64,000 bases of DNA from Streptomyces deccanensis (lineage in GTDB: Bacteria; Actinomycetota; Actinomycetes; Streptomycetales; Streptomycetaceae), in NCBI RefSeq assembly GCF_022385335.1, contig NZ_CP092431.1, positions 3,782,001 to 3,846,000 on the forward strand, read 5' to 3'. The notes beneath the pieces were generated by a model. It did not search any database and had not been told where the DNA came from. It was given only the letters and a program-made list of their open reading frames with translations. This document shows, in pieces, positions 1 to 64,000 of this stretch. Each line of letters begins with the position of its first letter. Position 1 is the stretch's first letter. Both the position numbers and the translations under genes were made by a program.

Positions 1-528
1 GCCCGGGAGGGAACCGGGGCGGCCGAGGTGCGGGGTGGAGTTCAGCAGGCCGAAGACCGAGTGCACGGCGGAGCGGGCGGCCGCCTCCGTGAGGCCGCCG
101 TGGACCTCGCGCAGCACCTGCACCCACAGCTCGACGTACTGGCGCTGGAGCTGGCGCACCAGCTTGCGGTCGCTGTCGCGGAGGCGGTCCAGCTCGCGGT
201 CGTGCAGGGTGATCAGGGGGCGGTCGTCCAGGGCGAAGTCGATGTGCCCCTCGATGAGGGAGTCGAGGACCGCCTCGGCGGGCCCCCCGTCGGCCTCCGC
301 CAGCCGCCGCTCGGCGCCCCTGAGGAGCTGTTCGCTGATGCCCACCAGCAGCTCGGCGAGCATCGCGTCCTTGCCGGCGAAGTGCCGGTAGAGACCGGGA
401 CCGCTGATACCCACGGCGGCGCCTATCTCGTCGACACCGACGCCATGGAAGCCACGCTCGGCGAAGAGCCGCGCGGCCTCCTTGAGGATCTGCTCGCGAC
501 GGGTGGGGGCGTCGGTTCTGGTGGTCAT
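1..528 (-). CDS. TetR-family transcriptional regulator (3' end outside window)
   Basis: The reading frame starts at the ATG ending at 528 and runs open to the window edge, so the C-terminus is missing. Residues about 10-55 form a TetR helix-turn-helix (EQILKEAARLFAERGF ... GISGPGLYRHFAGKDAML); the rest is the helical ligand-binding domain. It is divergent from the accD1-accA1-hmgL-acdH operon, with two matching 16-bp inverted repeats in the 86-bp gap, so it is probably the repressor of that leucine/isovalerate catabolism operon and of itself. The ligand is likely an acyl-CoA intermediate, but that is inference from the neighbours. Confidence 0.9.
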   Translation of the reverse strand, partial: MTTRTDAPTRREQILKEAARLFAERGFHGVGVDEIGAAVGISGPGLYRHFAGKDAMLAELLVGISEQLLRGAERRLAEADGGPAEAVLDSLIEGHIDFALDDRPLITLHDRELDRLRDSDRKLVRQLQRQYVELWVQVLREVHGGLTEAAARSAVHSVFGLLNSTPHLGRPGSLPG

Positions 529-550
529 GAGAGCAATTCTAGACAGGGAG

Positions 551-566
551 GTTAGCGGTCGTTAAC
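551..566. promoter_or_regulatory. candidate TetR operator, copy 1
   Basis: GTTAGCGGTCGTTAAC, an inverted repeat with GTTA/TAAC ends, between the divergent TetR gene and accD1. It matches the second copy at 580-595 (pattern GTTARCGNYCRTTAAC). The centres are 29 bp apart, close to three helical turns, as expected for two TetR dimers on one face of the DNA. Confidence 0.65.
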
Positions 567-579
567 CTGGAGGAAATGC

Positions 580-595
580 GTTAACGCTCATTAAC
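580..595. promoter_or_regulatory. candidate TetR operator, copy 2
   Basis: GTTAACGCTCATTAAC, the second copy of the inverted repeat at 551-566. It lies 19 bp upstream of the accD1 start codon, where bound protein would block the promoter or early transcript. Confidence 0.65.
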
Positions 596-614
596 AAGGT
601 GAGGGGTTCGCAGG

Positions 615-2231
615 ATGCACGAGGCACCGGAGCTTCACAGCGCGGCAGACCCCGCGTCGGAAGCCTGGCGGGCCAACGAGGAGGCCCACCGCGCGCTGGT
701 GGACGAGCTGCGCGGCAAGCTCGCCGCCGCCCGGCTCGGCGGCGGCGAGAAGGCGCGCGCCCGGCACACCGCGCGCGGCAAGCTGCTGCCGCGCGACCGG
801 GTCGACACCCTCCTCGACCCCGGCTCCCCCTTCCTGGAGCTGGCGCCGCTGGCCGCCGACGGGATGTACGAGGGGCAGGCACCGGCGGCGGGGGTGATCG
901 CCGGGATCGGCCGGGTCGGCGGGCGCGAGTGCGTCGTCGTCGCCAACGACGCCACCGTCAAGGGCGGCACCTACTACCCGATGACGGTGAAGAAGCACCT
1001 GCGCGCGCAGGAGGTGGCCCTGGAGAACCGGCTGCCCTGCCTCTACCTCGTCGACTCCGGCGGCGCCTTCCTGCCGATGCAGGACGAGGTCTTCCCCGAC
1101 CGTGAGCACTTCGGCCGGATCTTCTACAACCAGGCGCGGATGTCGGGCGCGGGCATCCCGCAGATCGCCGCCGTCCTGGGCTCGTGCACGGCGGGCGGCG
1201 CGTACGTCCCCGCCATGAGCGACGAGGCCGTGATCGTCCGGGGGCAGGGCACGATCTTCCTGGGCGGCCCGCCGCTGGTGAAGGCCGCCACCGGCGAGGT
1301 CGTCACCGCCGAGGAACTGGGCGGCGGCGAGGTCCACTCCCGGATCTCCGGCGTCACCGACCACCTCGCGGAGAACGACGCCCACGCCCTGCGGATCGTG
1401 CGGACCATCGTCTCCACCCTGCCCGCCCGGGGCCCGCTGCCCTGGTCGGTCGAACCTGCCGTCGAGCCCAAGGTCGACCCGTACACGCTGTACGGCGCGG
1501 TGCCGGTCGACTCCCGCACCCCGTACGACGTCCGCGAGGTCATCGCGCGCGTGGTCGACGGTTCGCGCTTCGCCGAGTTCAAGGCGGAGTTCGGGCAGAC
1601 CCTCGTCACCGGCTTCGCCCGGATCCACGGGCACCCGGTCGGGATCGTCGCCAACAACGGCATCCTGTTCTCCGAGTCCGCCCAGAAGGGCGCCCACTTC
1701 ATCGAGCTGTGCGACCAGCGCGGCATCCCGCTGGTCTTCCTGCAGAACATCTCCGGCTTCATGGTCGGCCGGGACTACGAGGCCGGGGGCATCGCCAAGC
1801 ACGGCGCCAAGATGGTGACGGCGGTGGCCTGCACCCGCGTCCCCAAGCTGACGGTCGTCGTCGGCGGCTCGTACGGCGCGGGCAACTACTCGATGTGCGG
1901 CCGGGCGTACTCGCCGCGCTTCCTGTGGATGTGGCCCAACGCCAAGATCTCCGTGATGGGCGGCGAGCAGGCCGCGTCCGTCCTCGCGACGGTGAAGCGG
2001 GACCAGCTGGAGGCACGGGGGGACTCCTGGCCCGCCGAGGACGAGGAGGCGTTCAAGGCCCCGATCCGCGCCCAGTACGAGCGCCAGGGCAACGCCTACT
2101 ACGCCACCGCCCGGCTCTGGGACGACGGGGTCATCGACCCCCTCGACACCCGGCAGGTCCTGGGCCTCGCCCTGACCGCCTGTGCCAACGCGCCGCTGGG
2201 CGACCCCCAGTTCGGCGTCTTCCGGATGTGA
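615..2231 (+). CDS. accD1: acyl-CoA carboxylase beta subunit (methylcrotonyl-CoA carboxylase type)
   Basis: 538 aa carboxyltransferase subunit with the two crotonase-like halves of the family: the N-terminal half has [16 protein letters not shown] and [15 protein letters not shown], the C-terminal half has [15 protein letters not shown] and [16 protein letters not shown]. It transfers carboxylate from biotin to an acyl-CoA. The adjacent biotin-carrying subunit, HMG-CoA lyase and acyl-CoA dehydrogenase point to 3-methylcrotonyl-CoA in leucine breakdown rather than propionyl-CoA. The start is the ATG after GCAGG. First gene of a tight operon, 13 nt from accA1. The symbol follows S. coelicolor usage and is from memory. 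Confidence 0.92.
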
Positions 2232-2244
2232 GGGGGAGCTGACA

Positions 2245-4188
2245 GTGAGCATGTTCGACACGGTCCTCGTGGCCAACCGGGGCGAGATCGCCGTCCGCGT
2301 CATCCGTACGCTGCGGTCGCTGGGCGTCAGCTCCGTCGCCGTGTACTCCGACGCGGACGCCGACGCCCGGCACGTCCGGGAGGCCGACATGGCGGTACGG
2401 ATCGGCCCGCCGCCGGCGGCGGAGAGCTATCTGTCGGTGGAGCGGCTGCTGGAGGCCGCCGCCCGCACCGGCGCCCAGGCCGTCCACCCCGGGTACGGCT
2501 TCCTCGCGGAGAACGCCGCGTTCGCGCGGGCCTGCGCCGACGCGGGCCTCGTCTTCATCGGTCCCCCCGCCGACGCCATCTCCCTCATGGGCGACAAGAT
2601 CCGCGCCAAGGAGACGGTACGGGCGGCCGGGGTGCCGGTGGTGCCGGGCTCCAGCGGCAGCGGTCTGACCGACGGCCAACTCGCCGACGCGGCACGGGAG
2701 ATCGGCATGCCGGTGCTGCTGAAGCCCAGCGCGGGCGGCGGCGGCAAGGGCATGCGGCTGGTCCGGGACGCGGCCGTGCTGGGCGACGAGATCGCCGCCG
2801 CGCGGCGCGAGGCCCGCGCCTCCTTCGGTGACGACACCCTGCTCGTGGAGCGGTGGATCGACCGGCCCCGGCACATCGAGATCCAGGTCCTCGCCGACGG
2901 CCACGGCAATGTGATCCACCTCGGCGAGCGCGAGTGCTCGCTCCAGCGGAGGCACCAGAAGGTCATCGAGGAGGCGCCCAGCGTCCTGCTGGACGAGGCC
3001 ACGCGCGCGGCGATGGGCGAGGCGGCGGTGGAGGCGGCCCGCTCCTGCGGCTACCGGGGCGCGGGCACCGTGGAGTTCATCGTGCCGGGCGACGACCCGT
3101 CCTCGTACTACTTCATGGAGATGAACACCCGCCTCCAGGTGGAGCACCCGGTCACCGAACTGGTCACCGGCCTGGACCTGGTGGAGTGGCAGCTGCGGGT
3201 CGCGGCGGGCGAGCGGCTGCCGTTCGGGCAGGAGGACGTCCGGCTGACGGGGCACGCGATCGAGGCCCGCGTCTGCGCGGAGGACCCCGCCCGCGGGTTC
3301 CTGCCGTCCGGCGGCACGGTGCTGCGGCTGCGCGAGCCCCAGGGCGACGGCGTCCGCACGGACTCCGGCCTCAGTGAGGGCACGGAGGTCGGCTCGCTGT
3401 ACGACCCGATGCTGTCCAAGGTCATCGCGTACGGCCCCGACCGCGCGACCGCGCTCAGGAAGCTCCGGGCGGCCCTCGCGGACACGGTGACCCTGGGCGT
3501 GCAGACCAATGCGGGGTTCCTGCGGCGGCTGCTGGCCCATCCGGACGTGGTGAAGGGCGAGTTGGACACCGGGCTCGTCGAGCGGGTGGTGGACGACCTG
3601 GTCTCCACGGACGTACCGGAGGAGGTGTACGAGGCGGCGGCGGCCGTACGGCTGGAGGCTCTGCGTCCGCGCGACGAGGGCTGGACCGACCCCTTCTCGG
3701 TGCCGAGCGGCTGGCGGATGGGGGGCACGGGGTTCACGAGGCCCGTCGGCTTCCCGCTGCGGGTGCAGGACCCCGTGGAGTACGTCCCGCGCGGCACCCA
3801 CACCGTCACGGACGACCGGGTCACCGTCACCCTCGACGGCGTCCGGCACACCTTCCACCGCGCCGCCGACTGGATCGGCCGCGACGGCGACGCCTGGCAC
3901 GTGCGGGACCACGACCCGGTGGCCGCGTCCCTCACGCAGGCCGCCCACGCCGGCGCCGACTCGCTCACCGCGCCCATGCCCGGCACGGTGACCGTGGTGA
4001 AGGTCGCCGTGGGGGACGAAGTCGCCGCCGGACAGAGCCTGTTGGTGGTGGAGGCGATGAAGATGGAGCACGTCGTCTCCGCCCCGCACGCCGGCACGGT
4101 CGCCGAGCTGGACGTCACGCCGGGCACCACGGTCGCCATGGACCAGGTGCTGGCCGTGATCGCACCCCACGAGGAGGTGGCGCGGTGA
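2245..4188 (+). CDS. accA1: acyl-CoA carboxylase alpha subunit: biotin carboxylase plus biotin carrier
   Basis: 647 aa. Domains in order: biotin carboxylase N-domain ([16 protein letters not shown]), ATP-grasp ([41 protein letters not shown]), biotin carboxylase C-domain, a linker, and a C-terminal biotinyl domain with EAMKM, biotinylated lysine near residue 606. It carboxylates biotin with ATP and bicarbonate for the AccD1 partner. GTG at 2245 is chosen because GGGGGAG sits 6 nt upstream; the ATG at 2251 would be too far. The stop overlaps the next start, so translation is coupled. Confidence 0.93.
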
Positions 4189-5141
4189 GCCTGCCCATGA
4201 CGGTCCCCGAGCCCGGCCTCCCCACCCGCGTCCGCGTCCACGAGGTCGGCGCCCGCGACGGCCTGCAGAACGAGAAGTCGACCGTGCCGACGGAGGTGAA
4301 GGCGGAGTTCGTGCGCCGCCTCGCCGACGCGGGCCTGACGACGATCGAGGCGACGAGCTTCGTGCACCCCAAGTGGGTGCCCCAACTGGCCGACGCGGAG
4401 GCCCTGTTCCCGCTCGTGAGCGACCTGCCGGTGGCCCTCCCCGTGCTCGTCCCCAACGAGCGCGGCCTCGACCGCGCCCTCACGCTCGGCGCCCGCCGGA
4501 TCGCCGTCTTCGCCAGCGCCACCGAGTCCTTCGCCAAGGCCAACCTCAACCGCACGGTCGACGAGGCGCTGGCGATGTTCGCACCGGTCGTCGACCGGGC
4601 GAAGGCGGAGGGCGCGCACGTCCGCGGCTACCTCTCCATGTGCTTCGGCGACCCCTGGGAGGGCGCGGTCCCGATCCCCCAGGTCACCCGGGTCTGCCGC
4701 GCCCTGCTCGACATGGGCTGCGACGAACTCAGCCTCGGCGACACGATCGGGGTGGCGACCCCCGGGCATGTCCGGGCACTGCTGACCGCACTCACCGAGG
4801 ACGTCCCCGTCGAGACCCTGGGCGTGCACTTCCACGACACCTACGGCCAGGCCCTCGCCAACACCTACGCGGCGCTCCAGCACGGCGTCACCACCGTGGA
4901 CGCCTCCGCGGGCGGACTCGGCGGCTGCCCGTACGCGAAGTCCGCCACCGGAAACCTCGCCACCGAAGACCTCGTGTGGATGCTGCGCGGACTCGGCATC
5001 GACACCGGGGTCGACCTCGGCCGCCTCGTCGCCACCAGCGCGTGGATGGCCGGACACCTGGGCCGACCCAGCCCGTCCCGCACCGTACGAGCCCTGTCCC
5101 ACGAGGACGCCGAGGGCCACGAGGACCCCAAGGAGCAGTGA
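4185..5141 (+). CDS. hmgL: hydroxymethylglutaryl-CoA lyase
   Basis: 318 aa TIM-barrel lyase. Family motifs are present: [11 protein letters not shown] near the N-terminus (metal and substrate site), [26 protein letters not shown] with metal-binding histidines, and the flexible catalytic cysteine loop [15 protein letters not shown]. It cleaves HMG-CoA to acetoacetate and acetyl-CoA, the last step of leucine catabolism. The GTG start overlaps the accA1 stop by 4 nt (GTGA), and acdH follows 5 nt later. The loop reads KSATGN where many homologues have GATGN, a mild variation. Confidence 0.92.
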
Positions 5142-5146
5142 CGTCC

Positions 5147-6307
5147 ATGAACCACCGCCTCTCCCCCGAGCTGGAAGAACTCCGCCGTACGGTGGAGGAG
5201 TTCGCGCACGAGGTCGTCGCGCCCAAGATCGGCGACTTCTACGAGCGGCACGAGTTCCCGTACGAGATCGTGCGCGAGATGGGCCGCATGGGGATGTTCG
5301 GACTGCCGTTCCCCGAGGAGTACGGCGGCATGGGCGGCGACTATCTGGCGCTGGGCATCGCGCTGGAGGAGCTGGCCCGGGTGGACTCGTCCGTGGCGAT
5401 CACCCTGGAGGCCGGGGTCTCCCTGGGCGCGATGCCGATCCATCTCTTCGGCACCCCGGCGCAGAAGGAGGAGTGGCTGCCGCGGCTGTGCTCCGGCGAG
5501 ATGCTGGGCGCGTTCGGCCTCACCGAGCCCGACGGCGGCTCGGACGCGGGAGCCACCCGGACGACGGCCCGGCTCGACGAGGCGACGAACGAATGGGTCA
5601 TCAACGGCAGCAAGTGCTTCATCACCAACTCGGGCACGGACATCACGGGCCTGGTCACGGTCACGGCGGTCACCGGCCGCACCCCGGAGGGCAAGCCGCT
5701 GATCTCCTCGATCATCGTCCCGTCCGGCACGCCGGGCTTCACGGTGGCCGCCCCGTACTCCAAGGTCGGCTGGAACGCCTCCGACACCCGTGAGCTGTCC
5801 TTCGCGGACGTCCGGGTCCCGGCGGAGAACCTCCTCGGCGAACAGGGCCGCGGCTACGCCCAGTTCCTGCGCATCCTCGACGAGGGCCGGATCGCCATCT
5901 CGGCGCTCGCCACGGGGCTCGCGCAGGGGTGTGTGGACGAGTCGGTGAAGTACGCGAAGGAGCGGCACGCCTTCGGCCGGCCGATCGGCGCCAACCAGGC
6001 GATCCAGTTCAAGATCGCCGACATGGAGATGAAGGCCCACACGGCCCGCCTCTCCTGGCGCGACGCCGCCTACCGCCTCGTCGCCGGCGAACCCTTCAAG
6101 AAGGAGGCGGCCCTGGCGAAGCTGTACTCCTCCACCGTCGCCGTCGACAACGCCCGCGACGCCACCCAGATCCACGGCGGCTACGGCTTCATGAACGAGT
6201 ACCCGGTCGCCCGCATGTGGCGCGACTCCAAGATCCTGGAGATCGGCGAGGGCACGAGCGAGGTGCAACGCATGCTGATCGCGCGGGAGTTGGGGCTGGT
6301 CGGCTGA
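5147..6307 (+). CDS. acdH: acyl-CoA dehydrogenase (isovaleryl/branched-chain type)
   Basis: 386 aa flavoprotein with the three acyl-CoA dehydrogenase domains: N-terminal helical, central beta (FGLTEPDGGSDAGAT; WVINGSKCFITNSGT) and C-terminal helical (RHAFGRPIGANQAIQFKIADM; QIHGGYGFMNEYPV). The catalytic glutamate lies in GEGTSEVQR at about residue 368. It oxidises acyl-CoA to enoyl-CoA with FAD. Last gene of the operon, so isovaleryl-CoA or 2-methylbutyryl-CoA is the likely substrate. The ATG follows AAGGAG by about 10 nt. A strong hairpin at 6382-6410 ends the operon. The symbol is that used for the Streptomyces homologue. Confidence 0.93.
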   Translation: MNHRLSPELEELRRTVEEFAHEVVAPKIGDFYERHEFPYEIVREMGRMGMFGLPFPEEYGGMGGDYLALGIALEELARVDSSVAITLEAGVSLGAMPIHLFGTPAQKEEWLPRLCSGEMLGAFGLTEPDGGSDAGATRTTARLDEATNEWVINGSKCFITNSGTDITGLVTVTAVTGRTPEGKPLISSIIVPSGTPGFTVAAPYSKVGWNASDTRELSFADVRVPAENLLGEQGRGYAQFLRILDEGRIAISALATGLAQGCVDESVKYAKERHAFGRPIGANQAIQFKIADMEMKAHTARLSWRDAAYRLVAGEPFKKEAALAKLYSSTVAVDNARDATQIHGGYGFMNEYPVARMWRDSKILEIGEGTSEVQRMLIARELGLVG

Positions 6308-6381
6308 TCGCCGTCGATCGACAGCCTACGTTCGAATGATGGCCGGATCCAGGCGATGACAGCTCGGCTCCGGCACCCTCC

Positions 6382-6410
6382 CACCCGGCTCGCCGTCCGC
6401 GAGCCGGGTG
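6382..6410 (+). terminator. hairpin after acdH
   Basis: A perfect 12-bp stem, CACCCGGCTCGC against GCGAGCCGGGTG, with a 5-nt loop, 75 bp after the acdH stop. It has no long T tract, as is usual for Streptomyces terminators. The rest of the 366-bp gap to desE (6308-6673) holds no supported gene, only this hairpin and the iron box at 6602-6620. Confidence 0.75.
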
Positions 6411-6601
6411 CCGCTTTGCCCCATATGAGGACCCCACGAGACCACTTGGAGCCTCCTGCACATCAGCGATGCGGCCCACTGATTTAGATCTCAACAACAC
6501 CCCTGGCGGCCAACTGGCCTTGGATTCACAGGGAAGTCAAAGATTAGGGCAGAGGTGGAGGTGGGCATTCCACTACCTGGAACCACCTGCTGGACAATCG
6601 G

Positions 6602-6620
6602 TGAGGTTAGGCTAACCTAC
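6602..6620. promoter_or_regulatory. iron box (DmdR1/IdeR-type operator) of desE
   Basis: TGAGGTTAGGCTAACCTAC, a 19-bp near-palindrome matching the DtxR-family iron-box pattern TTAGGTTAGGCTNACCTAA, 53 bp upstream of desE. In Streptomyces these sites bind DmdR1-Fe(II), which represses siderophore genes when iron is plentiful. Confidence 0.88.
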
Positions 6621-6673
6621 CTTCGAACTCACCCTCGGGCGGTACTCCGCCCCGTTCGAAAGTAGCCATACAC

Positions 6674-7726
6674 ATGTCCAACGCCAGAGCCGCCCACCTC
6701 ACCCGCCGTGGCATCCTCGCCGCCGGTGGCGCACTCGGCCTCGGTGCCGTGCTCGCCGCCTGCGGGGACGAGAACGCGACGAGCGGCAGCACTGGCTCCG
6801 ACAAGGAGACGGCTGCCGCCAAGTCCGGCCCCTGGTCGTTCAAGGACGACCGCGGCGAGACCGCCAAGACCGACAAGGTCCCCTCGAACATCGTCGCCTT
6901 CGTCGGTGTCGCCGCCGCGCTCCACGACTACGGCGTCGGCGTCAAGGGCGTCTTCGGCCCCACCAAGACGACCGACGGCAAGGCCGACGTCCAGGCCGGC
7001 GACCTCGACATCAGCAAGGTCACCATCCTCGGCAACGTCTGGGACGAGTTCAACGTCGAGAAGTACGCCGCCCTCGCCCCCGACGTCCTCATCACCACGA
7101 TGTTCGACGACGCCGGCACCCTCTGGTACGTGCCCGAGGCCTCGAAGGACAAGATCGCCAAGCTCGCGCCGAGCGTCGGCATCTCCGCGTACGACCGCCA
7201 GCTGACCGAGCCGCTGCAGCGCGTGCTGGAGCTGGCCAAGTCCCTCGGCGCGGACACGGAGTCCGAGAAGGTCACCGCCGCCAAGAAGCGGTTCGAGGAC
7301 GCGGCCGCCCGGCTGCGCGCGGCCACCAAGGCCAAGCCCGACATCAAGGTGCTCGCCGGCTCCGCCAGCCAGGACATCTTCTACGTGTCCGGCTCGAACC
7401 TCTCCATCGACCTGGAGTACTTCAAGGCCCTCGGCGTGAACTTCGTCGAGCCGAGCGCCGCCGCGCTGAAGGCCAGCGGCGGCTGGTTCGAGAACCTCAG
7501 CTGGGAGAACGTCGACAAGTACGACGCGGACGTCATCATCATGGACAACCGCACCTCCGCGATCCAGCCGGACGCGATCGAGGAGGCGACGTGGAAGAAG
7601 CTTCCCGCGGTGAAGGCCGGTCAGGTCATCGGGCGCAACCCCGAGCCGATCCTGTCCTACGACAAGTGCGCGCCGCTTCTCGAGGAGCTGGCCGAGGCGA
7701 TCGAGAAGGCGAAGAAGGTCAGTTGA
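6674..7726 (+). CDS. desE: ferrioxamine-binding lipoprotein of an iron ABC importer
   Basis: 350 aa. The N-terminus has twin arginines (LTRRGILAAGG) and a lipobox ending LAAC, so it is a Tat-exported lipoprotein with the mature Cys near residue 33. The remainder is a class III periplasmic-binding-protein fold for Fe-siderophores (motifs PSNIVAFVGVAAAL; APDVLITTMFD; YDADVIIMDNR). It captures ferrioxamine at the outer membrane face and passes it to a permease encoded elsewhere. An iron box precedes it, and desF and desABCD follow. Confidence 0.92.
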   Translation: MSNARAAHLTRRGILAAGGALGLGAVLAACGDENATSGSTGSDKETAAAKSGPWSFKDDRGETAKTDKVPSNIVAFVGVAAALHDYGVGVKGVFGPTKTTDGKADVQAGDLDISKVTILGNVWDEFNVEKYAALAPDVLITTMFDDAGTLWYVPEASKDKIAKLAPSVGISAYDRQLTEPLQRVLELAKSLGADTESEKVTAAKKRFEDAAARLRAATKAKPDIKVLAGSASQDIFYVSGSNLSIDLEYFKALGVNFVEPSAAALKASGGWFENLSWENVDKYDADVIIMDNRTSAIQPDAIEEATWKKLPAVKAGQVIGRNPEPILSYDKCAPLLEELAEAIEKAKKVS

Positions 7727-7766
7727 GGCTGAGGCCGTGGGTCGACTGCGGCTCCGGTGGGACTCC

Positions 7767-7886
7767 TCGCGCAGTTCCCCGCGCCCCTAAAGCCCAGGCC
7801 CTGCGGGCCTGAAAGACCACGGCCCTGCGGGCCTGAAAAGCACGGGGCGCAGCCCCTGCTTTTCAGGGGCGCGGGGAACTGCGCGA
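7767..7886. repeat. large intergenic inverted-repeat element between desE and desF
   Basis: Perfect 22-bp arms at 7767-7788 (starting TCGCGCAGTTCCCCGCGCCC) and 7865-7886 (its exact reverse complement) flank nested smaller hairpins: CAGGCCCTGCGGGCCTG, then CTGAAAAGCA...GGGGC against GCCCC.GCTTTTCAG. A 17-bp direct repeat (GGCCCTGCGGGCCTGAA) occurs twice inside. From memory, sequences of this type recur between genes throughout Streptomyces genomes. No transposase is present. Confidence 0.85.
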
Positions 7887-7960
7887 CCAGCCCCCACCCA
7901 CCCGCACCCGACAACGCACCCACAACCCCACACGCTCCCGCCCCCTATCCAGGAGCCCCC

Positions 7961-8818
7961 ATGACGACGGCCGTAGCCGCCCCCTTCCGTTTCTTCTCTC
8001 TTCAGGTCGTGCGGACGGAGCGGCTGGGGCCGTCCTACGTGCGCGTCACGTTCGCGGGGGACGATCTGCGGCTCTTCCACTCCGACGGCAGGGACCAGTC
8101 GCTGTCGTTGTTCCTGCCGCATCCCGGGCAGCACGTCCCGGCCGTCCCCTACGAGTTGGGCGACGGCTGGTGGCAGGCGTGGCGGGAGCTGCCGGACGAC
8201 GTGCGGGCGGTGATGCGTTCGTACACCCTGCGGGGGCTGCGGCGCGACCCGCGCGGCGACACCGTCGAGATCGACATCGACTTCGTGCTGCACGGCGTGG
8301 AGCCGGGGGCCGCCGTGCCCGCCGGGCCCGCCTCGCGGTGGGCGTCCCAGGCCGCTCCCGGCGACCGGGTCGTCCTGCTCGGGCCCGCGATCGCCGACAA
8401 CCGCGCGATCCGATTCCGGCCGCCCGCGGACGCCGATCTGGTGCTGATCTGGGCTGACGACACGGCGTTGCCGGCCGCCTCGGCGATCCTGGAGTCGCTG
8501 CCGGCCGGCACCCCGGCCCGGGTGTGGCTGGAGGCCCACCGCGCCGGGGACATCCAGGACCTGACGACCGCGGCCGACGCCGAGATCACCTGGCTGGTGC
8601 GGAGCGAGGGGGCGCCGCCCGCCCTCGACACCATCCGCGCCGCGCAACTCCCCTCCGCCGAGCTGCCGTACGCCTGGATCGCCGGCGAGTCCGGCCGCGT
8701 GAAGGAGCTGCGCCGCCATCTCGTGCGCGAGCGCGGGCTCGACAAGCGGCGCGTCACCTTCGTCGGGTACTGGCGTGAGGGTCTGACGGAGGAGCAGTTG
8801 CGGGAGCGCGGCGAGTAG
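7961..8818 (+). CDS. desF: siderophore-interacting FAD protein (ferri-siderophore reductase)
   Basis: 285 aa member of the SIP/ViuB family. The N-terminal FAD-binding barrel has the diagnostic RSYTLRGLRRD near residue 85; the C-terminal half is the NAD(P)H-binding-like domain (LIWADDTALPAASAILESL; AWIAGESGRVKELRRHL; KRRVTFVGYWREG). It is expected to reduce Fe(III)-ferrioxamine in the cytoplasm and release iron. Start ATG 7961 follows AGGAG. It is separated from desE by the inverted-repeat element and from desA by an iron box. Confidence 0.9.
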   Translation: MTTAVAAPFRFFSLQVVRTERLGPSYVRVTFAGDDLRLFHSDGRDQSLSLFLPHPGQHVPAVPYELGDGWWQAWRELPDDVRAVMRSYTLRGLRRDPRGDTVEIDIDFVLHGVEPGAAVPAGPASRWASQAAPGDRVVLLGPAIADNRAIRFRPPADADLVLIWADDTALPAASAILESLPAGTPARVWLEAHRAGDIQDLTTAADAEITWLVRSEGAPPALDTIRAAQLPSAELPYAWIAGESGRVKELRRHLVRERGLDKRRVTFVGYWREGLTEEQLRERGE

Positions 8819-8898
8819 TCGGCTCGCCGCGAGAGATCGGAACCTGAGTCGCTGAAGTGACCACAGTCACGGAAGGGGCTGGATTTCCCGCAAGTCAA

Positions 8899-8917
8899 TT
8901 AGGTTAGGCTTACCTAA
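8899..8917. promoter_or_regulatory. iron box (DmdR1/IdeR-type operator) of desABCD
   Basis: TTAGGTTAGGCTTACCTAA, an almost perfect copy of the 19-bp DtxR-family consensus, 74 bp upstream of desA. It makes the biosynthetic operon iron-repressed. Confidence 0.95.
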
Positions 8918-8991
8918 GTTGGACGACGTGATGTCACCCCCCCACTCACCTCTCCGTCCCACCCGGACCGCCCCGCTCGGAGGACCTCCCC

Positions 8992-10437
8992 ATGCGCTCG
9001 CACCTGCTCAATGACACGACCGCGGAGCGGTACCGCCGCACCGTGACCGAAGGCGTGGAGCGGGTGGCGGCCAAACTCGCCACCACCGAACGACCGTTCA
9101 CCGGTGTCACCGTCGACGCCCTCTCCCCCCGCATCGAGGAGATCGACCTCGACGAGCCGCTGCACGACACGGCCGCCGTCCTCGACGAACTGGAGGACGT
9201 GTATCTGCGGGACGCGATCTACTTCCACCACCCGCGCTACCTCGCCCACCTCAACTGCCCGGTCGTCATCCCGGCCGTGCTCGGCGAGGCCGTCCTCTCC
9301 GCCGTCAACTCCTCCCTGGACACCTGGGACCAGTCGGCCGGCGGCACCCTGATCGAGCGCAAACTGATCGACTGGACCAACGAGCGCATCGGGTTCGGCC
9401 CCGCCGCCGACGGCGTGTTCACCTCCGGCGGCTCGCAGTCCAACCTCCAGGCCCTGCTCCTCGCCCGCGAGGAGGCCAAGACCGACAGCACCGCCAAACT
9501 GCGGATCTTCGCCTCCGAGGTCAGCCACTTCAGCGTGAAGAAGTCGGCGAAACTGCTGGGCCTCGACCAGGACGCGGTCGTCTCCATCCCGGTCGACGGC
9601 GACAAGCGCATGCAGACCATGGCGCTCGCCCGTGAGCTGGAGCGCTGCAAGAACGACGGTCTCGTCCCCATGGCCGTCGTCGCCACCTCCGGCACCACGG
9701 ACTTCGGTTCCATAGACCCGCTGCCCGAGATAGCCGAGCTCTGCGCCCAGTACGGCACCTGGATGCACGTCGACGCCGCCTACGGCTGCGGCCTCCTGGT
9801 CTCCCGCAAGCGCCGCGACCTGCTGAACGGCATCGAGCGCGCCGACTCCGTCACCGTGGACTACCACAAGTCCTTCTTCCAGCCGGTGAGTTCGTCCGCC
9901 GTGCTCGTCCGGGACGCGGCCACGCTGCGCCACGCGACCTACCACGCCGAGTACCTCAACCCGCGGCGCATGGTCACCGAGCGCATCCCCAACCAGGTCG
10001 ACAAGTCCCTGCAGACCACCCGCCGTTTCGACGCGCTCAAGCTGTGGATGACCCTGCGCACGATGGGCGCCGACGGCATCGGCCAGCTCTTCGACGAGGT
10101 CTGCGACCTGGCACAGGAGGGCTGGAAACTGCTCGCCGCCGACCCGCGCTACGACGTGGTCGTGGAGCCCCAGCTGTCCACGCTGGTCTACCGCTACATC
10201 CCCGAGGCCGTCACCGACCCGGCGGAGATCGACCGCGCCAACCTGTACGCCCGCAAGGCCCTGTTCGCCTCCGGCGACGCCGTGGTCGCCGGCACCAAGG
10301 TCGGCGGTCGCCACTACCTGAAGTTCACCCTGCTCAACCCCGAGACCACGGCCGAGGACATCGCCACCGTGCTCGATCTGATCGCCGGCCATGCCGAGCA
10401 GTACCTGGGAGAATCCCTTGACCGCGTCGCTTCCTGA
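8992..10437 (+). CDS. desA: lysine decarboxylase of desferrioxamine synthesis
   Basis: 481 aa group II PLP-dependent decarboxylase. The PLP-binding lysine is in [10 protein letters not shown] at about residue 293; the upstream HVDAAYGCG loop and the substrate region [16 protein letters not shown] are also typical. It converts L-lysine to cadaverine, the first step to desferrioxamines. ATG follows CTCGGAGGACCTCCC, a strong ribosome-binding site. First gene of an overlapping four-gene operon under an iron box. Confidence 0.95.
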
Positions 10438-11716
10438 ATCCGCTGAGAACGCCGTGAAAACCCACGACTTCATCGGCATCGGACTGGGACCCTTCAACCT
10501 CGGCCTCGCCTGCCTCACCGAGCCCATCGACGAACTCGACGGGATCTTCCTGGACTCGAAGCCGCACTTCGAGTGGCACTCGGGGATGTTCCTCGACGGC
10601 GCCCACCTGCAGACCCCGTTCATGTCGGACCTGGTCACCCTCGCCGACCCGACCTCCCCGTACTCCTTCCTGAACTACCTGAAGGACTCGGGCCGTCTGT
10701 ACTCGTTCTACATCCGGGAGAACTTTTACCCGCTGCGCGTCGAGTACGACGACTACTGCCGCTGGGCCGCGAGCCGGCTGAGCAACGTCCGCTTCAACAC
10801 GACGGTCAGCGAGGTGACGTACGAGGACGACGTCTACGTCGTGCGCACGACCGGCGGGGACGTCCTGCGCGCCCGGCGCCTCGTCCTCGGCACCGGCACC
10901 GTCCCGTACATCCCCGAGGCCTGCCAGGACCTGGGCGGCGACTTCTTCCACAACGCGCAGTACATGCACCGCAAGGCGGAGCTGCAGTCGAAGAAGTCGA
11001 TCACGATCGTCGGCAGCGGCCAGAGCGCCGCGGAGATCTACTACGAACTCCTCTCCGAGATCGACGTCCACGGCTACCAGCTCAACTGGGTCACCCGCTC
11101 CCCGCGGTTCTTCCCTCTCGAATACACCAAGCTGACGCTGGAGATGACGTCCCCGGACTACATCGACTACTTCCGCGCGCTGCCCGAGGAGACCCGCTAC
11201 CGGCTGGAGAAGCAGCAGAAGGGCCTGTTCAAGGGCATCAACGGGGATCTGATCGACTCGATCTTCGACCTGCTCTACCAGAAGAACGTCACCGCCGGCG
11301 GCCGCCCGGTCCCGACCCGGCTGCTCACCAACTCGTCCCTCAACAGCGCCACTTACGAGGACGGCCGGTACACGCTCGGCCTGCGCCAGGACGAGCAGGG
11401 CAAGGACTTCGAGATCGAGACCGAGGGCCTGGTCCTGGCCACCGGCTACCACTACCGGCCGCCGGCCTTCCTCTCCTCGATCAACGACCGGCTCGTCTTC
11501 GACGGCCACGGCCGCTTCGACGTGGCCCGCAACTACTCCATCGACACCACCGGCCGCGGCGTCTTCCTGCAGAACGCCGGCGTCCACACCCACAGCATCA
11601 CCTCGCCCGACCTGGGCATGGGCGCGTACCGCAACGCGTACATCATCCGCGAACTGCTCGGCACCGAGTACTACCCGGTCGAGAAGACGATCGCCTTCCA
11701 GGAGTTCGCGGTATGA
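10418..11716 (+). CDS. desB: cadaverine N-monooxygenase
   Basis: 432 aa flavin N-hydroxylase of the IucD/lysine N6-monooxygenase family. FAD motif [12 protein letters not shown] near the N-terminus, NADPH motif [16 protein letters not shown] near residue 190, and the C-terminal [12 protein letters not shown] signature. It hydroxylates cadaverine to N-hydroxycadaverine. The likely start is TTG at 10418, 6 nt after GGGAG and inside the end of desA (20-nt overlap, translational coupling); GTG at 10454 has no clear ribosome-binding site. The ATGA overlap with desC continues the coupling. Confidence 0.93.
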
Positions 11717-12276
11717 GCGGCGCGAACGCCACGGGCTTCACCTTCCGCCCCCTGAACCCGCTGACCGACGCCGAGCTGCTGCACGGCTGGGTCACGCACC
11801 CCAAGGCCGCGTACTGGATGATGCAGGACGCCCGGCTGGAGGACGTCGAGCGGGCGTACATGGAGATCGCGGCCGACCCGCACCACCACGCCCTGCTGGG
11901 GCTGCGCGACGGCGAACCCGTGTTCCTCATGGAGAAGTACGACCCGGTCCACCGTGAACTCGTCGGCCTGTACGAGCCCGAGCCCGGTGACGTCGGCATG
12001 CACTTCCTGGTGCCGCCGACGGACACCCCGGTGCACGGATTCACCCGGTCCGTGATCACCGCCGTGATGGCGCACCTCTTCGAGGACCCGGCCACCCACC
12101 GGGTCGTCGTCGAGCCCGACGTCGCCAACAAGGCCGTCCACGCCCTCAACGAAGTCGTCGGTTTCGTCCCCGACCGCGAGATCGACAAGCCCGAGAAGCG
12201 TGCCCTGCTGAGCTTCTGCACGCGAGAGCAGTTCTTCCACAGCCAGAGCCTGGCTGCCCGAGGAGTAGCCGTATGA
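11713..12276 (+). CDS. desC: N-hydroxycadaverine acyltransferase (GNAT, IucB-like)
   Basis: 187 aa GNAT-fold acyltransferase of the siderophore type ([48 protein letters not shown]). It acylates N-hydroxycadaverine with succinyl- or acetyl-CoA to give the hydroxamates. It overlaps desB and desD by 4 nt each (ATGA), so all four proteins are translated in a coupled way. Confidence 0.93.
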
Positions 12277-14045
12277 CCCTGTCCGACGCCGTAGCGCATC
12301 TGTCCCCCCACCGCTGGGCACGGGCCAACCGCCTGCTCATCCGCAAGGCCCTCGCCGAGTTCGCCCACGAGCGGCTCATCACGCCGGAGGCGACCGCCGA
12401 CGGCCGCTTCGAGGTCCGCAGCGACGACGGTGCGACCCGCTACGGGTTCACCGCCGTCCGGCGCGCCCTCGACCACTGGCAGGTCGACGCCGACTCGATC
12501 ACCCGTCACCGAGACGGCGTCGACCTCCCTCTGGCAGCCCTGGACTTCTTCATCGAGCTGAAGCAGGCCCTCGGCCTGAGCGACGAGATCCTCCCGGTCT
12601 ACCTGGAGGAGATCTCCTCCACTCTGGCCGGCACCTGCTACAAGCTCACCAAGGAGCAGACCCCGGTCGCCGAACTCGTCGACGCCGGCTTCCAGGCCAT
12701 CGAGACCGGGATGACCGAGGGCCACCCCTGCTTCGTCGCCAACAACGGCCGGCTTGGCTTCGGCGTCCACGAGTACCTGGCGTACGCCCCCGAGACGGCG
12801 AGCCCCGTCCGCCTGGTCTGGCTGGCCGCGCACCGCTCACGGGCGGCGTTCACGGCAGGGGTGGGCATCGAGTACGAGACGTTCCTGCGGGACGAGCTGG
12901 GCGAGGAGACGGTCGCCCGCTTCAACTCCGCACTGACGACAGAGGAGTTGGACCCGGCCGACTACCTCTTCATCCCGGTCCACCCCTGGCAGTGGTGGAA
13001 CAAGCTCTCCGTCACCTTCGCCGCCGAGGTCGCCCAGCGGCACCTGGTCTGCCTCGGCGAGGGCGACGACGAGTACCTGGCCCAGCAGTCGATCCGGACG
13101 TTCTTCAACAGCTCCGCCCCCGAGAAGCACTACGTCAAGACGGCCCTCTCGGTCCTCAACATGGGCTTCATGCGCGGTCTGTCGGCGGCGTACATGGAGG
13201 CGACCCCGGCGATCAACGACTGGCTGGCTGGCCTCATCGACAACGACCCGGTGCTGAAGTCGACCGGCCTGTCGATCATCCGCGAGCGCGCGGCCGTCGG
13301 CTACCGGCACCTGGAGTACGAGGCCGCCACCGACAAGTTCTCCGCGTACCGCAAGATGCTGGCCGCGCTGTGGCGCGAGAGCCCGGTGTCCTCCCTCCAG
13401 GAGGGCGAGTCCCTGGCAACGATGGCCTCCCTGGTCCACGTCGACCACGAGGGCAAGGGCTTCGCGGCGGCGCTGATATCCCGCTCGGGCCTGACCCCCA
13501 CGGAGTGGCTCCGCCGCTACCTGCGGGCCTACTTCACCCCCCTCCTCCACAGCTTCTACGCCTACGACCTGGTCTTCATGCCGCACGGCGAGAATGTGAT
13601 CCTGGTCCTGAAGGACGGTGTGGTCGAGCGGGCGATCTACAAGGACATCGCCGAGGAGATCGCGGTCATGGACATGGACGCGGTGCTCCCCCCGACGGTC
13701 GAACGCCTCCGGGTGGACGTCCCCGAGGACAAGAAGCTCCTCTCGATCTTCACGGACGTCTTCGACTGCTTCTTCCGCTTCCTGGCCGCGAACCTCGCCG
13801 AGGAAGGCGTCCTGGACGAGGAGGACTTCTGGCGCACGGTCGCCGAGACCGTCCGCGACTACCAGCACGCGATGCCCGAACTCGCCGACAAGTTCGCCCA
13901 GTACGACATGTTCGCCCCCGAGTTCGCGCTGTCCTGCCTCAACCGTCTCCAACTCCGCAACAACAAGCAGATGGTGGACCTGGCGGACCCGGCGGGCGCA
14001 CTCCAACTCATCGGCACCCTGAAAAACCCCATCGCGGGCCTGTGA
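12273..14045 (+). CDS. desD: NIS siderophore synthetase forming desferrioxamine
   Basis: 590 aa IucA/IucC-family NRPS-independent synthetase. ATP and substrate motifs include EGHPCFVANNGRLGFG, FIPVHPWQWWNKL and SSAPEKHYVKTALS; the C-terminal ferric-reductase-like FhuF part has YDLVFMPHGENVILV. It adenylates the carboxylate of hydroxysuccinylcadaverine and condenses and cyclises the units to desferrioxamine E and relatives. Last gene of the des operon, ended by a 14-bp-stem hairpin 15 bp later. Confidence 0.95.
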   Translation: MTLSDAVAHLSPHRWARANRLLIRKALAEFAHERLITPEATADGRFEVRSDDGATRYGFTAVRRALDHWQVDADSITRHRDGVDLPLAALDFFIELKQALGLSDEILPVYLEEISSTLAGTCYKLTKEQTPVAELVDAGFQAIETGMTEGHPCFVANNGRLGFGVHEYLAYAPETASPVRLVWLAAHRSRAAFTAGVGIEYETFLRDELGEETVARFNSALTTEELDPADYLFIPVHPWQWWNKLSVTFAAEVAQRHLVCLGEGDDEYLAQQSIRTFFNSSAPEKHYVKTALSVLNMGFMRGLSAAYMEATPAINDWLAGLIDNDPVLKSTGLSIIRERAAVGYRHLEYEAATDKFSAYRKMLAALWRESPVSSLQEGESLATMASLVHVDHEGKGFAAALISRSGLTPTEWLRRYLRAYFTPLLHSFYAYDLVFMPHGENVILVLKDGVVERAIYKDIAEEIAVMDMDAVLPPTVERLRVDVPEDKKLLSIFTDVFDCFFRFLAANLAEEGVLDEEDFWRTVAETVRDYQHAMPELADKFAQYDMFAPEFALSCLNRLQLRNNKQMVDLADPAGALQLIGTLKNPIAGL

Positions 14046-14060
14046 CCCGCCCCCGAACAG

Positions 14061-14097
14061 ACGGGCACCTCGGAGTACGGTCCTCCGAGGTGCCCGT
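14061..14097. terminator. terminator after desD, shared with the convergent hydrolase gene
   Basis: Perfect 14-bp stem ACGGGCACCTCGGA / TCCGAGGTGCCCGT with a 9-nt loop, lying between the convergent desD and the gene ending at 14111. Confidence 0.85.
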
Positions 14098-14110
14098 CGC
14101 GCTCTGCCCG

Positions 14111-15865
14111 TCAGTATCCGCGGGGAGGCCTGGTGGGATCGAACTGCTGGACCCTCCTGGCGAGATTGGACCCGTCGGCGGTGACCCCGTAGCGACTGCG
14201 GACGTACCGCATCGCGGCGGCGATGCAGGCCACCGGGTCGTAGATGTTCACCGAGGTGCCAGGGGCGTGACGCTGGGCGAAGGTCTGCGGGATGCACTGC
14301 ACGATGCCACGGGAGCACTGGAAGTGCGTGAGCGCGCCGTTCAGCCGCACGATCCGCCCATCGCCGTGGTAGCCGTCCCCGTAGTCCTTGACCTTGCTGA
14401 AGCCGGCAGGTGTTTTCGCGTTGGAGTCCCACACATTGCAGGCGTTGGGGTTGCCCGACGACTCACGCGCGACGGCCGTTCTGAAGCCCTTCACCCAGTA
14501 CTGGCTCGACTGGACCCCGGCCGCGGTGGCCGCCTGGTCGATCCACTCCTCCAGCGTGCCCTCGCCCGTGAACCGGTGGAACGTCACCTGTTTCGGGTCG
14601 ATCTGCCCCTGGGCCCCGATCCCGTCACCGTCCGTCGGCCCGCCCGCCGGGAACCCCTCACGGACCCGGAACAGCCCGGCGCGCTGCCCGAGTTCCGTCA
14701 GCGACTGCATGCCCGGGGTCCCGGTGGCGTCGCTGCCGGAGAAGTCCAGCACCGTCCGGCGGAACTCGTCGTAGAGGGCCTGCGTGGCGTCCTCGAAGAT
14801 CCCGCGTTCGTCGATCGCCTGCGTGTGCATGACCTTCTCCAGCCCGTCCTGCACCAGGGCCACATCGGCCTTCGGGCTGGCCGCCCCGCCCGGTTGGGCC
14901 CGCTCGTCCTCGGCGCTGTGCGTCGAGGCCCAGACCACCTGGTTCAGGCTGACCCAGGGCTGTTCCGCGGCCGGGGAGGAGCCCGCCCGGACGTTGAACA
15001 GGTCCGACTGCCTGCCCAGTTCGACCAGTTCCGCGGGCCGGGGAACGCCGTGGCCGTCCGCCCCGTCATGCCCCAGCTTCTCCGCGCGGAACCGCTCGAA
15101 GAGTTCCTGGGTCTCCGCCTCGAACACGGCGTGCGGGTCGTCCGGGGCGACGCCCATGACTTTCTCCAGCGCGTCCTGGACGAGGGCGACGTCGTCCGCC
15201 GTCGGGCCGTGGCCGTTGCCCGCGGTCTGGTCCTCGCTCGTGGGGTGCGTGGCCGCCCAGGTGATCTGGTTCGCGGACACCCAGGGCAGCGCCTCCTCGG
15301 CCTCCGCCGCGAGCAGGCCGTCGGACTCACGGGAGACGGCGGTGGCCATGTACGTGAATCCGGGTTTGTTCTTCAGCCCCGGATCGGCCGTGACCACTCC
15401 CTCCTGGAACTGCGGCAGCCCGTATCCATAGAGATAGGCGTCCCGCCGGGCACGCTTTTTCAAATACACCCCGTTGCCCTCGGCCGAGCCGTTGGCGTTC
15501 GTGTTCCCCTCGATGGTGTACGTGTAGTCGGCGTCGTATTTGTGGACGAGTCCGACGTGCGACCCTCCCGAAGGGCCGAAGAACACCATCGCCCCGATCG
15601 CGGGATAGTACGAGAACCTGCCGCGGCTCTTGTACCAGTTGACCGCCGCGAGGCACGAGGCGGTCACCGGAGCCAGGCTCTTCACGCCGGCCTGCTGGAA
15701 GGCCCAGGACTGGAAGGTCTGGCACCAGGCCTGGTTCTGCGACCATTCCAGTCCGGGAACCGCGGGGGAAAACTTCTGACGGTTGTTGTAGTGCCCGTTC
15801 GAGAAGCCTTCGCGGTATCCCACTTCGGTCTTCTCGATGGCGATGAGAGTGTCCGTCTGACCCAT
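14111..15865 (-). CDS. bifunctional cell-wall hydrolase: CHAP-like amidase plus lytic transglycosylase
   Basis: 584 aa. Residues 1-150 look like a CHAP/NlpC-type cysteine hydrolase: Cys48 in AWCQTF, His103 in GGSHVGLV and Glu119/Asn121 in TIEGNTN are the likely catalytic set. Two related repeats of about 105 aa follow (each opening PWVS.NQ..WA.TH with ADVALVQD.LEKVM and ending LGR..LF.VR), probably wall-binding. The last 150 residues are a goose-lysozyme/SLT-like transglycosylase domain with Glu468 in ARESSGNPNACN and four cysteines. There is no signal peptide or membrane segment, which is odd for a wall enzyme and resembles a phage endolysin or tail lysin. Start ATG 15865 follows GAGGAG. Confidence 0.72.
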   Translation of the reverse strand: MGQTDTLIAIEKTEVGYREGFSNGHYNNRQKFSPAVPGLEWSQNQAWCQTFQSWAFQQAGVKSLAPVTASCLAAVNWYKSRGRFSYYPAIGAMVFFGPSGGSHVGLVHKYDADYTYTIEGNTNANGSAEGNGVYLKKRARRDAYLYGYGLPQFQEGVVTADPGLKNKPGFTYMATAVSRESDGLLAAEAEEALPWVSANQITWAATHPTSEDQTAGNGHGPTADDVALVQDALEKVMGVAPDDPHAVFEAETQELFERFRAEKLGHDGADGHGVPRPAELVELGRQSDLFNVRAGSSPAAEQPWVSLNQVVWASTHSAEDERAQPGGAASPKADVALVQDGLEKVMHTQAIDERGIFEDATQALYDEFRRTVLDFSGSDATGTPGMQSLTELGQRAGLFRVREGFPAGGPTDGDGIGAQGQIDPKQVTFHRFTGEGTLEEWIDQAATAAGVQSSQYWVKGFRTAVARESSGNPNACNVWDSNAKTPAGFSKVKDYGDGYHGDGRIVRLNGALTHFQCSRGIVQCIPQTFAQRHAPGTSVNIYDPVACIAAAMRYVRSRYGVTADGSNLARRVQQFDPTRPPRGY

Positions 15866-15935
15866 CGCGCCCCATCTCCTCTTCCGGGGTGCGCGGGCCC
15901 AGGGAACAGTGCGGCACGAAGATGTGCGAAGAAGA

Positions 15936-15971
15936 CGAGGAACGCGAGGAACGCGAGGAACGCGAGGAAAC
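15936..15971. repeat. 9-bp tandem repeat
   Basis: CGAGGAACG repeated three times exactly plus one degenerate copy, about 70 bp upstream of the cell-wall hydrolase start. Confidence 0.85.
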
Positions 15972-16094
15972 ATCGCGGCAATTCCGCGTTCGGCCACCGG
16001 TCACTGGGCTCGCGCGGCCATTTCGTTCATGCTAGCTCCGGGGCCATCACGCCGCATCTCACCCGTTCGGCGCAAGGAGCGCCCGCCCCGAGCC

Positions 16095-17714
16095 CTACCG
16101 CGCGGCCCACGGTACCTGTGGCGACCGGAAGTACCCGATCCCCAGCGCCTCCCACCTCGGCCCCTGCGCGGCGAGCCGCCCCCGGTACCCGTCCCAGTCG
16201 AGCGCGGACGCGGACGACCACCCCAACTCGGCGACCCCCGGCAGCCTCGGGAACGCCATGTACTCGACGTCCGCCGAGGAAGCGATCGTCTCGGTCCACA
16301 ACGGCGCCTCGACCCCCCGGATCGCCGCATCAGGCACTCCCGCCAGATACGCCCCCGGATCCCAGTCGTACGCCCGCCGCACATCCACATATCCGGCCCA
16401 GTCGAGCCCGAGCGGCGTGTCCTTGTCGTACTTCATGTCGAGGTAGATCCGGTCGGCGGGCGACAGGACGACCCCCGTCCCGTTGCGCGCTGCCGCGACG
16501 ACCCGTTCCTTCTCCTCCGTACCCGTACGGTCCAGCCCCCAGTACTGCGCGAGGGCGCCCCGCGCCGGCGTCGCCCCGGTCAGCTGGTGCCAGCCGACCA
16601 CGGTCTTGCCGTACCCCTCGACGACCGGCTGCACCCGGTCCATGAACTTCACGTAGTCCTCGTGGCTCGTGGAGTGCGCCTCGTCGCCGCCGATGTGCAG
16701 ATACCGCCCGGGCGTGAGCGCGGCCAGCTCGCGTACGACGTCGTCGACGAAGTCGTACGTCACGTCCTTGTCGACGCACAGGGAGCTGAACCCGACCTCG
16801 GTGCCGGTGTAGAGCGGGGGCGCGACGCCGTCGCAGTTCAGCTCGGCGTAGGAGGCGAGCGCCGCGTTGGTGTGGCCCGGCATGTCGATCTCGGGGACGA
16901 CCTCCAGGTGGCGCGAGGCCGCGTACCGGACGATCTCCTGGTAGTCGGCCTTGCTGTAGTGGCCGCCGGGTCCGCCGCCGACCTGCGTGGAGCCGCCGTA
17001 GGAGGCGAGGCGCGGCCAGGAGTCGATCGCGATGCGCCAGCCCTGGTCGTCGGAGAGGTGCAGATGCAGCTTGTTGAACTTGTAGAGCGCCAACTGGTCG
17101 ACGTAGCGCTTGACCTGGTCGACGGTGAAGAAGTGGCGGGAGACGTCCAGCATCGCGCCGCGCCAGCCGTAGCGCGGGGTGTCCTTGATCGTGCCGCCCG
17201 CGACCAGCCAGGGGCCCGGCTGCGCGGAGTCCTTCTCGACGGCGGCGGGCAGCAGTTGGCGCAGGGTCTGGACGGCGTGGAAGAGCCCGGCGGGCGCGCG
17301 GGCGGTGAGGGTGACGCCCGAGCGGCCGCTCTCCAGCCGGTAGCCCTCCTGGCCGAGACCCGTCTCTCCGGGCGCCAACCGGAGGCGGATTCCGGCCTCC
17401 TGACGTTCCGTCACCGACAGTCGGAAGCCCGTCGAGGGCCGCAGGATCCCGGCGAGATACTCCCCCGTGCGGCGAGCCTCGGACCCGCCGTCCACGACGA
17501 TGCGCGTACCGCTCGTCAGCCGGTACGGCGAGCCGTGGGCCCGGACGGAGGCGGGGGCAGGGATCACCTGCCCGAGGGGGACGGTGGCGGCGTCGGCGAG
17601 GGTGTCGGAAGGGGCGTTGTCGGACACGGGTGCGGCTCCCACGGCGAAGATCCCGGCCGCCACCACCAGCAGCAGCGAGCCGAGAAGGCGGGTCGATCTG
17701 TGGTGCGATCTCAC
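16095..17714 (-). CDS. secreted beta-N-acetylhexosaminidase, GH20
   Basis: 539 aa from GTG 17714, which follows GGAGGG. A signal peptide (twin arginine-free, RSTRLLGSLLLVVAAGIFAVGA) is followed by the GH20 N-terminal domain and the catalytic barrel. The substrate-assisted catalysis pair Asp344-Glu345 is in HIGGDEAHSTSHED; LHLSDDQGWRIAIDSW and EIDMPGHTNAAL are further family signatures. It releases GlcNAc from chitobiose or wall fragments outside the cell. The nearby glmS gives the neighbourhood an amino-sugar theme, but the genes are not in one operon. Confidence 0.92.
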   Translation of the reverse strand: MRSHHRSTRLLGSLLLVVAAGIFAVGAAPVSDNAPSDTLADAATVPLGQVIPAPASVRAHGSPYRLTSGTRIVVDGGSEARRTGEYLAGILRPSTGFRLSVTERQEAGIRLRLAPGETGLGQEGYRLESGRSGVTLTARAPAGLFHAVQTLRQLLPAAVEKDSAQPGPWLVAGGTIKDTPRYGWRGAMLDVSRHFFTVDQVKRYVDQLALYKFNKLHLHLSDDQGWRIAIDSWPRLASYGGSTQVGGGPGGHYSKADYQEIVRYAASRHLEVVPEIDMPGHTNAALASYAELNCDGVAPPLYTGTEVGFSSLCVDKDVTYDFVDDVVRELAALTPGRYLHIGGDEAHSTSHEDYVKFMDRVQPVVEGYGKTVVGWHQLTGATPARGALAQYWGLDRTGTEEKERVVAAARNGTGVVLSPADRIYLDMKYDKDTPLGLDWAGYVDVRRAYDWDPGAYLAGVPDAAIRGVEAPLWTETIASSADVEYMAFPRLPGVAELGWSSASALDWDGYRGRLAAQGPRWEALGIGYFRSPQVPWAAR

Positions 17715-17819
17715 GGCGAGCTCCCTCCACGTATCGAACGGTGCGCTCCCCACCATCACCCCTCGACCCCCTCCAGGTCTAGACCATCTCTGCCCGCAGC
17801 CGGTGGAACAATCCTCTGC

Positions 17820-18707
17820 ATGGCGGAAATCCTCCAACGGGACGGCACGTGGACCTTCGACGGCGACACACTGCGGCTGACCCCCGGCCGCGACAAGAGC
17901 GTGAGCCTGCTCCGCAAGACCATGGGTGAACTCTCCGTCCCGCTGGGCGCGTTGGCGGGCATCTCCTTCGAGCAGGGCAGGAAGTCGGGACGCCTGCGGC
18001 TGCGGCTGCGCGACGGCTCCGACCCGCTCCTCCAGGCGACCGGCGGCCGGCTCACCGACACCAACGACCCGTACCAGCTGAGCGTCGACGCCGACCGGTA
18101 CGGCGTCGCCGAGTACGTCGTGGACGAGATCCGCAACGCGCTGCTCCTGGACGAGGTGCCGACCGACGCGGTGGACGCCTATCTCCTCGCCGGTCCGGCC
18201 GTCCCGCTCTCCGTCTCCGCCGGGGACGGCACCGCGAGCTTCGACGGCGACCACGTACGCCTGGAGTGGAACTGGAAGACGGAGGACGCGAAGGCCGCGG
18301 CCGGGGCGCGGACGCTGTCGCTGACGGACATAGCGAGCGTCGAGTGGCAACCCTCGGTCGGCCTGGAGAACGGCTACCTCCGCTTCACCGTGCGGAACGC
18401 GCCGACCAAGGCCCCGCCCAAGTACGACCCCAACTCCGTGGAGCTGTGGGGCTTCAAGAAGGACCCGCTGATGGCCCTGGTCGCGGCGGCCGTACAGGCC
18501 CGGCTCCCGCACCCGTCGGCCCCGGCCCCGGCCCCGGCGCCGAAACAGCTGACGCCCTCCCCGTCGCCCCAGGACCGGCCCGCCCCCGAGGAGGACCACG
18601 ACGCCCTGCTGCGCCGCCTGCGCGAACTGGGCGACCTCCACCGGTCCGGGGTGCTCACCGACGAGGAGTTCACCCTGGCCAAGCAGGCGGTCCTCAAGCG
18701 CCTGTGA
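17820..18707 (+). CDS. DUF4429 protein with C-terminal SHOCT motif
   Basis: 295 aa, no signal peptide. Two similar beta-rich PH-like units (residues about 1-110 and 125-225, with WTFDGDTLRL / ASFDGDHVRL and ISFEQGRKSGRLRLR / VEWQPSVGLENGYLRF) correspond to DUF4429. A Pro/Ala linker leads to a C-terminal SHOCT helix pair (LLRRLRELGDLHRSGVLTDE). PH-like plus SHOCT domains suggest a scaffold or lipid/protein binding role; the function is unknown. Divergent from the GH20 gene with a 105-bp gap. Confidence 0.8.
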   Translation: MAEILQRDGTWTFDGDTLRLTPGRDKSVSLLRKTMGELSVPLGALAGISFEQGRKSGRLRLRLRDGSDPLLQATGGRLTDTNDPYQLSVDADRYGVAEYVVDEIRNALLLDEVPTDAVDAYLLAGPAVPLSVSAGDGTASFDGDHVRLEWNWKTEDAKAAAGARTLSLTDIASVEWQPSVGLENGYLRFTVRNAPTKAPPKYDPNSVELWGFKKDPLMALVAAAVQARLPHPSAPAPAPAPKQLTPSPSPQDRPAPEEDHDALLRRLRELGDLHRSGVLTDEEFTLAKQAVLKRL

Positions 18708-18741
18708 CACGCGTGAGGACCGCCCGTACCGCGAGGTGAGG

Positions 18742-20346
18742 TCACTTGGCCCGGCGCGCCACCGTGAAGTGGTCGACCCGCGCGCCCGTCTCGGCGATGC
18801 CGCTCACGGTCAGCGTGGCGTAGTGCCCCTTCGGCGCGGGCTTCACGTCCACTCGGAGGAAGGAGTAGTCGAGGTACCGCACCCGCGACCAGGTGACGGT
18901 CTCGTTCTGCTTGCCGTCCTTGACGTTGATGTACGAGGAGACCGACTCGACCTCGTTCTCGTGGCCCTCGTACGACAGCGGGGCGCTGAAGGCGTAGAGG
19001 CTGCGGCCGGCCGCGCCCGCCGTGACGTACACCACGCCCTCGGTCTCCGGGTAGGCCGTGCCGCCGATCGGCAGCTTCTTGACGACCGCGCCGCCCTTGA
19101 TGACGTCGGTGCGCTCGTACTGGTGGTTGTGGCCGTTGATGACCAGGTCCACCGAGTACTTCTCGAACAGCGGCACCCACTCCTGTCGCACGCCGCCTTC
19201 CGAGGCGTGCGCCGTGGAGGTGCAGTACGCGCAGTGGTGGAAGAAGACCACGACGAAGTCGACGTCACGGGAGGCGCGGAACTTCTTCAGCTGCGCCTCC
19301 AGCCACTTGGTCTGGGTGCCGCCGGAGATGCCGAGGTTGGCCGGGATCTCGAAGGAGATGTCGTTGGCGTCGAGCGAGATGACGGCCGTGTTGCCGAAGA
19401 CGAAGGAGTAGACGCCCGGCAGGTTCTTCCTGTCGGGCCCGTTGTCGGGGAGGTTCCAGCGGGCCTCCTCGCCGCCGTAGCCGTTGGGCGAGTACCAGGC
19501 CTCCATGTCGTGGTTGCCGTAGGCGGGCATCCACGGCACGGACTTGGCGACGGACTCGGTCTGGGCGAGGAACTGGTCCCACACCCGGGAGTCGAAGCCG
19601 GTGTCGGCGGTCTTGCCCTGGCCGGCCGGGTCGGCGTAGGCGATGTCACCGGCGTGCAGGTGGAAGGCCGGGTTCTGGCCGAGCAGCAGGCTGTTGTTGG
19701 CGAGGCCGTGGTAGCCGACGCCCTCGTCGCCGAACGCGGTGAAGGTGAAGGGGGCCTTGTGGGCGGGGGCGGTGGTGAAGGTGCCGAGGGTGCCCAGCAG
19801 GTGCGGCTCGGCCGGGTCGAAGCCGGCGTGGCCGACGCCGTAGTAGTAGGTGCGGCCGGGCTTGAGGTGGGTGAGCTCGGCGTGGACGTAGTACTGCGTG
19901 TGGTCGCCGCTCGCGCCGACCCCGGCGGGGGTGTGAAGGGTGCGGACCTCGGCGTCGAGGCGCCGGGAGAGGTCCTGCGGGTGGGCGCCGATCCGGATGA
20001 ACGGTTTCTTCACGGCGACCGGGACCTGCCACGAGACGGTGACCTCGGTGCGCGGGTCGTTGCCGAAGGCGAGGTGGCGGCCGAAGGGGGCGACGAGGGA
20101 TCCGTCGACGCGCTCGGCGCTCGTACGGGCCTGGGTCGGGACGGAGGAGGAGCGGAGCGCGGCCGGCGTGGCGGCCCGGGCGGCGGTGGCCGGGACGAAC
20201 ACGCCGCCCGTGACGGCGCCGAGCGTGACCGCGCCGCCTCTGATCATCGAGCGGCGGGAGAAAGTGGAGCGCAGGTACTCGTGCTGCTCGGCCATGCTCA
20301 TGCGCTCGGCCAGCCGCTCGGGTACGCCCATGCGAGGAATGTCCAT
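18742..20346 (-). CDS. Tat-exported purple acid phosphatase family metallophosphoesterase
   Basis: 534 aa. Twin-arginine signal FSRRSMIRGGAVTLG, then an FnIII-like purple acid phosphatase N-domain, then the metallophosphatase core with all five metal motifs: AFGDEGVGY, AGDIAYAD, YGNHDME, FFHHCAYC and NGHNHQYER. It hydrolyses phosphomonoesters outside the cell with a dinuclear metal centre. It ends 35 bp from the convergent DUF4429 gene. The start is uncertain: ATG 20346 and ATG 20331 both lack a strong ribosome-binding site. Confidence 0.88.
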   Translation of the reverse strand: MDIPRMGVPERLAERMSMAEQHEYLRSTFSRRSMIRGGAVTLGAVTGGVFVPATAARAATPAALRSSSVPTQARTSAERVDGSLVAPFGRHLAFGNDPRTEVTVSWQVPVAVKKPFIRIGAHPQDLSRRLDAEVRTLHTPAGVGASGDHTQYYVHAELTHLKPGRTYYYGVGHAGFDPAEPHLLGTLGTFTTAPAHKAPFTFTAFGDEGVGYHGLANNSLLLGQNPAFHLHAGDIAYADPAGQGKTADTGFDSRVWDQFLAQTESVAKSVPWMPAYGNHDMEAWYSPNGYGGEEARWNLPDNGPDRKNLPGVYSFVFGNTAVISLDANDISFEIPANLGISGGTQTKWLEAQLKKFRASRDVDFVVVFFHHCAYCTSTAHASEGGVRQEWVPLFEKYSVDLVINGHNHQYERTDVIKGGAVVKKLPIGGTAYPETEGVVYVTAGAAGRSLYAFSAPLSYEGHENEVESVSSYINVKDGKQNETVTWSRVRYLDYSFLRVDVKPAPKGHYATLTVSGIAETGARVDHFTVARRAK

Positions 20347-20517
20347 GGCGCCCGAAAGTCGTCGCCTCAGGCGACGGACTGCCGGACGCCGGGTGGACAG
20401 CGCGCGAACAGGTCCTCATGACAGATCCAATGTTCTCCCAAAGAGATTCAACACACCCCTGCCCGATTTCGGGCAGATTTCTTGCACATCACTCTGTGGT
20501 GCCCCAGGATCTACCGA

Positions 20518-20775
20518 GTGCACGACGAACTCGTTGATCACCTGACGCGATCCTCGCCCCTCAACCGGGGCGAGGCGCTGCGTGTGATCCAGGACGTGCT
20601 CGCCTACTTCGACGAGACGACCGAGGAATACGTCCGTCGCCGCCACCGCGAGCTCCAGGCCCAGGGCCTGGTCAACGCGACGATCTTCGAACAGATCGAG
20701 GCGGACCTGAAGTACCGGGCGGTCGCACCACCGGAGCTCACGCTCAGGCAACTGCGCCGCATCGTCTACGGCTGA
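20518..20775 (+). CDS. conserved small protein upstream of glmS
   Basis: 85 aa from GTG 20518, acidic and helical, with no signal or known catalytic motif (RVHDELVDHLTRS, YFDETTEEYVRRRH, PELTLRQLRRIVYG). A start at ATG 20482 would add 12 residues. It ends 41 bp before glmS in the same direction and may be co-transcribed. Function unknown; from memory a homologue sits at this place in other Streptomyces. Confidence 0.72.
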   Translation: MHDELVDHLTRSSPLNRGEALRVIQDVLAYFDETTEEYVRRRHRELQAQGLVNATIFEQIEADLKYRAVAPPELTLRQLRRIVYG

Positions 20776-20816
20776 ACAGCCACGGCTGAACACCTACGGC
20801 TAGGGGATACGTATAT

Positions 20817-22634
20817 ATGTGCGGGATTGTCGGTTACATCGGCAAGCGCGACGTGGCGCCGCTGCTCCTGGAGGGCCTGCAGCGCCTTGAGTACCGGGGC
20901 TACGACTCGGCGGGCATAGTGGTCACCTCGCCCAAGACGGCCGGCCTGAAGATGGTCAAGGCCAAGGGCCGGGTCCGGGACCTGGAGGCCAAGGTCCCCG
21001 CGCGCTTCAAGGGCACCACCGGCATCGCCCACACCCGCTGGGCCACCCACGGCGCCCCGTCCGACGTGAACGCCCACCCGCACATGTCGGCCGACAACAA
21101 GGTCGCCGTCGTCCACAACGGCATCATCGACAACGCCTCCGACCTGCGCAGGAAGCTCGAAGCGGACGGCGTCGAGTTCCTCTCCGAGACCGACACCGAG
21201 GTCCTCACCCACCTCATCGCCCGCTCCCAGGCCACCACCCTGGAGGAGAAGGTCCGCCAGGCGGTCCGCATCGTCGAGGGCACGTACGGCATCGCCGTCA
21301 TGCACGCCGACTTCAACGACCGCATCGTGGTCGCCCGCAACGGCTCGCCCGTCGTGCTCGGCATCGGCGAGAAGGAGATGTTCGTCGCCTCGGACATAGC
21401 CGCTCTGGTCGCCCACACCCGCCAGATCGTCACCCTCGACGACGGCGAGATGGCCACCCTCAAGGCCGACGACTTCCGCACCTACACCACGGAGGGCACC
21501 CGCACCACGGCCGAACCCACCACCGTGGAGTGGGAGGCCGCCTCGTACGACATGGGCGGCCACGACACCTACATGCACAAGGAGATCCACGAGCAGGCCG
21601 ACGCCGTGGACCGCGTGCTGCGCGGCCGCATCGACGACCGCTTCTCCACCGTGCACCTCGGCGGCCTCAACCTGGACGCCCGCGAGGCGCGCCAGATCCG
21701 CCGCGTCAAGATCCTCGGCTGCGGCACCTCGTACCACGCGGGCATGATCGGCGCCCAGATGATCGAGGAGCTGGCCCGCATCCCCGCGGACGCCGAGCCG
21801 GCGTCGGAGTTCCGCTACCGCAACGCGGTCGTCGACCCCGACACCCTCTACATCGCCGTCTCCCAGTCCGGCGAGACCTACGACGTACTGGCGGCCGTCC
21901 AGGAGCTGAAGCGCAAGGGCGCCCGGGTCCTCGGCGTGGTGAACGTCGTCGGTTCGGCGATCGCCCGCGAGGCGGACGGCGGCATCTACGTGCACGCCGG
22001 CCCCGAGGTCTGCGTCGTCTCCACCAAGTGCTTCACCAACACCACGGTCGCCTTCGCCCTGTTGGCGCTGCACCTGGGCCGCACCCGGGACCTCTCCGTC
22101 CGCGACGGCAAGCGGATCATCGAGGGCCTGCGCAGGCTCCCCGCCCAGATCTCCGAGATGCTGGAGCAGGAGGAGGAGATCAAGAAGCTGGCCCAGGAGT
22201 ACGCCGAGGCCCGCTCGATGCTCTTCATCGGCCGCGTCCGGGGCTACCCGGTGGCCCGCGAGGCCTCCCTGAAGCTCAAGGAGGTCTCCTACATCCACGC
22301 CGAGGCCTACCCCGCCTCCGAGCTCAAGCACGGCCCGCTGGCCCTGATCGAGCCCGCCCTGCCCACGGTCGCGATCGTCCCGAACGACGACCTGCTGGAG
22401 AAGAACCGCGCCGCCCTGGAGGAGATCAAGGCCCGCAGCGGCAAGATCCTCGCCGTCGCCCACCAGGAGCAGGAGAAGGCCGACCAGACGATCGTCGTCC
22501 CCAAGAACGAGGACGAGCTGGACCCGATCCTCATGGGCATCCCCCTCCAACTCCTCGCCTACCACACGGCGTTGGCCCTCGGCCGGGACATCGACAAGCC
22601 GCGCAACCTGGCCAAGTCGGTGACGGTGGAGTAA
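20817..22634 (+). CDS. glmS: glutamine--fructose-6-phosphate aminotransferase
   Basis: 605 aa. N-terminal glutaminase domain starts MCGIVGYIGKR with the nucleophile Cys2 after Met removal; motifs GIAHTRWATHG and VVHNGIIDN follow. Two SIS domains come next (ILGCGTSYHAGMIGAQM; AVSQSGETYDVLAAVQ; FIGRVRGYPVAREASLKLKE), ending in the conserved KSVTVE tail. It makes glucosamine-6-phosphate for wall and amino-sugar synthesis. Streptomyces often have two glmS copies and this position corresponds to the second in S. coelicolor (memory). No glmS ribozyme-like structure was recognised upstream. A strong hairpin follows. Confidence 0.95.
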   Translation: MCGIVGYIGKRDVAPLLLEGLQRLEYRGYDSAGIVVTSPKTAGLKMVKAKGRVRDLEAKVPARFKGTTGIAHTRWATHGAPSDVNAHPHMSADNKVAVVHNGIIDNASDLRRKLEADGVEFLSETDTEVLTHLIARSQATTLEEKVRQAVRIVEGTYGIAVMHADFNDRIVVARNGSPVVLGIGEKEMFVASDIAALVAHTRQIVTLDDGEMATLKADDFRTYTTEGTRTTAEPTTVEWEAASYDMGGHDTYMHKEIHEQADAVDRVLRGRIDDRFSTVHLGGLNLDAREARQIRRVKILGCGTSYHAGMIGAQMIEELARIPADAEPASEFRYRNAVVDPDTLYIAVSQSGETYDVLAAVQELKRKGARVLGVVNVVGSAIAREADGGIYVHAGPEVCVVSTKCFTNTTVAFALLALHLGRTRDLSVRDGKRIIEGLRRLPAQISEMLEQEEEIKKLAQEYAEARSMLFIGRVRGYPVAREASLKLKEVSYIHAEAYPASELKHGPLALIEPALPTVAIVPNDDLLEKNRAALEEIKARSGKILAVAHQEQEKADQTIVVPKNEDELDPILMGIPLQLLAYHTALALGRDIDKPRNLAKSVTVE

Positions 22635-22657
22635 GGGCTCGAGGCCCCACAACGAAG

Positions 22658-22698
22658 ACGGACCCCCACGTGATGCCACCCATCACAAGGGGGTCCGT
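22658..22698. terminator. terminator after glmS
   Basis: ACGGACCCCC pairs with GGGGGTCCGT (10 bp), and inside it GTGATG pairs with CATCAC across a 2x2 internal loop and a 5-nt terminal loop. It lies 24 bp after the glmS stop. Confidence 0.85.
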
Positions 22699-22858
22699 TC
22701 CATGACGCCGGGGGTCGCCCAACCACCCCGCGCCGCTGCCAACTACCGTGGCCGTCACACCACTCGGTCCGGCATCACGCGGGTTATGCCCTTCACAAGG
22801 ACACAAACACCCCTACGCGCCAGTAGACTTACGCGTTCTCGAACTGAACTCGAACTCG

Positions 22859-23389
22859 TCAGGGAATGACGATGACGGGGCGCTGCGCCCGCTTGGCGAG
22901 CCGTCCGGCGACGGACCCGAAGATCCGGCCCACGATGCCGTGCGTCGACCCGACGACGATCGCGTCGGCCTCGTACTCCCGCCCCACCTCTTCGAGTTCG
23001 TGGCAGATGTCGCCACCACGCTCGACCAGGATCCAGGGCACCTCGACGAGGTAGTCCGCGCAGGCGAGCTCCAGCCCGAGGACCTCGGTGCGGTGATCGG
23101 GGACGTCGACGAACACCGGCGGCTCGCAGCCGGCCCACACGGTCGTGGGCAGCCGATTGGCGACGTGCACGATGATCAGGCCCGAACCGGAGCGGCGGGC
23201 CATGCCGATGGCGTACGCGAGGGCACGCTCACTGGACGTCGAACCGTCGAAGCCGACGACGACGCCGTGCTGGAAGGCGGGGTCGCAGGAGGGGCGTGCC
23301 TCTTCCGCCGCGAGGGGCTCTGCCGCCGCGTGATCGGCGACGGGCCGCCGCTTGCGGTCCGCGGAGTCGAAGAATTCGTGACCGGCCAT
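22859..23389 (-). CDS. universal stress protein (UspA family)
   Basis: 176 aa: a non-conserved, charged N-terminal tail of about 45 residues, then one Usp domain. VVVGFDGSTSSERAL is beta1-helix1, IIVHVANRL beta2, and IVVGSTHGIVGRIFGS carries the nucleotide-binding loop, ending RPVIVIP. Such proteins respond to starvation, hypoxia or stress. Start at ATG 23389. The upstream region contains a 13-bp direct repeat. Confidence 0.9.
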   Translation of the reverse strand: MAGHEFFDSADRKRRPVADHAAAEPLAAEEARPSCDPAFQHGVVVGFDGSTSSERALAYAIGMARRSGSGLIIVHVANRLPTTVWAGCEPPVFVDVPDHRTEVLGLELACADYLVEVPWILVERGGDICHELEEVGREYEADAIVVGSTHGIVGRIFGSVAGRLAKRAQRPVIVIP

Positions 23390-23735
23390 GGGTGTCTCGG
23401 CGTTCGGATCCTCGTGGATGGGACGACGTGGATGGGACGTCGGTGCGCGGCGGAGCCGTGTCCGGGAAACATCTTCCCAACCCCATACCCCCAAGGGTAC
23501 GTCCGCACGCCTCCTCCGCCCAGATCCCGCACCGGCTGCGCGGGGTTCCAGGGAGCATGCACGAGCACGCCCCCGTAACGCAATGGTTGCTGCCACGTAC
23601 AGCCGGTTTACGCGGGTAGGTGAACGCCGGCCCCGCGCCCCGCGCCAACCCGATCAAGCGGCACCAGTGACCGACGGGTCGAACACGCGTTGAACCCCCG
23701 TAAGCCGATCCCGAGGGAGCAGGAGGGAGCCCGCA
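23390..23735. other. intergenic region between divergent genes, with a 13-bp direct repeat
   Basis: 346 bp with no supported gene. CGTGGATGGGACG occurs at 23413-23425 and again at 23427-23439, 24-50 bp upstream of the universal stress gene start, a position suited to an activator or repressor site. The rest is unremarkable; the ribosome-binding site AGGAGGGAG for the gene at 23736 ends the region. Confidence 0.5.
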
Positions 23736-24224
23736 GTGCCCGCCCACCGCACAGCACACCGAACCGCACCCCGTACGACACCCCGCACCGCGCCCCGGTC
23801 CGCCCCCACTCCGGAAGCCGCAGCCGAACCCGGGCCCGAAGCCGCGGCCGCAGCCGTCGCCGGCTCCGACGACAGCACCCCGACCCCGCCCGGGCCTCCC
23901 GCCGACACCGCCACGGACGTGGTCCGCTGGGCGGCGTTCAGCTGCGTCCTCGTCCCGGTCGTCCTCGTCTGGTACGGCACCTCACTCGCCGGCGCCACCG
24001 GCGCGGCCCTCGGCCTCGCCGCGGTCACCGGCGTCTGCCGCGTCCTCCTCCGCCAGTCCGAACGCGGAGCGGCCCGCGCGGCTCGCGGCGCCCGCACGGC
24101 CCCTACCACCGCCGCCCGTTCGATGGCCGAAGATCGCGCCTCCGCACGCGGCCGACGCGGACGCCCCACCACCGGGGCGCACGGGGGCGGACGGAACTCC
24201 GGTACGAGTACGCCGGTCGACTGA
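23736..24224 (+). CDS. small membrane protein of unknown function
   Basis: 162 aa from GTG 23736 (ribosome-binding site GGAGGGAG 5 nt upstream). An Ala/Pro/Thr/Arg-rich N-terminal tail of about 60 residues, two adjacent hydrophobic helices (WAAFSCVLVPVVLVWYG and GATGAALGLAAVTGVC), and a basic Arg/Gly-rich C-terminus. No recognised domain. It precedes adpA but is separated by a long promoter region, so co-regulation is not implied. Confidence 0.6.
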   Translation: MPAHRTAHRTAPRTTPRTAPRSAPTPEAAAEPGPEAAAAAVAGSDDSTPTPPGPPADTATDVVRWAAFSCVLVPVVLVWYGTSLAGATGAALGLAAVTGVCRVLLRQSERGAARAARGARTAPTTAARSMAEDRASARGRRGRPTTGAHGGGRNSGTSTPVD

Positions 24225-24602
24225 CCGGTTTCCGCGCACACCCCCGTATCTTTTCAGCCAACTTCGGCCACCTGCACATCCCTTGGTCGAACACCCCTCC
24301 ACCCCCCGTTCGACCTGCACTGAAAGGGGTCAAGGGCCCGCGCGCACCCTACGTGGACCGGCCACTGGGACAAGGCGCACTTCCCTGCACGGCCCGCGAG
24401 TGCAACGCTTCGTGATCGAATGCTTTACGCCAAGTTGCCATGTCGACAATGTGCCGGTTGGCGATCTGGTCACGCCGGCACCACGGGACACAGTAGATTC
24501 GATCATGACTGTCTTACGGCGGGGGACTCGTGCAGGACCAAGGGGAAACGTGCAGGAGCGACACAACCGAGGAGCCGCGACCACCGAGGGGGGCTTAGCA
24601 GT
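24225..24602 (+). promoter_or_regulatory. long adpA upstream region
   Basis: 378 bp without a supported gene. Long adpA leaders with several regulator sites, including AdpA itself and BldD, are known from other Streptomyces. The stretch 24410-24500 is locally less GC-rich. No individual operator could be assigned with confidence. The ribosome-binding site is GAGGGGGG about 9 nt before ATG 24603. An in-frame ATG at 24420 is not supported as a start. Confidence 0.5.
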
Positions 24603-25829
24603 ATGAGCCACGACTCCACCGCCGCGCCGGAAGCCGCGGCCCGGAAACTGTCCGGGCGACGCCGCAAGGAGATCGTCGCGGTGCTGCTGTTCAGCGGCGG
24701 TCCCATCTTCGAGAGTTCCATACCACTGTCGGTGTTCGGGATCGACCGCCAGGACGCCGGCGTACCGCGCTACCGCCTGCTGGTGTGCGCGGGCGAGGAA
24801 GGCCCGCTGCGGACCACAGGGGGCCTGGAACTCACCGCACCGAACGGCCTGGAGGCGATCTCGCGGGCGGGCACGGTGGTCGTGCCCGCATGGCGTTCGA
24901 TCACCTCACCGCCGCCGGAGGAGGCGCTCGACGCACTGCGCCGAGCGCACGAAGAGGGCGCCCGCATCGTCGGGCTGTGCACCGGCGCATTCGTGCTGGC
25001 CGCCGCCGGCCTGCTGGACGGCAGGCCCGCGACGACGCACTGGATGTACGCGCCGACGCTGGCCAAGCGCTATCCGTCCGTCCACGTCGACCCACGAGAG
25101 CTCTTCGTGGACGACGGGGACGTACTGACCTCGGCCGGCACCGCGGCCGGAATCGATCTCTGTCTGCACATCGTGCGGACGGATCACGGGAACGAGGCGG
25201 CGGGCGCGCTGGCCCGTCGTCTGGTGGTCCCACCACGTCGATCGGGCGGCCAGGAGCGCTACCTCGATCGGTCTTTACCCGAGGAGATCGGCGCCGACCC
25301 GCTCGCCGAGGTCGTCGCCTGGGCGCTGGAGCACCTCCACGAGCAGTTCGACGTGGAGACGCTCGCGGCACGGGCGTACATGAGCCGTCGTACGTTCGAC
25401 CGCCGGTTCCGCTCGCTCACCGGGAGCGCTCCCCTGCAGTGGCTGATCACTCAGCGCGTCCTGCAGGCCCAGCGTCTGCTGGAGACGTCGGACTACTCGG
25501 TGGACGAGGTCGCGGGGCGCTGCGGCTTCCGTTCGCCGGTGGCGCTGCGCGGGCACTTCCGGCGGCAGCTCGGTTCGTCGCCGGCGGCGTACCGGGCGGC
25601 GTACCGGGCCCGGCGGCCGCAGGGCGAGAAGGCCGGCGACCACCACGACGGCCCGCACGGCGTCCCGGGGCCGCCCCCGGTGGCGCCGGAGCACGCGCCG
25701 GTACCGCTGCAGGCCCGGCGCACGGCCGCGGCGAGCGCCCTGGCGCCGTCGGCGTCCATGTCCACGGAGGGCGCCAAGCCGGAGCTGTACGCGACGGGCC
25801 GCCTGCCGGGCCAGCGCAGCGCGCCGTAG
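24603..25829 (+). CDS. adpA: AdpA, AraC-family master regulator of development
   Basis: 408 aa. Residues about 25-195 form the DJ-1/PfpI (GATase1-like) dimerisation domain (AVLLFSGGPIFESSIPLSVFG; IVGLCTGAFVLAAAGLLDG; TSAGTAAGIDLCLHI). Residues about 235-330 are the AraC/XylS double helix-turn-helix (AARAYMSRRTFDRRFRSLTG; VAGRCGFRSPVALRGHFRRQLG). Codon 225 is TTA (25275-25277), in the linker between domains, so translation depends on the bldA tRNA. The C-terminal tail of about 75 residues is Pro/Ala-rich. AdpA controls aerial growth and secondary metabolism. Downstream orn is the conserved neighbour. Confidence 0.96.
   Translation: MSHDSTAAPEAAARKLSGRRRKEIVAVLLFSGGPIFESSIPLSVFGIDRQDAGVPRYRLLVCAGEEGPLRTTGGLELTAPNGLEAISRAGTVVVPAWRSITSPPPEEALDALRRAHEEGARIVGLCTGAFVLAAAGLLDGRPATTHWMYAPTLAKRYPSVHVDPRELFVDDGDVLTSAGTAAGIDLCLHIVRTDHGNEAAGALARRLVVPPRRSGGQERYLDRSLPEEIGADPLAEVVAWALEHLHEQFDVETLAARAYMSRRTFDRRFRSLTGSAPLQWLITQRVLQAQRLLETSDYSVDEVAGRCGFRSPVALRGHFRRQLGSSPAAYRAAYRARRPQGEKAGDHHDGPHGVPGPPPVAPEHAPVPLQARRTAAASALAPSASMSTEGAKPELYATGRLPGQRSAP
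25275..25277 (+). promoter_or_regulatory. TTA leucine codon in adpA (bldA-dependent)
   Basis: The codon sequence CGG TCT TTA CCC GAG encodes R-S-L-P-E at residues 223-227. TTA is very rare in Streptomyces genes and read only by the bldA tRNA, so this codon delays AdpA synthesis to late growth. Confidence 0.95.
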
Positions 25830-25863
25830 CCCACAGGGCTGTGTGACGGCCCGGTCCCGCACC

Positions 25864-25880
25864 TGATCACCCCGTGATCA
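25864..25880. promoter_or_regulatory. perfect palindrome between adpA and orn
   Basis: TGATCAC-CCC-GTGATCA, 7-bp arms around a 3-bp spacer, 52 bp upstream of the orn start and 34 bp after the adpA stop. It could be an operator for orn or a short hairpin at the adpA 3' end. Confidence 0.45.
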
Positions 25881-25932
25881 CGCTGGTGCAGGACTGGGCC
25901 GTACGGCTGTCACGGGCCGTAAGGTGAGACAC

Positions 25933-26535
25933 ATGAACGATCGCATGGTGTGGATCGACTGCGAGATGACCGGCCTCTCGCTGTCGGACGACGCGCTCAT
26001 CGAGGTGGCCGCCCTCGTCACCGACTCCGAGCTGAACGTGCTCGGCGAGGGAGTCGACATCGTCGTCCGCCCGCCGGACTCGGCGCTGGAGACGATGCCG
26101 GAGGTGGTGCGCGAGATGCACACCGCGTCCGGCCTGCTGGACGCCCTGGCCGGCGGCACGACGCTCGCCGACGCCGAGGAGCAGGTGCTGGCGTACGTAC
26201 GGGAACACGTGAAGGAACCGCGCAAGGCTCCGCTGTGCGGCAACTCGGTGGGCACGGACCGGGGCTTCCTCCTGCGGGACATGCCGACGCTGGAGGAGTA
26301 CCTGCACTACCGCATCGTGGACGTCTCCTCGATCAAGGAGCTGGCGCGGCGCTGGTACCCGAGGGCGTACTTCAACAGCCCGGAGAAGAACGGCAACCAC
26401 CGGGCCCTCGCCGACATCCGCGAATCCATCGTCGAACTCCGCTACTACCGCGAGGCGATCTTCGTGCCCCAGCCCGGCCCCGACTCGGACACGGCCCGCA
26501 CGATCGCCGCGAAGCACGTCCTGCCCGGCCGGTAG
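25933..26535 (+). CDS. orn: oligoribonuclease
   Basis: 200 aa DEDDh exonuclease, the normal family length. Exo [11 protein letters not shown] (Asp, Glu), Exo II region [16 protein letters not shown], Exo [15 protein letters not shown] with the catalytic His and final Asp. It degrades 2-5 nt RNAs and linear pGpG from c-di-GMP breakdown. ATG 25933 is preferred to the GTG 9 nt earlier because the protein then begins MNDRMVWID as in homologues. Its place downstream of adpA is conserved in Streptomyces, where it is called ornA. Confidence 0.96.
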
Positions 26536-26660
26536 CCCCGCCCCCGGGGCCCGCCGGCCCCGGAACCGCCCCCACCGAAACGCGTGCACGGGCACCCCTT
26601 CAGACCCTGTACACTTTTTCTCGGCCGGTCGGTGAAACCTTCGGATGAACCGCCGGTCAT

Positions 26661-26734
26661 GGTGGGTGTAGCTCAGCTGGTAGAGCACCTGGTTGTGGTC
26701 CAGGATGTCGCGGGTTCGAGTCCCGTCACTCACC
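26661..26734 (+). tRNA. tRNA-His (GTG)
   Basis: Cloverleaf fits: acceptor GTGGGTG with CACTCAC, extra G-1 (26661) opposite C73, D-arm AGCTCAGCTGGTAGAGC, anticodon stem CCTGG/CCAGG with loop TTGTGGT (anticodon GTG), T-arm GCGGG TTCGAGT CCCGT. CCA is not encoded. The extra G-1:C73 pair is specific to tRNA-His. Confidence 0.97.
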
Positions 26735-26740
26735 CTTGAG

Positions 26741-26778
26741 GAACAAGCCCCGATCTGGGAACGGATCGGGGCTTGTTC
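26741..26778. terminator. terminator after tRNA-His
   Basis: Perfect 15-bp stem GAACAAGCCCCGATC / GATCGGGGCTTGTTC with an 8-nt loop, beginning 7 bp after the tRNA and 30 bp before the end of the convergent lipoprotein gene, so it can serve both. Confidence 0.92.
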
Positions 26779-26807
26779 GTGTGCGGCCGGTCACCTCGCC
26801 GCCGGGC

Positions 26808-27299
26808 TCAGCAGTCGTCGTAGCGCCAGACCCCGGCCTCGCGAGCCCACGCCTCCTGCTTCTGGTCGAACTTGGGGATGCCGACGCCGTACGAGACGCG
26901 CGCCGCGTCGCCGGACGTGGATATCTCGTCGACCTCGAACCGCTTCACGTCCTTCGGCTCGGAGTCGCCGACAGCCCGCTCGGTCTGTTCGGCCCGTTCG
27001 GTCAGCACGGCCATGCCGGCGCGTGTGATCACCTTCTGGCAGCGGGCGGACAGCATGCCGTGGGTGGTGTCGGGGTCGTTCGCGAAGTACGCGGCGGTGT
27101 AGGCACGGACCGCCGCTTCGAGATCGGCGGTGTCGGCGGTATCGGGGTCCGAGGTCGCGGACCGGCTGGGCATGGCGCTCGGCTGCCTCGCCGCGGCGGA
27201 CGGTGTGCCGTCGGCGTTGCCGCCGGGCTCGTCGTCGGATGTGCACGCGGTGAGCGCGAAGAACGCGGCGACGACTAAGACGGTGGTACGGGTGCGCAT
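26808..27299 (-). CDS. small secreted lipoprotein, NTF2-like
   Basis: 163 aa. Signal peptide MRTRTTVLVVAAFFALTAC with a lipobox ending LTAC, a Pro/Ser/Ala-rich spacer to about residue 55, then a compact domain (AAVRAYTAAYFANDPDTTHGML ... GVGIPKFDQKQEAWAREAGVWRYDDC) whose helix-rich start and beta end resemble SnoaL/NTF2-like lipoproteins common in actinomycetes. Function unknown. Divergent from the PPOX gene across a heptamer repeat array. Confidence 0.8.
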   Translation of the reverse strand: MRTRTTVLVVAAFFALTACTSDDEPGGNADGTPSAAARQPSAMPSRSATSDPDTADTADLEAAVRAYTAAYFANDPDTTHGMLSARCQKVITRAGMAVLTERAEQTERAVGDSEPKDVKRFEVDEISTSGDAARVSYGVGIPKFDQKQEAWAREAGVWRYDDC

Positions 27300-27370
27300 G
27301 TTTCCCCCTGAGAGCTGTGAGTCAAGGAAGCATCGTGGCACGCGCCCCTTGGCCACACGCCGGGACCCTG

Positions 27371-27426
27371 GTCCAAGGTCCAAGGTCCAAGGTCCAAGGT
27401 CCAAGGTCCAAGGTCCTAGGTCGAAG
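27371..27426. repeat. 7-bp tandem repeat array
   Basis: GTCCAAG repeated six times exactly, then GTCCTAG and GTCGAAG: eight units in the 168-bp gap between divergent genes. Changes in copy number would alter promoter spacing. Confidence 0.95.
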
Positions 27427-27467
27427 GTCGCTGGGCAGGAGCCGTGGGGCACCGGAGGATGGGAGCC

Positions 27468-27908
27468 GTGGCCTCTCCTGACTTCGACGTGGACGACTTC
27501 CTGCGGCAGCCCCTCACCGCCCGCCTCGCGACCAACGGCCCCACGGTGCGGCCTGTCTGGTTCCTCTGGGAGGACGGTGCCTTCTGGGTGCTGACGGGGC
27601 CGTGGGCCCGCTTGTTCGACCGGGTGAAGGAAGACCCACGCCTCGCCCTCGCCGTGGACGAATGCGATCTCGCGACGGGGCGGGTCCGGCAGGTGATCGC
27701 TCGCGGACGCGGTGAGCTGGTGCCGTTCGACGTGCCGAGAGGCCGACGCAAACTGACCCGCTACCTGGGAGCCGACGAAACCACCTGGGACACCCGCTTC
27801 GTCCACTACCTGCACGACGCCCCGACCGAACGAGGCACGACGTGGCTCCGCCTGACCCCCGACACGCTCACGGCGACGGACCTCAGCTACGCGACCACGC
27901 TTCCCTGA
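27468..27908 (+). CDS. pyridoxamine 5'-phosphate oxidase-fold protein
   Basis: 146 aa split-barrel flavin/F420-binding fold (FLRQPLTARLATNGPTVRPV; LWEDGAFWVLTGPW; DPRLALAVDECD; TRYLGADETTWDTRF). Small PPOX-fold proteins reduce or oxidise small molecules with FMN or F420, but the substrate is not evident. GTG 27468 is chosen because GGAGG lies 9 nt upstream; ATG 27459 directly abuts that GGAGG, and GTG 27444 is another option. The last 26 nt overlap the convergent kinase-like gene. Confidence 0.8.
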   Translation: MASPDFDVDDFLRQPLTARLATNGPTVRPVWFLWEDGAFWVLTGPWARLFDRVKEDPRLALAVDECDLATGRVRQVIARGRGELVPFDVPRGRRKLTRYLGADETTWDTRFVHYLHDAPTERGTTWLRLTPDTLTATDLSYATTLP

Positions 27909-28728
27909 ACTCCCGCACCCCCGCGAAGCGTTCACCGGGATCGGGGTGCGTGGCCCGCTCCAGGACGTCGAGTTGGGCCGCCGTACCCCGCCAGGCGCGC
28001 TCCTCGTCGCCGGCGTCCAGCAACAGCCGTGCGGTGCGCCCCAGCGCGTGGACCGTGGTGCGCGCGTCGATGGTCGCGCCGCGCGCGAACTCCTCCGGCG
28101 CCATGAAACGCGTGGATCCTGGCAGCCGCTCGGCGTCCAGCACGAAGGGGCCCGGGCGGTACTCGTCGAGGTCGATCAGGCTCATCTCCCCCGCCGCAAA
28201 GTCGTACAGCAGGGCGCCGTCGTAGAGATCCACGGCGACGTACCCTGCGTCCTCGACGGCAATATGGGCGTCGAGGACGCGGGCGAAGGCCTCCTCGATC
28301 CGGTCGACGGGCAGCGCGCGGAAGCGCGCCATCGGGCTGCCGGGGCTCCTCCGGTCCCCTCTGCCATGCTCGGCGGGGTCGTACAGCACCTCGCCGTCCC
28401 GCCAGGGCATGACCACGGCCGACCCGAACCGGGACGCGATCCGATGCAGCTGCGGGACGATCACCGGGTGTCGGACGGACCGGTGGAAGTCCCACGCCCG
28501 CTCCAACGACCGCAGCCCCCTCCCACCGAGGGCCGTCTTCACGAACCACCGCTCATCGCGGTCCGGCAGCTGAACGCCATAGGCCACGCACCCTGAGTCC
28601 TGCCTCCCGAACACCCGGAAGACGTCGCCGATGCGGGCCAGGTAGTCCCCTATGGGGCCTTCGACCCCGTCGACACCCAACAGCGGGTGGTCGCCCGTGC
28701 TTCCCCCGCCACCACCAACCTTCTCCAT
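27883..28728 (-). CDS. protein kinase-like protein
   Basis: 281 aa. A Ser/Thr-kinase-like fold can be traced: possible beta3 lysine in RWFVKTALGG, hinge VVMPWRDGEVL, catalytic-loop equivalent VAVDLYDGALLYD, metal-binding equivalent SLIDLDEYRP, and FMAPEEFARG resembling the APE motif. HRD and DFG are not canonical, so activity is uncertain; it may phosphorylate a protein or small molecule or be a pseudokinase. No membrane segment. The start is the ATG opening MEKVGGGGG, with a weak ribosome-binding site; a longer frame runs upstream. It overlaps the convergent PPOX gene by 26 nt. Confidence 0.7.
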   Translation of the reverse strand: MEKVGGGGGSTGDHPLLGVDGVEGPIGDYLARIGDVFRVFGRQDSGCVAYGVQLPDRDERWFVKTALGGRGLRSLERAWDFHRSVRHPVIVPQLHRIASRFGSAVVMPWRDGEVLYDPAEHGRGDRRSPGSPMARFRALPVDRIEEAFARVLDAHIAVEDAGYVAVDLYDGALLYDFAAGEMSLIDLDEYRPGPFVLDAERLPGSTRFMAPEEFARGATIDARTTVHALGRTARLLLDAGDEERAWRGTAAQLDVLERATHPDPGERFAGVREFREAWSRS

Positions 28729-28899
28729 GAAGGCCAGGCTGCCAGCAGCGCGCCCCGCACGCAGTGGGGCGTGCTGCCTCCAGCCGCACCCGCGCGTCTT
28801 GGTCCCGCACGGCCGCATGCACCGTGTCCCTGTCCAGGTCCATCGTTCACCTCCATGCCGCTCCATGCCGGCGATATGCATGGGCAACCATGGCGTACT

Positions 28900-29958
28900 T
28901 CACGACGAAGCCCGCGCCACCAACTCCGTAGGAAGCACCACCTGGCGTCGTTCCAAGCCCCTCGACACCGCCGGGCGGCGGTCGGCGATCTCGTCGAGGA
29001 GGAGGTCGATCATGGCGCGGCCCATTTCCTCGATGGGCTGGCGGACGCTGGTCAGAGGGGGATCCATGTGGCGGGCGATCGCCGAGTCGTCGTAGCCGAC
29101 GAGGGCGACGTCGTCAGGTATGCGGCGGCCCGCCTCGCGGAGGACCTGGCGGGCGCCCGACGCCATGACGTCGGACTCGACGAAGACCGCGTCGAGGTCG
29201 GGGCGGCGGGACAGCAGTTCCTTCATCGCCCGGCGGCCGCCCTCCTCCGTGAAGTCGCCGGGGACGATCAGGCGCTCGTCGACCTCGCGGCCGGCGTCGA
29301 CGAGGGCCTCGCGGTAGCCGACGACCCGGCGCTGGGCGCCGTAGACGTCCAGGCGCCCGGTGATCGTGGCGATCCGGGTGCGGCCCCGCTCGATCAGGTG
29401 TTCCACCGCCGAGCGGCCGCCCCCGTAGTTGTCGGAGTCGACGGAGGGGAGCGTCTCGTGCTCCGAGCGGGGGCCGCTGATCACCGCCGGGATCTCCAGT
29501 TGCGACAGCAGATCCGGGAGCGGGTCGTCGGCGTGGACCGAGACCAGGAGGACCCCGTCGACACGGTGCGCGGCCAGGTACTGGGCCAGGCGGCGCCGCT
29601 CCCGGTCGCTGCCCGCGAAAATCAGCAGGAGCTGCATCTCCGTCTCGGACAGCTGGGCGCCCACGCCCTTGAGGATGTCGGAGAAGTACGGTTCCGCGAA
29701 GAAGCGGGTCTCCGGCTCCGGCACGACCATCGCGATCGCATCCGTGCGGTTCGCCGCGAGCGCCCGCGCCGCCGTGTTCGGGACGTAGCCGAGCTCCGCG
29801 ACCGCCGCCTCGACCGCCGCGCGGGTCGCGTCACTGACCCGGGGCGAGCCGTTGATCACCCGGGACACCGTCCCCCGGCCCACACCGGCCCGTGCGGCGA
29901 CCTCTTCCAACGTCGGCCGGCCACCGCTCCGGCCCCGTGCTCCGTGGCCTGCCACCAT
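28900..29958 (-). CDS. cebR: CebR, LacI-family repressor of cellobiose use
   Basis: 352 aa. N-terminal LacI helix-turn-helix (RPTLEEVAARAGVGRGTVSRV) and hinge (AARALAANRTDAI), then a periplasmic-binding-like effector domain (RVDGVLLVSVHADDPL; FVESDVMASGARQVLRE; VALVGYDDSAIARHMDPPLT). Divergent from cebEFG, with the CebR box at 30365-30378 in between. CebR binds TGGGAGCGCTCCCA-type operators and is released by cellobiose, derepressing uptake and bglC. Confidence 0.95.
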   Translation of the reverse strand: MVAGHGARGRSGGRPTLEEVAARAGVGRGTVSRVINGSPRVSDATRAAVEAAVAELGYVPNTAARALAANRTDAIAMVVPEPETRFFAEPYFSDILKGVGAQLSETEMQLLLIFAGSDRERRRLAQYLAAHRVDGVLLVSVHADDPLPDLLSQLEIPAVISGPRSEHETLPSVDSDNYGGGRSAVEHLIERGRTRIATITGRLDVYGAQRRVVGYREALVDAGREVDERLIVPGDFTEEGGRRAMKELLSRRPDLDAVFVESDVMASGARQVLREAGRRIPDDVALVGYDDSAIARHMDPPLTSVRQPIEEMGRAMIDLLLDEIADRRPAVSRGLERRQVVLPTELVARASS

Positions 29959-30494
29959 GGTCGCCTCCCGTTCACACCGCGCTGGCGTGGAATCTAACAG
30001 TCCTGATCCTCGTACGACGTCCGGGAAGTGGTCGTCCGGGTTTCAGCACGAGCGGTCGGACCGCTGGTTACACGAGTCCAACGGTCCCACAGGGCCCGCG
30101 CCCCGACTCGCGCCCGGACTCCGGCGCCGGTTCCGCCGGCCCCCGAAGCCCAACCGCGCCGCGTTCCCACCGGCCTCCGAAGCCCACCCGAGCCCCGGCC
30201 CATCCCGCGCCCGCGCCGATCCCCGCGCCCCGCCCGCCCCGTTTCCGGGCATGGCCGACCACCGGCCCCCGGGTTAGTTAACAGCCCGATAACCGAAGAC
30301 ATCTCTCCGCGTTCGCTCCCTTGACACCCCCGCAGGAACCGACGACTCTTCAACACATCACTTGTGGGAGCGCTCCCACAGTACCTGGCACTTACACAAC
30401 CCGCACGTTCCCCGCCCGAGCCGCAGTTTGAACTAACGGGCCCAACAACACCGTTGGCCGGGGGGTCGGCACGTCAGGGCATCAGGAGGACGCA
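29959..30494. promoter_or_regulatory. cebR-cebE intergenic region
   Basis: 536 bp between divergent genes. Positions 30020-30270 are extremely C/G-rich with open frames on both strands that encode only Pro/Arg/Ala-rich sequence and no motif, so no gene is called. The right end holds the CebR operator at 30365-30378 and the ribosome-binding site AGGAGG before cebE. Confidence 0.6.
30365..30378. promoter_or_regulatory. CebR box upstream of cebE
   Basis: TGGGAGCGCTCCCA, the exact 14-bp palindromic CebR consensus, extended to an 18-bp perfect palindrome TGTGGGAGCGCTCCCACA (30363-30380). It lies 117 bp before the cebE start. Confidence 0.97.
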
Positions 30495-31820
30495 ATGCGA
30501 GCACGTACCCGAACCGCCCGCAAGACGGTGGTCCTGGCAGCCGTCGCCGCCCTGGGCGCGGGGCTGCTGGCCGGCTGCGCCGAGGACTCCGGCGGCTCGT
30601 CGAACGAGGGTGACGGAAACGGCGACACCGGGGGCAAGACCACGCTGACGGTCGGCACCTTCGGCGTCTTCGGCTACAAGCAGGCCGGCCTGTACGACGA
30701 GTACATGAAGCAGAACCCGGACATCGTCATCAAGGAGAACGTCACCACCAAGACCTCGGTCTACTGGCCCAAGACGCTCACCCGGCTGCAGGCCGGCTCC
30801 GGCACCGACGACATCCAGGCGATCGAGATCGGCAACATCGCCGAGGCCGTGCAGTCCCAGGGCAACAAGTTCGTGGACCTCGGCAAGGAGGTCGACAAGT
30901 CGCAGTGGCTGGACTGGAAGAACCAGCAGGCCACCACCAAGGACGGCAAGCTCATCGGGCTCGGCACCGACATCGGCCCGATGGCGATCTGCTACCGCAA
31001 GGACCTGTTCGAGAAGGCGGGCCTCGAGACCGACCGCACCAAGCTCGCGGAGCAGTGGAAGGGCGACTGGAGCAAGTACGTCGACCTCGGCAAGGAGTAC
31101 ATGAAGAAGGCGCCGTCGGGCACCAAGTTCGTGGACTCGGCGTCCTCCGTCTACAACGCGGCCCTCGGTGGCGCGTCCGAGCGCTACTACGACAAGGACG
31201 GCAACCCCATCTGGGAGAAGTCCACGGGCGTGAAGGACGCCTGGGACGCGGCCATGTCCGTGGCGACCAGCGACATGTCGGCGAAGCTGAAGCAGTTCGA
31301 GACGCCCTGGGACCAGGGGTACGCCAAGGGCTCCTTCGCCACGGTGGCCTGCCCGGCCTGGATGATCGGCTACATCCAGGAGAAGTCCGGTGACTCCGGG
31401 AAGGGCAAGTGGGACGTGGCGGCGGCGCCGACCGCGGCCAACTGGGGCGGCGCGTTCATCGGTGTGCCGACGGCGAGCAAGCACCAGAAGGAGGCCATCG
31501 CGCTGGCGAAGTGGCTGACCGCCCCCGAGCAGCAGGCCAAGGTCTTCGCCAAGCAGGCCAGCTTCCCGTCGACCCCGTCGGCGTACCCGACGCTCAAGCC
31601 GAGCCCCGACACCACCGCGTACTTCTCCGACGCGCCGCTGACGCAGATCTTCTCCGACTCGGCGAAGACGATCCCGGTGCAGCACTTCGGCACCAAGGAC
31701 CAGCCGATCGGCACCGCGATCGCCGACATCGGCATCGTGCAGGTCGAGCAGAAGGGCAAGAGCCCTGAGGAGGGCTGGGAGGCCGCCAGCAAGGAGATCA
31801 AGGACGTGCTCGGCCAGTGA
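30495..31820 (+). CDS. cebE: cellobiose/cellotriose-binding lipoprotein
   Basis: 441 aa extracytoplasmic solute-binding protein. Basic N-terminus RARTRTARKTVVLA, hydrophobic segment and lipobox LLAGC (mature Cys near residue 28), then a family 1 sugar-binding fold (TVGTFGVFGYKQAGLYDEY; GTDIGPMAICYRKDLFEKAGL; GGAFIGVPTASKHQKEAIALAKWL). It delivers cello-oligosaccharides to CebFG. The ATPase (MsiK in Streptomyces) is not encoded here and is shared by several importers. Start and CebF overlap by 4 nt. Confidence 0.95.
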   Translation: MRARTRTARKTVVLAAVAALGAGLLAGCAEDSGGSSNEGDGNGDTGGKTTLTVGTFGVFGYKQAGLYDEYMKQNPDIVIKENVTTKTSVYWPKTLTRLQAGSGTDDIQAIEIGNIAEAVQSQGNKFVDLGKEVDKSQWLDWKNQQATTKDGKLIGLGTDIGPMAICYRKDLFEKAGLETDRTKLAEQWKGDWSKYVDLGKEYMKKAPSGTKFVDSASSVYNAALGGASERYYDKDGNPIWEKSTGVKDAWDAAMSVATSDMSAKLKQFETPWDQGYAKGSFATVACPAWMIGYIQEKSGDSGKGKWDVAAAPTAANWGGAFIGVPTASKHQKEAIALAKWLTAPEQQAKVFAKQASFPSTPSAYPTLKPSPDTTAYFSDAPLTQIFSDSAKTIPVQHFGTKDQPIGTAIADIGIVQVEQKGKSPEEGWEAASKEIKDVLGQ

Positions 31821-32845
31821 CCAGCTCCAAAGAGGCACTCGCGCATTCCGCGGCGAGCGCCGAGACCGCGCCCGGCGATGAGCCGGGCGCGGTCCGGGGC
31901 GCTCAGGGTCGCGGTACGCCGTCGGCCGGCACCGACTCGTGGCGCAGCCGGCTGTACCGCTGGGACATGAAGGCGTCCCCGTACGTCTTCATCTCCCCCT
32001 TCTTCCTGATCTTCGGGGCGTTCTCGCTCGTCCCGCTGCTGTACACGGGCTGGTACTCGCTGCACAACGTGCAGCTGTCCGACCTGGACAACCAGACCTG
32101 GGTGGGCCTGGACAACTACCAGAACCTGCTGTCCTCGGACTTCTTCTGGAACTCCCTCTGGGTCACCTTCTCCATCGGCGTGATCGCGACCGTGCCCCAG
32201 CTGCTGGTGGCGATCGGCATCGCGCACCTGCTCAACTACCGGCTGCGCGGCTCGACCGTGTGGCGGGTCATCATGCTGACCCCGTACGCCACGTCGGTGG
32301 CGGCGGCCACCCTGGTCTTCGTGCTGCTGTTCTCCTGGGACGGCGGCATGGTGAACTGGCTGCTGGACTTCGTCGGGATCGACCCCGTCAACTGGCGTGA
32401 GTCCAACTGGGGTTCGAAGTTCGCGGTCTCCACGATCGTGATCTGGCGGTGGACCGGCTACAACGCGCTGATCTACCTCGCGGCGATGCAGGCGATCCCC
32501 GGCGATCTGTACGAGTCGGCGTCCCTCGACGGCGCGAACCGCTGGCAGCAGTTCATCCATGTGACGATCCCGCAGCTGCGGCCGACGATCCTGTTCACGG
32601 CGGTCGTCTCCACGATCGGCGCGACCCAACTCTTCGGTGAGCCCCTGCTGTTCGGTGGGGCCGACGGTTCCAAGGGCGGCTCGGAGCACCAGTACCAGAC
32701 GCTCGGCCTGTACATGTACGACCAGGGCTTCATGATCGGCAACCTCGGCAAGGCGTCCGCCATCGCCTGGACGATGTTCCTGATCCTGCTGATCGTGGCC
32801 GCGATCAACCTGCTGCTCACCCGACGGCTGAGGAAGACCCCATGA
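31817..32845 (+). CDS. cebF: cellobiose ABC transporter permease
   Basis: 342 aa MalF-type permease. About 45 residues of cytoplasmic tail, then six membrane helices (first: YVFISPFFLIFGAFSLVPLLY). The EAA loop that contacts the ATPase is YESASLDGANRWQQFIHVTI near residue 235. Pairs with CebG. GTG 31817 overlaps the cebE stop, and the next gene begins ATGA over its own stop. Confidence 0.95.
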   Translation: MTSSKEALAHSAASAETAPGDEPGAVRGAQGRGTPSAGTDSWRSRLYRWDMKASPYVFISPFFLIFGAFSLVPLLYTGWYSLHNVQLSDLDNQTWVGLDNYQNLLSSDFFWNSLWVTFSIGVIATVPQLLVAIGIAHLLNYRLRGSTVWRVIMLTPYATSVAAATLVFVLLFSWDGGMVNWLLDFVGIDPVNWRESNWGSKFAVSTIVIWRWTGYNALIYLAAMQAIPGDLYESASLDGANRWQQFIHVTIPQLRPTILFTAVVSTIGATQLFGEPLLFGGADGSKGGSEHQYQTLGLYMYDQGFMIGNLGKASAIAWTMFLILLIVAAINLLLTRRLRKTP

Positions 32846-33747
32846 CCACGAGCGAACTGACCCGTCCCCGGGCCCCGCAGCGGGCGCCGGAGACGAAGGC
32901 CTCCCGCCGCCGGGTGATGGGCGCGGGCAAGCAGATGCACGCGGGGCCGCTCACCTACATCGTCCTGACCGTCTTCGCCGTGGGTTCGCTCGCGCCCCTG
33001 CTGTGGACGGCGATCGCGGCCTCGCGCACCAGCGAGCGGCTCGCCGAGGCGCCGCCGCCGCTGTGGTTCGGCGGCAACCTGTTCAAGAACCTGGAGACCG
33101 CCTGGGAGCAGGCCGGGCTCGGCACCGCGATGCTCAACACGACGCTCGTGGCCGGGACGATCACCATCGGTACGGTGCTGTTCTCCACGCTCGCCGGGTT
33201 CGCCTTCGCCAAGCTGCGGTTCCGGTTCTCCAGTCTCCTGCTGCTGCTGACCATCGGCACGATGATGATCCCGCCGCAGCTGGCCGTCGTCCCGCTGTAT
33301 CTGTGGATGAGCGACCTGAACTGGTCCAACCAGCTCCAGACGGTCATCCTGCCCACGCTGGTCAGCGCGTTCGGCACGTTCTTCATGCGGCAGTACCTGG
33401 TCCAGGCCCTGCCCTCCGAGCTGATCGAGGCGGCCCGCGTCGACGGGGCGAGCAGCCTGCGGATCGTGTGGCACGTGGTCTTCCCGGCGGCGCGGCCGGC
33501 GATGGCGGTGCTGGGGCTGCTCACCTTCGTGATGGCCTGGAACGACTTCCTGTGGCCCATTCTCGCCCTGAACCAGCAGAACCCGACGGTCCAGGTGGCC
33601 CTCAACGCCCTCGGCACCGGCTACATCCCCGACCAGTCGGTGATCATGGCGGGTGCGCTGCTCGGCACGTTGCCGCTGCTGATCGCCTTCCTCCTGTTCG
33701 GCAAGCAGATCGTCGGCGGCATCATGCAGGGCGCGATCAAGGGGTGA
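32842..33747 (+). CDS. cebG: cellobiose ABC transporter permease
   Basis: 301 aa MalG-type permease with six predicted helices (first: [20 protein letters not shown]) and the EAA loop [19 protein letters not shown] near residue 195. Forms the channel with CebF. The C-terminus reads GIMQGAIKG as in the family. A hairpin at 33788-33817 separates it from bglC, which has its own CebR operator. Confidence 0.95.
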
Positions 33748-33787
33748 GGCGGCTCGTCGCCGTCCGCTCCACCGCGCGCACACCTTC

Positions 33788-33817
33788 GAGGGCCGGGCCA
33801 CCGCCGTCCCGGCCCTC
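33788..33817 (+). terminator. hairpin between cebG and bglC
   Basis: GAGGGCCGGG pairs with CCCGGCCCTC (10 bp, 10-nt loop), followed by a T/C-rich run. It would attenuate read-through from cebEFG into bglC. Confidence 0.75.
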
Positions 33818-33864
33818 TCTTCTCTCATCCCCCCACCCACCACTGTCGGTCTCCACGACCACTA

Positions 33865-33878
33865 TGGGAGCGCTTCCA
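33865..33878. promoter_or_regulatory. CebR box overlapping the bglC start codon
   Basis: TGGGAGCGCTTCCA, one mismatch from the palindrome at 30365. Its last base is the A of the bglC ATG and its GGGAG is the only plausible ribosome-binding site, so repressor and ribosome would use the same bases. Confidence 0.93.
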
Positions 33879-35320
33879 TGCCTGAACCCGTGAACCCGGT
33901 CACCCCGGTGACCTTTCCTCCCGCCTTCCTCTGGGGCGCGGCCACCTCCGCCTACCAGATCGAGGGGGCGGTGCGGGAGGACGGCCGTACGCCCTCCATC
34001 TGGGACACCTTCAGCCACACCCCGGGCAAGACCGCCGGTGGCGAGACCGGTGACATCGCTGTCGACCACTACCACCGCTACCGCGACGACGTGGCGATGA
34101 TGGCCGACCTGGGCCTCAACTCGTACCGCTTCTCGATCTCCTGGTCGCGGGTGCAGCCGACGGGCCGGGGCCCGGCCGTGCAGAAGGGCCTGGACTTCTA
34201 CCGGCGGCTGGTCGACGAGCTGCTGGACAAGGGCATCAAGCCGGCCGTGACCCTCTACCACTGGGACCTCCCGCAGGAGTTGGAGGACGCGGGCGGCTGG
34301 CCCGAGCGGGACATCGTGCACCGCTTCGCCGAGTACGCGCGGATCGTGGGCGAGGCGCTGGGCGACCGGGTCGAGCAGTGGATCACGCTCAACGAGCCGT
34401 GGTGCACCGCGTTCCTGGGCTACGGCTCCGGAGTGCACGCGCCGGGCCGTACGGACCCGGTGGCGTCGCTGCGCGCGGCCCACCACCTGAACGTGGCGCA
34501 CGGGCTGGGCGTCGCGGCGCTCCGCTCGGCGATGCCCGCCCGCAACGCGATCGCGGTGAGCCTGAACTCGTCGGTGGTCCGGCCGATCACCAACTCCCCC
34601 GAGGACGTGGCGGCGGCGCGGAAGATCGACGACCTGGCCAACGGGGTCTTCCACGGTCCGATGCTGCACGGCGCGTACCCGGAGACCCTGTTCGCCGCGA
34701 CCTCGTCGCTGACGGACTGGTCGTTCGTGCAGGACGGCGACGTGGCGACGGCCAACCAGCCACTGGACGCACTCGGGTTGAACTACTACACGCCGACGCT
34801 GGTGGGCGCGGCGGACGCCGACCTGAAGGGCCCCAGGGCCGACGGGCACGGGGCGAGCGAGCACTCGCCGTGGCCGGGCGCGGACGACGTCCTGTTCCAC
34901 CAGACGCCGGGCGACCGTACGGAGATGGGCTGGACCATCGACCCGACGGGCCTGCACGAGCTGATCATGCGGTACGCGCGGGAGGCTCCGGGGCTGCCGA
35001 TGTACGTGACGGAGAACGGCGCCGCCTACGACGACAAGATGGACTCCGACGGCCGCGTCCACGACCCCGAGCGCATCGCCTACCTCCACGGCCACCTGCG
35101 CGCGGTCCGCCGCGCGATCGCCGAGGGGGCGGACGTCCGCGGCTACTACCTGTGGTCCCTGATGGACAACTTCGAGTGGGCGTACGGCTACGGGAAGCGG
35201 TTCGGCGCCGTGTACGTCGACTACGCGACCCTCACCCGTACGCCGAAGTCGAGCGCGTACTGGTACGGCCAGGCGGCGAAGACGGGCGCGCTGCCGCCGC
35301 TGGTGACGACTCCGGCGTAA
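33878..35320 (+). CDS. bglC: intracellular beta-glucosidase, GH1
   Basis: 480 aa GH1 barrel without a signal peptide, so it acts on imported cellobiose in the cytoplasm. Start region [16 protein letters not shown], acid/base Glu173 in TLNEPWC, nucleophile Glu379 in YVTENGAAY, and the aglycone/glycone motifs [11 protein letters not shown] and [14 protein letters not shown]. It splits cellobiose to glucose and so removes the CebR inducer. The start is fixed by the GGGAG within the CebR box 7 nt upstream. Confidence 0.95.
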
Positions 35321-35374
35321 CGGAACCACAGGGCCGGGGGCTGGGGAGCCCCCTGGGGGAACGGGGGAGCGGGG

Positions 35375-35414
35375 TCCGGGGCGCGGCGCGCATAGGGGAG
35401 CGCCGCGCCCCGGA
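35375..35414. terminator. bidirectional terminator between bglC and the GNAT gene
   Basis: Perfect 15-bp stem TCCGGGGCGCGGCGC / GCGCCGCGCCCCGGA with a 10-nt loop between two convergent genes. Confidence 0.85.
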
Positions 35415-35423
35415 CGTCGGTGG

Positions 35424-35909
35424 TCAGAGCCGCCGGTAGTAGTGCGCCGTGGGGAACGGGACGCAGCCGAGGCTCTCGTAGAGGGCGCGGGCGGGGGCGT
35501 GGAAGGCGTCGCCGCCGGTGCCGATCTCGACGAGCCTCGTGCCGCGTCCGCGCAGGTCGGCGAAGGCGTGCTCGCACAGGGCGGTGCCCGTGCCGTCGCC
35601 GCGGTGCCGCTCGTCCACGGCGAGCAGGACTATCTCGCCGTGGTGCCGGGTCAGGTCGGCCTGCCAGGCGACGTACCCGGCGATCACGCCGTCGGCGGAC
35701 TCGGCCACCGCGACGTACCTGTGCTCGGCCGGGTCGTGCAGGGTGGGCACCAGTTCGCGGTAGTCACCGCGCCAGTCGGCGTGCAGCGTGGTGAGGACGA
35801 GCCCGTCGAGCACCGGTCCGACGGAGTCCTCGAAGAACGGCCGGAACGTGTCGATGGTGAGTTCGGTCAGTCGTGCCAGGTCGTCCCGGGCGTATGCGCG
35901 AATGAGCAT
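35424..35909 (-). CDS. GNAT-family N-acetyltransferase
   Basis: 161 aa. Acetyl-CoA-binding motif A is LLAVDERHRGDGTGTALCEHAF (R-G-D-G-T-G), with motif B at ARALYESLGCVPFPTAHYY. The substrate is unknown; the closest general type is aminoglycoside or small-amine acetyltransferases. ATG 35909 follows GAGGTCC. Single gene, divergent from the NUDIX gene. Confidence 0.88.
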   Translation of the reverse strand: MLIRAYARDDLARLTELTIDTFRPFFEDSVGPVLDGLVLTTLHADWRGDYRELVPTLHDPAEHRYVAVAESADGVIAGYVAWQADLTRHHGEIVLLAVDERHRGDGTGTALCEHAFADLRGRGTRLVEIGTGGDAFHAPARALYESLGCVPFPTAHYYRRL

Positions 35910-36069
35910 GGAGTGGACCTCTCGGAACCTGAGGGAGGAAAAGGACACCTCTGGCCCGCCGATCACACGAGACGTGTCGGTGGGCCGACCTCAGTGGCGG
36001 GTACGCCAGGACGCGAAGCACTCCATACGCGTCATGCTAGACGCTGCCGACCAGGAAAGGACGTGCTCC

Positions 36070-36513
36070 GTGACGCAGTTGGTCGCCGCCGTCATCGTCC
36101 ACGACCGGGCCGCGGGCCGGGTCCTCCTCCTCCAGCGGGGCGAGCACGCCAGGTTCGCCCGGGGACGGTGGGATCTGCCCGTCGGGAAGAGCGAGCCCGG
36201 GGAGCCCGTCACCGGGGCCGCCGTGCGCGAGCTGTACGAGGAGACCGGGCTGACCGTGAAGCCGGAGGCGCTGGAGGTCGCGCACGTCATCCACGCGGCC
36301 CGGGGCGTCGAGGCGCCGGACGGCTTCCTCACCGTCGTCTTCGTCGCCCACGAGTGGACGGGCGAGCCCGAGAACCGGGAACCGACCAAGCACTCCCAGG
36401 TCCGCTGGTTCGCCACCGACTCCCTCCCCGAGGACTTCGTGGAGGGCAACGCCGGCGCGCTGCGCGGCTATCTCGCCGACGGTCCCCGGATGTCCCTGTA
36501 CGGGTGGGCGTGA
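36070..36513 (+). CDS. NUDIX hydrolase
   Basis: 147 aa. Complete Nudix box G-x5-E-x7-REL-x-EE-x-GL from GKSEPGEP through RELYEETGL at about residues 45-67, with RGRWDLPVGKSE before it. Such proteins hydrolyse nucleoside diphosphates linked to a moiety X; the substrate is not evident. GTG 36070 follows AAAGGA by 9 nt; ATG 36034 would add 12 residues. Confidence 0.85.
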   Translation: MTQLVAAVIVHDRAAGRVLLLQRGEHARFARGRWDLPVGKSEPGEPVTGAAVRELYEETGLTVKPEALEVAHVIHAARGVEAPDGFLTVVFVAHEWTGEPENREPTKHSQVRWFATDSLPEDFVEGNAGALRGYLADGPRMSLYGWA

Positions 36514-36535
36514 CGTGCTGCGTGGCACCTTCTGA

Positions 36536-36581
36536 ACGCCACAGGGCCGCGCACCCCGAAGGGGCCGCGGCCCTGTGGCGT
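36536..36581. terminator. bidirectional terminator between the NUDIX and GH42 genes
   Basis: Perfect 16-bp stem ACGCCACAGGGCCGCG / CGCGGCCCTGTGGCGT with an inner CCCC/GGGG pairing, between convergent genes. Confidence 0.88.
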
Positions 36582-36592
36582 CGTGAGCGGGG

Positions 36593-38611
36593 TCAGCGGG
36601 GTTCGCGGACGACCGCCACCTCCCCGGCCGGGACCAGCACGGTCGCCGGGGCGTCGGTCGTGGTGACGGTCTTGCCCGTCAGGAGGTCGACGGAGTCCGC
36701 GGCCACCTCGATCTCGGCGTCGGTGTCGCCGTGGTTGATCAGGAAGAGGAAGTCGGCCTCCGGGCCGCGGCGCAGGGCCGCCTCCACGCCCTCCGGGGTC
36801 GGGCGCACCGACGTCACGCCGGACTCCTCGCGGACGCGGTCCAGGAGGGCGGCGAGGGTCGTCGGGTCCGGGCGGGTGGCGACGTACCAGGCCGTGCCGG
36901 AGCCGTGGGTGTGGCGGGTGACGGCGGGGACTCCGGTCAGGGGGCCGGAGGTGTACGACGTCACCGCCTCCGCGCCCGCCAGGGCGACCCGCTCCGACCA
37001 CAGGGACGCCGTACCGCCGTCGCTCAGGCCCACCGTCTCCCCCGGGAGGAGGGGGAAGAGTTCGTCCGTGCGGACACCCAGGGTCTCGCGGAAGGCGCCC
37101 GGGTAACCGCCCAGCCGGACGTGGCAGTTCTCGTCCACCGCGCCGCTGTGGAAGCCGACGGCGAGGGTGCCGCCGGCCTGTGCGAAGCCGGTGAGGTTGG
37201 CAGCGCCCGTGTCGTCCACCAGGTAGAGGCTCGGGGCCAGCACCAGCTTGTACGCGGACAGGTCCGCGTCCGGGCGGACGAAGTCCACCGCCACACCGGC
37301 CCGCCACAGCGGCTCGTACCAGGCGCGGATCAGGTCCTGGAAGCGGAGCTTCTCGCTGGGCTGGGACGGGAGTTCCACCGCCCACCAGGCGTTCCAGTCC
37401 CAGGCGATGGCGACCTCGGCGACGCCCGTGCTGCCCCGCACCTCCGCCAACGACCGCAGGTCCGCGCCCAGTTGGACCACGTCGCGCCAGATCTGGCTGT
37501 CGGTGCCGGCGTGCGGGAGCATCGCCGAGTGCCACTGCTCGGCGCCGGCCTTGGCGGCCCGCCACTGGAAGTAGGCGATGCCGTCGGCGCCCCGCGCCAC
37601 GTGGGAGAGCGCGTTGCGGCGCAGTTCACCGGCGGTCTTGGCACGGTTGACGGGCTGCCAGTTGACCGCGCCGGTGGAGTGTTCCATCAGCAGCCACGGG
37701 CTGCCGCCCGCCAGGGAGCGCACCAGGTCGCCGCTGAGCGCGATGTCGATCTGCGACTCGGGGTCCGTCGACTGGAGGTAGTGGTCGTTGGAGACGATGT
37801 CCAGCTCCGGCGCCCAGCGCCAGTAGTCCAGCTTGTCGAAGTTGAACATCACCATGAAGTTGGTGGTGGCGGGCGTGGAGGGGGCCGCCTCCAGCAGCAC
37901 CTCCCGCTCCGCCTTGCACAGCGACAGCAGCGCGTCGGAGCAGAAGCGGCGCCAGTCCAGCTGGTGCGTCGGGTTCGGCACCGCGCCCGTCGCGCGCGGC
38001 GGGATGATCTCGTCCCAGTCGTAGTACCACTGGCTCCAGAACGTCGTGCCCCAGGCGTCGTTGAGCGCCGCCAGGTCGTCGTCGTACTTCTCCCGCAGCC
38101 AGACGCGGAACGCGGCCGCGCTGGTGTCGCAGTGGCACTCGCCGTTGTGGCAGCCGTACTCGTTGTGGACGTGCCACATGACCACGGCCGGGTGGTCGGC
38201 GTACCGCTCGCCCAGCACGCGGGCGATCCGCAGGGCCGCCTCGCGGTAGGCGGGGCTGGAGGGGCAGAACGTCTGGCGGCTGCCGTACGAGAGGGTGCGG
38301 CCGTCCCGGTCGACCGGCAGGGCGTCCGGGTGCTTGACGAAGAACCAGGCCGGCGGGGCCGCCGTCGGGGTCGCCAGGTCGGCGGCGATGCCGTTCTCGT
38401 GCAGCAGCGCCAGGATCTTGTCGAGGCGAGTGAAGTCGTACTCGCCCTCGCGCGGCTCGAGGAGCGCCCAGGAGAAGATGTTGACGCTGACCATGTTCAC
38501 GCCCGCCTCGCGCATGAGGCGTACGTCCTCGGCCCAGACCTCCTCGGGCCACTGCTCGGGGTTGTAGTCGCCGCCGTAGGCGAGGCCGGGGACGTTCAGT
38601 TCGCGCTTCAT
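36593..38611 (-). CDS. beta-galactosidase, GH42
   Basis: 672 aa from ATG 38611 (GGAGG upstream). GH42 A-domain barrel with GLAYGGDYNPEQWPEEVW at the start, acid/base Glu151 in WHVHNEYGCH, nucleophile Glu310 in LLMEHSTGAVNW, and the metal-site cysteines around GCHNGECHCD. A trimerisation domain and beta-sandwich follow. No signal peptide, so it acts on imported beta-galactosides. Last gene of a cluster of binding protein, two permeases and GH36. The frame is open upstream for a further 142 codons, which are the remnant of the GH36 gene. Confidence 0.93.
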   Translation of the reverse strand: MKRELNVPGLAYGGDYNPEQWPEEVWAEDVRLMREAGVNMVSVNIFSWALLEPREGEYDFTRLDKILALLHENGIAADLATPTAAPPAWFFVKHPDALPVDRDGRTLSYGSRQTFCPSSPAYREAALRIARVLGERYADHPAVVMWHVHNEYGCHNGECHCDTSAAAFRVWLREKYDDDLAALNDAWGTTFWSQWYYDWDEIIPPRATGAVPNPTHQLDWRRFCSDALLSLCKAEREVLLEAAPSTPATTNFMVMFNFDKLDYWRWAPELDIVSNDHYLQSTDPESQIDIALSGDLVRSLAGGSPWLLMEHSTGAVNWQPVNRAKTAGELRRNALSHVARGADGIAYFQWRAAKAGAEQWHSAMLPHAGTDSQIWRDVVQLGADLRSLAEVRGSTGVAEVAIAWDWNAWWAVELPSQPSEKLRFQDLIRAWYEPLWRAGVAVDFVRPDADLSAYKLVLAPSLYLVDDTGAANLTGFAQAGGTLAVGFHSGAVDENCHVRLGGYPGAFRETLGVRTDELFPLLPGETVGLSDGGTASLWSERVALAGAEAVTSYTSGPLTGVPAVTRHTHGSGTAWYVATRPDPTTLAALLDRVREESGVTSVRPTPEGVEAALRRGPEADFLFLINHGDTDAEIEVAADSVDLLTGKTVTTTDAPATVLVPAGEVAVVREPR

Positions 38612-39914
38612 TCGGAGGCCTCCGGGCCCTTCGTCAGGTCGGCGGGTCGTTTCCACGCCCCAGGGGTCCAGCGAGAGCAGCCGGTCGCTGGAGGCCATCA
38701 GGCCTCCGGTGGCCTCGACGTGCGCCGCCCAGCGCTCGCGCGTCTCCACGGCCGGGCGGGCCATCAGGCAGTCGGGATCGTTCACCCACAGGCGGCCGTG
38801 CTGCCACTGGCGGCCCACGCCGGTGAACTCGGCGGGGTCCTGGCCGGGCTGGCTGTAGTCGTCGGCCTCGGGTCGGCGATGCGGGGCCGTGTCGGGGCTG
38901 ACCCGCATCGCGTCGAACAGGCCGATGGAGGGGAGGATCGGCGCGCCGCAGCCCAGCAGGTAGGCGTCGGGGCCGATGGCGGAGCGGATCAGGACGATAC
39001 CCTCGCGGTCAACCAGTGCTTGGTCGGAAGTATTCATAGGGTCGCCTTAGCTCGATCGTGTGATGGTCGGCTTTCAGCCTTGCGGCGCCTTGGGGCGAAC
39101 GGGTTAGCGTTGCCGTGCGATCTGGGACGCCGGGTGAGGCGCCAGCGTGCGGGGCCCCCGCTCCACCGGAGTGATGGTTCGGGGCCTCCCCGTCGCCTCT
39201 GGCCGTACCCAATTGGCCAGGTCGCGCAGGGAACTGGCCTCCTGGGCCCGGACCACGCACAGGATGCGTGTCGCCGCCCCGGGGTTGAGTACGCCGGGGA
39301 CCAGTGCGCCCAAGACCGTTCGGGGCGTGCGGCTGAGCAGGCCCGCTCAGTCCAGAGGAACGGTGAGCCAGTCGCCCAGAACGGACAGTTAGCTGCCGTC
39401 GATCTGGACGACGTCGAGGTCAAGGTCGTCCATCGCACGAGGGTTCTCGTGGATGTCGATCTCAATGACCTCAGTGGAAGTAGCTCGCACCCGGAGCACC
39501 ACGGTCGGGGCGGAGGGTAGAGCCCTCCGCCCAGTCCGCCGGGACCGGCTGACGCCGCCGGTGTGCGCCAGCCCCTCCACCGGCGCATCAGGACTGATCT
39601 CCGTCGCGATGCCCCTCACCACCCAGCCGAATCGACGGCCCCTCCCGCACCGGATCAGCAGCCGCCCACGAGCCGTACCTCGAACCGTCACCCGGGGCGA
39701 GCGCCAGCAGGCCCTCCCCCTGGAAGGTGCCCTCGGGGCCGGCGGCCCCCGGCCGGTAGCAGACGGTCGCCCAGTTGTCGTCGGTCGGGCGGTACGGGGT
39801 CGCGTCGAGGCCGTAGGAGCCGCTGGGGCTCCAGGACTGCCAGCCCTCCTCGTGGACCCGCGCGGTGCGGGGGTCCACGGGCACGGAGGCGACCGGCGTG
39901 AACGGGTGGGGCAC
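38612..39914 (-). pseudogene. decayed alpha-galactosidase, GH36
   Basis: Fragments of one GH36 enzyme appear in order on the minus strand. The N-terminus (39588-39914, GTG start, VHEEGWQSWSPSGSYGLDA) ends by frameshift. In another frame TEVIEIDIHENPRAMDDLDL is followed by DVVQIDGS, a stop codon, and LGDWLTVPLD plus another stop. About 300 bp (39040-39330) show no GH36 similarity. Then IGPDAYLLGCGAPI to HGRLWVNDPDCLMARPAVE and DPWGVETTRRP (38640-39000) are intact but have lost the stop codon and run in frame into the GH42 gene. The catalytic Asp region KIDF is missing. An active enzyme cannot be made. Confidence 0.85.
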
Positions 39915-39942
39915 GGTGGTTCTCTTTCGAACGGGGCCGGTG

Positions 39943-40848
39943 TCAGCCCTTGTTGGCGCCGAGGGTGAGGCCGCTGACGAACTGGCGCTGGAGTGCGAAG
40001 TACACGATCAGCGTGGGGATGGCGGTGAGCAGGGCGCCGGCGGCGACGAGGTTGGGGTCGGTGAAGTACTGGCCGGAGAGGTTGTTCAGGGCCGAGGTGA
40101 TCGGCATGTTCTCACCGGTGGAGATCAGTACGAGGGCCCAGAAGAAGTCGTTGTAGATCCAGATGGACAGCAACGTCGCCAGGGCGGCCATCGCGGGCTT
40201 GCACAGCGGGAGCACGATCTGCCAGTACAGCCGCCACACCGACGCGCCGTCGACCAGCGCCGCCTCGGTCAGCTCGTGCGGCAGGGAGCGCATGTAGTTG
40301 CTGAGCACGAAGGCGCAGAACCCGGACTGGAACGCCACGTGGATGAGGACCAGGCCGAGCGCGGAGTCGTACAGCTTGCCGCTCATGGTGATGCCGGGCA
40401 GGTCGATGAGCAGGTAGAGCCGGTACAGGGGGGTGATGATGACCTGCTGCGGGAGCAGGTTGCCGGCGGTGAAGACCAGCAGCAGAAAGAGGTTGATGCG
40501 GAAGTCGAAGCGGCTGACGTAGAAGGCGACCATCGACGACAGGAACAGCGTCAGCAGCACCGCCGGGACGGCGATGATCAGGGTGTTCACGAAGTAGTGC
40601 GTCATCTCCGACTGGGTGAACGCGTTCGTGAAGTTGTCGAAGCTGAGGCTGTCGGGCCAGGAGACGTAGCCCTTCTCGGATGTCTCGCCGTAGGGGCGCA
40701 TGGCGGCGTACAGCGCCCACAGCAGGGGGCCCAGCCAGGCCAGGGCCATGCAGACGAGGAAGACGTGCAGGACGATCCGGGCGGGGCGGACGGGTGTGCG
40801 CTCCTTGCGAGCGGCGGTCGCGGCGGTGGTGTCGACGGTGGTGCTCAT
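39943..40848 (-). CDS. sugar ABC transporter permease, MalG type
   Basis: 301 aa, six predicted helices (first: IVLHVFLVCMALAWLGPLLWALY) and EAA loop TEAALVDGASVWRLYWQIVLP near residue 190. It forms the channel with the upstream permease; substrate probably a galactoside, judged from the adjacent GH42 and GH36 genes. ATG overlaps the stop of the partner by 4 nt. The ATPase is not encoded in the cluster. Confidence 0.9.
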   Translation of the reverse strand: MSTTVDTTAATAARKERTPVRPARIVLHVFLVCMALAWLGPLLWALYAAMRPYGETSEKGYVSWPDSLSFDNFTNAFTQSEMTHYFVNTLIIAVPAVLLTLFLSSMVAFYVSRFDFRINLFLLLVFTAGNLLPQQVIITPLYRLYLLIDLPGITMSGKLYDSALGLVLIHVAFQSGFCAFVLSNYMRSLPHELTEAALVDGASVWRLYWQIVLPLCKPAMAALATLLSIWIYNDFFWALVLISTGENMPITSALNNLSGQYFTDPNLVAAGALLTAIPTLIVYFALQRQFVSGLTLGANKG

Positions 40849-41837
40849 GCGCGCCGCTCCTTCCGGAAGGTCGCGATCAGGTAGGGGATGATCACGGCGA
40901 GGGAGATCACCAGGAGCACGACGGCGATGGCCGAGCCGTACCCGATCCGGCTGGATTCTCCGATGATGTTGTTGGTGACGAGGATGGAGAGCAGCTCGGT
41001 GCCCTCGGCGCCCTTGTTGAAGACGAAGACGAGGTCGAAGGCGCGCAGGGCCTCGATGATGGTGACGACCAGGACGACCGTGTTCGTCGGGCGCAGGGTG
41101 GGGAAGATGACGTTCTTGAACGTCTGCCACTCGTTGGCGCCGTCCAGGGCGGAGGCCTCGCGCAGGGAGGGGTCGACGCCCTTCAGGCCGGCGAGGTAGA
41201 GGATCATCATGTAGCCGGTGTGGCGCCAGGACGCGGCGATCAGGATGGCCCAGAGGTTGAGGTCGGGGTCGCCGATCCAGTCGATGTAGTGGCCGGGTTC
41301 GTTGGCGCCGATGAGGCTGTTGATCAGGCCCGTGTCGGGGTTGTAGATCAGCTGCCAGACGAAGCCGATGACCGCGAGCGACATCACGACGGGCAGGAAG
41401 AACGCCGTCTGGTAGACGCGGCTGAAGCGGATGTTCTTGTCCAGCTGCACGGCCAGGAACAGGCCGAGCGGTGTGGGGATCAGGATGAGCGCCACGAACC
41501 AGACGATGTTGTGCTCGACGGCGGGCCAGAACTGCGGGTTGTTGGTGAACAGTTCCGTGAAGTTGTGCAGCCCGACCCACTTGATGGAGTCGAAGCCGAT
41601 GCCGTCCCAGGTGGTGAAGGCCAGCAGGATCGACGCCAGGGCCGTCACCCACACCAGGGCGACGTGCAGGATCGTCGGCAGACCCGCCATCAGACCCAGC
41701 GTCAGCCTGTCCCGGCGGGTGAGGAGCCGCCGGTGCCCCTGGGGCACCTTGGTGGCGGTCGTGGAGGTCTTTGCGGCAGGGCCGGAGCCCGGAGGCGGCG
41801 TGGCCGCCTCCGGGCTCTCGGTGGGGGTGGTCGTCAT
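40845..41837 (-). CDS. sugar ABC transporter permease, MalF type
   Basis: 330 aa. A Pro/Thr-rich cytoplasmic tail of about 45 residues, six helices (first: LTLGLMAGLPTILHVALVWVTAL) and EAA loop REASALDGANEWQTFKNVIFP near residue 240. Follows the binding-protein gene by 52 nt, which contain a 16-bp tandem duplication, and overlaps the next permease. Confidence 0.9.
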   Translation of the reverse strand: MTTTPTESPEAATPPPGSGPAAKTSTTATKVPQGHRRLLTRRDRLTLGLMAGLPTILHVALVWVTALASILLAFTTWDGIGFDSIKWVGLHNFTELFTNNPQFWPAVEHNIVWFVALILIPTPLGLFLAVQLDKNIRFSRVYQTAFFLPVVMSLAVIGFVWQLIYNPDTGLINSLIGANEPGHYIDWIGDPDLNLWAILIAASWRHTGYMMILYLAGLKGVDPSLREASALDGANEWQTFKNVIFPTLRPTNTVVLVVTIIEALRAFDLVFVFNKGAEGTELLSILVTNNIIGESSRIGYGSAIAVVLLVISLAVIIPYLIATFRKERRA

Positions 41838-41860
41838 GTCAGGAGGTCATCCAGTCGTGA

Positions 41861-41892
41861 GGACGGTCGATCGTCAGGACGGTCGGTCGTCA
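41861..41892. repeat. 16-bp tandem duplication at the end of the binding-protein gene
   Basis: GGACGGTCGATCGTCA followed by GGACGGTCGGTCGTCA. The second copy supplies the stop codon of the solute-binding protein (TCA, 41890-41892); a third copy begins in the coding region. Confidence 0.8.
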
Positions 41893-43200
41893 GGACGCGA
41901 AGATCGTCTTCTTCTGCCGCTCGATGGACGAGAGCAGGCTGTCGACGCCCTTGGGGTCGCGGATGAACTTCTGCAGCGCCGGCTGCATCACCGTGGAGGT
42001 GAAGTCGGGGCGGCTGTCGCGGTCCATGAACTGGGTGAGGCTCTTGGCGCCCGAGATCATGTCGTACGCCTTCTTCTGCAGCGGCGAGTACGAGGAGGTG
42101 TCAGCCTTGGTGGAGGCGGCCACCACGTTCGGGTCGGCCTTGAGGTAGATCTGCTCCGCCTCGGGGGTGCCGAGGAACTCCATGAGCTTGACGGCGCCGG
42201 CCTTGTTCTTCGGGGCCTTGCTCATCATGAAGCCGTCGGTGGGGGCCTCGACGGTGTCCTGCCCGAACGCCGGGTCGATCTCCGGGAAGGCGAAGAAGTC
42301 GAGGTCGTCCAGGTCGGCCTTGTTGGTGAACTGCTGGCCCACGAAGGTGCCCAGCAGGTACATGCCCGCCTTCTTCGACGCCAGGGTCTGCGCCGCGTCC
42401 TGCCAGGTGCGGCCGACGGCGCCCTCCTGGTGGTACGGCAACAGCTCGGTCCACAGGTCGAAGACCTTGCGCACCTTGGCGTCCGTCCACGACGCCTTGC
42501 CCGCCATCAGCTCGACGTGGAAGTCGTAGCCGTTGGTGCGGAAGTTGAGCTGGTCGAAGGTGCCCATCGCCGGCCAGGCGTCCTTGTCACCGAAGGCGAT
42601 CGGGACGAGCTTGTCCTTCTGCATCTGCTTGCACAGGGCGATCAGCTGGTCCCACGTGGTGGGAACCTCGTAGCCCTTCTCCTGGAAGACGCTCTTGCGG
42701 TAGAAGAGCGCCCAGGGGTACGTGTACAGCGGCACGAAGTAGGACTTGCCGTCCTCGCCCTGGCTGAGCTTCTTCATCGCGTCGGGGAAGTTCCCGCCGA
42801 TCTTGTCCCACACGTCGTCGATCGACGTGGCGAGGCCCTTGGCCGCGAAGAACTGCATCCGGTAGCCGGCGAACCAGTGGAACACGTCGTCCGGGGTGCC
42901 CTGGAGGTAGGAGTTGATCTGCTCCTGGAACGTGTTGTGGTCCTTGGTGTTCACGTCGACCGTGAGCCCGGACTGCTTCTTGAAGGCCGCGTAGATCTCG
43001 GCGAACGCCTTCTTCGGCACCGCGTCCGACGCGTTGGAGCCGACGGTGACGGTCTTCGAGTCACCGGCGCTGCTGCCGCTGCCTCCGCAGGCGCTGAGCA
43101 GGGGGACTCCAGCGCCGAGTGCCGCGGCCCCGCCTATGCCGCGCAGCAGGGTGCGGCGGCTCGTGCCGGGGACGGAGAGACCGGAAGGTGTGAGATGCAT
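41890..43200 (-). CDS. sugar-binding lipoprotein of an ABC importer
   Basis: 436 aa. Tat-type lipoprotein signal TSRRTLLRGIGGAAALG with lipobox LLSAC near residue 39, then a family 1 solute-binding fold (KAFAEIYAAFKKQSGLTVDV; FHWFAGYRMQFFAAKGLA; YPWALFYRKSVFQEKGYEVP). First gene of the beta-galactoside cluster. From the gene context the ligand is a galactose-containing oligosaccharide; the sequence alone does not show it. Confidence 0.9.
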   Translation of the reverse strand: MHLTPSGLSVPGTSRRTLLRGIGGAAALGAGVPLLSACGGSGSSAGDSKTVTVGSNASDAVPKKAFAEIYAAFKKQSGLTVDVNTKDHNTFQEQINSYLQGTPDDVFHWFAGYRMQFFAAKGLATSIDDVWDKIGGNFPDAMKKLSQGEDGKSYFVPLYTYPWALFYRKSVFQEKGYEVPTTWDQLIALCKQMQKDKLVPIAFGDKDAWPAMGTFDQLNFRTNGYDFHVELMAGKASWTDAKVRKVFDLWTELLPYHQEGAVGRTWQDAAQTLASKKAGMYLLGTFVGQQFTNKADLDDLDFFAFPEIDPAFGQDTVEAPTDGFMMSKAPKNKAGAVKLMEFLGTPEAEQIYLKADPNVVAASTKADTSSYSPLQKKAYDMISGAKSLTQFMDRDSRPDFTSTVMQPALQKFIRDPKGVDSLLSSIERQKKTIFAS

Positions 43201-43252
43201 GTACGGCTCCCTGGGGGACAGGTGGTTCGGTCTCAATGGCCCTCGCCGGCTA

Positions 43253-43270
43253 CTGATCGAAAACAATCAG
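43253..43270. promoter_or_regulatory. candidate operator of the galactoside cluster
   Basis: CTGATCGAAAACAATCAG, an imperfect inverted repeat (CTGAT/ATCAG, 8-bp spacer) in a locally AT-richer stretch, 53 bp upstream of the binding-protein start. No regulator gene lies beside it. Confidence 0.35.
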
Positions 43271-43454
43271 AAACCAACTCGACCGAACACGGTGGCCGCC
43301 ATAACAGCTCTATGTCATGTCATGAGTCAAGACTTCTTGTCCCCCTTTGTTGAAACGTAATCCCTGGTTGTCGAAACGTGACCGTCACACACGTGAGCCA
43401 CATCACTCACGGACATGCACCCGCATACGGGGCACGGCGACCGCACAAGCCCGA

Positions 43455-44882
43455 TCACGACGACGCGCGCGGCCGCCCGAGGGCGGAGAGGGCCCCGGTG
43501 TGTTTGCGCCGGCGTATGGAAGCGCCCCGGTGTCCCTTGCGCCCCGCGGCCCTGCCGTCCGTCGCGCCGCCGCCGTGCAGCTGGATCCAGATCCGCACCT
43601 CGGTCCCGCCCAGCACCGACGACCCGATGCGCACATCGCCGCCGGTCGACTCGGCGAGGCGGCGCACGATGTCGAGGCCCAGACCGGTCGAGCCGTCGCT
43701 GCCGGAGCCCCGGCCCCGGGCCATCGCCGCCTCGGGATCGGCGATGCCCGGACCGGCGTCGGAGACGAGAACGATCACCGCGTCCTCGCCGTTGTGAACG
43801 TCGACCGCGAACGCCGTGCCCTCCCCCGTGTGCCGGAAGACATTGCCGAGCAGGGTGTCCAGCGCGGCGGCCAGGTCGGCCCGGGCCACGGGTATGCGGA
43901 CCGGACGCTCCACCCCGGCCACCCGCCACTTGCGGCCCTCGTCCTCGGCGAGCGCCGACCAGAACGCCATCCGCTCCCGGACCACCTCGGCCGCGTCGCA
44001 CCCGGCGCCGGGCCCCGCCACCGCCGTCTGCGGCTTCGCCTCCCGTGCCGTGCGGATGATCGTGTCGACCTCCCGCTCCAGTTGCTCGACCGCCGCCCGC
44101 GTCTGCTCGGCGGCCGGCCCGTCGCCGAGGGAGGCCGCGTTGAGCCGCAGCACGGTCAGCGGTGTGCGCAGCCGGTGCGACAGGTCCGCCGCCAGCTCCC
44201 GTTCGTTCGCCAGCAACCGCACCACCTGGTCCGCCATCGCGTTGAACGCCACCGCCGCCAGCCGCAGCTCCTTCGGCCCCTTTTCCGGCACCCGCGCGCC
44301 CAGCTGCCCCTCCCCCAGTTCCCGCGCGCTCTCGACCAACCGCCGCGCCGGGCGGACCATCCGCACCCCGAGCCGGTCGGCCACCGCGACCGAGCCGACG
44401 ATCAGCAGCGCGCCCACCCCCGCGAGCACCGCCCACGCCGTGGCGACCCCGTTGCTCACCTCCGACTCGGGCACATACACCTCGACGACCGCTATCTCGC
44501 CGGAGCTGAGCGCGGTGGGCTGCAGCAGCGTCGACCCGCCCGGCACCTCGGTGGTGGAGGCGCGGCCCAGCTTGCGCACGGCCGCGATGTCCTCGTCGGA
44601 GGCGCGACCGCGGCCCAGGTCGAGCGGGGCGGTCCCCGCGCCGTCCGCCGGCAGGTGCACCGCCATCCCGTCGTCCGACCCGGCCGCGGCGACGACCCGC
44701 TCCAACTGCTCCCGGTCGGTGGTGATGGAGAGCGCCGGGGCGATCGCGGCCGCCTCCCGCTCGGCGCCCGAGAACGCCCGGTCCCGCGCCATCTCCTTGA
44801 CGACCAGCCCGAGCGGCACCGCGAAGGCCACCACGACCATGGCCGTCACCGCCAGGCACACCTTGACCAGCGCCCACCTCAT
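43455..44882 (-). CDS. two-component sensor histidine kinase
   Basis: 475 aa. Membrane helix at residues 4-28, an extracytoplasmic sensor region to about 145, second helix 146-167, HAMP (VRPARRLVESARELGEGQL), HisKA with His236 in DLSHRLRTPLTVL, N box LLGNVFRHTG, G1 SDAGPGIAD and G2 STGLGLDIV. The residue after the phospho-His is Arg, not the usual Glu, as in a subset of actinobacterial kinases. A basic C-terminal tail of about 40 residues. Encoded 69 nt downstream of its response regulator. The stimulus is unknown. Confidence 0.93.
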   Translation of the reverse strand: MRWALVKVCLAVTAMVVVAFAVPLGLVVKEMARDRAFSGAEREAAAIAPALSITTDREQLERVVAAAGSDDGMAVHLPADGAGTAPLDLGRGRASDEDIAAVRKLGRASTTEVPGGSTLLQPTALSSGEIAVVEVYVPESEVSNGVATAWAVLAGVGALLIVGSVAVADRLGVRMVRPARRLVESARELGEGQLGARVPEKGPKELRLAAVAFNAMADQVVRLLANERELAADLSHRLRTPLTVLRLNAASLGDGPAAEQTRAAVEQLEREVDTIIRTAREAKPQTAVAGPGAGCDAAEVVRERMAFWSALAEDEGRKWRVAGVERPVRIPVARADLAAALDTLLGNVFRHTGEGTAFAVDVHNGEDAVIVLVSDAGPGIADPEAAMARGRGSGSDGSTGLGLDIVRRLAESTGGDVRIGSSVLGGTEVRIWIQLHGGGATDGRAAGRKGHRGASIRRRKHTGALSALGRPRASS

Positions 44883-44951
44883 GACCACACCACCCCGACC
44901 GACGCCCATTTCATCGCCGCACCACCCCACACGCCCCGACCGGCGCCCACC

Positions 44952-45656
44952 TCATCGCCGGCCCCCCGGCGCCGGTGGCTCCAGCTTCACGCCGACGCCC
45001 CGCAGGGTGTGCAGATAGCGGGGTCGCGCCGCAGTCTCCCCCAACTTCCGGCGCAGCCAGGACAGATGCACGTCGATGGTCTGGTCGTCGCCGTACGACT
45101 GCTGCCACACCTCCGCGAGCAGCTCCTTGCGCGCGACGACCACACCGGGCCGGCCGGCGAGGAACGCGAGCAGGTCGAACTCGCGCCGGGTGAGGTCGAG
45201 TCGGACGCCGTCCAGCTCGGCCTGGCGCCGCAGCGGGTCGATCGCGAGGCCGCCGACCCGGATCACCGTGGACGGTGGCGCCTCGCCGCCCGAGGCGCGG
45301 GAGCGGCGCAGCACGGCCGCCATCCGGGCGGCCAGGTGCTCGACCGAGAACGGCTTGGTCAAGTAGTCGTCCGCGCCCGCGTTCAGCAGCCGGACGATCT
45401 CCGACTCGTCGTCGCGCGCGGTCGCGATGATCACCGGGACGTCCGTGATGCCGCGCAGCATCTTCAGTGCCTCCGAGCCGTCGAGGTCGGGCAGCCCGAG
45501 GTCGAGGATGACCACGTCGAAGCGGACATGCGCGACCTCGCGCAGCGCCTCCAGCGCCGTACCGACGCTGCGCACGGTGTGGGCGGCGTCCGTCAGATGC
45601 CTGATCAGCGCCGAGCGTACGAACTGGTCGTCCTCGACCACGAGCACACTTGCCAT
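44952..45656 (-). CDS. OmpR-family response regulator
   Basis: 234 aa. Receiver domain with acidic pair VVEDD, phosphoacceptor Asp52 in VILDLGLPD, and Lys101 in TKPF. The winged-helix DNA-binding domain has LTRREFDLLAFLAGRPGVVV and IDVHLSWLRRKLGE. First gene of the pair with the kinase. Target genes are not evident from the window. Confidence 0.94.
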   Translation of the reverse strand: MASVLVVEDDQFVRSALIRHLTDAAHTVRSVGTALEALREVAHVRFDVVILDLGLPDLDGSEALKMLRGITDVPVIIATARDDESEIVRLLNAGADDYLTKPFSVEHLAARMAAVLRRSRASGGEAPPSTVIRVGGLAIDPLRRQAELDGVRLDLTRREFDLLAFLAGRPGVVVARKELLAEVWQQSYGDDQTIDVHLSWLRRKLGETAARPRYLHTLRGVGVKLEPPAPGGRR

Positions 45657-45745
45657 GCGCCGCACCGTACGCCAAACGGGAGAGGCCGGTCGGGGCCTGT
45701 GGATAACTCGTCCGCCCACGACACCAGCGGGGCTCGTGGGGCAGT

Positions 45746-46336
45746 ATGGCCGCGATGCGCAGAGGAATCCTCCACCTACTGGCCTGGCTGCTCGCCACGG
45801 GCGCGGCGGTCACGCTGACGTGGTGGGGCGTCCACTCGGTGCTGGCCGGCACCGCCTACGACCCGCCCCGGGCCCTGCCCATCACGGCCGCCGACGCACA
45901 GGCCCAGGGCGTGCCCCCGCCGATCACGCCGACCGCGCTCCCGGACCCGTCGCGGAGCGCCGGGGAGCAGAAGGACGGCGGCAAGAACAACGGCGAGGAC
46001 GGCAAGGACGGCGACGAGCCGTCGCAGCCCCCGTCCGCCCCCTCCAAGTCCGCCGAGGACGGCCCCCGTCCGGGCACCGGCGCCCCGGCCGATCCGGGTG
46101 ACTCGGCCGACGCCGGTGAGGTCAAGGCCTACGACACCGAGGGCGGCCGGGTGGTCTTCTCCCTCGGCGAGGAGTACGCGACCCTGGTGTCCGCGACGCC
46201 CGGCTCGGGTTGGTCGATGCAGGTGTGGAAGACCGAGACGTGGATCCGGGTCGACTTCGCCGCCGGTGCGGACCGGGTGTCGGTGTTCTGCACCTGGCAC
46301 GACAGCGCGCCCCGGGTGGACGTCCAGAACTTCTGA
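45746..46336 (+). CDS. membrane-anchored secreted protein of unknown function
   Basis: 196 aa. One N-terminal hydrophobic helix (ILHLLAWLLATGAAVTLTWWG), a disordered Pro/Ser/Lys/Asp-rich linker (residues 45-125), then a small C-terminal domain (GGRVVFSLGEEYATLVSATPG ... VSVFCTWHDSAPRVDVQNF). No known motif. Divergent from the response regulator with an 89-bp gap, so it may be a target of that system. ATG 45746 or 45755. Confidence 0.72.
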   Translation: MAAMRRGILHLLAWLLATGAAVTLTWWGVHSVLAGTAYDPPRALPITAADAQAQGVPPPITPTALPDPSRSAGEQKDGGKNNGEDGKDGDEPSQPPSAPSKSAEDGPRPGTGAPADPGDSADAGEVKAYDTEGGRVVFSLGEEYATLVSATPGSGWSMQVWKTETWIRVDFAAGADRVSVFCTWHDSAPRVDVQNF

Positions 46337-46357
46337 GGGCGTCGGGGAGCGGTCGGC

Positions 46358-47230
46358 TCAGCGGAACACCGACGAAGGCGGCGCCGGCGAGGCGGTCGCC
46401 GCCGCGTCCGTCACCGGCACCGCTCCGCCCGTGAAGTCGGTGAGCGCGCGGCCGTGTTCGACGCGCCCGGGGTGCGGGTCGGAGGCGGCGCGGCGGGTCA
46501 ACTCGGCGATCGGGAGGGGTTGGTCGGAGGCGACGAGCACCGCGTTGCCGAATCGTTTGCCCCGCAGCACGGTCGGGTCGGCGACCAGCGCGAGTTCGGG
46601 GAAGACGACGGCCGCGGTGGCGATCTGGGCGCGCAGATGGGCCAGCGGCGGGCCGTCGGCGAGGTTGGCGGCGTAGCAGCCGCCGGGCTTCACCACCCGC
46701 CGTACGTCCGTGAGGAACTCCGTCGACGTCAGGTGCGCCGGGGTGCGCGCCGCGCTGAACACGTCCGCGATCACCAGGTCCGCCCACCCGTCGGGCACCT
46801 TCGCGAGCCCCTCGCGCGCATCGGTCGAGCGCACCCGTACGCGCGCGTTGGGGTCCAACGGCAGCTCCCGCCGGACGAGTTGCACGAGAGCCGCGTCGCG
46901 CTCGACGACCTGCTGGGTGGAGCGGGGGCGGGTGGCGGCGACGTACCGGGCGAGGGTGAAGGCACCTCCGCCGAGGTGCACGGCGTGCACGGGCCGTCCG
47001 GCCGGGGCGACCAGATCGATCACATGGCCGAGCCGCCGCTGGTACTCGAAGGACAGATACGCCGGATCGTCGAGATCGACGTGCGACTGCGGCGCCCCGT
47101 CGACCAGCAGCGTCCAGGCCCGGACCCGCTCCCGATCGGGCAGCAGCTCGGCGAGCCCCCCGTCGACCTCCTCGACCACGGCGTCGACATCCTGCCCACG
47201 CCGCCCGCGCCCCTTCTTCGACCTGCCCAT
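46358..47230 (-). CDS. spermidine synthase-like SAM-binding protein
   Basis: 290 aa Rossmann-fold protein of the spermidine synthase-like family: PVHAVHLGGGAFTLARYVAA is the SAM loop, QQVVERDAALVQLVRREL the acidic ribose contact, DLVIADVFSAARTP the post-I motif. The Lys/Arg/Gly-rich N-terminus (MGRSKKGRGRRG) is unlike true spermidine synthases, and key polyamine residues could not be confirmed, so it may be a methyltransferase-like protein. Start ATG 47230. Confidence 0.78.
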   Translation of the reverse strand: MGRSKKGRGRRGQDVDAVVEEVDGGLAELLPDRERVRAWTLLVDGAPQSHVDLDDPAYLSFEYQRRLGHVIDLVAPAGRPVHAVHLGGGAFTLARYVAATRPRSTQQVVERDAALVQLVRRELPLDPNARVRVRSTDAREGLAKVPDGWADLVIADVFSAARTPAHLTSTEFLTDVRRVVKPGGCYAANLADGPPLAHLRAQIATAAVVFPELALVADPTVLRGKRFGNAVLVASDQPLPIAELTRRAASDPHPGRVEHGRALTDFTGGAVPVTDAAATASPAPPSSVFR

Positions 47231-47280
47231 GAACCCATTATCGGACCGGGAGCACCCTCTGCGCGCAGGGAGCGCCCTGA

Positions 47281-47333
47281 AGGGGCGCGGGGCTGTGGCA
47301 TTGTGCGGCTCCGCCGCGTGGGCGCGACAAGCC
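47281..47333. repeat. dispersed Streptomyces intergenic repeat
   Basis: Starts AGGGGCGCGGGGCTGTGGCA and contains the small hairpin GCGGCTCCGCCGC, then GTGGGCGCGACAAGCC. Its first 12 bases match the right arm of the element at 7865-7886. From memory, sequences of this form recur between genes across Streptomyces genomes. Confidence 0.7.
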
Positions 47334-47388
47334 ACGACGAACCCGCACCCGCCGAAACCCGGAACCCCTACGGCGACCGGCGCCGAAA

Positions 47389-47763
47389 TCAACGGCAGTT
47401 GTCCGCGGCCTCGATCAACCGCGCCGCCTCGCCCAGCGCAGCGCGCAGCACCGTCGGATCCGTCGCGAGGTCCACCTCACCCGGCGGCAACAACCACCCC
47501 GCCCCCTCCGGAGGAGCCAGCACGGCCCCCCGCCCGTCGCTCTGCGTGCACGTGCTCCCCGGCACGTCCCACGCGTCCGCCGTACCGGGCGGCACCAGGA
47601 ACCCGAGGGTGTCACGCGTGTCGTCGTGCAGAACGGGACCGACCGTCATGACGGGCCCCACCGCGTCGAGGGCGCCCCGACGGAGGATGTCCACCGCCTC
47701 CAGCCCCTGCCGCGTGGGCACGGTCACCAGGTCGCAATCGGAACGGGCTTCGAGGTTCTTCAT
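47389..47763 (-). CDS. conserved hypothetical, short primase/polymerase-like family member
   Basis: 124 aa: SDCDLVTVPTRQGLEAVDIL, a glycine-proline-rich centre with TLGFLVPPGTADAWDVPG, and AVLAPPEGAGWLLPPGEV. The pattern (value-V-x-VP, ..GPV.., F.VPPG, APP..GWL.PP) resembles Streptomyces proteins annotated bifunctional DNA primase/polymerase N-terminal, also seen in the gene at 59827, but the catalytic acidic residues are not visible. Function unknown. Confidence 0.62.
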   Translation of the reverse strand: MKNLEARSDCDLVTVPTRQGLEAVDILRRGALDAVGPVMTVGPVLHDDTRDTLGFLVPPGTADAWDVPGSTCTQSDGRGAVLAPPEGAGWLLPPGEVDLATDPTVLRAALGEAARLIEAADNCR

Positions 47764-48021
47764 CCGGGCCTCCCACGCCTACCAGCGCCCTGCCCAACGC
47801 GCCTCCCCGTCAACGGCTACGGCGGAACTGCGCCGCAAAGGATGGCAGTTCATGGCAGATCGTGGATGAGATATCCGGTTTGTAGCCAAACCTCGCGTGG
47901 GGGCCCCGATGGGGCGGGTACGTTCTTGCCCCGCCGGACACAGCGGAACCAACCGTGCAGCACGCATACAAGTCCTACTGAATCCGGCATGGTTCGACGG
48001 TTCGCGAGAGAGGGCCCGGCC

Positions 48022-49533
48022 ATGACGTCGTCATCGGTGACCTCGTCCCAGTCCCCCCGTCCCCAACGGCCGAATCTCGTCTTCAGGCAGCTGCGCGGGC
48101 AGCGTTCGCCGGGCGAGTTCGCCGCCGCGGTACGGCGGGCCGCCCGTGAGATCGGCGAGCGGGTGAGCTGCGACGCGCGGTACGTCGGACGGGTCGAGGC
48201 GGGCGAGATCCGCTGTCCCAACTACGCGTACGAACGGGTGTTCCTGCATATGTTTCCCGGCCGAACGCTGACCGACCTGGGTTTCGCGCCCCGCGCGGAG
48301 GTACGCGGTCGGGGGGCGCGCCCCGCCGACGAGGCGCCCTCCCCTCGCAACAAGAGCCGCTCGCACTCCTCATACGGAAGGGGGTGTGAGACGGAAGGGG
48401 CGTACGAGCCGTATGACACGCAAGAGATGTACGACATGCAGGACCCGCGGGGCGACACGGGCTATGTGCGCGGCCGGCGGGGCACGCAGCAGGCGTACCA
48501 GAACGACGAGGAGAGCGACGTGCAACGTCGCGCGTTCATGACCGGAGGCACCGCCGCGATGGCGGCCGCCTCCTTCGGCCCCTTCGCCCTCGGCGGCGCG
48601 GCCTCGGCCTCGACCCGGCCCGTGCACCGGGCGGGCACGGGGGAGGCGGGGGCCCTCGAAGCGGCCGTACGCAAGATCCGGCTGCTCGACGACCGGCACG
48701 GGGCGGACGGGCTGTACCGCAGGGCCTCGGCGCCGTTGCGGGCCGCGTACGCGCTGCTCGACGCGGGCACCACCCGGCAGACCACCGCCGACCGGCTGTA
48801 CGCGGGCGCGGGCGAACTGGCCATCTCCGTGGGCTGGCTGGCCCATGACTCGGGGCGGTTCGACGACGCCCGCTCGCACTACGCGGAGGCGCTCGCCACG
48901 GCCCGGATGTCCGGGGACCCGGGTCTGGAGGCGCACGCGTTCTGCAACACGGCCTTCCTCGCGCGTGACGCGGGCCGGCCACGTGAGGCGGTCCGGGCGG
49001 CGCAGGCCGCGCAGCGGGTCGCCCGGCCGCTGGGATCACCCCGGCTGATGTCACTCCTGGCGCTGCGGGAGGCGGGCGGCTGGGCGGGGCTCGCCGACCG
49101 CACCGGGTGCGAACAAGCGCTGGCCCGGGCGCACGCCCTGTTCGGGCGGGGGGCCGCGGAGGCCGACCCGGAGTGGATGAGCTTCTACGGGGAGGCCGAG
49201 CTGGAGGGCCTGGAGGCGCAGTGCTGGTCCACGCTGGGCGACTGGCCCCGGGCGGCCCGGCACGCGCGCCGGGCGGCCGGTCTGCAGAACCCGCACTTCA
49301 CCCGGAACATCGCGCTCTACACCGCCGAGCTGGCGGACGACCTCGCGCGCGGGGGGCGTCCCGACGAGGCCGCGGCCGCCGGTATGCGGGTCCTCGACCT
49401 CCTCGACGAGGTCCAGTCCTCCCGCGTCCAGCAGATGCTGGCCGGTACGGCACGGGTGCTGCTGCCGCACCGTCGGGCCTCGGGGGTGTCGGCGTTCCTG
49501 GAACGGCACGCGGGGGTCGCGCGGAGCGCGTAG
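48022..49533 (+). CDS. HTH regulator with TPR-like C-terminal domain (NsdA-like architecture)
   Basis: 503 aa. Residues 15-80 form an XRE-like helix-turn-helix (FRQLRGQRSPGEFAAAVR; CDARYVGRVEAGEIRCPNYAY). A disordered linker follows, with a hydrophobic Tat-like segment QRRAFMTGGTAAMAAASFG near residue 175, then helical repeats from about 215 to the end (ELAISVGWLAHDSGRFDDAR; FCNTAFLARDAGRPREAV; AELEGLEAQCWSTLGDW). The layout matches Streptomyces regulators related to NsdA, a repressor of antibiotic production. ATG 48022 follows GAGAGAGGG by 7 nt; ATG 47989 is an alternative. Confidence 0.75.
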   Translation: MTSSSVTSSQSPRPQRPNLVFRQLRGQRSPGEFAAAVRRAAREIGERVSCDARYVGRVEAGEIRCPNYAYERVFLHMFPGRTLTDLGFAPRAEVRGRGARPADEAPSPRNKSRSHSSYGRGCETEGAYEPYDTQEMYDMQDPRGDTGYVRGRRGTQQAYQNDEESDVQRRAFMTGGTAAMAAASFGPFALGGAASASTRPVHRAGTGEAGALEAAVRKIRLLDDRHGADGLYRRASAPLRAAYALLDAGTTRQTTADRLYAGAGELAISVGWLAHDSGRFDDARSHYAEALATARMSGDPGLEAHAFCNTAFLARDAGRPREAVRAAQAAQRVARPLGSPRLMSLLALREAGGWAGLADRTGCEQALARAHALFGRGAAEADPEWMSFYGEAELEGLEAQCWSTLGDWPRAARHARRAAGLQNPHFTRNIALYTAELADDLARGGRPDEAAAAGMRVLDLLDEVQSSRVQQMLAGTARVLLPHRRASGVSAFLERHAGVARSA

Positions 49534-49564
49534 ACAGCCGCCGGTTCCGCCTTCGGAAGCACGG

Positions 49565-50161
49565 TCAGCTCGTGAGGTGCCCCGTGTCGTTCCACGACTC
49601 GATCGCCGGGTCGCCGTAGGCCCAGCCGAGGACCGACAGGGACGTCGGGCTGAGGCGGACGCGTGCGGCGAAGTCGAGGTCCAGGCCCAGCCAGCGGGCG
49701 GCTATGGACCGCAGGACGTGGCCGTGGGCGAAGACCAGCACATCGCGGTCCTCGCTCCGCGCCCACGCCACCACCTCGTCCGCGCGCGCGGCGAGCTGCC
49801 GCAGGGTCTCCCCCTCGGGGACGCCGTCGCGCCACATCAGCCAACCCGGCCGGAAGGCCTGGATCTCGGCGGGAGTGAGCCCCTCGTACGCCCCGTAGTC
49901 GACCTCCATGAGCGTGTCCCACTCGGTGGCGCGGTCGCCGAAGCCGGCCAGATCGCAGGTCTCACGCGCGCGGGAGAGGGGACTCGTCCGTACGTCGACA
50001 CCGGGCAGCCCGTCCAGGGGCGCCCGGTGCAGACGCTCCCCGAGGAGCTTGGCGCCGCGCCGGCCCTCTTCGAGGAGCGGGATGTCCGTCCTGCCGGTGT
50101 GCTTTCCGAGCAGGGACCATTCCGTCTGTCCGTGCCGGGCCAGCAGGATGCGCGGTGCCAT
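49565..50161 (-). CDS. histidine phosphatase (phosphoglycerate mutase-like)
   Basis: 198 aa. Phosphohistidine motif [12 protein letters not shown] at the N-terminus, catalytic Glu region [12 protein letters not shown], second histidine in [15 protein letters not shown] small-molecule phosphatase such as a sugar-phosphate or acid phosphatase; substrate unknown. Convergent with the HTH-TPR gene (31-bp gap). Confidence 0.92.
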
Positions 50162-50356
50162 GAGCGACCTTTCCGGGGGCCTTCTGCGAGAAGGGAGAAA
50201 TGGGAGGCGGATGCTTCCATCATCGCTCACGCTGTCGTGGGGCAACCCGACAGGCGATCCCAGCGTCTTGGACATCGTCTTGCTCAAGGGCCACACGAGC
50301 ACCACACACAGATGAACATCGACGCGTCACGCGCACAGACGGGGGAGGACGTTCGG

Positions 50357-51415
50357 ATGCCGCAGACCGAGGCGACCGAGGCACCGGCCAGCAGAACGAC
50401 CGGCGCACCGGTTACCGAGGGGACGCCTGGCACGCGGCTCCGCTGGTGGACCGAGCTGCCGCTGATCCTGCTGGTGTACGGGGCGTACTCGGCGGGCCGG
50501 CTGCTCGCCCGCGGCGACACCTCCCACGCCGTCGAGCACGGGCTGGCGATCCTGCGGATCGAGAAGGCGTTCCGGCTCAACGCCGAGCATCCGCTGAACC
50601 GTCTGTTCACGCGTGAACCCTGGATCGGGATACCCGCCGACTTCTGGTACGCGTCGCTGCACTACCTGGTCACCCCCGCGCTCCTGGTCTGGCTCTTCCG
50701 GTCGCACGCCGTGCGCTACCGCGCGGCCCGCACCTGGCTGCTGACCTCCACCTTTATCGGCCTCATCGGCTTCACCCTGCTGCCCACCTGCCCGCCCCGG
50801 CTGCTCGACCCCTCCCACGGCTTCGTCGACACGATGGCCCACTACAGCTCGTGGGGCTGGTGGGGCGGCGAGGCCAGCGCGCCCCGGGGCCTGGGCGGCA
50901 TGACCAACCAGTACGCGGCGATGCCGAGCCTGCACGTCGGCTGGGCCCTGTGGTGCGGGGTGATCCTGTGGCGCTTCGCGGGCGGCTCACCGCTCGTGCG
51001 GATCGCGGCCGTCGCGTACCCGCTGATCACCACGATCGTCGTGATGGGCACCGCGAACCACTACTTCCTCGACGCGGTGGCGGGCGCCGCCGTGATGGGG
51101 GCGGGCCTGCTGCTGACGCCGCTGGTGCTGCGACTCGCGGACCAGTGGCGGGTCTCGCTCGGCCTCGGCACGACGGCCGCGAGCCGGTTCGACGGCGGCG
51201 GCCGACGGCCCGTGGAGGCATCCGCCGACCGGCGGCCCGTGGAGGGGTCCGCCGTCGTGGCCACGGCCGCCTCTCGGGCCTCCCTTTCCCCAATTGTCAG
51301 TGGTGAGTGCCAGACTTCCCCGGGTGAGCGAATTCCACGGCAGCGGATCATCGAACCCGAGCCGGGTGCCGCCCCCTCGGAAGCAGGGGACGGCGCTGCG
51401 GCAGCGGCTCGCTGA
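50357..51415 (+). CDS. PAP2-family membrane phosphatase (Aur1/inositol-phosphotransferase-like)
   Basis: 352 aa, six predicted membrane helices. PAP2 motifs are MPSLHVGWALWCG (PSLH) and GTANHYFLDAVAG (H...D). The sequence around RNTY-less ALLVWLFRSHAVRYRAARTWL and CPPRLLDP resembles Aur1-type lipid phosphatases. The cytoplasmic C-terminal tail (residues about 270-352) is low-complexity with a 27-bp tandem repeat and overlaps the next gene by 92 nt. ATG 50357 follows GGGAGG by 9 nt; ATG 50312 is in frame. Confidence 0.85.
   Translation: MPQTEATEAPASRTTGAPVTEGTPGTRLRWWTELPLILLVYGAYSAGRLLARGDTSHAVEHGLAILRIEKAFRLNAEHPLNRLFTREPWIGIPADFWYASLHYLVTPALLVWLFRSHAVRYRAARTWLLTSTFIGLIGFTLLPTCPPRLLDPSHGFVDTMAHYSSWGWWGGEASAPRGLGGMTNQYAAMPSLHVGWALWCGVILWRFAGGSPLVRIAAVAYPLITTIVVMGTANHYFLDAVAGAAVMGAGLLLTPLVLRLADQWRVSLGLGTTAASRFDGGGRRPVEASADRRPVEGSAVVATAASRASLSPIVSGECQTSPGERIPRQRIIEPEPGAAPSEAGDGAAAAAR
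51204..51257 (+). repeat. 27-bp tandem duplication in the PAP2 C-terminal tail
   Basis: Two copies encoding RRPVEASAD and RRPVEGSAV, with three base differences in the central part. Lies just before the overlap with the nuclease gene. Confidence 0.85.
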
Positions 51416-52574
51416 GCTGCGCGGACCCGAGGTCCCACCCAAGGCGCTGGACGCGCGCGCCCTCGCCGCGCTCGCGGCCAACCCGGGCTGTGAGCGCCGC
51501 GCGCTGCTGGACGGCGCGGGGGTGAACAAGGCGGTCCTGGCGGACGCGCTCGGCTCGCCCTCCGCCTTCGGCCAGTCCCAGTTCGCGTTCATGCGGGGCA
51601 ACGCCTTCGAGGCCCGGGTCAAGGCGGACGGCGGCGCCGAACTGCTGCGGCTGGTCCACGAGAGACTGGACCCCGGTGCCGAGCCGCCGGCCTCGGCGTC
51701 GGTCCCCGACCTCGCCGCCGTCGGCCCCGAGGGCCGCGCCGCCCGTACGGCGCTGGCGCTGCGCGAGGCCACGGACGCCGGCGGCTGGACCCTGCTCGAC
51801 CACCCCATGCTCGCGCTCGACGTCGCGGGCTCCCCCGCGTTCCTGGAACCGGACGCGGTGGTGATCCACCCGGACGGCACCTGGTCGGTCGTCGAGATCA
51901 AGTCCTTCCCGATGCTGGACGGTTCGGCGGACCCGGCGAAGGTGGGCGCCGCCGCCCGCCAGTCCGCGGTGTACGTGCTGGCGCTGGAGGAGGTCGCCTC
52001 CCGGCTCGGCGGCGAGGCCCGCGGCGGCGCCCCCGCGCCCGAGGTGCGCCATCGGGTGCTGCTGGTCTGCCCCAAGGACTTCACCAACCTCCCGACGGCC
52101 GCGGCGGTGGACATCCGCAAGCAACGGGCGGTCACTCGCCGCCAGTTGACCCGGCTGACCCGCATCGAGGAGATCGCGGACGACCTGCCCGAGGGCACCT
52201 GCTTCGCGCCGGACCTGCCCCGGGAGCAGCTGACGACGGCCGTCGAGGCGCTCTCCGCGACCTACGCCCCCGAGTGCCTCGCCGCCTGCGAGCTGGCCTT
52301 CCACTGCCGGGCCCGCTCCCGCACGGAGGGCGCGGTGACCTCCCTGGGGCGGGCCGCACGGGCGGAGCTGGGCGGTCTCACCACCGTCGACGACGTCCTG
52401 GCGGCGGCCCACGGCCACGCCGGCGACCCGGACGACCCGGCCGTGGCCGCGCTGCGCAGAGCGGCGGAGCTACGGGCGGAGGCGCTGGGAGCCGCCGGGC
52501 TCGGCACCGCCGGCGCGCCCCCGGCGTCGGCCACCCTTCCCGGCCCGGCGCCGGAGGGGGTTCCGTGTCGCTGA
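51324..52574 (+). CDS. RecB/Cas4-like Fe-S PD-(D/E)XK nuclease
   Basis: 416 aa from GTG 51324 (no good ribosome-binding site; GTG 51300 and 51303 are alternatives). The nuclease core shows Asp177 in EPDAVV, Glu191-x-Lys193 in VVEIKSF, and the QxxxY motif Gln213/Tyr217 in ARQSAVYVLAL, typical of RecB, AddB, Cas4 and Dna2. Cysteines 293, 318, 322 and 328 (GTCFAP; ECLAACELAFHC) form a likely 4Fe-4S site as in those enzymes. Expected to cut or resect single-stranded DNA ends. It overlaps the next gene by 10 nt and heads a coupled operon with a helicase. Confidence 0.82.
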   Translation: MSEFHGSGSSNPSRVPPPRKQGTALRQRLAELRGPEVPPKALDARALAALAANPGCERRALLDGAGVNKAVLADALGSPSAFGQSQFAFMRGNAFEARVKADGGAELLRLVHERLDPGAEPPASASVPDLAAVGPEGRAARTALALREATDAGGWTLLDHPMLALDVAGSPAFLEPDAVVIHPDGTWSVVEIKSFPMLDGSADPAKVGAAARQSAVYVLALEEVASRLGGEARGGAPAPEVRHRVLLVCPKDFTNLPTAAAVDIRKQRAVTRRQLTRLTRIEEIADDLPEGTCFAPDLPREQLTTAVEALSATYAPECLAACELAFHCRARSRTEGAVTSLGRAARAELGGLTTVDDVLAAAHGHAGDPDDPAVAALRRAAELRAEALGAAGLGTAGAPPASATLPGPAPEGVPCR

Positions 52575-54178
52575 TCGCCACCCTCGCCCGTCTCGAAGCC
52601 GTCAGCTCGGGGCGCGCCCAGCCCGCCGCCACCGTCCTGCACCGGCATCTCTCCGCCCACCCCCTCGTCCTCGTGCCGCTCACCACCGCCGGTGAGGCCG
52701 GGGCCCCGCTCGGCGCGCTCGCCGGCACCGACCGGGACGCGCCCCGCCTGTTGGTGGTGCCCCAGCCCCGCGACCGTGACCTGCGCTTCGCGTTCCTCGC
52801 CGAGCTGGCGGACATCGTCCTGCCCTACGTGGACGGCTACGCCGACGTGGTGGAGGCCGCCGAGCGCAGCGAGACCGACCCGGAGACCGGCAAACGCGTC
52901 AAGGTCGAGGTCGAACTGTGCGCGGACGCCCCGCAGTTGATCCTGCCGAGCCGGACGGGCATCGACTTCGTACGGCTCCTCGGGCGCTCCATGCGGTTCC
53001 GGCGCACCGCCGAGCAGGACCCGGAGGCACCCCATCCGGCGCCGCCGCGCGTGCCGTTGCTCGGGCGGTGGCTCACGCACTTCGGGGAGCGGGCGCGGGT
53101 GCCGGGCTCCTCGCTGCTGCTCGCCCTCACCGACCTGCTGTCCAAGCACTGGGCCACCGGCCAGTCCGGGGTGGAGGACCAGCATCTGGGGTCGCTGCTC
53201 GCCTGGATCGACCCGCCGGAGGGGGAGTCGGGCGAGGCGGCGGCGCGACGGGCCGAGCTGGCGCGGGACGCCGCCGGCCAGTTGCTGTGCCCGCCCGCCG
53301 GGCCCGCGACCGATCCGGCGTTCGACAACAAGCTGCTGGCCCCGGCCATCGAGCGGTACGACCGGGCGCGGCTCGCGCTGGCCGCCGCCGAGGACGGTCT
53401 GGAGGCCGACGACCGGCTGGGTGCGCTGACCGCCGCCGAGCAGGAGATCCGCGATCTGGTGGAGAGCCGCACCCGGCCCACCTGGGACGCGGTGTGGCAC
53501 GGCCTGGATCTGCTGCGCGCCCTGCCGGAGGGTGCCCACGCGGCCGACCGGTGGACCCGCGACCGCTGGTCCTTCACCGGCCACCGGGACCGCATCGTCG
53601 CCGGGGAGCCCCCGCAGCCGCGCGTCGACGACGCGGTCACCGCCGCGAACAAGCTGGCCGCGCGCGAGCGTGAACAGGCCCGCCTCGACGCCCAGGAGGC
53701 CCTGGACGACCCCCTCGTGATGGCCGGGCGACGGCTGTCCGGTGAGGCGTTCGCCGGTGAGGTCGTGGACGTCGTGATGGCCTACAGCGAGGGCAAGCGG
53801 CCGAGCCCCCGGCCCCTGGTCACCGTGGCGACGCGGGACCGGCCGCATCTCGGGGAGCGCGCGAAGGTGTACCGCTCGCTGGGCGGGAAGCCGCAGACGG
53901 CGGAGTTCGTGGGGCACGAGCCGGGCGAGGCGGCCGACGGACGCGAGAGCCTGCTGGTCCTGCGGATCATGGACAAGATGGGGCGGGGCAAGGAGCCGGA
54001 GGTGGGGTCCGTCCCCGAGAAGGGGGACCGGCTCTGCTTCACCCTGTTCGAACACGACCAGCGGGGCGGGGCGAAGCTGCCCGACCCGGAGGAGACACCG
54101 TGGACGCACGGCGGGCCGCCGGGTGAGCCCGACGCCGTACCGGTGCCGGACCCGGTGACCGAGGAGGACGTCCTGTGA
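52565..54178 (+). CDS. uncharacterised partner of the nuclease-helicase operon
   Basis: 537 aa from GTG 52565 (GGAGGGGG upstream). No recognised domain, signal or membrane segment. The first 300 residues are mainly helical and acidic (AELADIVLPYVDGYADVVEA; GRSMRFRRTAEQDPE; LTDLLSKHWATGQSGVEDQHL). Residues about 400-510 look beta-rich (RPLVTVATRDRPHLGERAKV; SLLVLRIMDKMGR; KGDRLCFTLFEHD) and could be an OB/beta-barrel like the 1B barrel of Dna2 and Upf1 helicases; this is inference. It overlaps both neighbours (10 and 4 nt). Confidence 0.75.
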   Translation: MSLIATLARLEAVSSGRAQPAATVLHRHLSAHPLVLVPLTTAGEAGAPLGALAGTDRDAPRLLVVPQPRDRDLRFAFLAELADIVLPYVDGYADVVEAAERSETDPETGKRVKVEVELCADAPQLILPSRTGIDFVRLLGRSMRFRRTAEQDPEAPHPAPPRVPLLGRWLTHFGERARVPGSSLLLALTDLLSKHWATGQSGVEDQHLGSLLAWIDPPEGESGEAAARRAELARDAAGQLLCPPAGPATDPAFDNKLLAPAIERYDRARLALAAAEDGLEADDRLGALTAAEQEIRDLVESRTRPTWDAVWHGLDLLRALPEGAHAADRWTRDRWSFTGHRDRIVAGEPPQPRVDDAVTAANKLAAREREQARLDAQEALDDPLVMAGRRLSGEAFAGEVVDVVMAYSEGKRPSPRPLVTVATRDRPHLGERAKVYRSLGGKPQTAEFVGHEPGEAADGRESLLVLRIMDKMGRGKEPEVGSVPEKGDRLCFTLFEHDQRGGAKLPDPEETPWTHGGPPGEPDAVPVPDPVTEEDVL

Positions 54179-55518
54179 CCCCCGCCGAGGCCGTGCTCGA
54201 CCCCGGGGCGGCGGCCGGCCGCGCCACCGACGCCATCCTGCGCGACACGTTGCACGGCGACGCGCGCGGTGTCGTCGTCGACTCGCCGCCCGGCGCCGGG
54301 AAGTCGACGCTCGTGGTGCGCGCCGCGCTCGAACTCGCCTCCGCCGGGCGCCCGTTGATGGTCATCGCGCAGACGAACGCGCAGGTGGACGACCTGGTGG
54401 TCCGGCTCGCCGAGAAGGACCCGGAGCTCCCGGTCGGCCGGTTGCACAGCAGCGACAGCGACCCGTACGACAAGGCGCTGGACGCCCTGCCGAACGTACG
54501 GAAGTCGACGAAGGCGGCCGATCTGGCCGGGCTGGACGTGGTGATCTCCACGGCCGCGAAGTGGGCGCACGTCAAGGGCGTCGAGCCGTGGCGGCACGCG
54601 ATCGTCGACGAGGCGTACCAGATGCGGTCGGACGCGCTGCTGGCCGTGGCGGGGCTGTTCGAGCGCGCGCTGTTCGTGGGTGACCCGGGGCAGCTGGACC
54701 CGTTCGCGATCGTGGGCAGCGAGCAGTGGGCGGGGCTGTCGTACGACCCGTCGGCCTCGGCGGTGACGACGCTGCTGGCCCACAACCCCGAGCTGCCGCA
54801 GCACCGGCTGCCGGTGTCGTGGCGGCTCCCGGCGTCGGCGGCGCCCCTGGTCTCCGACGCGTTCTATCCCTTCACGCCCTTCCGCAGCGGCACGGACCAC
54901 GGGGACCGGCGGCTCGGGTTCGCGGTGCCGTCGGACGGCTCCGGCCCGGACCGGGTCATCGACGAGGCCGCCGAGTCGGGGTGGGGGCTGCTGGAGCTGC
55001 CGGCCCGGCACACACCTCGCACGGACCCCGAGGCGGTGCGGGCCGTGGCGCAGGTCGTACGGCGGCTCCTCGACCGGGGCGGGGCGGCGACCTCGGAGCG
55101 GTCCGAGGAGCCCGTGCCGCTGACCGCCGACCGGATCGCCGTCGGCACGGCCCATCGCGACCAGGCCGCGGCGGTGCGCGCCGCGCTGGCGGAGCTGGGC
55201 GTCGCGGACGTGGTGGTGGACACGGCGAACCGTCTGCAGGGCCGGGAGTACGACGTGACGGTCGTCCTCCATCCGCTCTCCGGGCGCCCCGACGCGACGG
55301 CGTTCCACCTGGAGACCGGGCGGCTGTGCGTCCTCGCCTCCCGGCACCGGCACGCCTGCATCGTGGTGTGCCGGGCGGGCGTCACCGACCTGCTCGACGA
55401 CCATCCGTCCACCGAGCCGGTGCAGCTGGGCGTGACCGTGAAGTTCCCGGACGGCTGGGAGGCGAACCACGCGGTGCTGGCGACGCTGGCGGAGCACCGG
55501 GTGGGATGGGCGCCTTGA
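54175..55518 (+). CDS. SF1B (Dna2/Upf1-like) helicase
   Basis: 447 aa. Motif I DSPPGAGKST (Lys43), Ia VIAQTNAQVDDLVV, II VDEAYQM (Asp145-Glu146, DEAxQ form), III GDPGQLDPF, IV VSWRLPASAAPLVSDAFYP corresponding to the YR-x-HP region, V DTANRLQGREYDVTVVL, VI RLCVLASRHRHACIVV. These match Dna2/Upf1-type SF1B helicases more than UvrD/RecB. It lacks the N-terminal stalk and barrel of those proteins, which may be supplied by the partner protein. ATGA overlap with the upstream gene. Confidence 0.88.
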   Translation: MTPAEAVLDPGAAAGRATDAILRDTLHGDARGVVVDSPPGAGKSTLVVRAALELASAGRPLMVIAQTNAQVDDLVVRLAEKDPELPVGRLHSSDSDPYDKALDALPNVRKSTKAADLAGLDVVISTAAKWAHVKGVEPWRHAIVDEAYQMRSDALLAVAGLFERALFVGDPGQLDPFAIVGSEQWAGLSYDPSASAVTTLLAHNPELPQHRLPVSWRLPASAAPLVSDAFYPFTPFRSGTDHGDRRLGFAVPSDGSGPDRVIDEAAESGWGLLELPARHTPRTDPEAVRAVAQVVRRLLDRGGAATSERSEEPVPLTADRIAVGTAHRDQAAAVRAALAELGVADVVVDTANRLQGREYDVTVVLHPLSGRPDATAFHLETGRLCVLASRHRHACIVVCRAGVTDLLDDHPSTEPVQLGVTVKFPDGWEANHAVLATLAEHRVGWAP

Positions 55519-55560
55519 CGGCGGAATGATCGGGTGGGGTGGGCCCCTCGACGGCGGGCT

Positions 55561-55588
55561 GGGGGCGCGGCTGCTGCGCCGCGCCCCC
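55561..55588. terminator. terminator between helicase and alcohol dehydrogenase genes
   Basis: Stem GGGGGCGCGGC / GCCGCGCCCCC (11 bp) with a 6-nt loop between convergent genes. Confidence 0.8.
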
Positions 55589-55602
55589 ACCTGTGTCCGG
55601 GT

Positions 55603-56646
55603 TCAGGGCTTGATGAGGACCTTCAGGCTCTTGCGGTCGGCCATGTCCTGGTAGCCGGCCGGGACGCCGTCCAGGCCGGTGGTGGCGTCGAAGACCTTCC
55701 CGGGCTCGATGGTGCCGTCGAGGATGTCGGGCATCAGCTCCTCGATGTAGGCGCGGACCGGAGCCGGTCCCCCGGCGAGCCGGATGTTGTGGCGGAAGAG
55801 GCTGCCGAAGCCGATCGGTGCCTCCTCGTACTGCGGGACGCCGACGCGGCTGATGACGCCGCCCGGTCGGACGATGCCGACGGCCTGCTCGTAGGCGGGC
55901 CGGTTGCCGACGCACTCCAGGACGACATGTGTGCCGTGCCCGCCGGTCAGCTCACGGACGGCCTCGATGCCTTCGTCCCCGCGGGCGGAGACGACATCGG
56001 TGGCGCCGAACTCACGGCCGAGGTCGGTGCGCGCCTGGTGACGGCCCATCAGGATGATCTGCTCGGCGCCCAGGCGCTTGGCCGACAGCACCCCCAGCAG
56101 GCCGACCGCGCCGTCACCGATCACGGCCACCCGGGTGCGCTCGTTCACACCGCCCGCCACGGCGGCGTGGTGGCCGGTGCCGAAGACGTCCGAGAGGGTC
56201 AGCAGGGACGGGATCAGGGCGGAGTCCGCCGCGACGGGCAGCTTGACGAGGGTGCCGTCGGCGAGCGGGACACGGATCGCCTCGGCCTGGCCGCCCTCTT
56301 CCGCCTCGCCGTCCCAGAAGTTGGCCTGGGCGTGGGCGCAGGAGGTGTGCAGGCCCTCGCGGCAGAACGCGCAGGTGTTGTCGGAGATGGCGAAGGGGGC
56401 GACGACCAGGTCACCGCGCTTGACGGTGGTCACCTCCGAGCCGGTGTCCTCGACGACGCCGATGAACTCGTGGCCCATCCTCGCGGGCCCGTCCTCCGGC
56501 TTGTGCGAGCCGTAGGGCCACAGGTCGCTGCCGCAGACGCAGGAGGCGGTGATACGGACCAGGGCGTCGGTGGGGTGCTTGACGACGGGGTCGGGGACGT
56601 TCTCGACGCGGACGTCGCCGGCGCCGTACAGGAGGGTTGCGCGCAT
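55603..56646 (-). CDS. zinc-dependent alcohol dehydrogenase family oxidoreductase
   Basis: 347 aa MDR protein. Catalytic zinc region CVCGSDLW and GHEFIGVVE, structural-zinc loop NTCAFCREGLHTSC, Rossmann motif VIGDGAVGLLGVLSA. Only three cysteines are seen in the structural loop (the first position is not Cys), so that zinc site may be altered. It oxidises an alcohol or reduces an aldehyde with NAD(P). It lies 44 nt downstream of the MFS exporter in the same orientation and is probably co-transcribed. Confidence 0.9.
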   Translation of the reverse strand: MRATLLYGAGDVRVENVPDPVVKHPTDALVRITASCVCGSDLWPYGSHKPEDGPARMGHEFIGVVEDTGSEVTTVKRGDLVVAPFAISDNTCAFCREGLHTSCAHAQANFWDGEAEEGGQAEAIRVPLADGTLVKLPVAADSALIPSLLTLSDVFGTGHHAAVAGGVNERTRVAVIGDGAVGLLGVLSAKRLGAEQIILMGRHQARTDLGREFGATDVVSARGDEGIEAVRELTGGHGTHVVLECVGNRPAYEQAVGIVRPGGVISRVGVPQYEEAPIGFGSLFRHNIRLAGGPAPVRAYIEELMPDILDGTIEPGKVFDATTGLDGVPAGYQDMADRKSLKVLIKP

Positions 56647-56690
56647 CGGAGGTGCTCCATTTCCGGATCGTGCGTGAGGGGGGTGAGGGG

Positions 56691-57917
56691 TCAGTGGCGG
56701 TGTCGAAGGAGTGCGAGGGCGGTGGTGGGGATCAGCGTGAGGGCGGCGACGGCGGTGCCGACGGCGGCGGGGCCGGTGGCGCCCAGCGACGAGTCGAGGG
56801 TGAGGCCGGCCGTCCAGGAACCGACGGCGGTGCCGAGGTTGAATGCCGAGACGGTCAGGGCGGAGGCCAGGACGGGGGCCTGGCGTGCGAAGCGGACGGC
56901 CAGGGCCATCAGCACCGGGTTGGCGCCGAGGCCGAAGAAGCCCAGCAGGGCGACCAGGACGATGGTGGGGACGGCGTATCCGGCCAGCAGCGAGATCGCG
57001 AGGAGCAGGAGGGTCGCTCCCGTGGCGGCCGCGATGGTCACCGTGTGCGGGCGGCGGTCGCCCAGCCGGCCTCCGGCGAGGGAACCGGCGAGGGCGCCGA
57101 GGCCGAAGCCGGCCAGGACCAGCGGTACGGTCCCGGGCGCGATCGCCGACCGGTCGGTCAGCAGGGGCGAGATGTAGGAGTACGCCGCCAGGACACCGCC
57201 GGTCGTGGTGGCGCAGGCCGCCAGCACCAGCCACAGGCGGCCGTTGCGCAGCGCGGTCAGCTCGGACCGGATCGACACCGCCCGCCGGTCGCCGCCGTCG
57301 TGGGGGACGGTGCGGGCGATCAGGACGATGGACGCCGCGGAGAGGACGGCGAGCGCCCAGAAGGGGCCGCGCCAGCCCATGAGCTGCCCGGCGAGCGCGC
57401 CCAGCGGCACGCCGACGACGTTGGCGAGCATGGCTCCGGCCCCGACGAGACCGAGGGCACGGGCACTGGCCGCGGGGCCCGCGGCGCGTGCCGCGGCCAC
57501 ATTCGCCACCGCCCAGAACGCACCGGTGGCGATCGCGGTCAGGAAACGGGCCGCGAGGACCAGCGTGAAGTTCGTGCCGAGGGCGACGACGACGTGCCCT
57601 GCGGCGAAGATGCCCAGGGCGAGCATCAGTGTCAGCCGCTTCGGCAGCCGCAGGGTGAGCATCGCCATGAGCGGGGCGCCGACGATCATCCCGACCGCGA
57701 AGACGGTGATCATCAGGCCGGTCCGGGCGACGCCGACCCGCAGGTCTCCCGCGATCTCGGGCAGCAGGCCGGCCACGACGAACTCGGTGGTGCCCATCAG
57801 GAACGTGCCCAGCGCGAGCACGTGGACGACGAGCGGGAGCCGGGCGGGCGGTGTCCGCTGAGGCTGTTGGATCCGTGACTGGGCGGGGGCGTGGAGGGTC
57901 GCTCCTCGCGTACTCAA
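56691..57917 (-). CDS. MFS efflux transporter, DHA1 type
   Basis: 408 aa, twelve predicted helices. FLMGTTEFVVAGLLPEIAGD in helix 1 and GANPVLMALAVRFARQAP are typical of the AraJ/Cmr-like drug/H+ antiporters. Start is TTG 57917, 7 nt after GGGAG; no ATG or GTG gives a plausible N-terminus. Divergent from the XRE regulator (126-bp gap) with a palindrome in between, and followed by the dehydrogenase, suggesting an export-plus-detoxification operon. Confidence 0.87.
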   Translation of the reverse strand: MSTRGATLHAPAQSRIQQPQRTPPARLPLVVHVLALGTFLMGTTEFVVAGLLPEIAGDLRVGVARTGLMITVFAVGMIVGAPLMAMLTLRLPKRLTLMLALGIFAAGHVVVALGTNFTLVLAARFLTAIATGAFWAVANVAAARAAGPAASARALGLVGAGAMLANVVGVPLGALAGQLMGWRGPFWALAVLSAASIVLIARTVPHDGGDRRAVSIRSELTALRNGRLWLVLAACATTTGGVLAAYSYISPLLTDRSAIAPGTVPLVLAGFGLGALAGSLAGGRLGDRRPHTVTIAAATGATLLLLAISLLAGYAVPTIVLVALLGFFGLGANPVLMALAVRFARQAPVLASALTVSAFNLGTAVGSWTAGLTLDSSLGATGPAAVGTAVAALTLIPTTALALLRHRH

Positions 57918-57968
57918 GGTCGATCTCCCGGGGTCGTGATCGGGGTACGTCTCCCCCAGAAGACGGGT

Positions 57969-57986
57969 TTCCTCACCCCTGAGGAA
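57969..57986. promoter_or_regulatory. candidate operator between MFS and XRE genes
   Basis: TTCCTCACCCCTGAGGAA, perfect 7-bp arms with a 4-bp spacer in the divergent promoter. It is a likely site for the XRE-family regulator encoded at 58044. Confidence 0.6.
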
Positions 57987-58043
57987 GGTCGCGTTTATGG
58001 GGGGTACAAGCTCGACCTCCCTCCTCGCGAGGGGGTGGCTACC

Positions 58044-58967
58044 GTGAAACGCATGGATGACCGAAGCGACCACCGCACCGAGATCCGGGACTTCCTGGTC
58101 GGCCGCCGCGCGAAGATCACCCCGGAGCGGGCCGGGCTGCCCACCAGCACCCGGCGCCGGGTCCCGGGGCTGCGGCGTGAGGAGGTGGCCGTGCTCGCCG
58201 GGGTGAGCACCGAGTGGTACACCCGCCTGGAGAAGGGTCACATCAGCGGCGTCTCCGAAGACGTCCTGGCCGCGGTCGCCCGAGCCCTGGAGCTGAGCGA
58301 GGACGAACGCACCTACCTGTTCGACCTGGCCCGCGCAGCCCGGCCCGCCCGGCGCGCACCGTCGCACCGCCGGGACGTCGAGGTCCCGCCGCGCACCCAG
58401 TGGATGCTCGACTCCATCACGATGTCCGCCGCCTTCGTGCGCGACGGACGCCTGGACGTCATCGCCCACAACGCGCTCGGGCGGGCCCTGCACGCACCGA
58501 TGTTCGACAGCCGCGCCGCCACCGACGGACGCGGCCGTCCGAACTTCGCCCGCTACCACTTCCTCGACCCCGGCTCCCGGGACTTCTTCGTCGACTGGGA
58601 GGGCGGCGCCACCGCCACCGTCGCATTGCTGCGGGCCGAGGCCGGGCGGGAACCGCACGACCGGGTGCTGCGCGAGCTGATCGGCGAACTGTCCACCGTC
58701 AGCGCCGACTTCCGCACCCTGTGGGCCGCGCACGACGTCCGGCTGCGCCACGAGGGCGTCAAGCGGCTGCAGCACCCCGAGGTCGGCCACCTCAAGCTGA
58801 CCTACCAGTCGCTGGACCTGCCCGTGTCACAGCGAGCCGTGCACAGCCTGAACCTCTACACCGCCGAACCGGGCAGCACGTCCGAGGAACGCCTCAAACT
58901 CCTCGCCAGCCTCGCGGCCACCCCCGCGCCCACCCCCACCTCCGAGCCCACCGACCGTCCGCGCTGA
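58044..58967 (+). CDS. XRE-family regulator with MmyB-like ligand-binding domain
   Basis: 307 aa from GTG 58044 (GAGGGGG 7 nt upstream; ATG 58053 alternative). Helix-turn-helix at residues 35-90 (REEVAVLAGVSTEWYTRLEKG; SEDVLAAVARALELS) and a C-terminal MmyB/MLTR PAS-like ligand-binding domain (MLDSITMSAAFVRDGRLDV; RYHFLDPGSRDFFVDWE; LKLTYQSLDLPVSQRAVHSLNL). Proteins of this type regulate an adjacent divergent oxidoreductase or transporter gene, here the MFS-dehydrogenase operon. Confidence 0.9.
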   Translation: MKRMDDRSDHRTEIRDFLVGRRAKITPERAGLPTSTRRRVPGLRREEVAVLAGVSTEWYTRLEKGHISGVSEDVLAAVARALELSEDERTYLFDLARAARPARRAPSHRRDVEVPPRTQWMLDSITMSAAFVRDGRLDVIAHNALGRALHAPMFDSRAATDGRGRPNFARYHFLDPGSRDFFVDWEGGATATVALLRAEAGREPHDRVLRELIGELSTVSADFRTLWAAHDVRLRHEGVKRLQHPEVGHLKLTYQSLDLPVSQRAVHSLNLYTAEPGSTSEERLKLLASLAATPAPTPTSEPTDRPR

Positions 58968-59181
58968 CCTGCACCGCCGCCGGGCCGAGGACGCCGGTCC
59001 GGTACAGGGCGGTGGGCACCCGGTCGTAGTGGGCGGGGGCGTGGGTGTGTGCGGGGTGGTGTTCGGGGCGCTGGATGGGCCCGATGCCCACTTGCGCGGT
59101 CACGAGAGAATGGACGGTGGCCCTCCTCCCGGGACGCCCCCGGGACCGGCCCACTGAACCGTCGTACGAGGAGGAGAAGAC

Positions 59182-59544
59182 ATGGCGGAGCCCACGTCGC
59201 GTCGGAACGAACCGCGGCTGCGGCCTGCGCCCCTGCTCTTCGAGCCGGCGGAGGCGGCCGGCGATCCCGAGCACTTCTTCGATCTGGAGTCGATCGACGA
59301 TCCGCGGGCGTTGCTGTCGCGGGCGACGGAGTTGGCACAGGCGTTTCGGGCGGCGGCGGACCGGGCCGTGGAGTTCCAGGCGATCGCCGCGGCCCAGCTC
59401 GCCGATCCCCGGCGGTTCGACCGGCTGACCCCGGCGGACGTCGCGGAACGGGCGGAGTGGACCGAGGACTACGCGAAGAAGATGATCGAGTACGGGCGGG
59501 AGCTGGCTCGGGGCCGGGATGTGAGCGGGCCGGAGTCCATCTGA
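59182..59544 (+). CDS. small conserved helical protein
   Basis: 120 aa, acidic, Ala-rich and mainly helical (PEHFFDLESIDDPRALLSRAT; AAADRAVEFQAIAAAQLAD; DVAERAEWTEDYAKKMIEYG). No signal or membrane segment. Strong ribosome-binding site GAGGAG. Function unknown; no operon partner, with gaps of 214 and 282 bp on either side and no hairpin noted. Confidence 0.68.
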   Translation: MAEPTSRRNEPRLRPAPLLFEPAEAAGDPEHFFDLESIDDPRALLSRATELAQAFRAAADRAVEFQAIAAAQLADPRRFDRLTPADVAERAEWTEDYAKKMIEYGRELARGRDVSGPESI

Positions 59545-59826
59545 GGCGCGGGGCTGGGGGCGGCCGTCCCGCGTACCGGCGCTTGCCGGGTGCCGCCCGC
59601 GCCCAGCCCGTGCCGCCCCAGCGGCACGATCGCCCGCGGCCGGAGCCAGACACATGATCGGACTGCGATCCGCGCGCGGCTGGGAGCCACGCGACGGCGG
59701 CGCCTCGTCTCCCGAAACACCCTCTGGCATATGCCGGATGGGCAAGATACCCCACTTGCTCACCTGCCGTACCAGTTTTCGGTAACTGCCCGGGGTCGGG
59801 CGGTGGCGGGCGGTAGATCTAGGTGC

Positions 59827-60519
59827 ATGAGCGGTGGAGTGGGGACGGGCAGGTACCCGGAGGACGGGGTCGATGGCGCCGGAGTCACGGCGGAGGGCGC
59901 GGCTTGGCTCGCCTCGGCAGGAACGTATCCGCGGAGCACGCTGACCCTGTGGGAGGAACGGCCGACCGCCCCGGTGGTCCTGCCGTGCGGCACCGTCTTC
60001 GACGTCGTCAGCGTGCCCGCGCTCTTCGGGCGGCGGATGCTCGACCGGCTGTGGACCGAGGGCCCCGGCTCCGGACCGGTGGCCGTCTACCGCGGGCGCG
60101 TGCTCCTGTTCGCCTCCCCCGGCACCGCCCACCGGTTGCCCACCCTCCTGGAGTGGGAGGAGTGGGGCTCCCCCGGCCGCACCGGCGCGGTCCCGCCCCT
60201 CCTCTGCCACGGCACCGGCGACGCGGTCACCGTCCCGGCCGTGCTCGCCCCCGAGGACTCCGACGGCGCGGGCGGCACCGTCCCCGGCACCGGCGGCACA
60301 TGCGGTTCCGGGACCCGCGACACCCCCGGTGTCAGCCGACTCGGCTCCCGCTGGCTCGTCGCTCCGGACACCCGGCGACCTTGGCTTCCCGGGCCCGACG
60401 TCCTGCTCTGGGCGGCCGTGCGCGCGGCCCGTTCGAGCACCTCCGCGACCGTGCGCGTATCGATTTTTCCTCCCGCCGATCAGGGTGCTAAGGTCTACGA
60501 CGTCAGCAGGCGCCGCTAG
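59827..60519 (+). CDS. conserved hypothetical, primase/polymerase-like family
   Basis: 230 aa. TAPVVLPCGTVFDVVSVPALFGRRML, GPVAVYRGRVLLFASPGTAHRLP and RWLVAPDTRRPWLPGPDVL follow the layout of Streptomyces proteins annotated bifunctional DNA primase/polymerase, the same layout as the shorter gene at 47389. A Gly/Asp/Ser-rich insertion lies around residues 145-170. No clear catalytic DxD. Its stop codon (60517-60519) falls inside tRNA-Lys, a 10-bp overlap. Start at ATG 59827. Confidence 0.65.
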   Translation: MSGGVGTGRYPEDGVDGAGVTAEGAAWLASAGTYPRSTLTLWEERPTAPVVLPCGTVFDVVSVPALFGRRMLDRLWTEGPGSGPVAVYRGRVLLFASPGTAHRLPTLLEWEEWGSPGRTGAVPPLLCHGTGDAVTVPAVLAPEDSDGAGGTVPGTGGTCGSGTRDTPGVSRLGSRWLVAPDTRRPWLPGPDVLLWAAVRAARSSTSATVRVSIFPPADQGAKVYDVSRRR

Positions 60520-60583
60520 CTCAGTTGGTTAGAGCAGCTGACTCTTAATCAGCGGGTCCGGGGTTCGAGTCCCTGGCGGCGCA
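60510..60583 (+). tRNA. tRNA-Lys (CTT)
   Basis: Acceptor GCGCCGC / GCGGCGC, discriminator A at 60583, D-arm TAGCTCAGTTGGTTAGAGC, anticodon stem GCTGA/TCAGC with loop CTCTTAA (anticodon CTT), T-arm CGGGG TTCGAGT CCCTG. CCA not encoded. Its first 10 bases are also the end of the upstream coding sequence. Confidence 0.97.
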
Positions 60584-60586
60584 CGA

Positions 60587-60628
60587 CACGAAAGAAGCCC
60601 CTCGCGGAAGCGAGGGGCTTCTTTCGTG
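60587..60628. terminator. terminator after tRNA-Lys
   Basis: 19-bp perfect stem starting CACGAAAGAAGCCCCTCGC, loop GGAA, then its complement, between tRNA-Lys and the convergent metalloprotease gene. Confidence 0.92.
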
Positions 60629-60639
60629 CGCCCGCGCGC

Positions 60640-62112
60640 TCACCGCCCCGTCACGCCCGTCGTGCCCGTCGTGATCCGCACGGTCCACGCCCCGGACGCC
60701 GTACGCCCCTCCACATCCACCCGCACGTCGTCCCCCGGCACCGTGAAGCTCTCGCCCACGCGCACCGGCGCGTCCGCGAGGGGCGGGTAGACGGACTCCT
60801 CCCAGCAGGCCTCGGTGCGCGGGTGGGCGTCCAGGACCTCCATGGGGCCGCCGCCGGACTCGGCCCCGCTGCGGATGCGGTACACGAGGACGCCCTGTGT
60901 GCAGACGGCCGCGTCGTTCCCGACCGCGCCCCGCGCCTCGATCCCGAGCGCGCTGTCGGGCCCCGTACGGACGACCGCCAACTTCGTACCCCGGCCGGCA
61001 CCGAAGCCCCGCACCCCGGCCGCCACCCCGGCGGCGGCACCGCCACCACCACCGACGGCACCGGTACCGGCACCCGCACGGGCCCCGGCCCCCGTACCCG
61101 CCCCCGTACCCGCGCCCCCGACGCGCCCGCCCCCTCCACCCGCGTGCCCCACCTCGCCCTCGCCCTCCCCGGTCCCCGTGACCTCCTCCGTCTCCCCCTC
61201 GTACGCCCCTCTCGGCCCGGCCCCCACCGCCTCCAGCGTCAGCCGGGTCGTCCCGGTGCCGCGCACGCACGTCACCTGGCGGGGTTCCAGCCAGCCCAGC
61301 TTCCACTTGTGCCAGGCGAACAGGTCCGGGGCGAGGGCGAACTGGCTGCCCATGAGGTCCCAGTCGCCGACGTGGGTGTCCCAGTCGCCCTTGCCGTCGG
61401 CGGGGCGGTGGTAGAGATCGGGGAGGTCGAAGACATGGCCGGTCTCGTGGGCGAGGACGAGCCGGTCCGGCGGATGCCGCTCGAACACGGTGACGACCCG
61501 GCGCAGATCCGCGCCGTCGACCTCCAGCGGGGTCTGCAGATTCACCACCTTCGTCGCGTCCGAGTCGACACCGGGCGCGTGGGGGTCGGCGACGAAGTAC
61601 ACGATGTCGTAGCGGGAGAAGTCGACGTGCGGGTCGGCCGTGGCGAGGGCGTCCCTGATGTAGGCGGCCCGATGTGTCGCGTTCCAGTCACGTCGTATGG
61701 CGTACGCCGTCGACGGCTGGGGCATCTCCAGCCACTCGCGGCGCGGATGGGGACGGAGGGCGAACTTGCCGTACGACGCGCGTTCGAAGAACTCGCTGGT
61801 GGCCGGAAAGTGATCCGCGGTCAGCTCGGCCGGTGTGGTGAGAGGGGCCGCGTCCGGGAATGACAAGAATACGAGTACGGCGTCGAGGTCGCGGGTGGGC
61901 CGTGGATAGGCGGAGTTCCAGGTGTCGACACCCTCCGAGTGGTGCGCCTGGGTGCGCCGCAGCGTGCACGGCTCCGACAGCGGAACGGCGGAAGGGGCCG
62001 CGATCAGGGAGGTCGCGGCCAGCGCGGTGAGGGAGGTGAGCATGGCCGCTGTACTGCGCAGCACGGGCGCCCGGTCGCCCAGGAGGTCTTTCCAGGGGAG
62101 CGGACGCTGCAC
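60640..62112 (-). CDS. secreted M6-like zinc metalloprotease
   Basis: 490 aa from GTG 62112 (GGAGG 5 nt upstream). Signal-like segment LRSTAAMLTSLTALAATSLIAA, then the M6 (immune inhibitor A-like) core with HETGH at residues 222-226 and downstream WDLMGSQFALAPDLFAWHKWKLGWL. A Gly/Ala/Thr-rich low-complexity insertion occupies residues about 298-376. The C-terminus is beta-rich. It should degrade extracellular protein. Single gene, convergent with tRNA-Lys. Confidence 0.87.
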   Translation of the reverse strand: MQRPLPWKDLLGDRAPVLRSTAAMLTSLTALAATSLIAAPSAVPLSEPCTLRRTQAHHSEGVDTWNSAYPRPTRDLDAVLVFLSFPDAAPLTTPAELTADHFPATSEFFERASYGKFALRPHPRREWLEMPQPSTAYAIRRDWNATHRAAYIRDALATADPHVDFSRYDIVYFVADPHAPGVDSDATKVVNLQTPLEVDGADLRRVVTVFERHPPDRLVLAHETGHVFDLPDLYHRPADGKGDWDTHVGDWDLMGSQFALAPDLFAWHKWKLGWLEPRQVTCVRGTGTTRLTLEAVGAGPRGAYEGETEEVTGTGEGEGEVGHAGGGGGRVGGAGTGAGTGAGARAGAGTGAVGGGGGAAAGVAAGVRGFGAGRGTKLAVVRTGPDSALGIEARGAVGNDAAVCTQGVLVYRIRSGAESGGGPMEVLDAHPRTEACWEESVYPPLADAPVRVGESFTVPGDDVRVDVEGRTASGAWTVRITTGTTGVTGR

Positions 62113-62507
62113 GGGGACCTCCGGACGTGGATCTTGGGAACGCCGCGTCCAGATTTTCGGAATTCGTAGTACTTTGCCCTGTTTGTCTGCACCAGAAGGG
62201 TGAGGGGCGACCGTTCGACCCCGCTCGCCCGCGTCCCGGGGCACGCCCGCCGACACCCCGCGCGCTCACGGAACGTCACAAGCGATCCGCGGAAAGGGGA
62301 AGCCGTTCAGCTCGGGGCAGAAACGATCTGTCAGATCAGGTCGTTGTTCAGGGAGACTGGAGAGTGGCTGGAAGGCCCTGGGGTCAGCCTCTATGATCGG
62401 CACACTTTCCTGCACGGACACGGCTTGAGCGCCCTTACGTACCTGGTTCGGCCGCTCCGACGAGACATATGAGATCCGTACGAAAACGAGTGCACTGCGG
62501 GAGCGAA
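62113..62507. promoter_or_regulatory. intergenic region upstream of cdgA
   Basis: 395 bp between the divergent metalloprotease and cdgA. No coding frame is supported. It is locally less GC-rich around 62160-62200 and 62310-62360. BldD control of cdgA is known in S. coelicolor, but no convincing BldD palindrome was identified here by eye. The ribosome-binding site is GGGAG 7 nt before GTG 62508. Confidence 0.5.
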
Positions 62508-64000
62508 CGGTGAGCGGAACGTCCCAAGGGCCGGCGCCCGCGGCAGATCTCCTCCGGCCGGCGATTACAGAGCGTCACGCCAATGCGTCAGTTCAGTCGT
62601 CTGAGGCGCCCCAGCAACCTCAGTCGCCCCAGTCACCTCAGCCACCTCAGCCGACACAGTCGTCGGAGGAGAGCCCCACGACCCCCGCCGCGTTCTCCCT
62701 CGCGCCGCTCGCCATGGCCGTCGTCGACCGGGACGGGCTGGTCGTCACGGCCAACGGGGCGATGGGGACCCTGCTGGGGACGGGCTCCGAGCCGCTCGTG
62801 GGCCGGGTCGCCGCCGACCTGGTGGACCTGACCTCGGACACCCGCACCTGGCACGCGTACCGCGAGGTGCTGCGCGGGCGGCAGGCCCGGCTGCGCTGTA
62901 CACGACGGCTGAAACAGCCGGACGGGACCTGGCTGTGGGTCCAGGTCTCGGTGGCACCGCTGCCCGAGGAGGAGCGGGCGGTCCTGCTCTCGGTCACCGA
63001 CATCAGCGCGAACCGTCAGCTTCAGGCCAGGCTCCGTCATCTGCAGATGCACGACCCGGTGACCCGCCTCCCCAACCGCACCCTGTTCTTCGAACAGCTC
63101 TCCGCCGCCCTCGAACGGGAGGCGTACGACGAGGCCGGCACCGGCCGCATCGGCCTGGTCTACCTGGACCTGGACGGGTTCAAGGCGGTCAACGACACCC
63201 TCGGACACCGCGTCGGCGACCGGCTCCTCACGGCCGTCGCCGAGCGGCTCACCCGCTGCGCCGACGAGGCCGCGCGGCTCCGCACGGCGGGAACGGCGGC
63301 CGGGGCACCGCTGGTGGCCAGACTCGGCGGTGACGAGTTCGCGCTGTTGGTCGAGGACTCCACCGGCACGGAGCAACTCGCCGATCTCGCCGACTCGGTC
63401 CTCAAGGCGCTCCAGGCGCCCTTCGACCTGGCCGGGCAGCGACTGTCCGTCTCCGCCTCGATCGGGGTCGTCGAACGGCAGTCGGCGAGCACGACGGCGA
63501 CGGGGCTGATGCAGGCCGCCGACACCACGCTGTACTGGGCGAAGGCCGACGGCAAGGCCCGCTGGACGCTGTTCGACCCCGAGCGCAACGCCCACCGGAT
63601 GACCCGTCAGGCCCTGTCGTCCACGCTGCGGGCGGCCGTCGGACGCGGCGAGTTCGTGCTCGAGTACCAGCCGCTGGTGGGCATGGCGGAGGGCGAGGTG
63701 CGCGGGGTCGAGGCGCTGGTGCGCTGGCATCACCCGCAGTTCGGCCTGTTGACGCCGAATCGGTTCATCTCACTGGCCGAGGAGGACGGCTCGATCGTCC
63801 AGCTCGGACGGTGGATTCTGGCCACCGCCTGCCGGCAGGCCCGTCGCTGGCAGATCGACCACCCCGAGCGGGCCCCGATCTTCGTCAGCGTGAACGTCGC
63901 CGTCCGCCAGGTCTGGGACTCCGACCTGGTCGCCGATGTCGCCGAGATCCTCGCGGAGACCGGCCTCGCCCCGCACCTGCTGCAGCTGGAACTCACCGAG
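62508..64000 (+). CDS. cdgA: PAS-GGDEF-EAL cyclic-di-GMP protein CdgA (3' end outside window)
   Basis: First 497 residues only. A Gln/Pro-rich N-terminal tail (about 60 aa), PAS/PAC (62-170: FSLAPLAMAVVDRDGLVVTAN ... VLLSVTDISANRQLQ), GGDEF 180-345 with intact GGDEF at 273-277, then the EAL domain beginning about 375 with EALVRW at 401-406. The RxxD inhibitory site normally five residues before GGDEF is absent (AGAP). It can make and perhaps degrade c-di-GMP, which controls BldD and development. Name from the S. coelicolor homologue of the same architecture and location (memory). Confidence 0.88.

Follow-up and report, generated by a model that had tools for sequence, protein, structure and literature searches.

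Helicase-nucleases of the DNA2 kind are already known from bacteria, where Bad of Geobacillus stearothermophilus is described as an Fe-S protein with ssDNA endonuclease and 5′-3′ helicase activities (PMC7430649). The same account gives such enzymes as sporadic in bacteria, with Geobacilli and Mycobacteria among their hosts, and, because Bad is active, a Dna2-type enzyme can be active in bacteria (PMC7430649). In eukaryotic Dna2, as presented with the mouse structure, a single chain carries an OB domain, then the nuclease, then a barrel with a stalk and finally the helicase, and the enzyme has an Fe-S cluster (eLife 09832). The actinobacterial TIGR03491 (TM0106) fusions also hold nuclease, barrel and helicase parts in a single open frame (1131-1442 codons in the 10 used here), with an extra region between nuclease and barrel that we read as RNase H-like; by scan, RNase_H_2 was found only in the related L119 protein. 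For Streptomyces, AdnAB has been named the main helicase-nuclease (PMC5869714).

We analysed a window of 64,000 nucleotides (the whole stretch of DNA under study) from Streptomyces deccanensis, in which three consecutive genes, here termed A, B and C, are likely to encode a Dna2/Bad-type helicase-nuclease as three separate proteins, forming one translationally coupled operon with a damage response function in Streptomyces; the same use is probably made of them in most of the family. Like Bad, they are predicted to combine an iron-staple nuclease with an SF1B helicase; unlike Bad, described as a single polypeptide (PMC7430649), they are three genes, belong to the core of the whole family and follow a damage-type promoter. 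Because nuclease and helicase do not share one polypeptide, we refer to the system as "Dna2-like, split" rather than as a standard Dna2/Bad member. What is new here is the three-gene split, the core status, the damage promoter and the SbcCD partner; our literature search on Dna2-like enzymes in Actinobacteria found none.

Operon layout and promoter

Gene A (51324..52574; 416 aa), gene B (52565..54178; 537 aa) and gene C (54175..55518; 447 aa) all lie on the forward strand, as do all features given below. B and C both start with GTG. The A/B overlap is 10 nt, B starting at 52565 and A ending at 52574, and the B/C overlap is 4 nt, C starting at 54175 and B ending at 54178. The open reading frames, order, strand and overlaps are thus exactly those of the sequence-only reading. 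All three genes were present in 77 of the 80 Streptomyces loci (a count that includes L042, whose C is cut by a contig end), always in the same order (77/77), and the remaining three loci end at or near a contig end. The 10-nt overlap is kept exactly in 66 of these 77 loci, and 4-nt overlaps occur at the A/B and B/C junctions alike in L118 and L119, at a protein identity of 18-34%. Of 32 additional loci, 30 also have A-B-C linked; the two exceptions, G204 and G615, keep A next to B, with a full-length C at a distance of 36 and 49 kb, respectively. The expectation that the three genes would usually be found together is therefore borne out. Neither the 77 Streptomyces loci nor the 40 loci of the tree set contain a natural A-B or B-C fusion, which counts against the Dna2 reading; the three genes are separate open reading frames throughout.

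A RecA-NDp/PafBC-type promoter, TTGTCAGTG-N8-CAGACT, was matched at 51294..51316, its -10 element ending 7 nt 5′ of the GTG start of A. From this geometry we infer that the operon transcript would be leaderless. The RecA-NDp consensus is tTGTCRgtg-8nt-TannnT (PMC5656591); the spacing of 8 in the window fits it, and the -10 CAGACT is one letter off TannnT. This is the sole match to the motif within the 64-kb window, and none was obtained in 100 shuffles. The promoter occurs at the identical position in 80/80 Streptomyces loci (first part exact in 76, four with one mismatch); beyond the group of its own genus it was found at three loci, all belonging to a single other genus group of the same family (g224). 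Across the own genome the motif is matched 70 times, the reversed pattern 0 times, and it lies in front of a hand-picked set of genes whose products have DNA ligase, UDG, Y-family polymerase, UvrB, MGMT and HolA domains. A point against our reading is that, according to a 2022 study of S. venezuelae, an initial search suggested a lack of conservation of the mycobacterial PafBC motif in that species (PMC9380542). The presence of a RecA-NDp-type promoter at the operon argues for a putative damage-induced role in repair.

Predicted nuclease, barrel and helicase parts

Gene A is predicted to encode an iron-staple RecB/Cas4-type nuclease. Its catalytic stretch D177, E191xK193 and Q213xxxY217 (51852..51974) aligns to the Cas4 profile, and four cysteines suited to a cluster are formed by Cys56 (51489..51491) and the C-terminal triplet C318x3C322x5C328 (52275..52307). 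All nine residues, read as such in the sequence-only reading, are kept in 241/241 sequences, which comprise the A of the window and the best 120 listed proteins from each of two clades. The four cysteines are also kept in 40/40 loci of a wider set, in which E191 is lost in three loci (L116, L156 and L153, all accessory), K193 in two and Q213 in one. Conservation across the two clades does not extend to two further cysteines, C249 and C293, which makes the set of four specific. Iron-staple nucleases of the Cas4/AddB type share with A a cysteine followed by C-x2/3-C-x5-C and the D, ExK and QxxxY set, a pattern also visible in the Cas4 sequences compared here; A is longer than these nucleases and goes undetected by the Pfam models for Cas4 or PDDEXK. 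At E≤1, A had no match in Pfam, Cas4 (PF01930) included, NCBIfam, PADLOC or PHROGs, and PDB sequence searches with A and with B gave nothing usable. The profile check proposed with the sequence-only reading thus held for the helicase in C (Pfam AAA_11 and AAA_12), and for A it returned no Cas4 or PDDEXK library match. The tentative PD-(D/E)XK assignment of A rests on profile-profile comparison and the invariant residues: A scored 28.7 against Cas4 in hhalign (0/199 scored shuffles as high; absolute probability low, 8%) and 26.0 against the Bad-type nuclease (0/190 scored shuffles as high; absolute probability low, 2%).

B likewise had no match in Pfam, NCBIfam, PADLOC or PHROGs at E≤1. Residues 416-472 (53810..53980) match the barrel located N-terminal to the helicase of single-chain Bad/TM0106-type proteins, with an hhalign score of 32.6 that none of 200 shuffles reached (maximum 22.8); the absolute probability is low (15%). 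This supports the reading of the C-terminal part of B as the predicted barrel between nuclease and helicase. B did not match the RNase H-like region of these proteins (hhalign 15.4), and at 537 aa it exceeds the length needed for the barrel and stalk of Dna2; most of B, including its N-terminal ~370 residues, lies outside the barrel match. TIGR00376 helicases were tried as a second barrel set and dropped, their matches being fragmented and none above the cut-off.

C is, by its motifs, an Upf1-like SF1B helicase. Walker A (motif I, GAGKST, 54292..54309) is present in 38/38 C proteins, motif III in 38/38 and the motif II pattern in 32/38 (DEAYQ to GDPGQLDP, 54607..54702), and motifs V (ANRLQGREYD, 55225..55254) and VI in 37/38 each. 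The Dna2/Upf1 form noticed earlier was recovered, and DNA2 was the top PDB match of the C profile (E 4.9e-14), above Smubp2 and Upf1; a search with one C sequence alone put Smubp2 first in place of DNA2. Against the helicase half of single-chain Dna2/Bad-type proteins, C scored 223 in hhalign (E 5.8e-30). Because C starts close before Walker A, it would have no barrel of its own.

The matches to Bad-type proteins are one-to-one: A matched only the nuclease, the C-terminus of B only the barrel and C only the helicase, whereas all other hhalign pairings tried scored 11.8-21.1. The hhalign probabilities of A and B are low in absolute terms, and it is the scores against shuffles and real-domain controls that carry the weight. 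The proposal that the Dna2 domain order is spread over three proteins is supported by these profile matches, A, B and C aligning respectively to the nuclease, barrel and helicase parts of the TIGR03491 fusions. The order also agrees with that of eukaryotic Dna2 as presented with the mouse structure (eLife 09832), from which the operon differs in having three chains; the four cysteines of A would correspond to its Fe-S cluster. No TIGR03491 fusion was found in the four own-genus genomes among the 60 searched, a small sample for judging whether such fusions and A-B-C exclude each other.

Distribution and accessory copies

B is found in 119/121 genomes of its own family (17/17 genera) and in 27/28 genomes of its own genus, and A, B and C each have one match in the own genome. 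C goes with B. The genomes G204 and G615 retain C even though it is not linked there, and for the two genomes without B, G434 and G366, only generic helicase matches were obtained for C (E 8e-8 to 7e-4). Repair had earlier been favoured from an apparent place in the conserved core, a view that these counts support and that the RecA-NDp promoter, absent from that reading, strengthens. Across the class the presence is sporadic (48/296 genomes, 27 of them of the own genus), and clade 2 occurs in 2/346 genomes of the phylum. Sporadic occurrence of clade 2 and accessory copies are unlike a repair gene and count against our preferred explanation. A third weak A match outside the class (G009, L120; E 8.7e-4) was dropped, as tblastn found no A, B or C there.

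Diverged A-B-C copies elsewhere carry an extra fourth gene, X, which was not found in the own genome. SbcCD (Mre11-Rad50) adjoins X-A-B-C in six of the 19 X loci, two of which are on plasmids, between SbcCD and Wadjet JetABCD; one accessory copy adjoins HmaA. The records of the two small plasmids that carry copies differ, one being linear and the other given as circular. That the X-less copies arose only once received a support of only 34, and X loci form no clade as rooted, so this reading was dropped. A literature search on Wadjet, SbcCD and a helicase on Streptomyces plasmids found none; a related one on Wadjet and SbcCD in Streptomyces led to work on phage TelN and Mre11-Rad50. Tentatively, and with the balance somewhat against it, a three-subunit Dna2 (A, B and C) with X and a dedicated Mre11-Rad50 (SbcCD) on mobile cassettes, in some cases with Wadjet on plasmids, may be a modular actinobacterial counterpart to MRN-Dna2 end resection in eukaryotes, from which Streptomyces and relatives would have recruited one X-less A-B-C into the PafBC regulon as a core repair enzyme.

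Alternative explanations and proposed role

These cassettes could also mean that the family is primarily directed against phages or plasmids. X-A-B-C would then degrade foreign DNA, together with SbcCD and following cleavage by Wadjet, and Streptomyces would have a domesticated or still immune copy in its core operon. The plasmid copies between SbcCD and JetABCD, the copy beside HmaA, the sporadic occurrence in the class and the lack of the damage promoter at all 19 X loci speak for this; however, the copy in the window is a near-universal, single-match gene of its family, with a DNA-damage promoter and in a genome without X. The helicase cores of MkoA/MkoC, PLuB_AAA, GajB and similar defence helicases match C, at best with 54 bits (PLuB_AAA, NCBIfam) and 30.9 bits (PADLOC), yet the matches cover only the helicase core within much longer proteins and fall below curated cut-offs where these are given. 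A and B have no counterparts among defence models, PADLOC included, and B was not found in phage records. We regard a primarily defensive function as rather unlikely.

More doubtful still is that there is no Dna2-like machine, with A a solitary Cas4-like nuclease, B a protein coupled to the others but unrelated, and C an Upf1-like helicase that perhaps acts on RNA. The low absolute profile probabilities of A and B, the matches of C to Upf1, Smubp2 and Sen1-type proteins and its separation from A-B in two genomes would fit, but co-occurrence and order are strict where examined, the C profile ranks DNA2 over Smubp2 and Upf1, B matches the very barrel that C lacks, and the links to SbcCD and the damage promoter indicate DNA. 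A role at the ends of linear actinobacterial replicons could also be imagined, with the operon processing telomeric 5′ ends or 3′ overhangs. Dna2 acts at eukaryotic telomeres, and the operon is near-universal in its family. The chromosome of Streptomyces is described as linear (PMC5869714). Given the occurrence of the gene family in other families of the class, and the circular record of one of the two small plasmids, we regard such a telomeric role as highly improbable.

For the split Dna2-like repair enzyme, we propose that single-stranded DNA made by damage would switch on PafBC and the operon would be transcribed as a leaderless message. The barrel of B would dock on C to complete a 5′-to-3′ translocase, and A, held by its iron-sulfur staple, would lie along the route of the strand, which it would cut. 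The complex may trim 5′-ended strands at breaks, flaps and stalled forks for RecA loading, working beside SbcCD and AdnAB. The AdnAB helicases are UvrD-type with fused nucleases, unlike A-B-C; both would be helicase-nucleases for breaks in Streptomyces. Related X-A-B-C cassettes elsewhere would make use of this enzyme too, in some cases alongside an SbcCD of their own, probably acting against foreign or broken DNA.

Double-strand-break repair in Streptomyces is known to differ from that in model bacteria. The natural split means that nuclease, barrel and helicase could be removed singly, which is impossible with a single-chain Dna2, and through the accessory copies Mre11-Rad50 and a defence system that cleaves plasmids are linked with a Dna2-like unit, which bears on the parts common to repair and immunity. 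If our reading is true, Streptomyces break repair would include a so far overlooked core enzyme of the Dna2 type that stands under a damage-type promoter.

Layout and predicted folds of the A-B-C operon

Genes A (51324-52574), B (52565-54178) and C (54175-55518), predicted to encode an Fe-S nuclease, a barrel subunit and an SF1B helicase, are genuine, coupled ORFs, and their coordinates agree with the overlaps proposed in the sequence-only reading (10 nt at A/B, 4 nt at B/C). The window was placed at 3782001-3846000 on one 10.1 Mb contig, and A shared up to 94% identity with orthologues of named Streptomyces, on which basis its family is taken as Streptomycetaceae. Among the best 80 of at least 434 relatives in a scan of genome contigs, all from Streptomyces, 77 loci contained A, B and C (C being cut by the contig end in L042), in identical order in 77/77 and with the exact 10-nt A/B overlap in 66/77; the remaining three end at or close to a contig end. 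A histidine-phosphatase gene was located 5′ of the core operon in all three loci inspected (the window, L010 and L121).

C scored above the cut-offs of Pfam AAA_11 and AAA_12, and its profile retrieved three DNA2 entries as the top PDB sequences (E 4.9e-14), followed by Smubp2 (9.6e-10) and Upf1 relatives, which upholds its earlier description as a Dna2/Upf1-form helicase; with the single window sequence, Smubp2 ranked first. The proposed HMM search for a Cas4/Dna2 nuclease and an Upf1-like helicase recognized only the latter: neither A nor B had a match at E<=1 in Pfam, NCBIfam, PADLOC or PHROGs. Profiles were also compared with those of actinobacterial single-chain proteins of the TIGR03491 nuclease-helicase family (12 regions, 10 usable frames, seven of them with the C-x2-C-x5-C pattern), in which the boundaries of the nuclease, barrel and helicase parts were set by their distance to Walker A. 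The hhalign scores were 26.0 for A-nuclease, 32.6 for B-barrel and 223 for C-helicase, versus 14.7-17.1 for the six off-diagonal pairings and 11.8-21.1 for extra controls (X, a fourth gene preceding A elsewhere; SbcD; an RNase H-like region; plus Cas4 in the comparisons with B and C). Column shuffles never reached the observed score for B-barrel (0/200, maximum 22.8), A-nuclease (0/190 scored of 200 run, maximum 20.5) or A-Cas4 (28.7; 0/199, maximum 23.6). The A-Cas4 alignment spanned D..ExK..QxxxY, and that of A with the Bad-type (TIGR03491) nuclease part spanned QxxxY and the cysteine triplet; Bad itself is a single-chain bacterial DNA2-like enzyme described as an Fe-S cluster-containing ssDNA endonuclease and 5′-3′ helicase (PMC7430649). 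In absolute terms hhalign gives both proteins low probabilities (2-15%), so the Dna2/Bad-like folds predicted for A and B are supported by profile, not proven. The diagonal-only scores, above shuffles for A and B, favour the proposed distribution of nuclease, barrel and helicase over three proteins in the Dna2 order, which is nuclease, barrel-stalk and helicase in the mouse structure (eLife 09832).

The named residues of A were invariant in 14 aligned Streptomyces sequences, as was much of the remaining sequence. A better test of conservation is provided by clade 2, a distant set found via genomes G165 and G252, in which identity to the window is about 24-30% for A and about 18-25% for B. C56, D177, E191, K193, Q213, Y217, C318, C322 and C328 were each present in 241/241 sequences, comprising the window and 120 proteins per clade (the top-listed among 3256 and 736 matches, each set from a single search, and hence a non-random sample), while two other cysteines, C249 and C293, were cysteine in 121 and 120. 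The nuclease set and four cysteines picked out in the sequence-only reading are retained across two clades. Among 40 loci covering the accessory copies, that is, diverged A-B-C loci, the four cysteines, D177 and Y217 were found in 40/40, Q213 in 39, K193 in 38 and E191 in 37. The three lacking the catalytic glutamate (L116, L156 and L153, two of them also with Arg for Lys) keep all four cluster cysteines, and the loss of this glutamate suggests that these A copies may be nuclease-dead variants.

A DNA-damage-type promoter

A RecA-NDp/PafBC-type promoter, TTGTCAGTG-N8-CAGACT (51294-51316), precedes A, whose GTG start lies 7 nt beyond; it was the sole match to the pattern in the window, with 0 in 100 shuffles. 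The element occurred at -30 in 80/80 Streptomyces loci (76 exact, four with one mismatch, spacer variable), which, since these loci are related, do not represent 80 independent events. The first -10 base in the window is C, versus T in the published consensus tTGTCRgtg-8nt-TannnT (PMC5656591). In S. coelicolor, recA and SCO6735 are reported to carry this promoter type (PMC5087735), and PafBC is described as its activator in mycobacteria (PMC6789036, PMC8223512, PMC11804915).

With the first -10 base left free, the S. deccanensis genome contained 70 matches versus 0 for the reversed pattern. Thirty were fetched, 27 of which had an ORF by rule, and 16 of the 27 start -2 to 15 nt past the element. 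Ten motif-bearing genes, chosen in part for a repair-like look so that their repair share is not an unbiased rate, comprised DNA ligase, UDG, Y-family polymerase, UvrB, MGMT, HolA and a RecD2-HHH protein, together with a DEAD helicase, an SMI1/KNR4 protein and a DUF protein. By pattern counts, this Streptomyces appears to possess a large regulon of this type, with 70 sites. According to a 2022 study of S. venezuelae, a first search there had pointed to a lack of conservation of the M. smegmatis motif (PMC9380542); our counts suggest that this statement merits re-examination. Two motifs identical to each other lie about 3.2 kb from the two ends of the 10.1 Mb contig (3198-3220, +; 10098281-10098303, -), the arrangement that terminal inverted repeats would give on a linear chromosome; no rule-meeting ORF follows the left-end motif.

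Distribution and accessory copies

Searched with a diverse B profile (E<=0.001), B was found in 119/121 own-family genomes and 17/17 genus groups, counting B only and pooling core and accessory copies, consistent with the suggested place in the conserved core. A true C is likewise missing from G434 and G366, the two genomes of the family in which B gave no match. Within the class, B occurred in 48/296 genomes and 12/114 genus groups, including 27/28 genomes of the own genus. Across the phylum sample, clade-1 B and A shared the same 12 of 346 genomes, and clade-2 B was present in two; of three additional weak A matches, two belonged to clade 2 and the third was dropped, with no A, B or C at its locus.

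Thirty-two further loci were examined: eight came from family genomes, several of which carry a second copy, and the rest were retrieved for A or B matches elsewhere, plasmid records included. All contained A and B by choice, and C lay alongside in 30/32, which, together with the 77/77 Streptomyces loci that extend far enough, runs against the three genes being usually apart. In the other two (G204 and G615), A and B are adjacent and full-length C lies 36 and 49 kb off, so linkage can be lost with all three genes retained. B relatives occurred in only three plasmid records, one of which, the 11.85 Mb L126, is probably a chromosome.

X opens 19/32 further loci (e.g., L124:9971-10813 and L126:7929-8696); it is about 250-290 aa long with a coiled-coil-like start, had no consistent Pfam match among 13 members, was present in 2/19 genomes tested and is absent from S. 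deccanensis. SbcCD is divergent beside X in 6/19 X loci (L117, L124, L125, L151, L160 and L161; both genes fragmented in L125), with five SbcD proteins above the TIGR00619 cut-off and four intact SbcD proteins 41-73% identical to that of L124. JetABCD (Wadjet; by PADLOC in L124) lies 3′ of C in two loci, both plasmid-borne, and HmaA adjoins C in L116. With start sites approximate, the damage promoter was found in 0/19 X loci and 0/7 X-less loci outside the family, and in 5/6 remaining family loci: L122 and L123 of the own genus, and, in genus group g224, L158, L162 and L163, the last of which deviates by one letter in the 9-mer; L121, the sixth, likewise deviates by one letter. In the 40-locus tree, promoter-bearing family copies formed one clade (support 100), X-less copies grouped weakly (34) and X loci formed no clade as rooted. 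The SbcCD loci plus L150 formed a clade (97), so the link is counted once, as an old association maintained through deep divergence, and not as six origins.

Several neighbouring features were also observed. Downstream of C, two SbcCD loci carry a ResIII/HA-domain helicase gene (L117:11910-14150 and L160:5780-7981). Near one clade-2 cassette lies a tyrosine integrase-like gene, recognized by eye (L118:9378-10558), and next to another a gene (L119:3062-4753) whose protein matches RNase_H_2 clearly and PDDEXK_1 weakly, like the nuclease half of TM0106 proteins. B of G193 (L123:6138-7850) carries about 40 extra in-frame residues before the last ~70 residues of the match, which is similarly interrupted in several other genomes, a variable insertion within the predicted barrel region.

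Relation to known Dna2-type systems

Searches of open-licence papers turned up no account of a three-gene Dna2 or of the A-B-C operon, which may nonetheless have been published. Bad is one chain, whereas A-B-C comprises three genes. Sequence comparison supports A-B-C as a Dna2/Bad-type system split over three genes, for which we infer activity, complex and phenotype. It is core in its own family and in Streptomyces lies behind a DNA-damage-type promoter, and some of its X-A-B-C relatives are associated with SbcCD, at times also with Wadjet.
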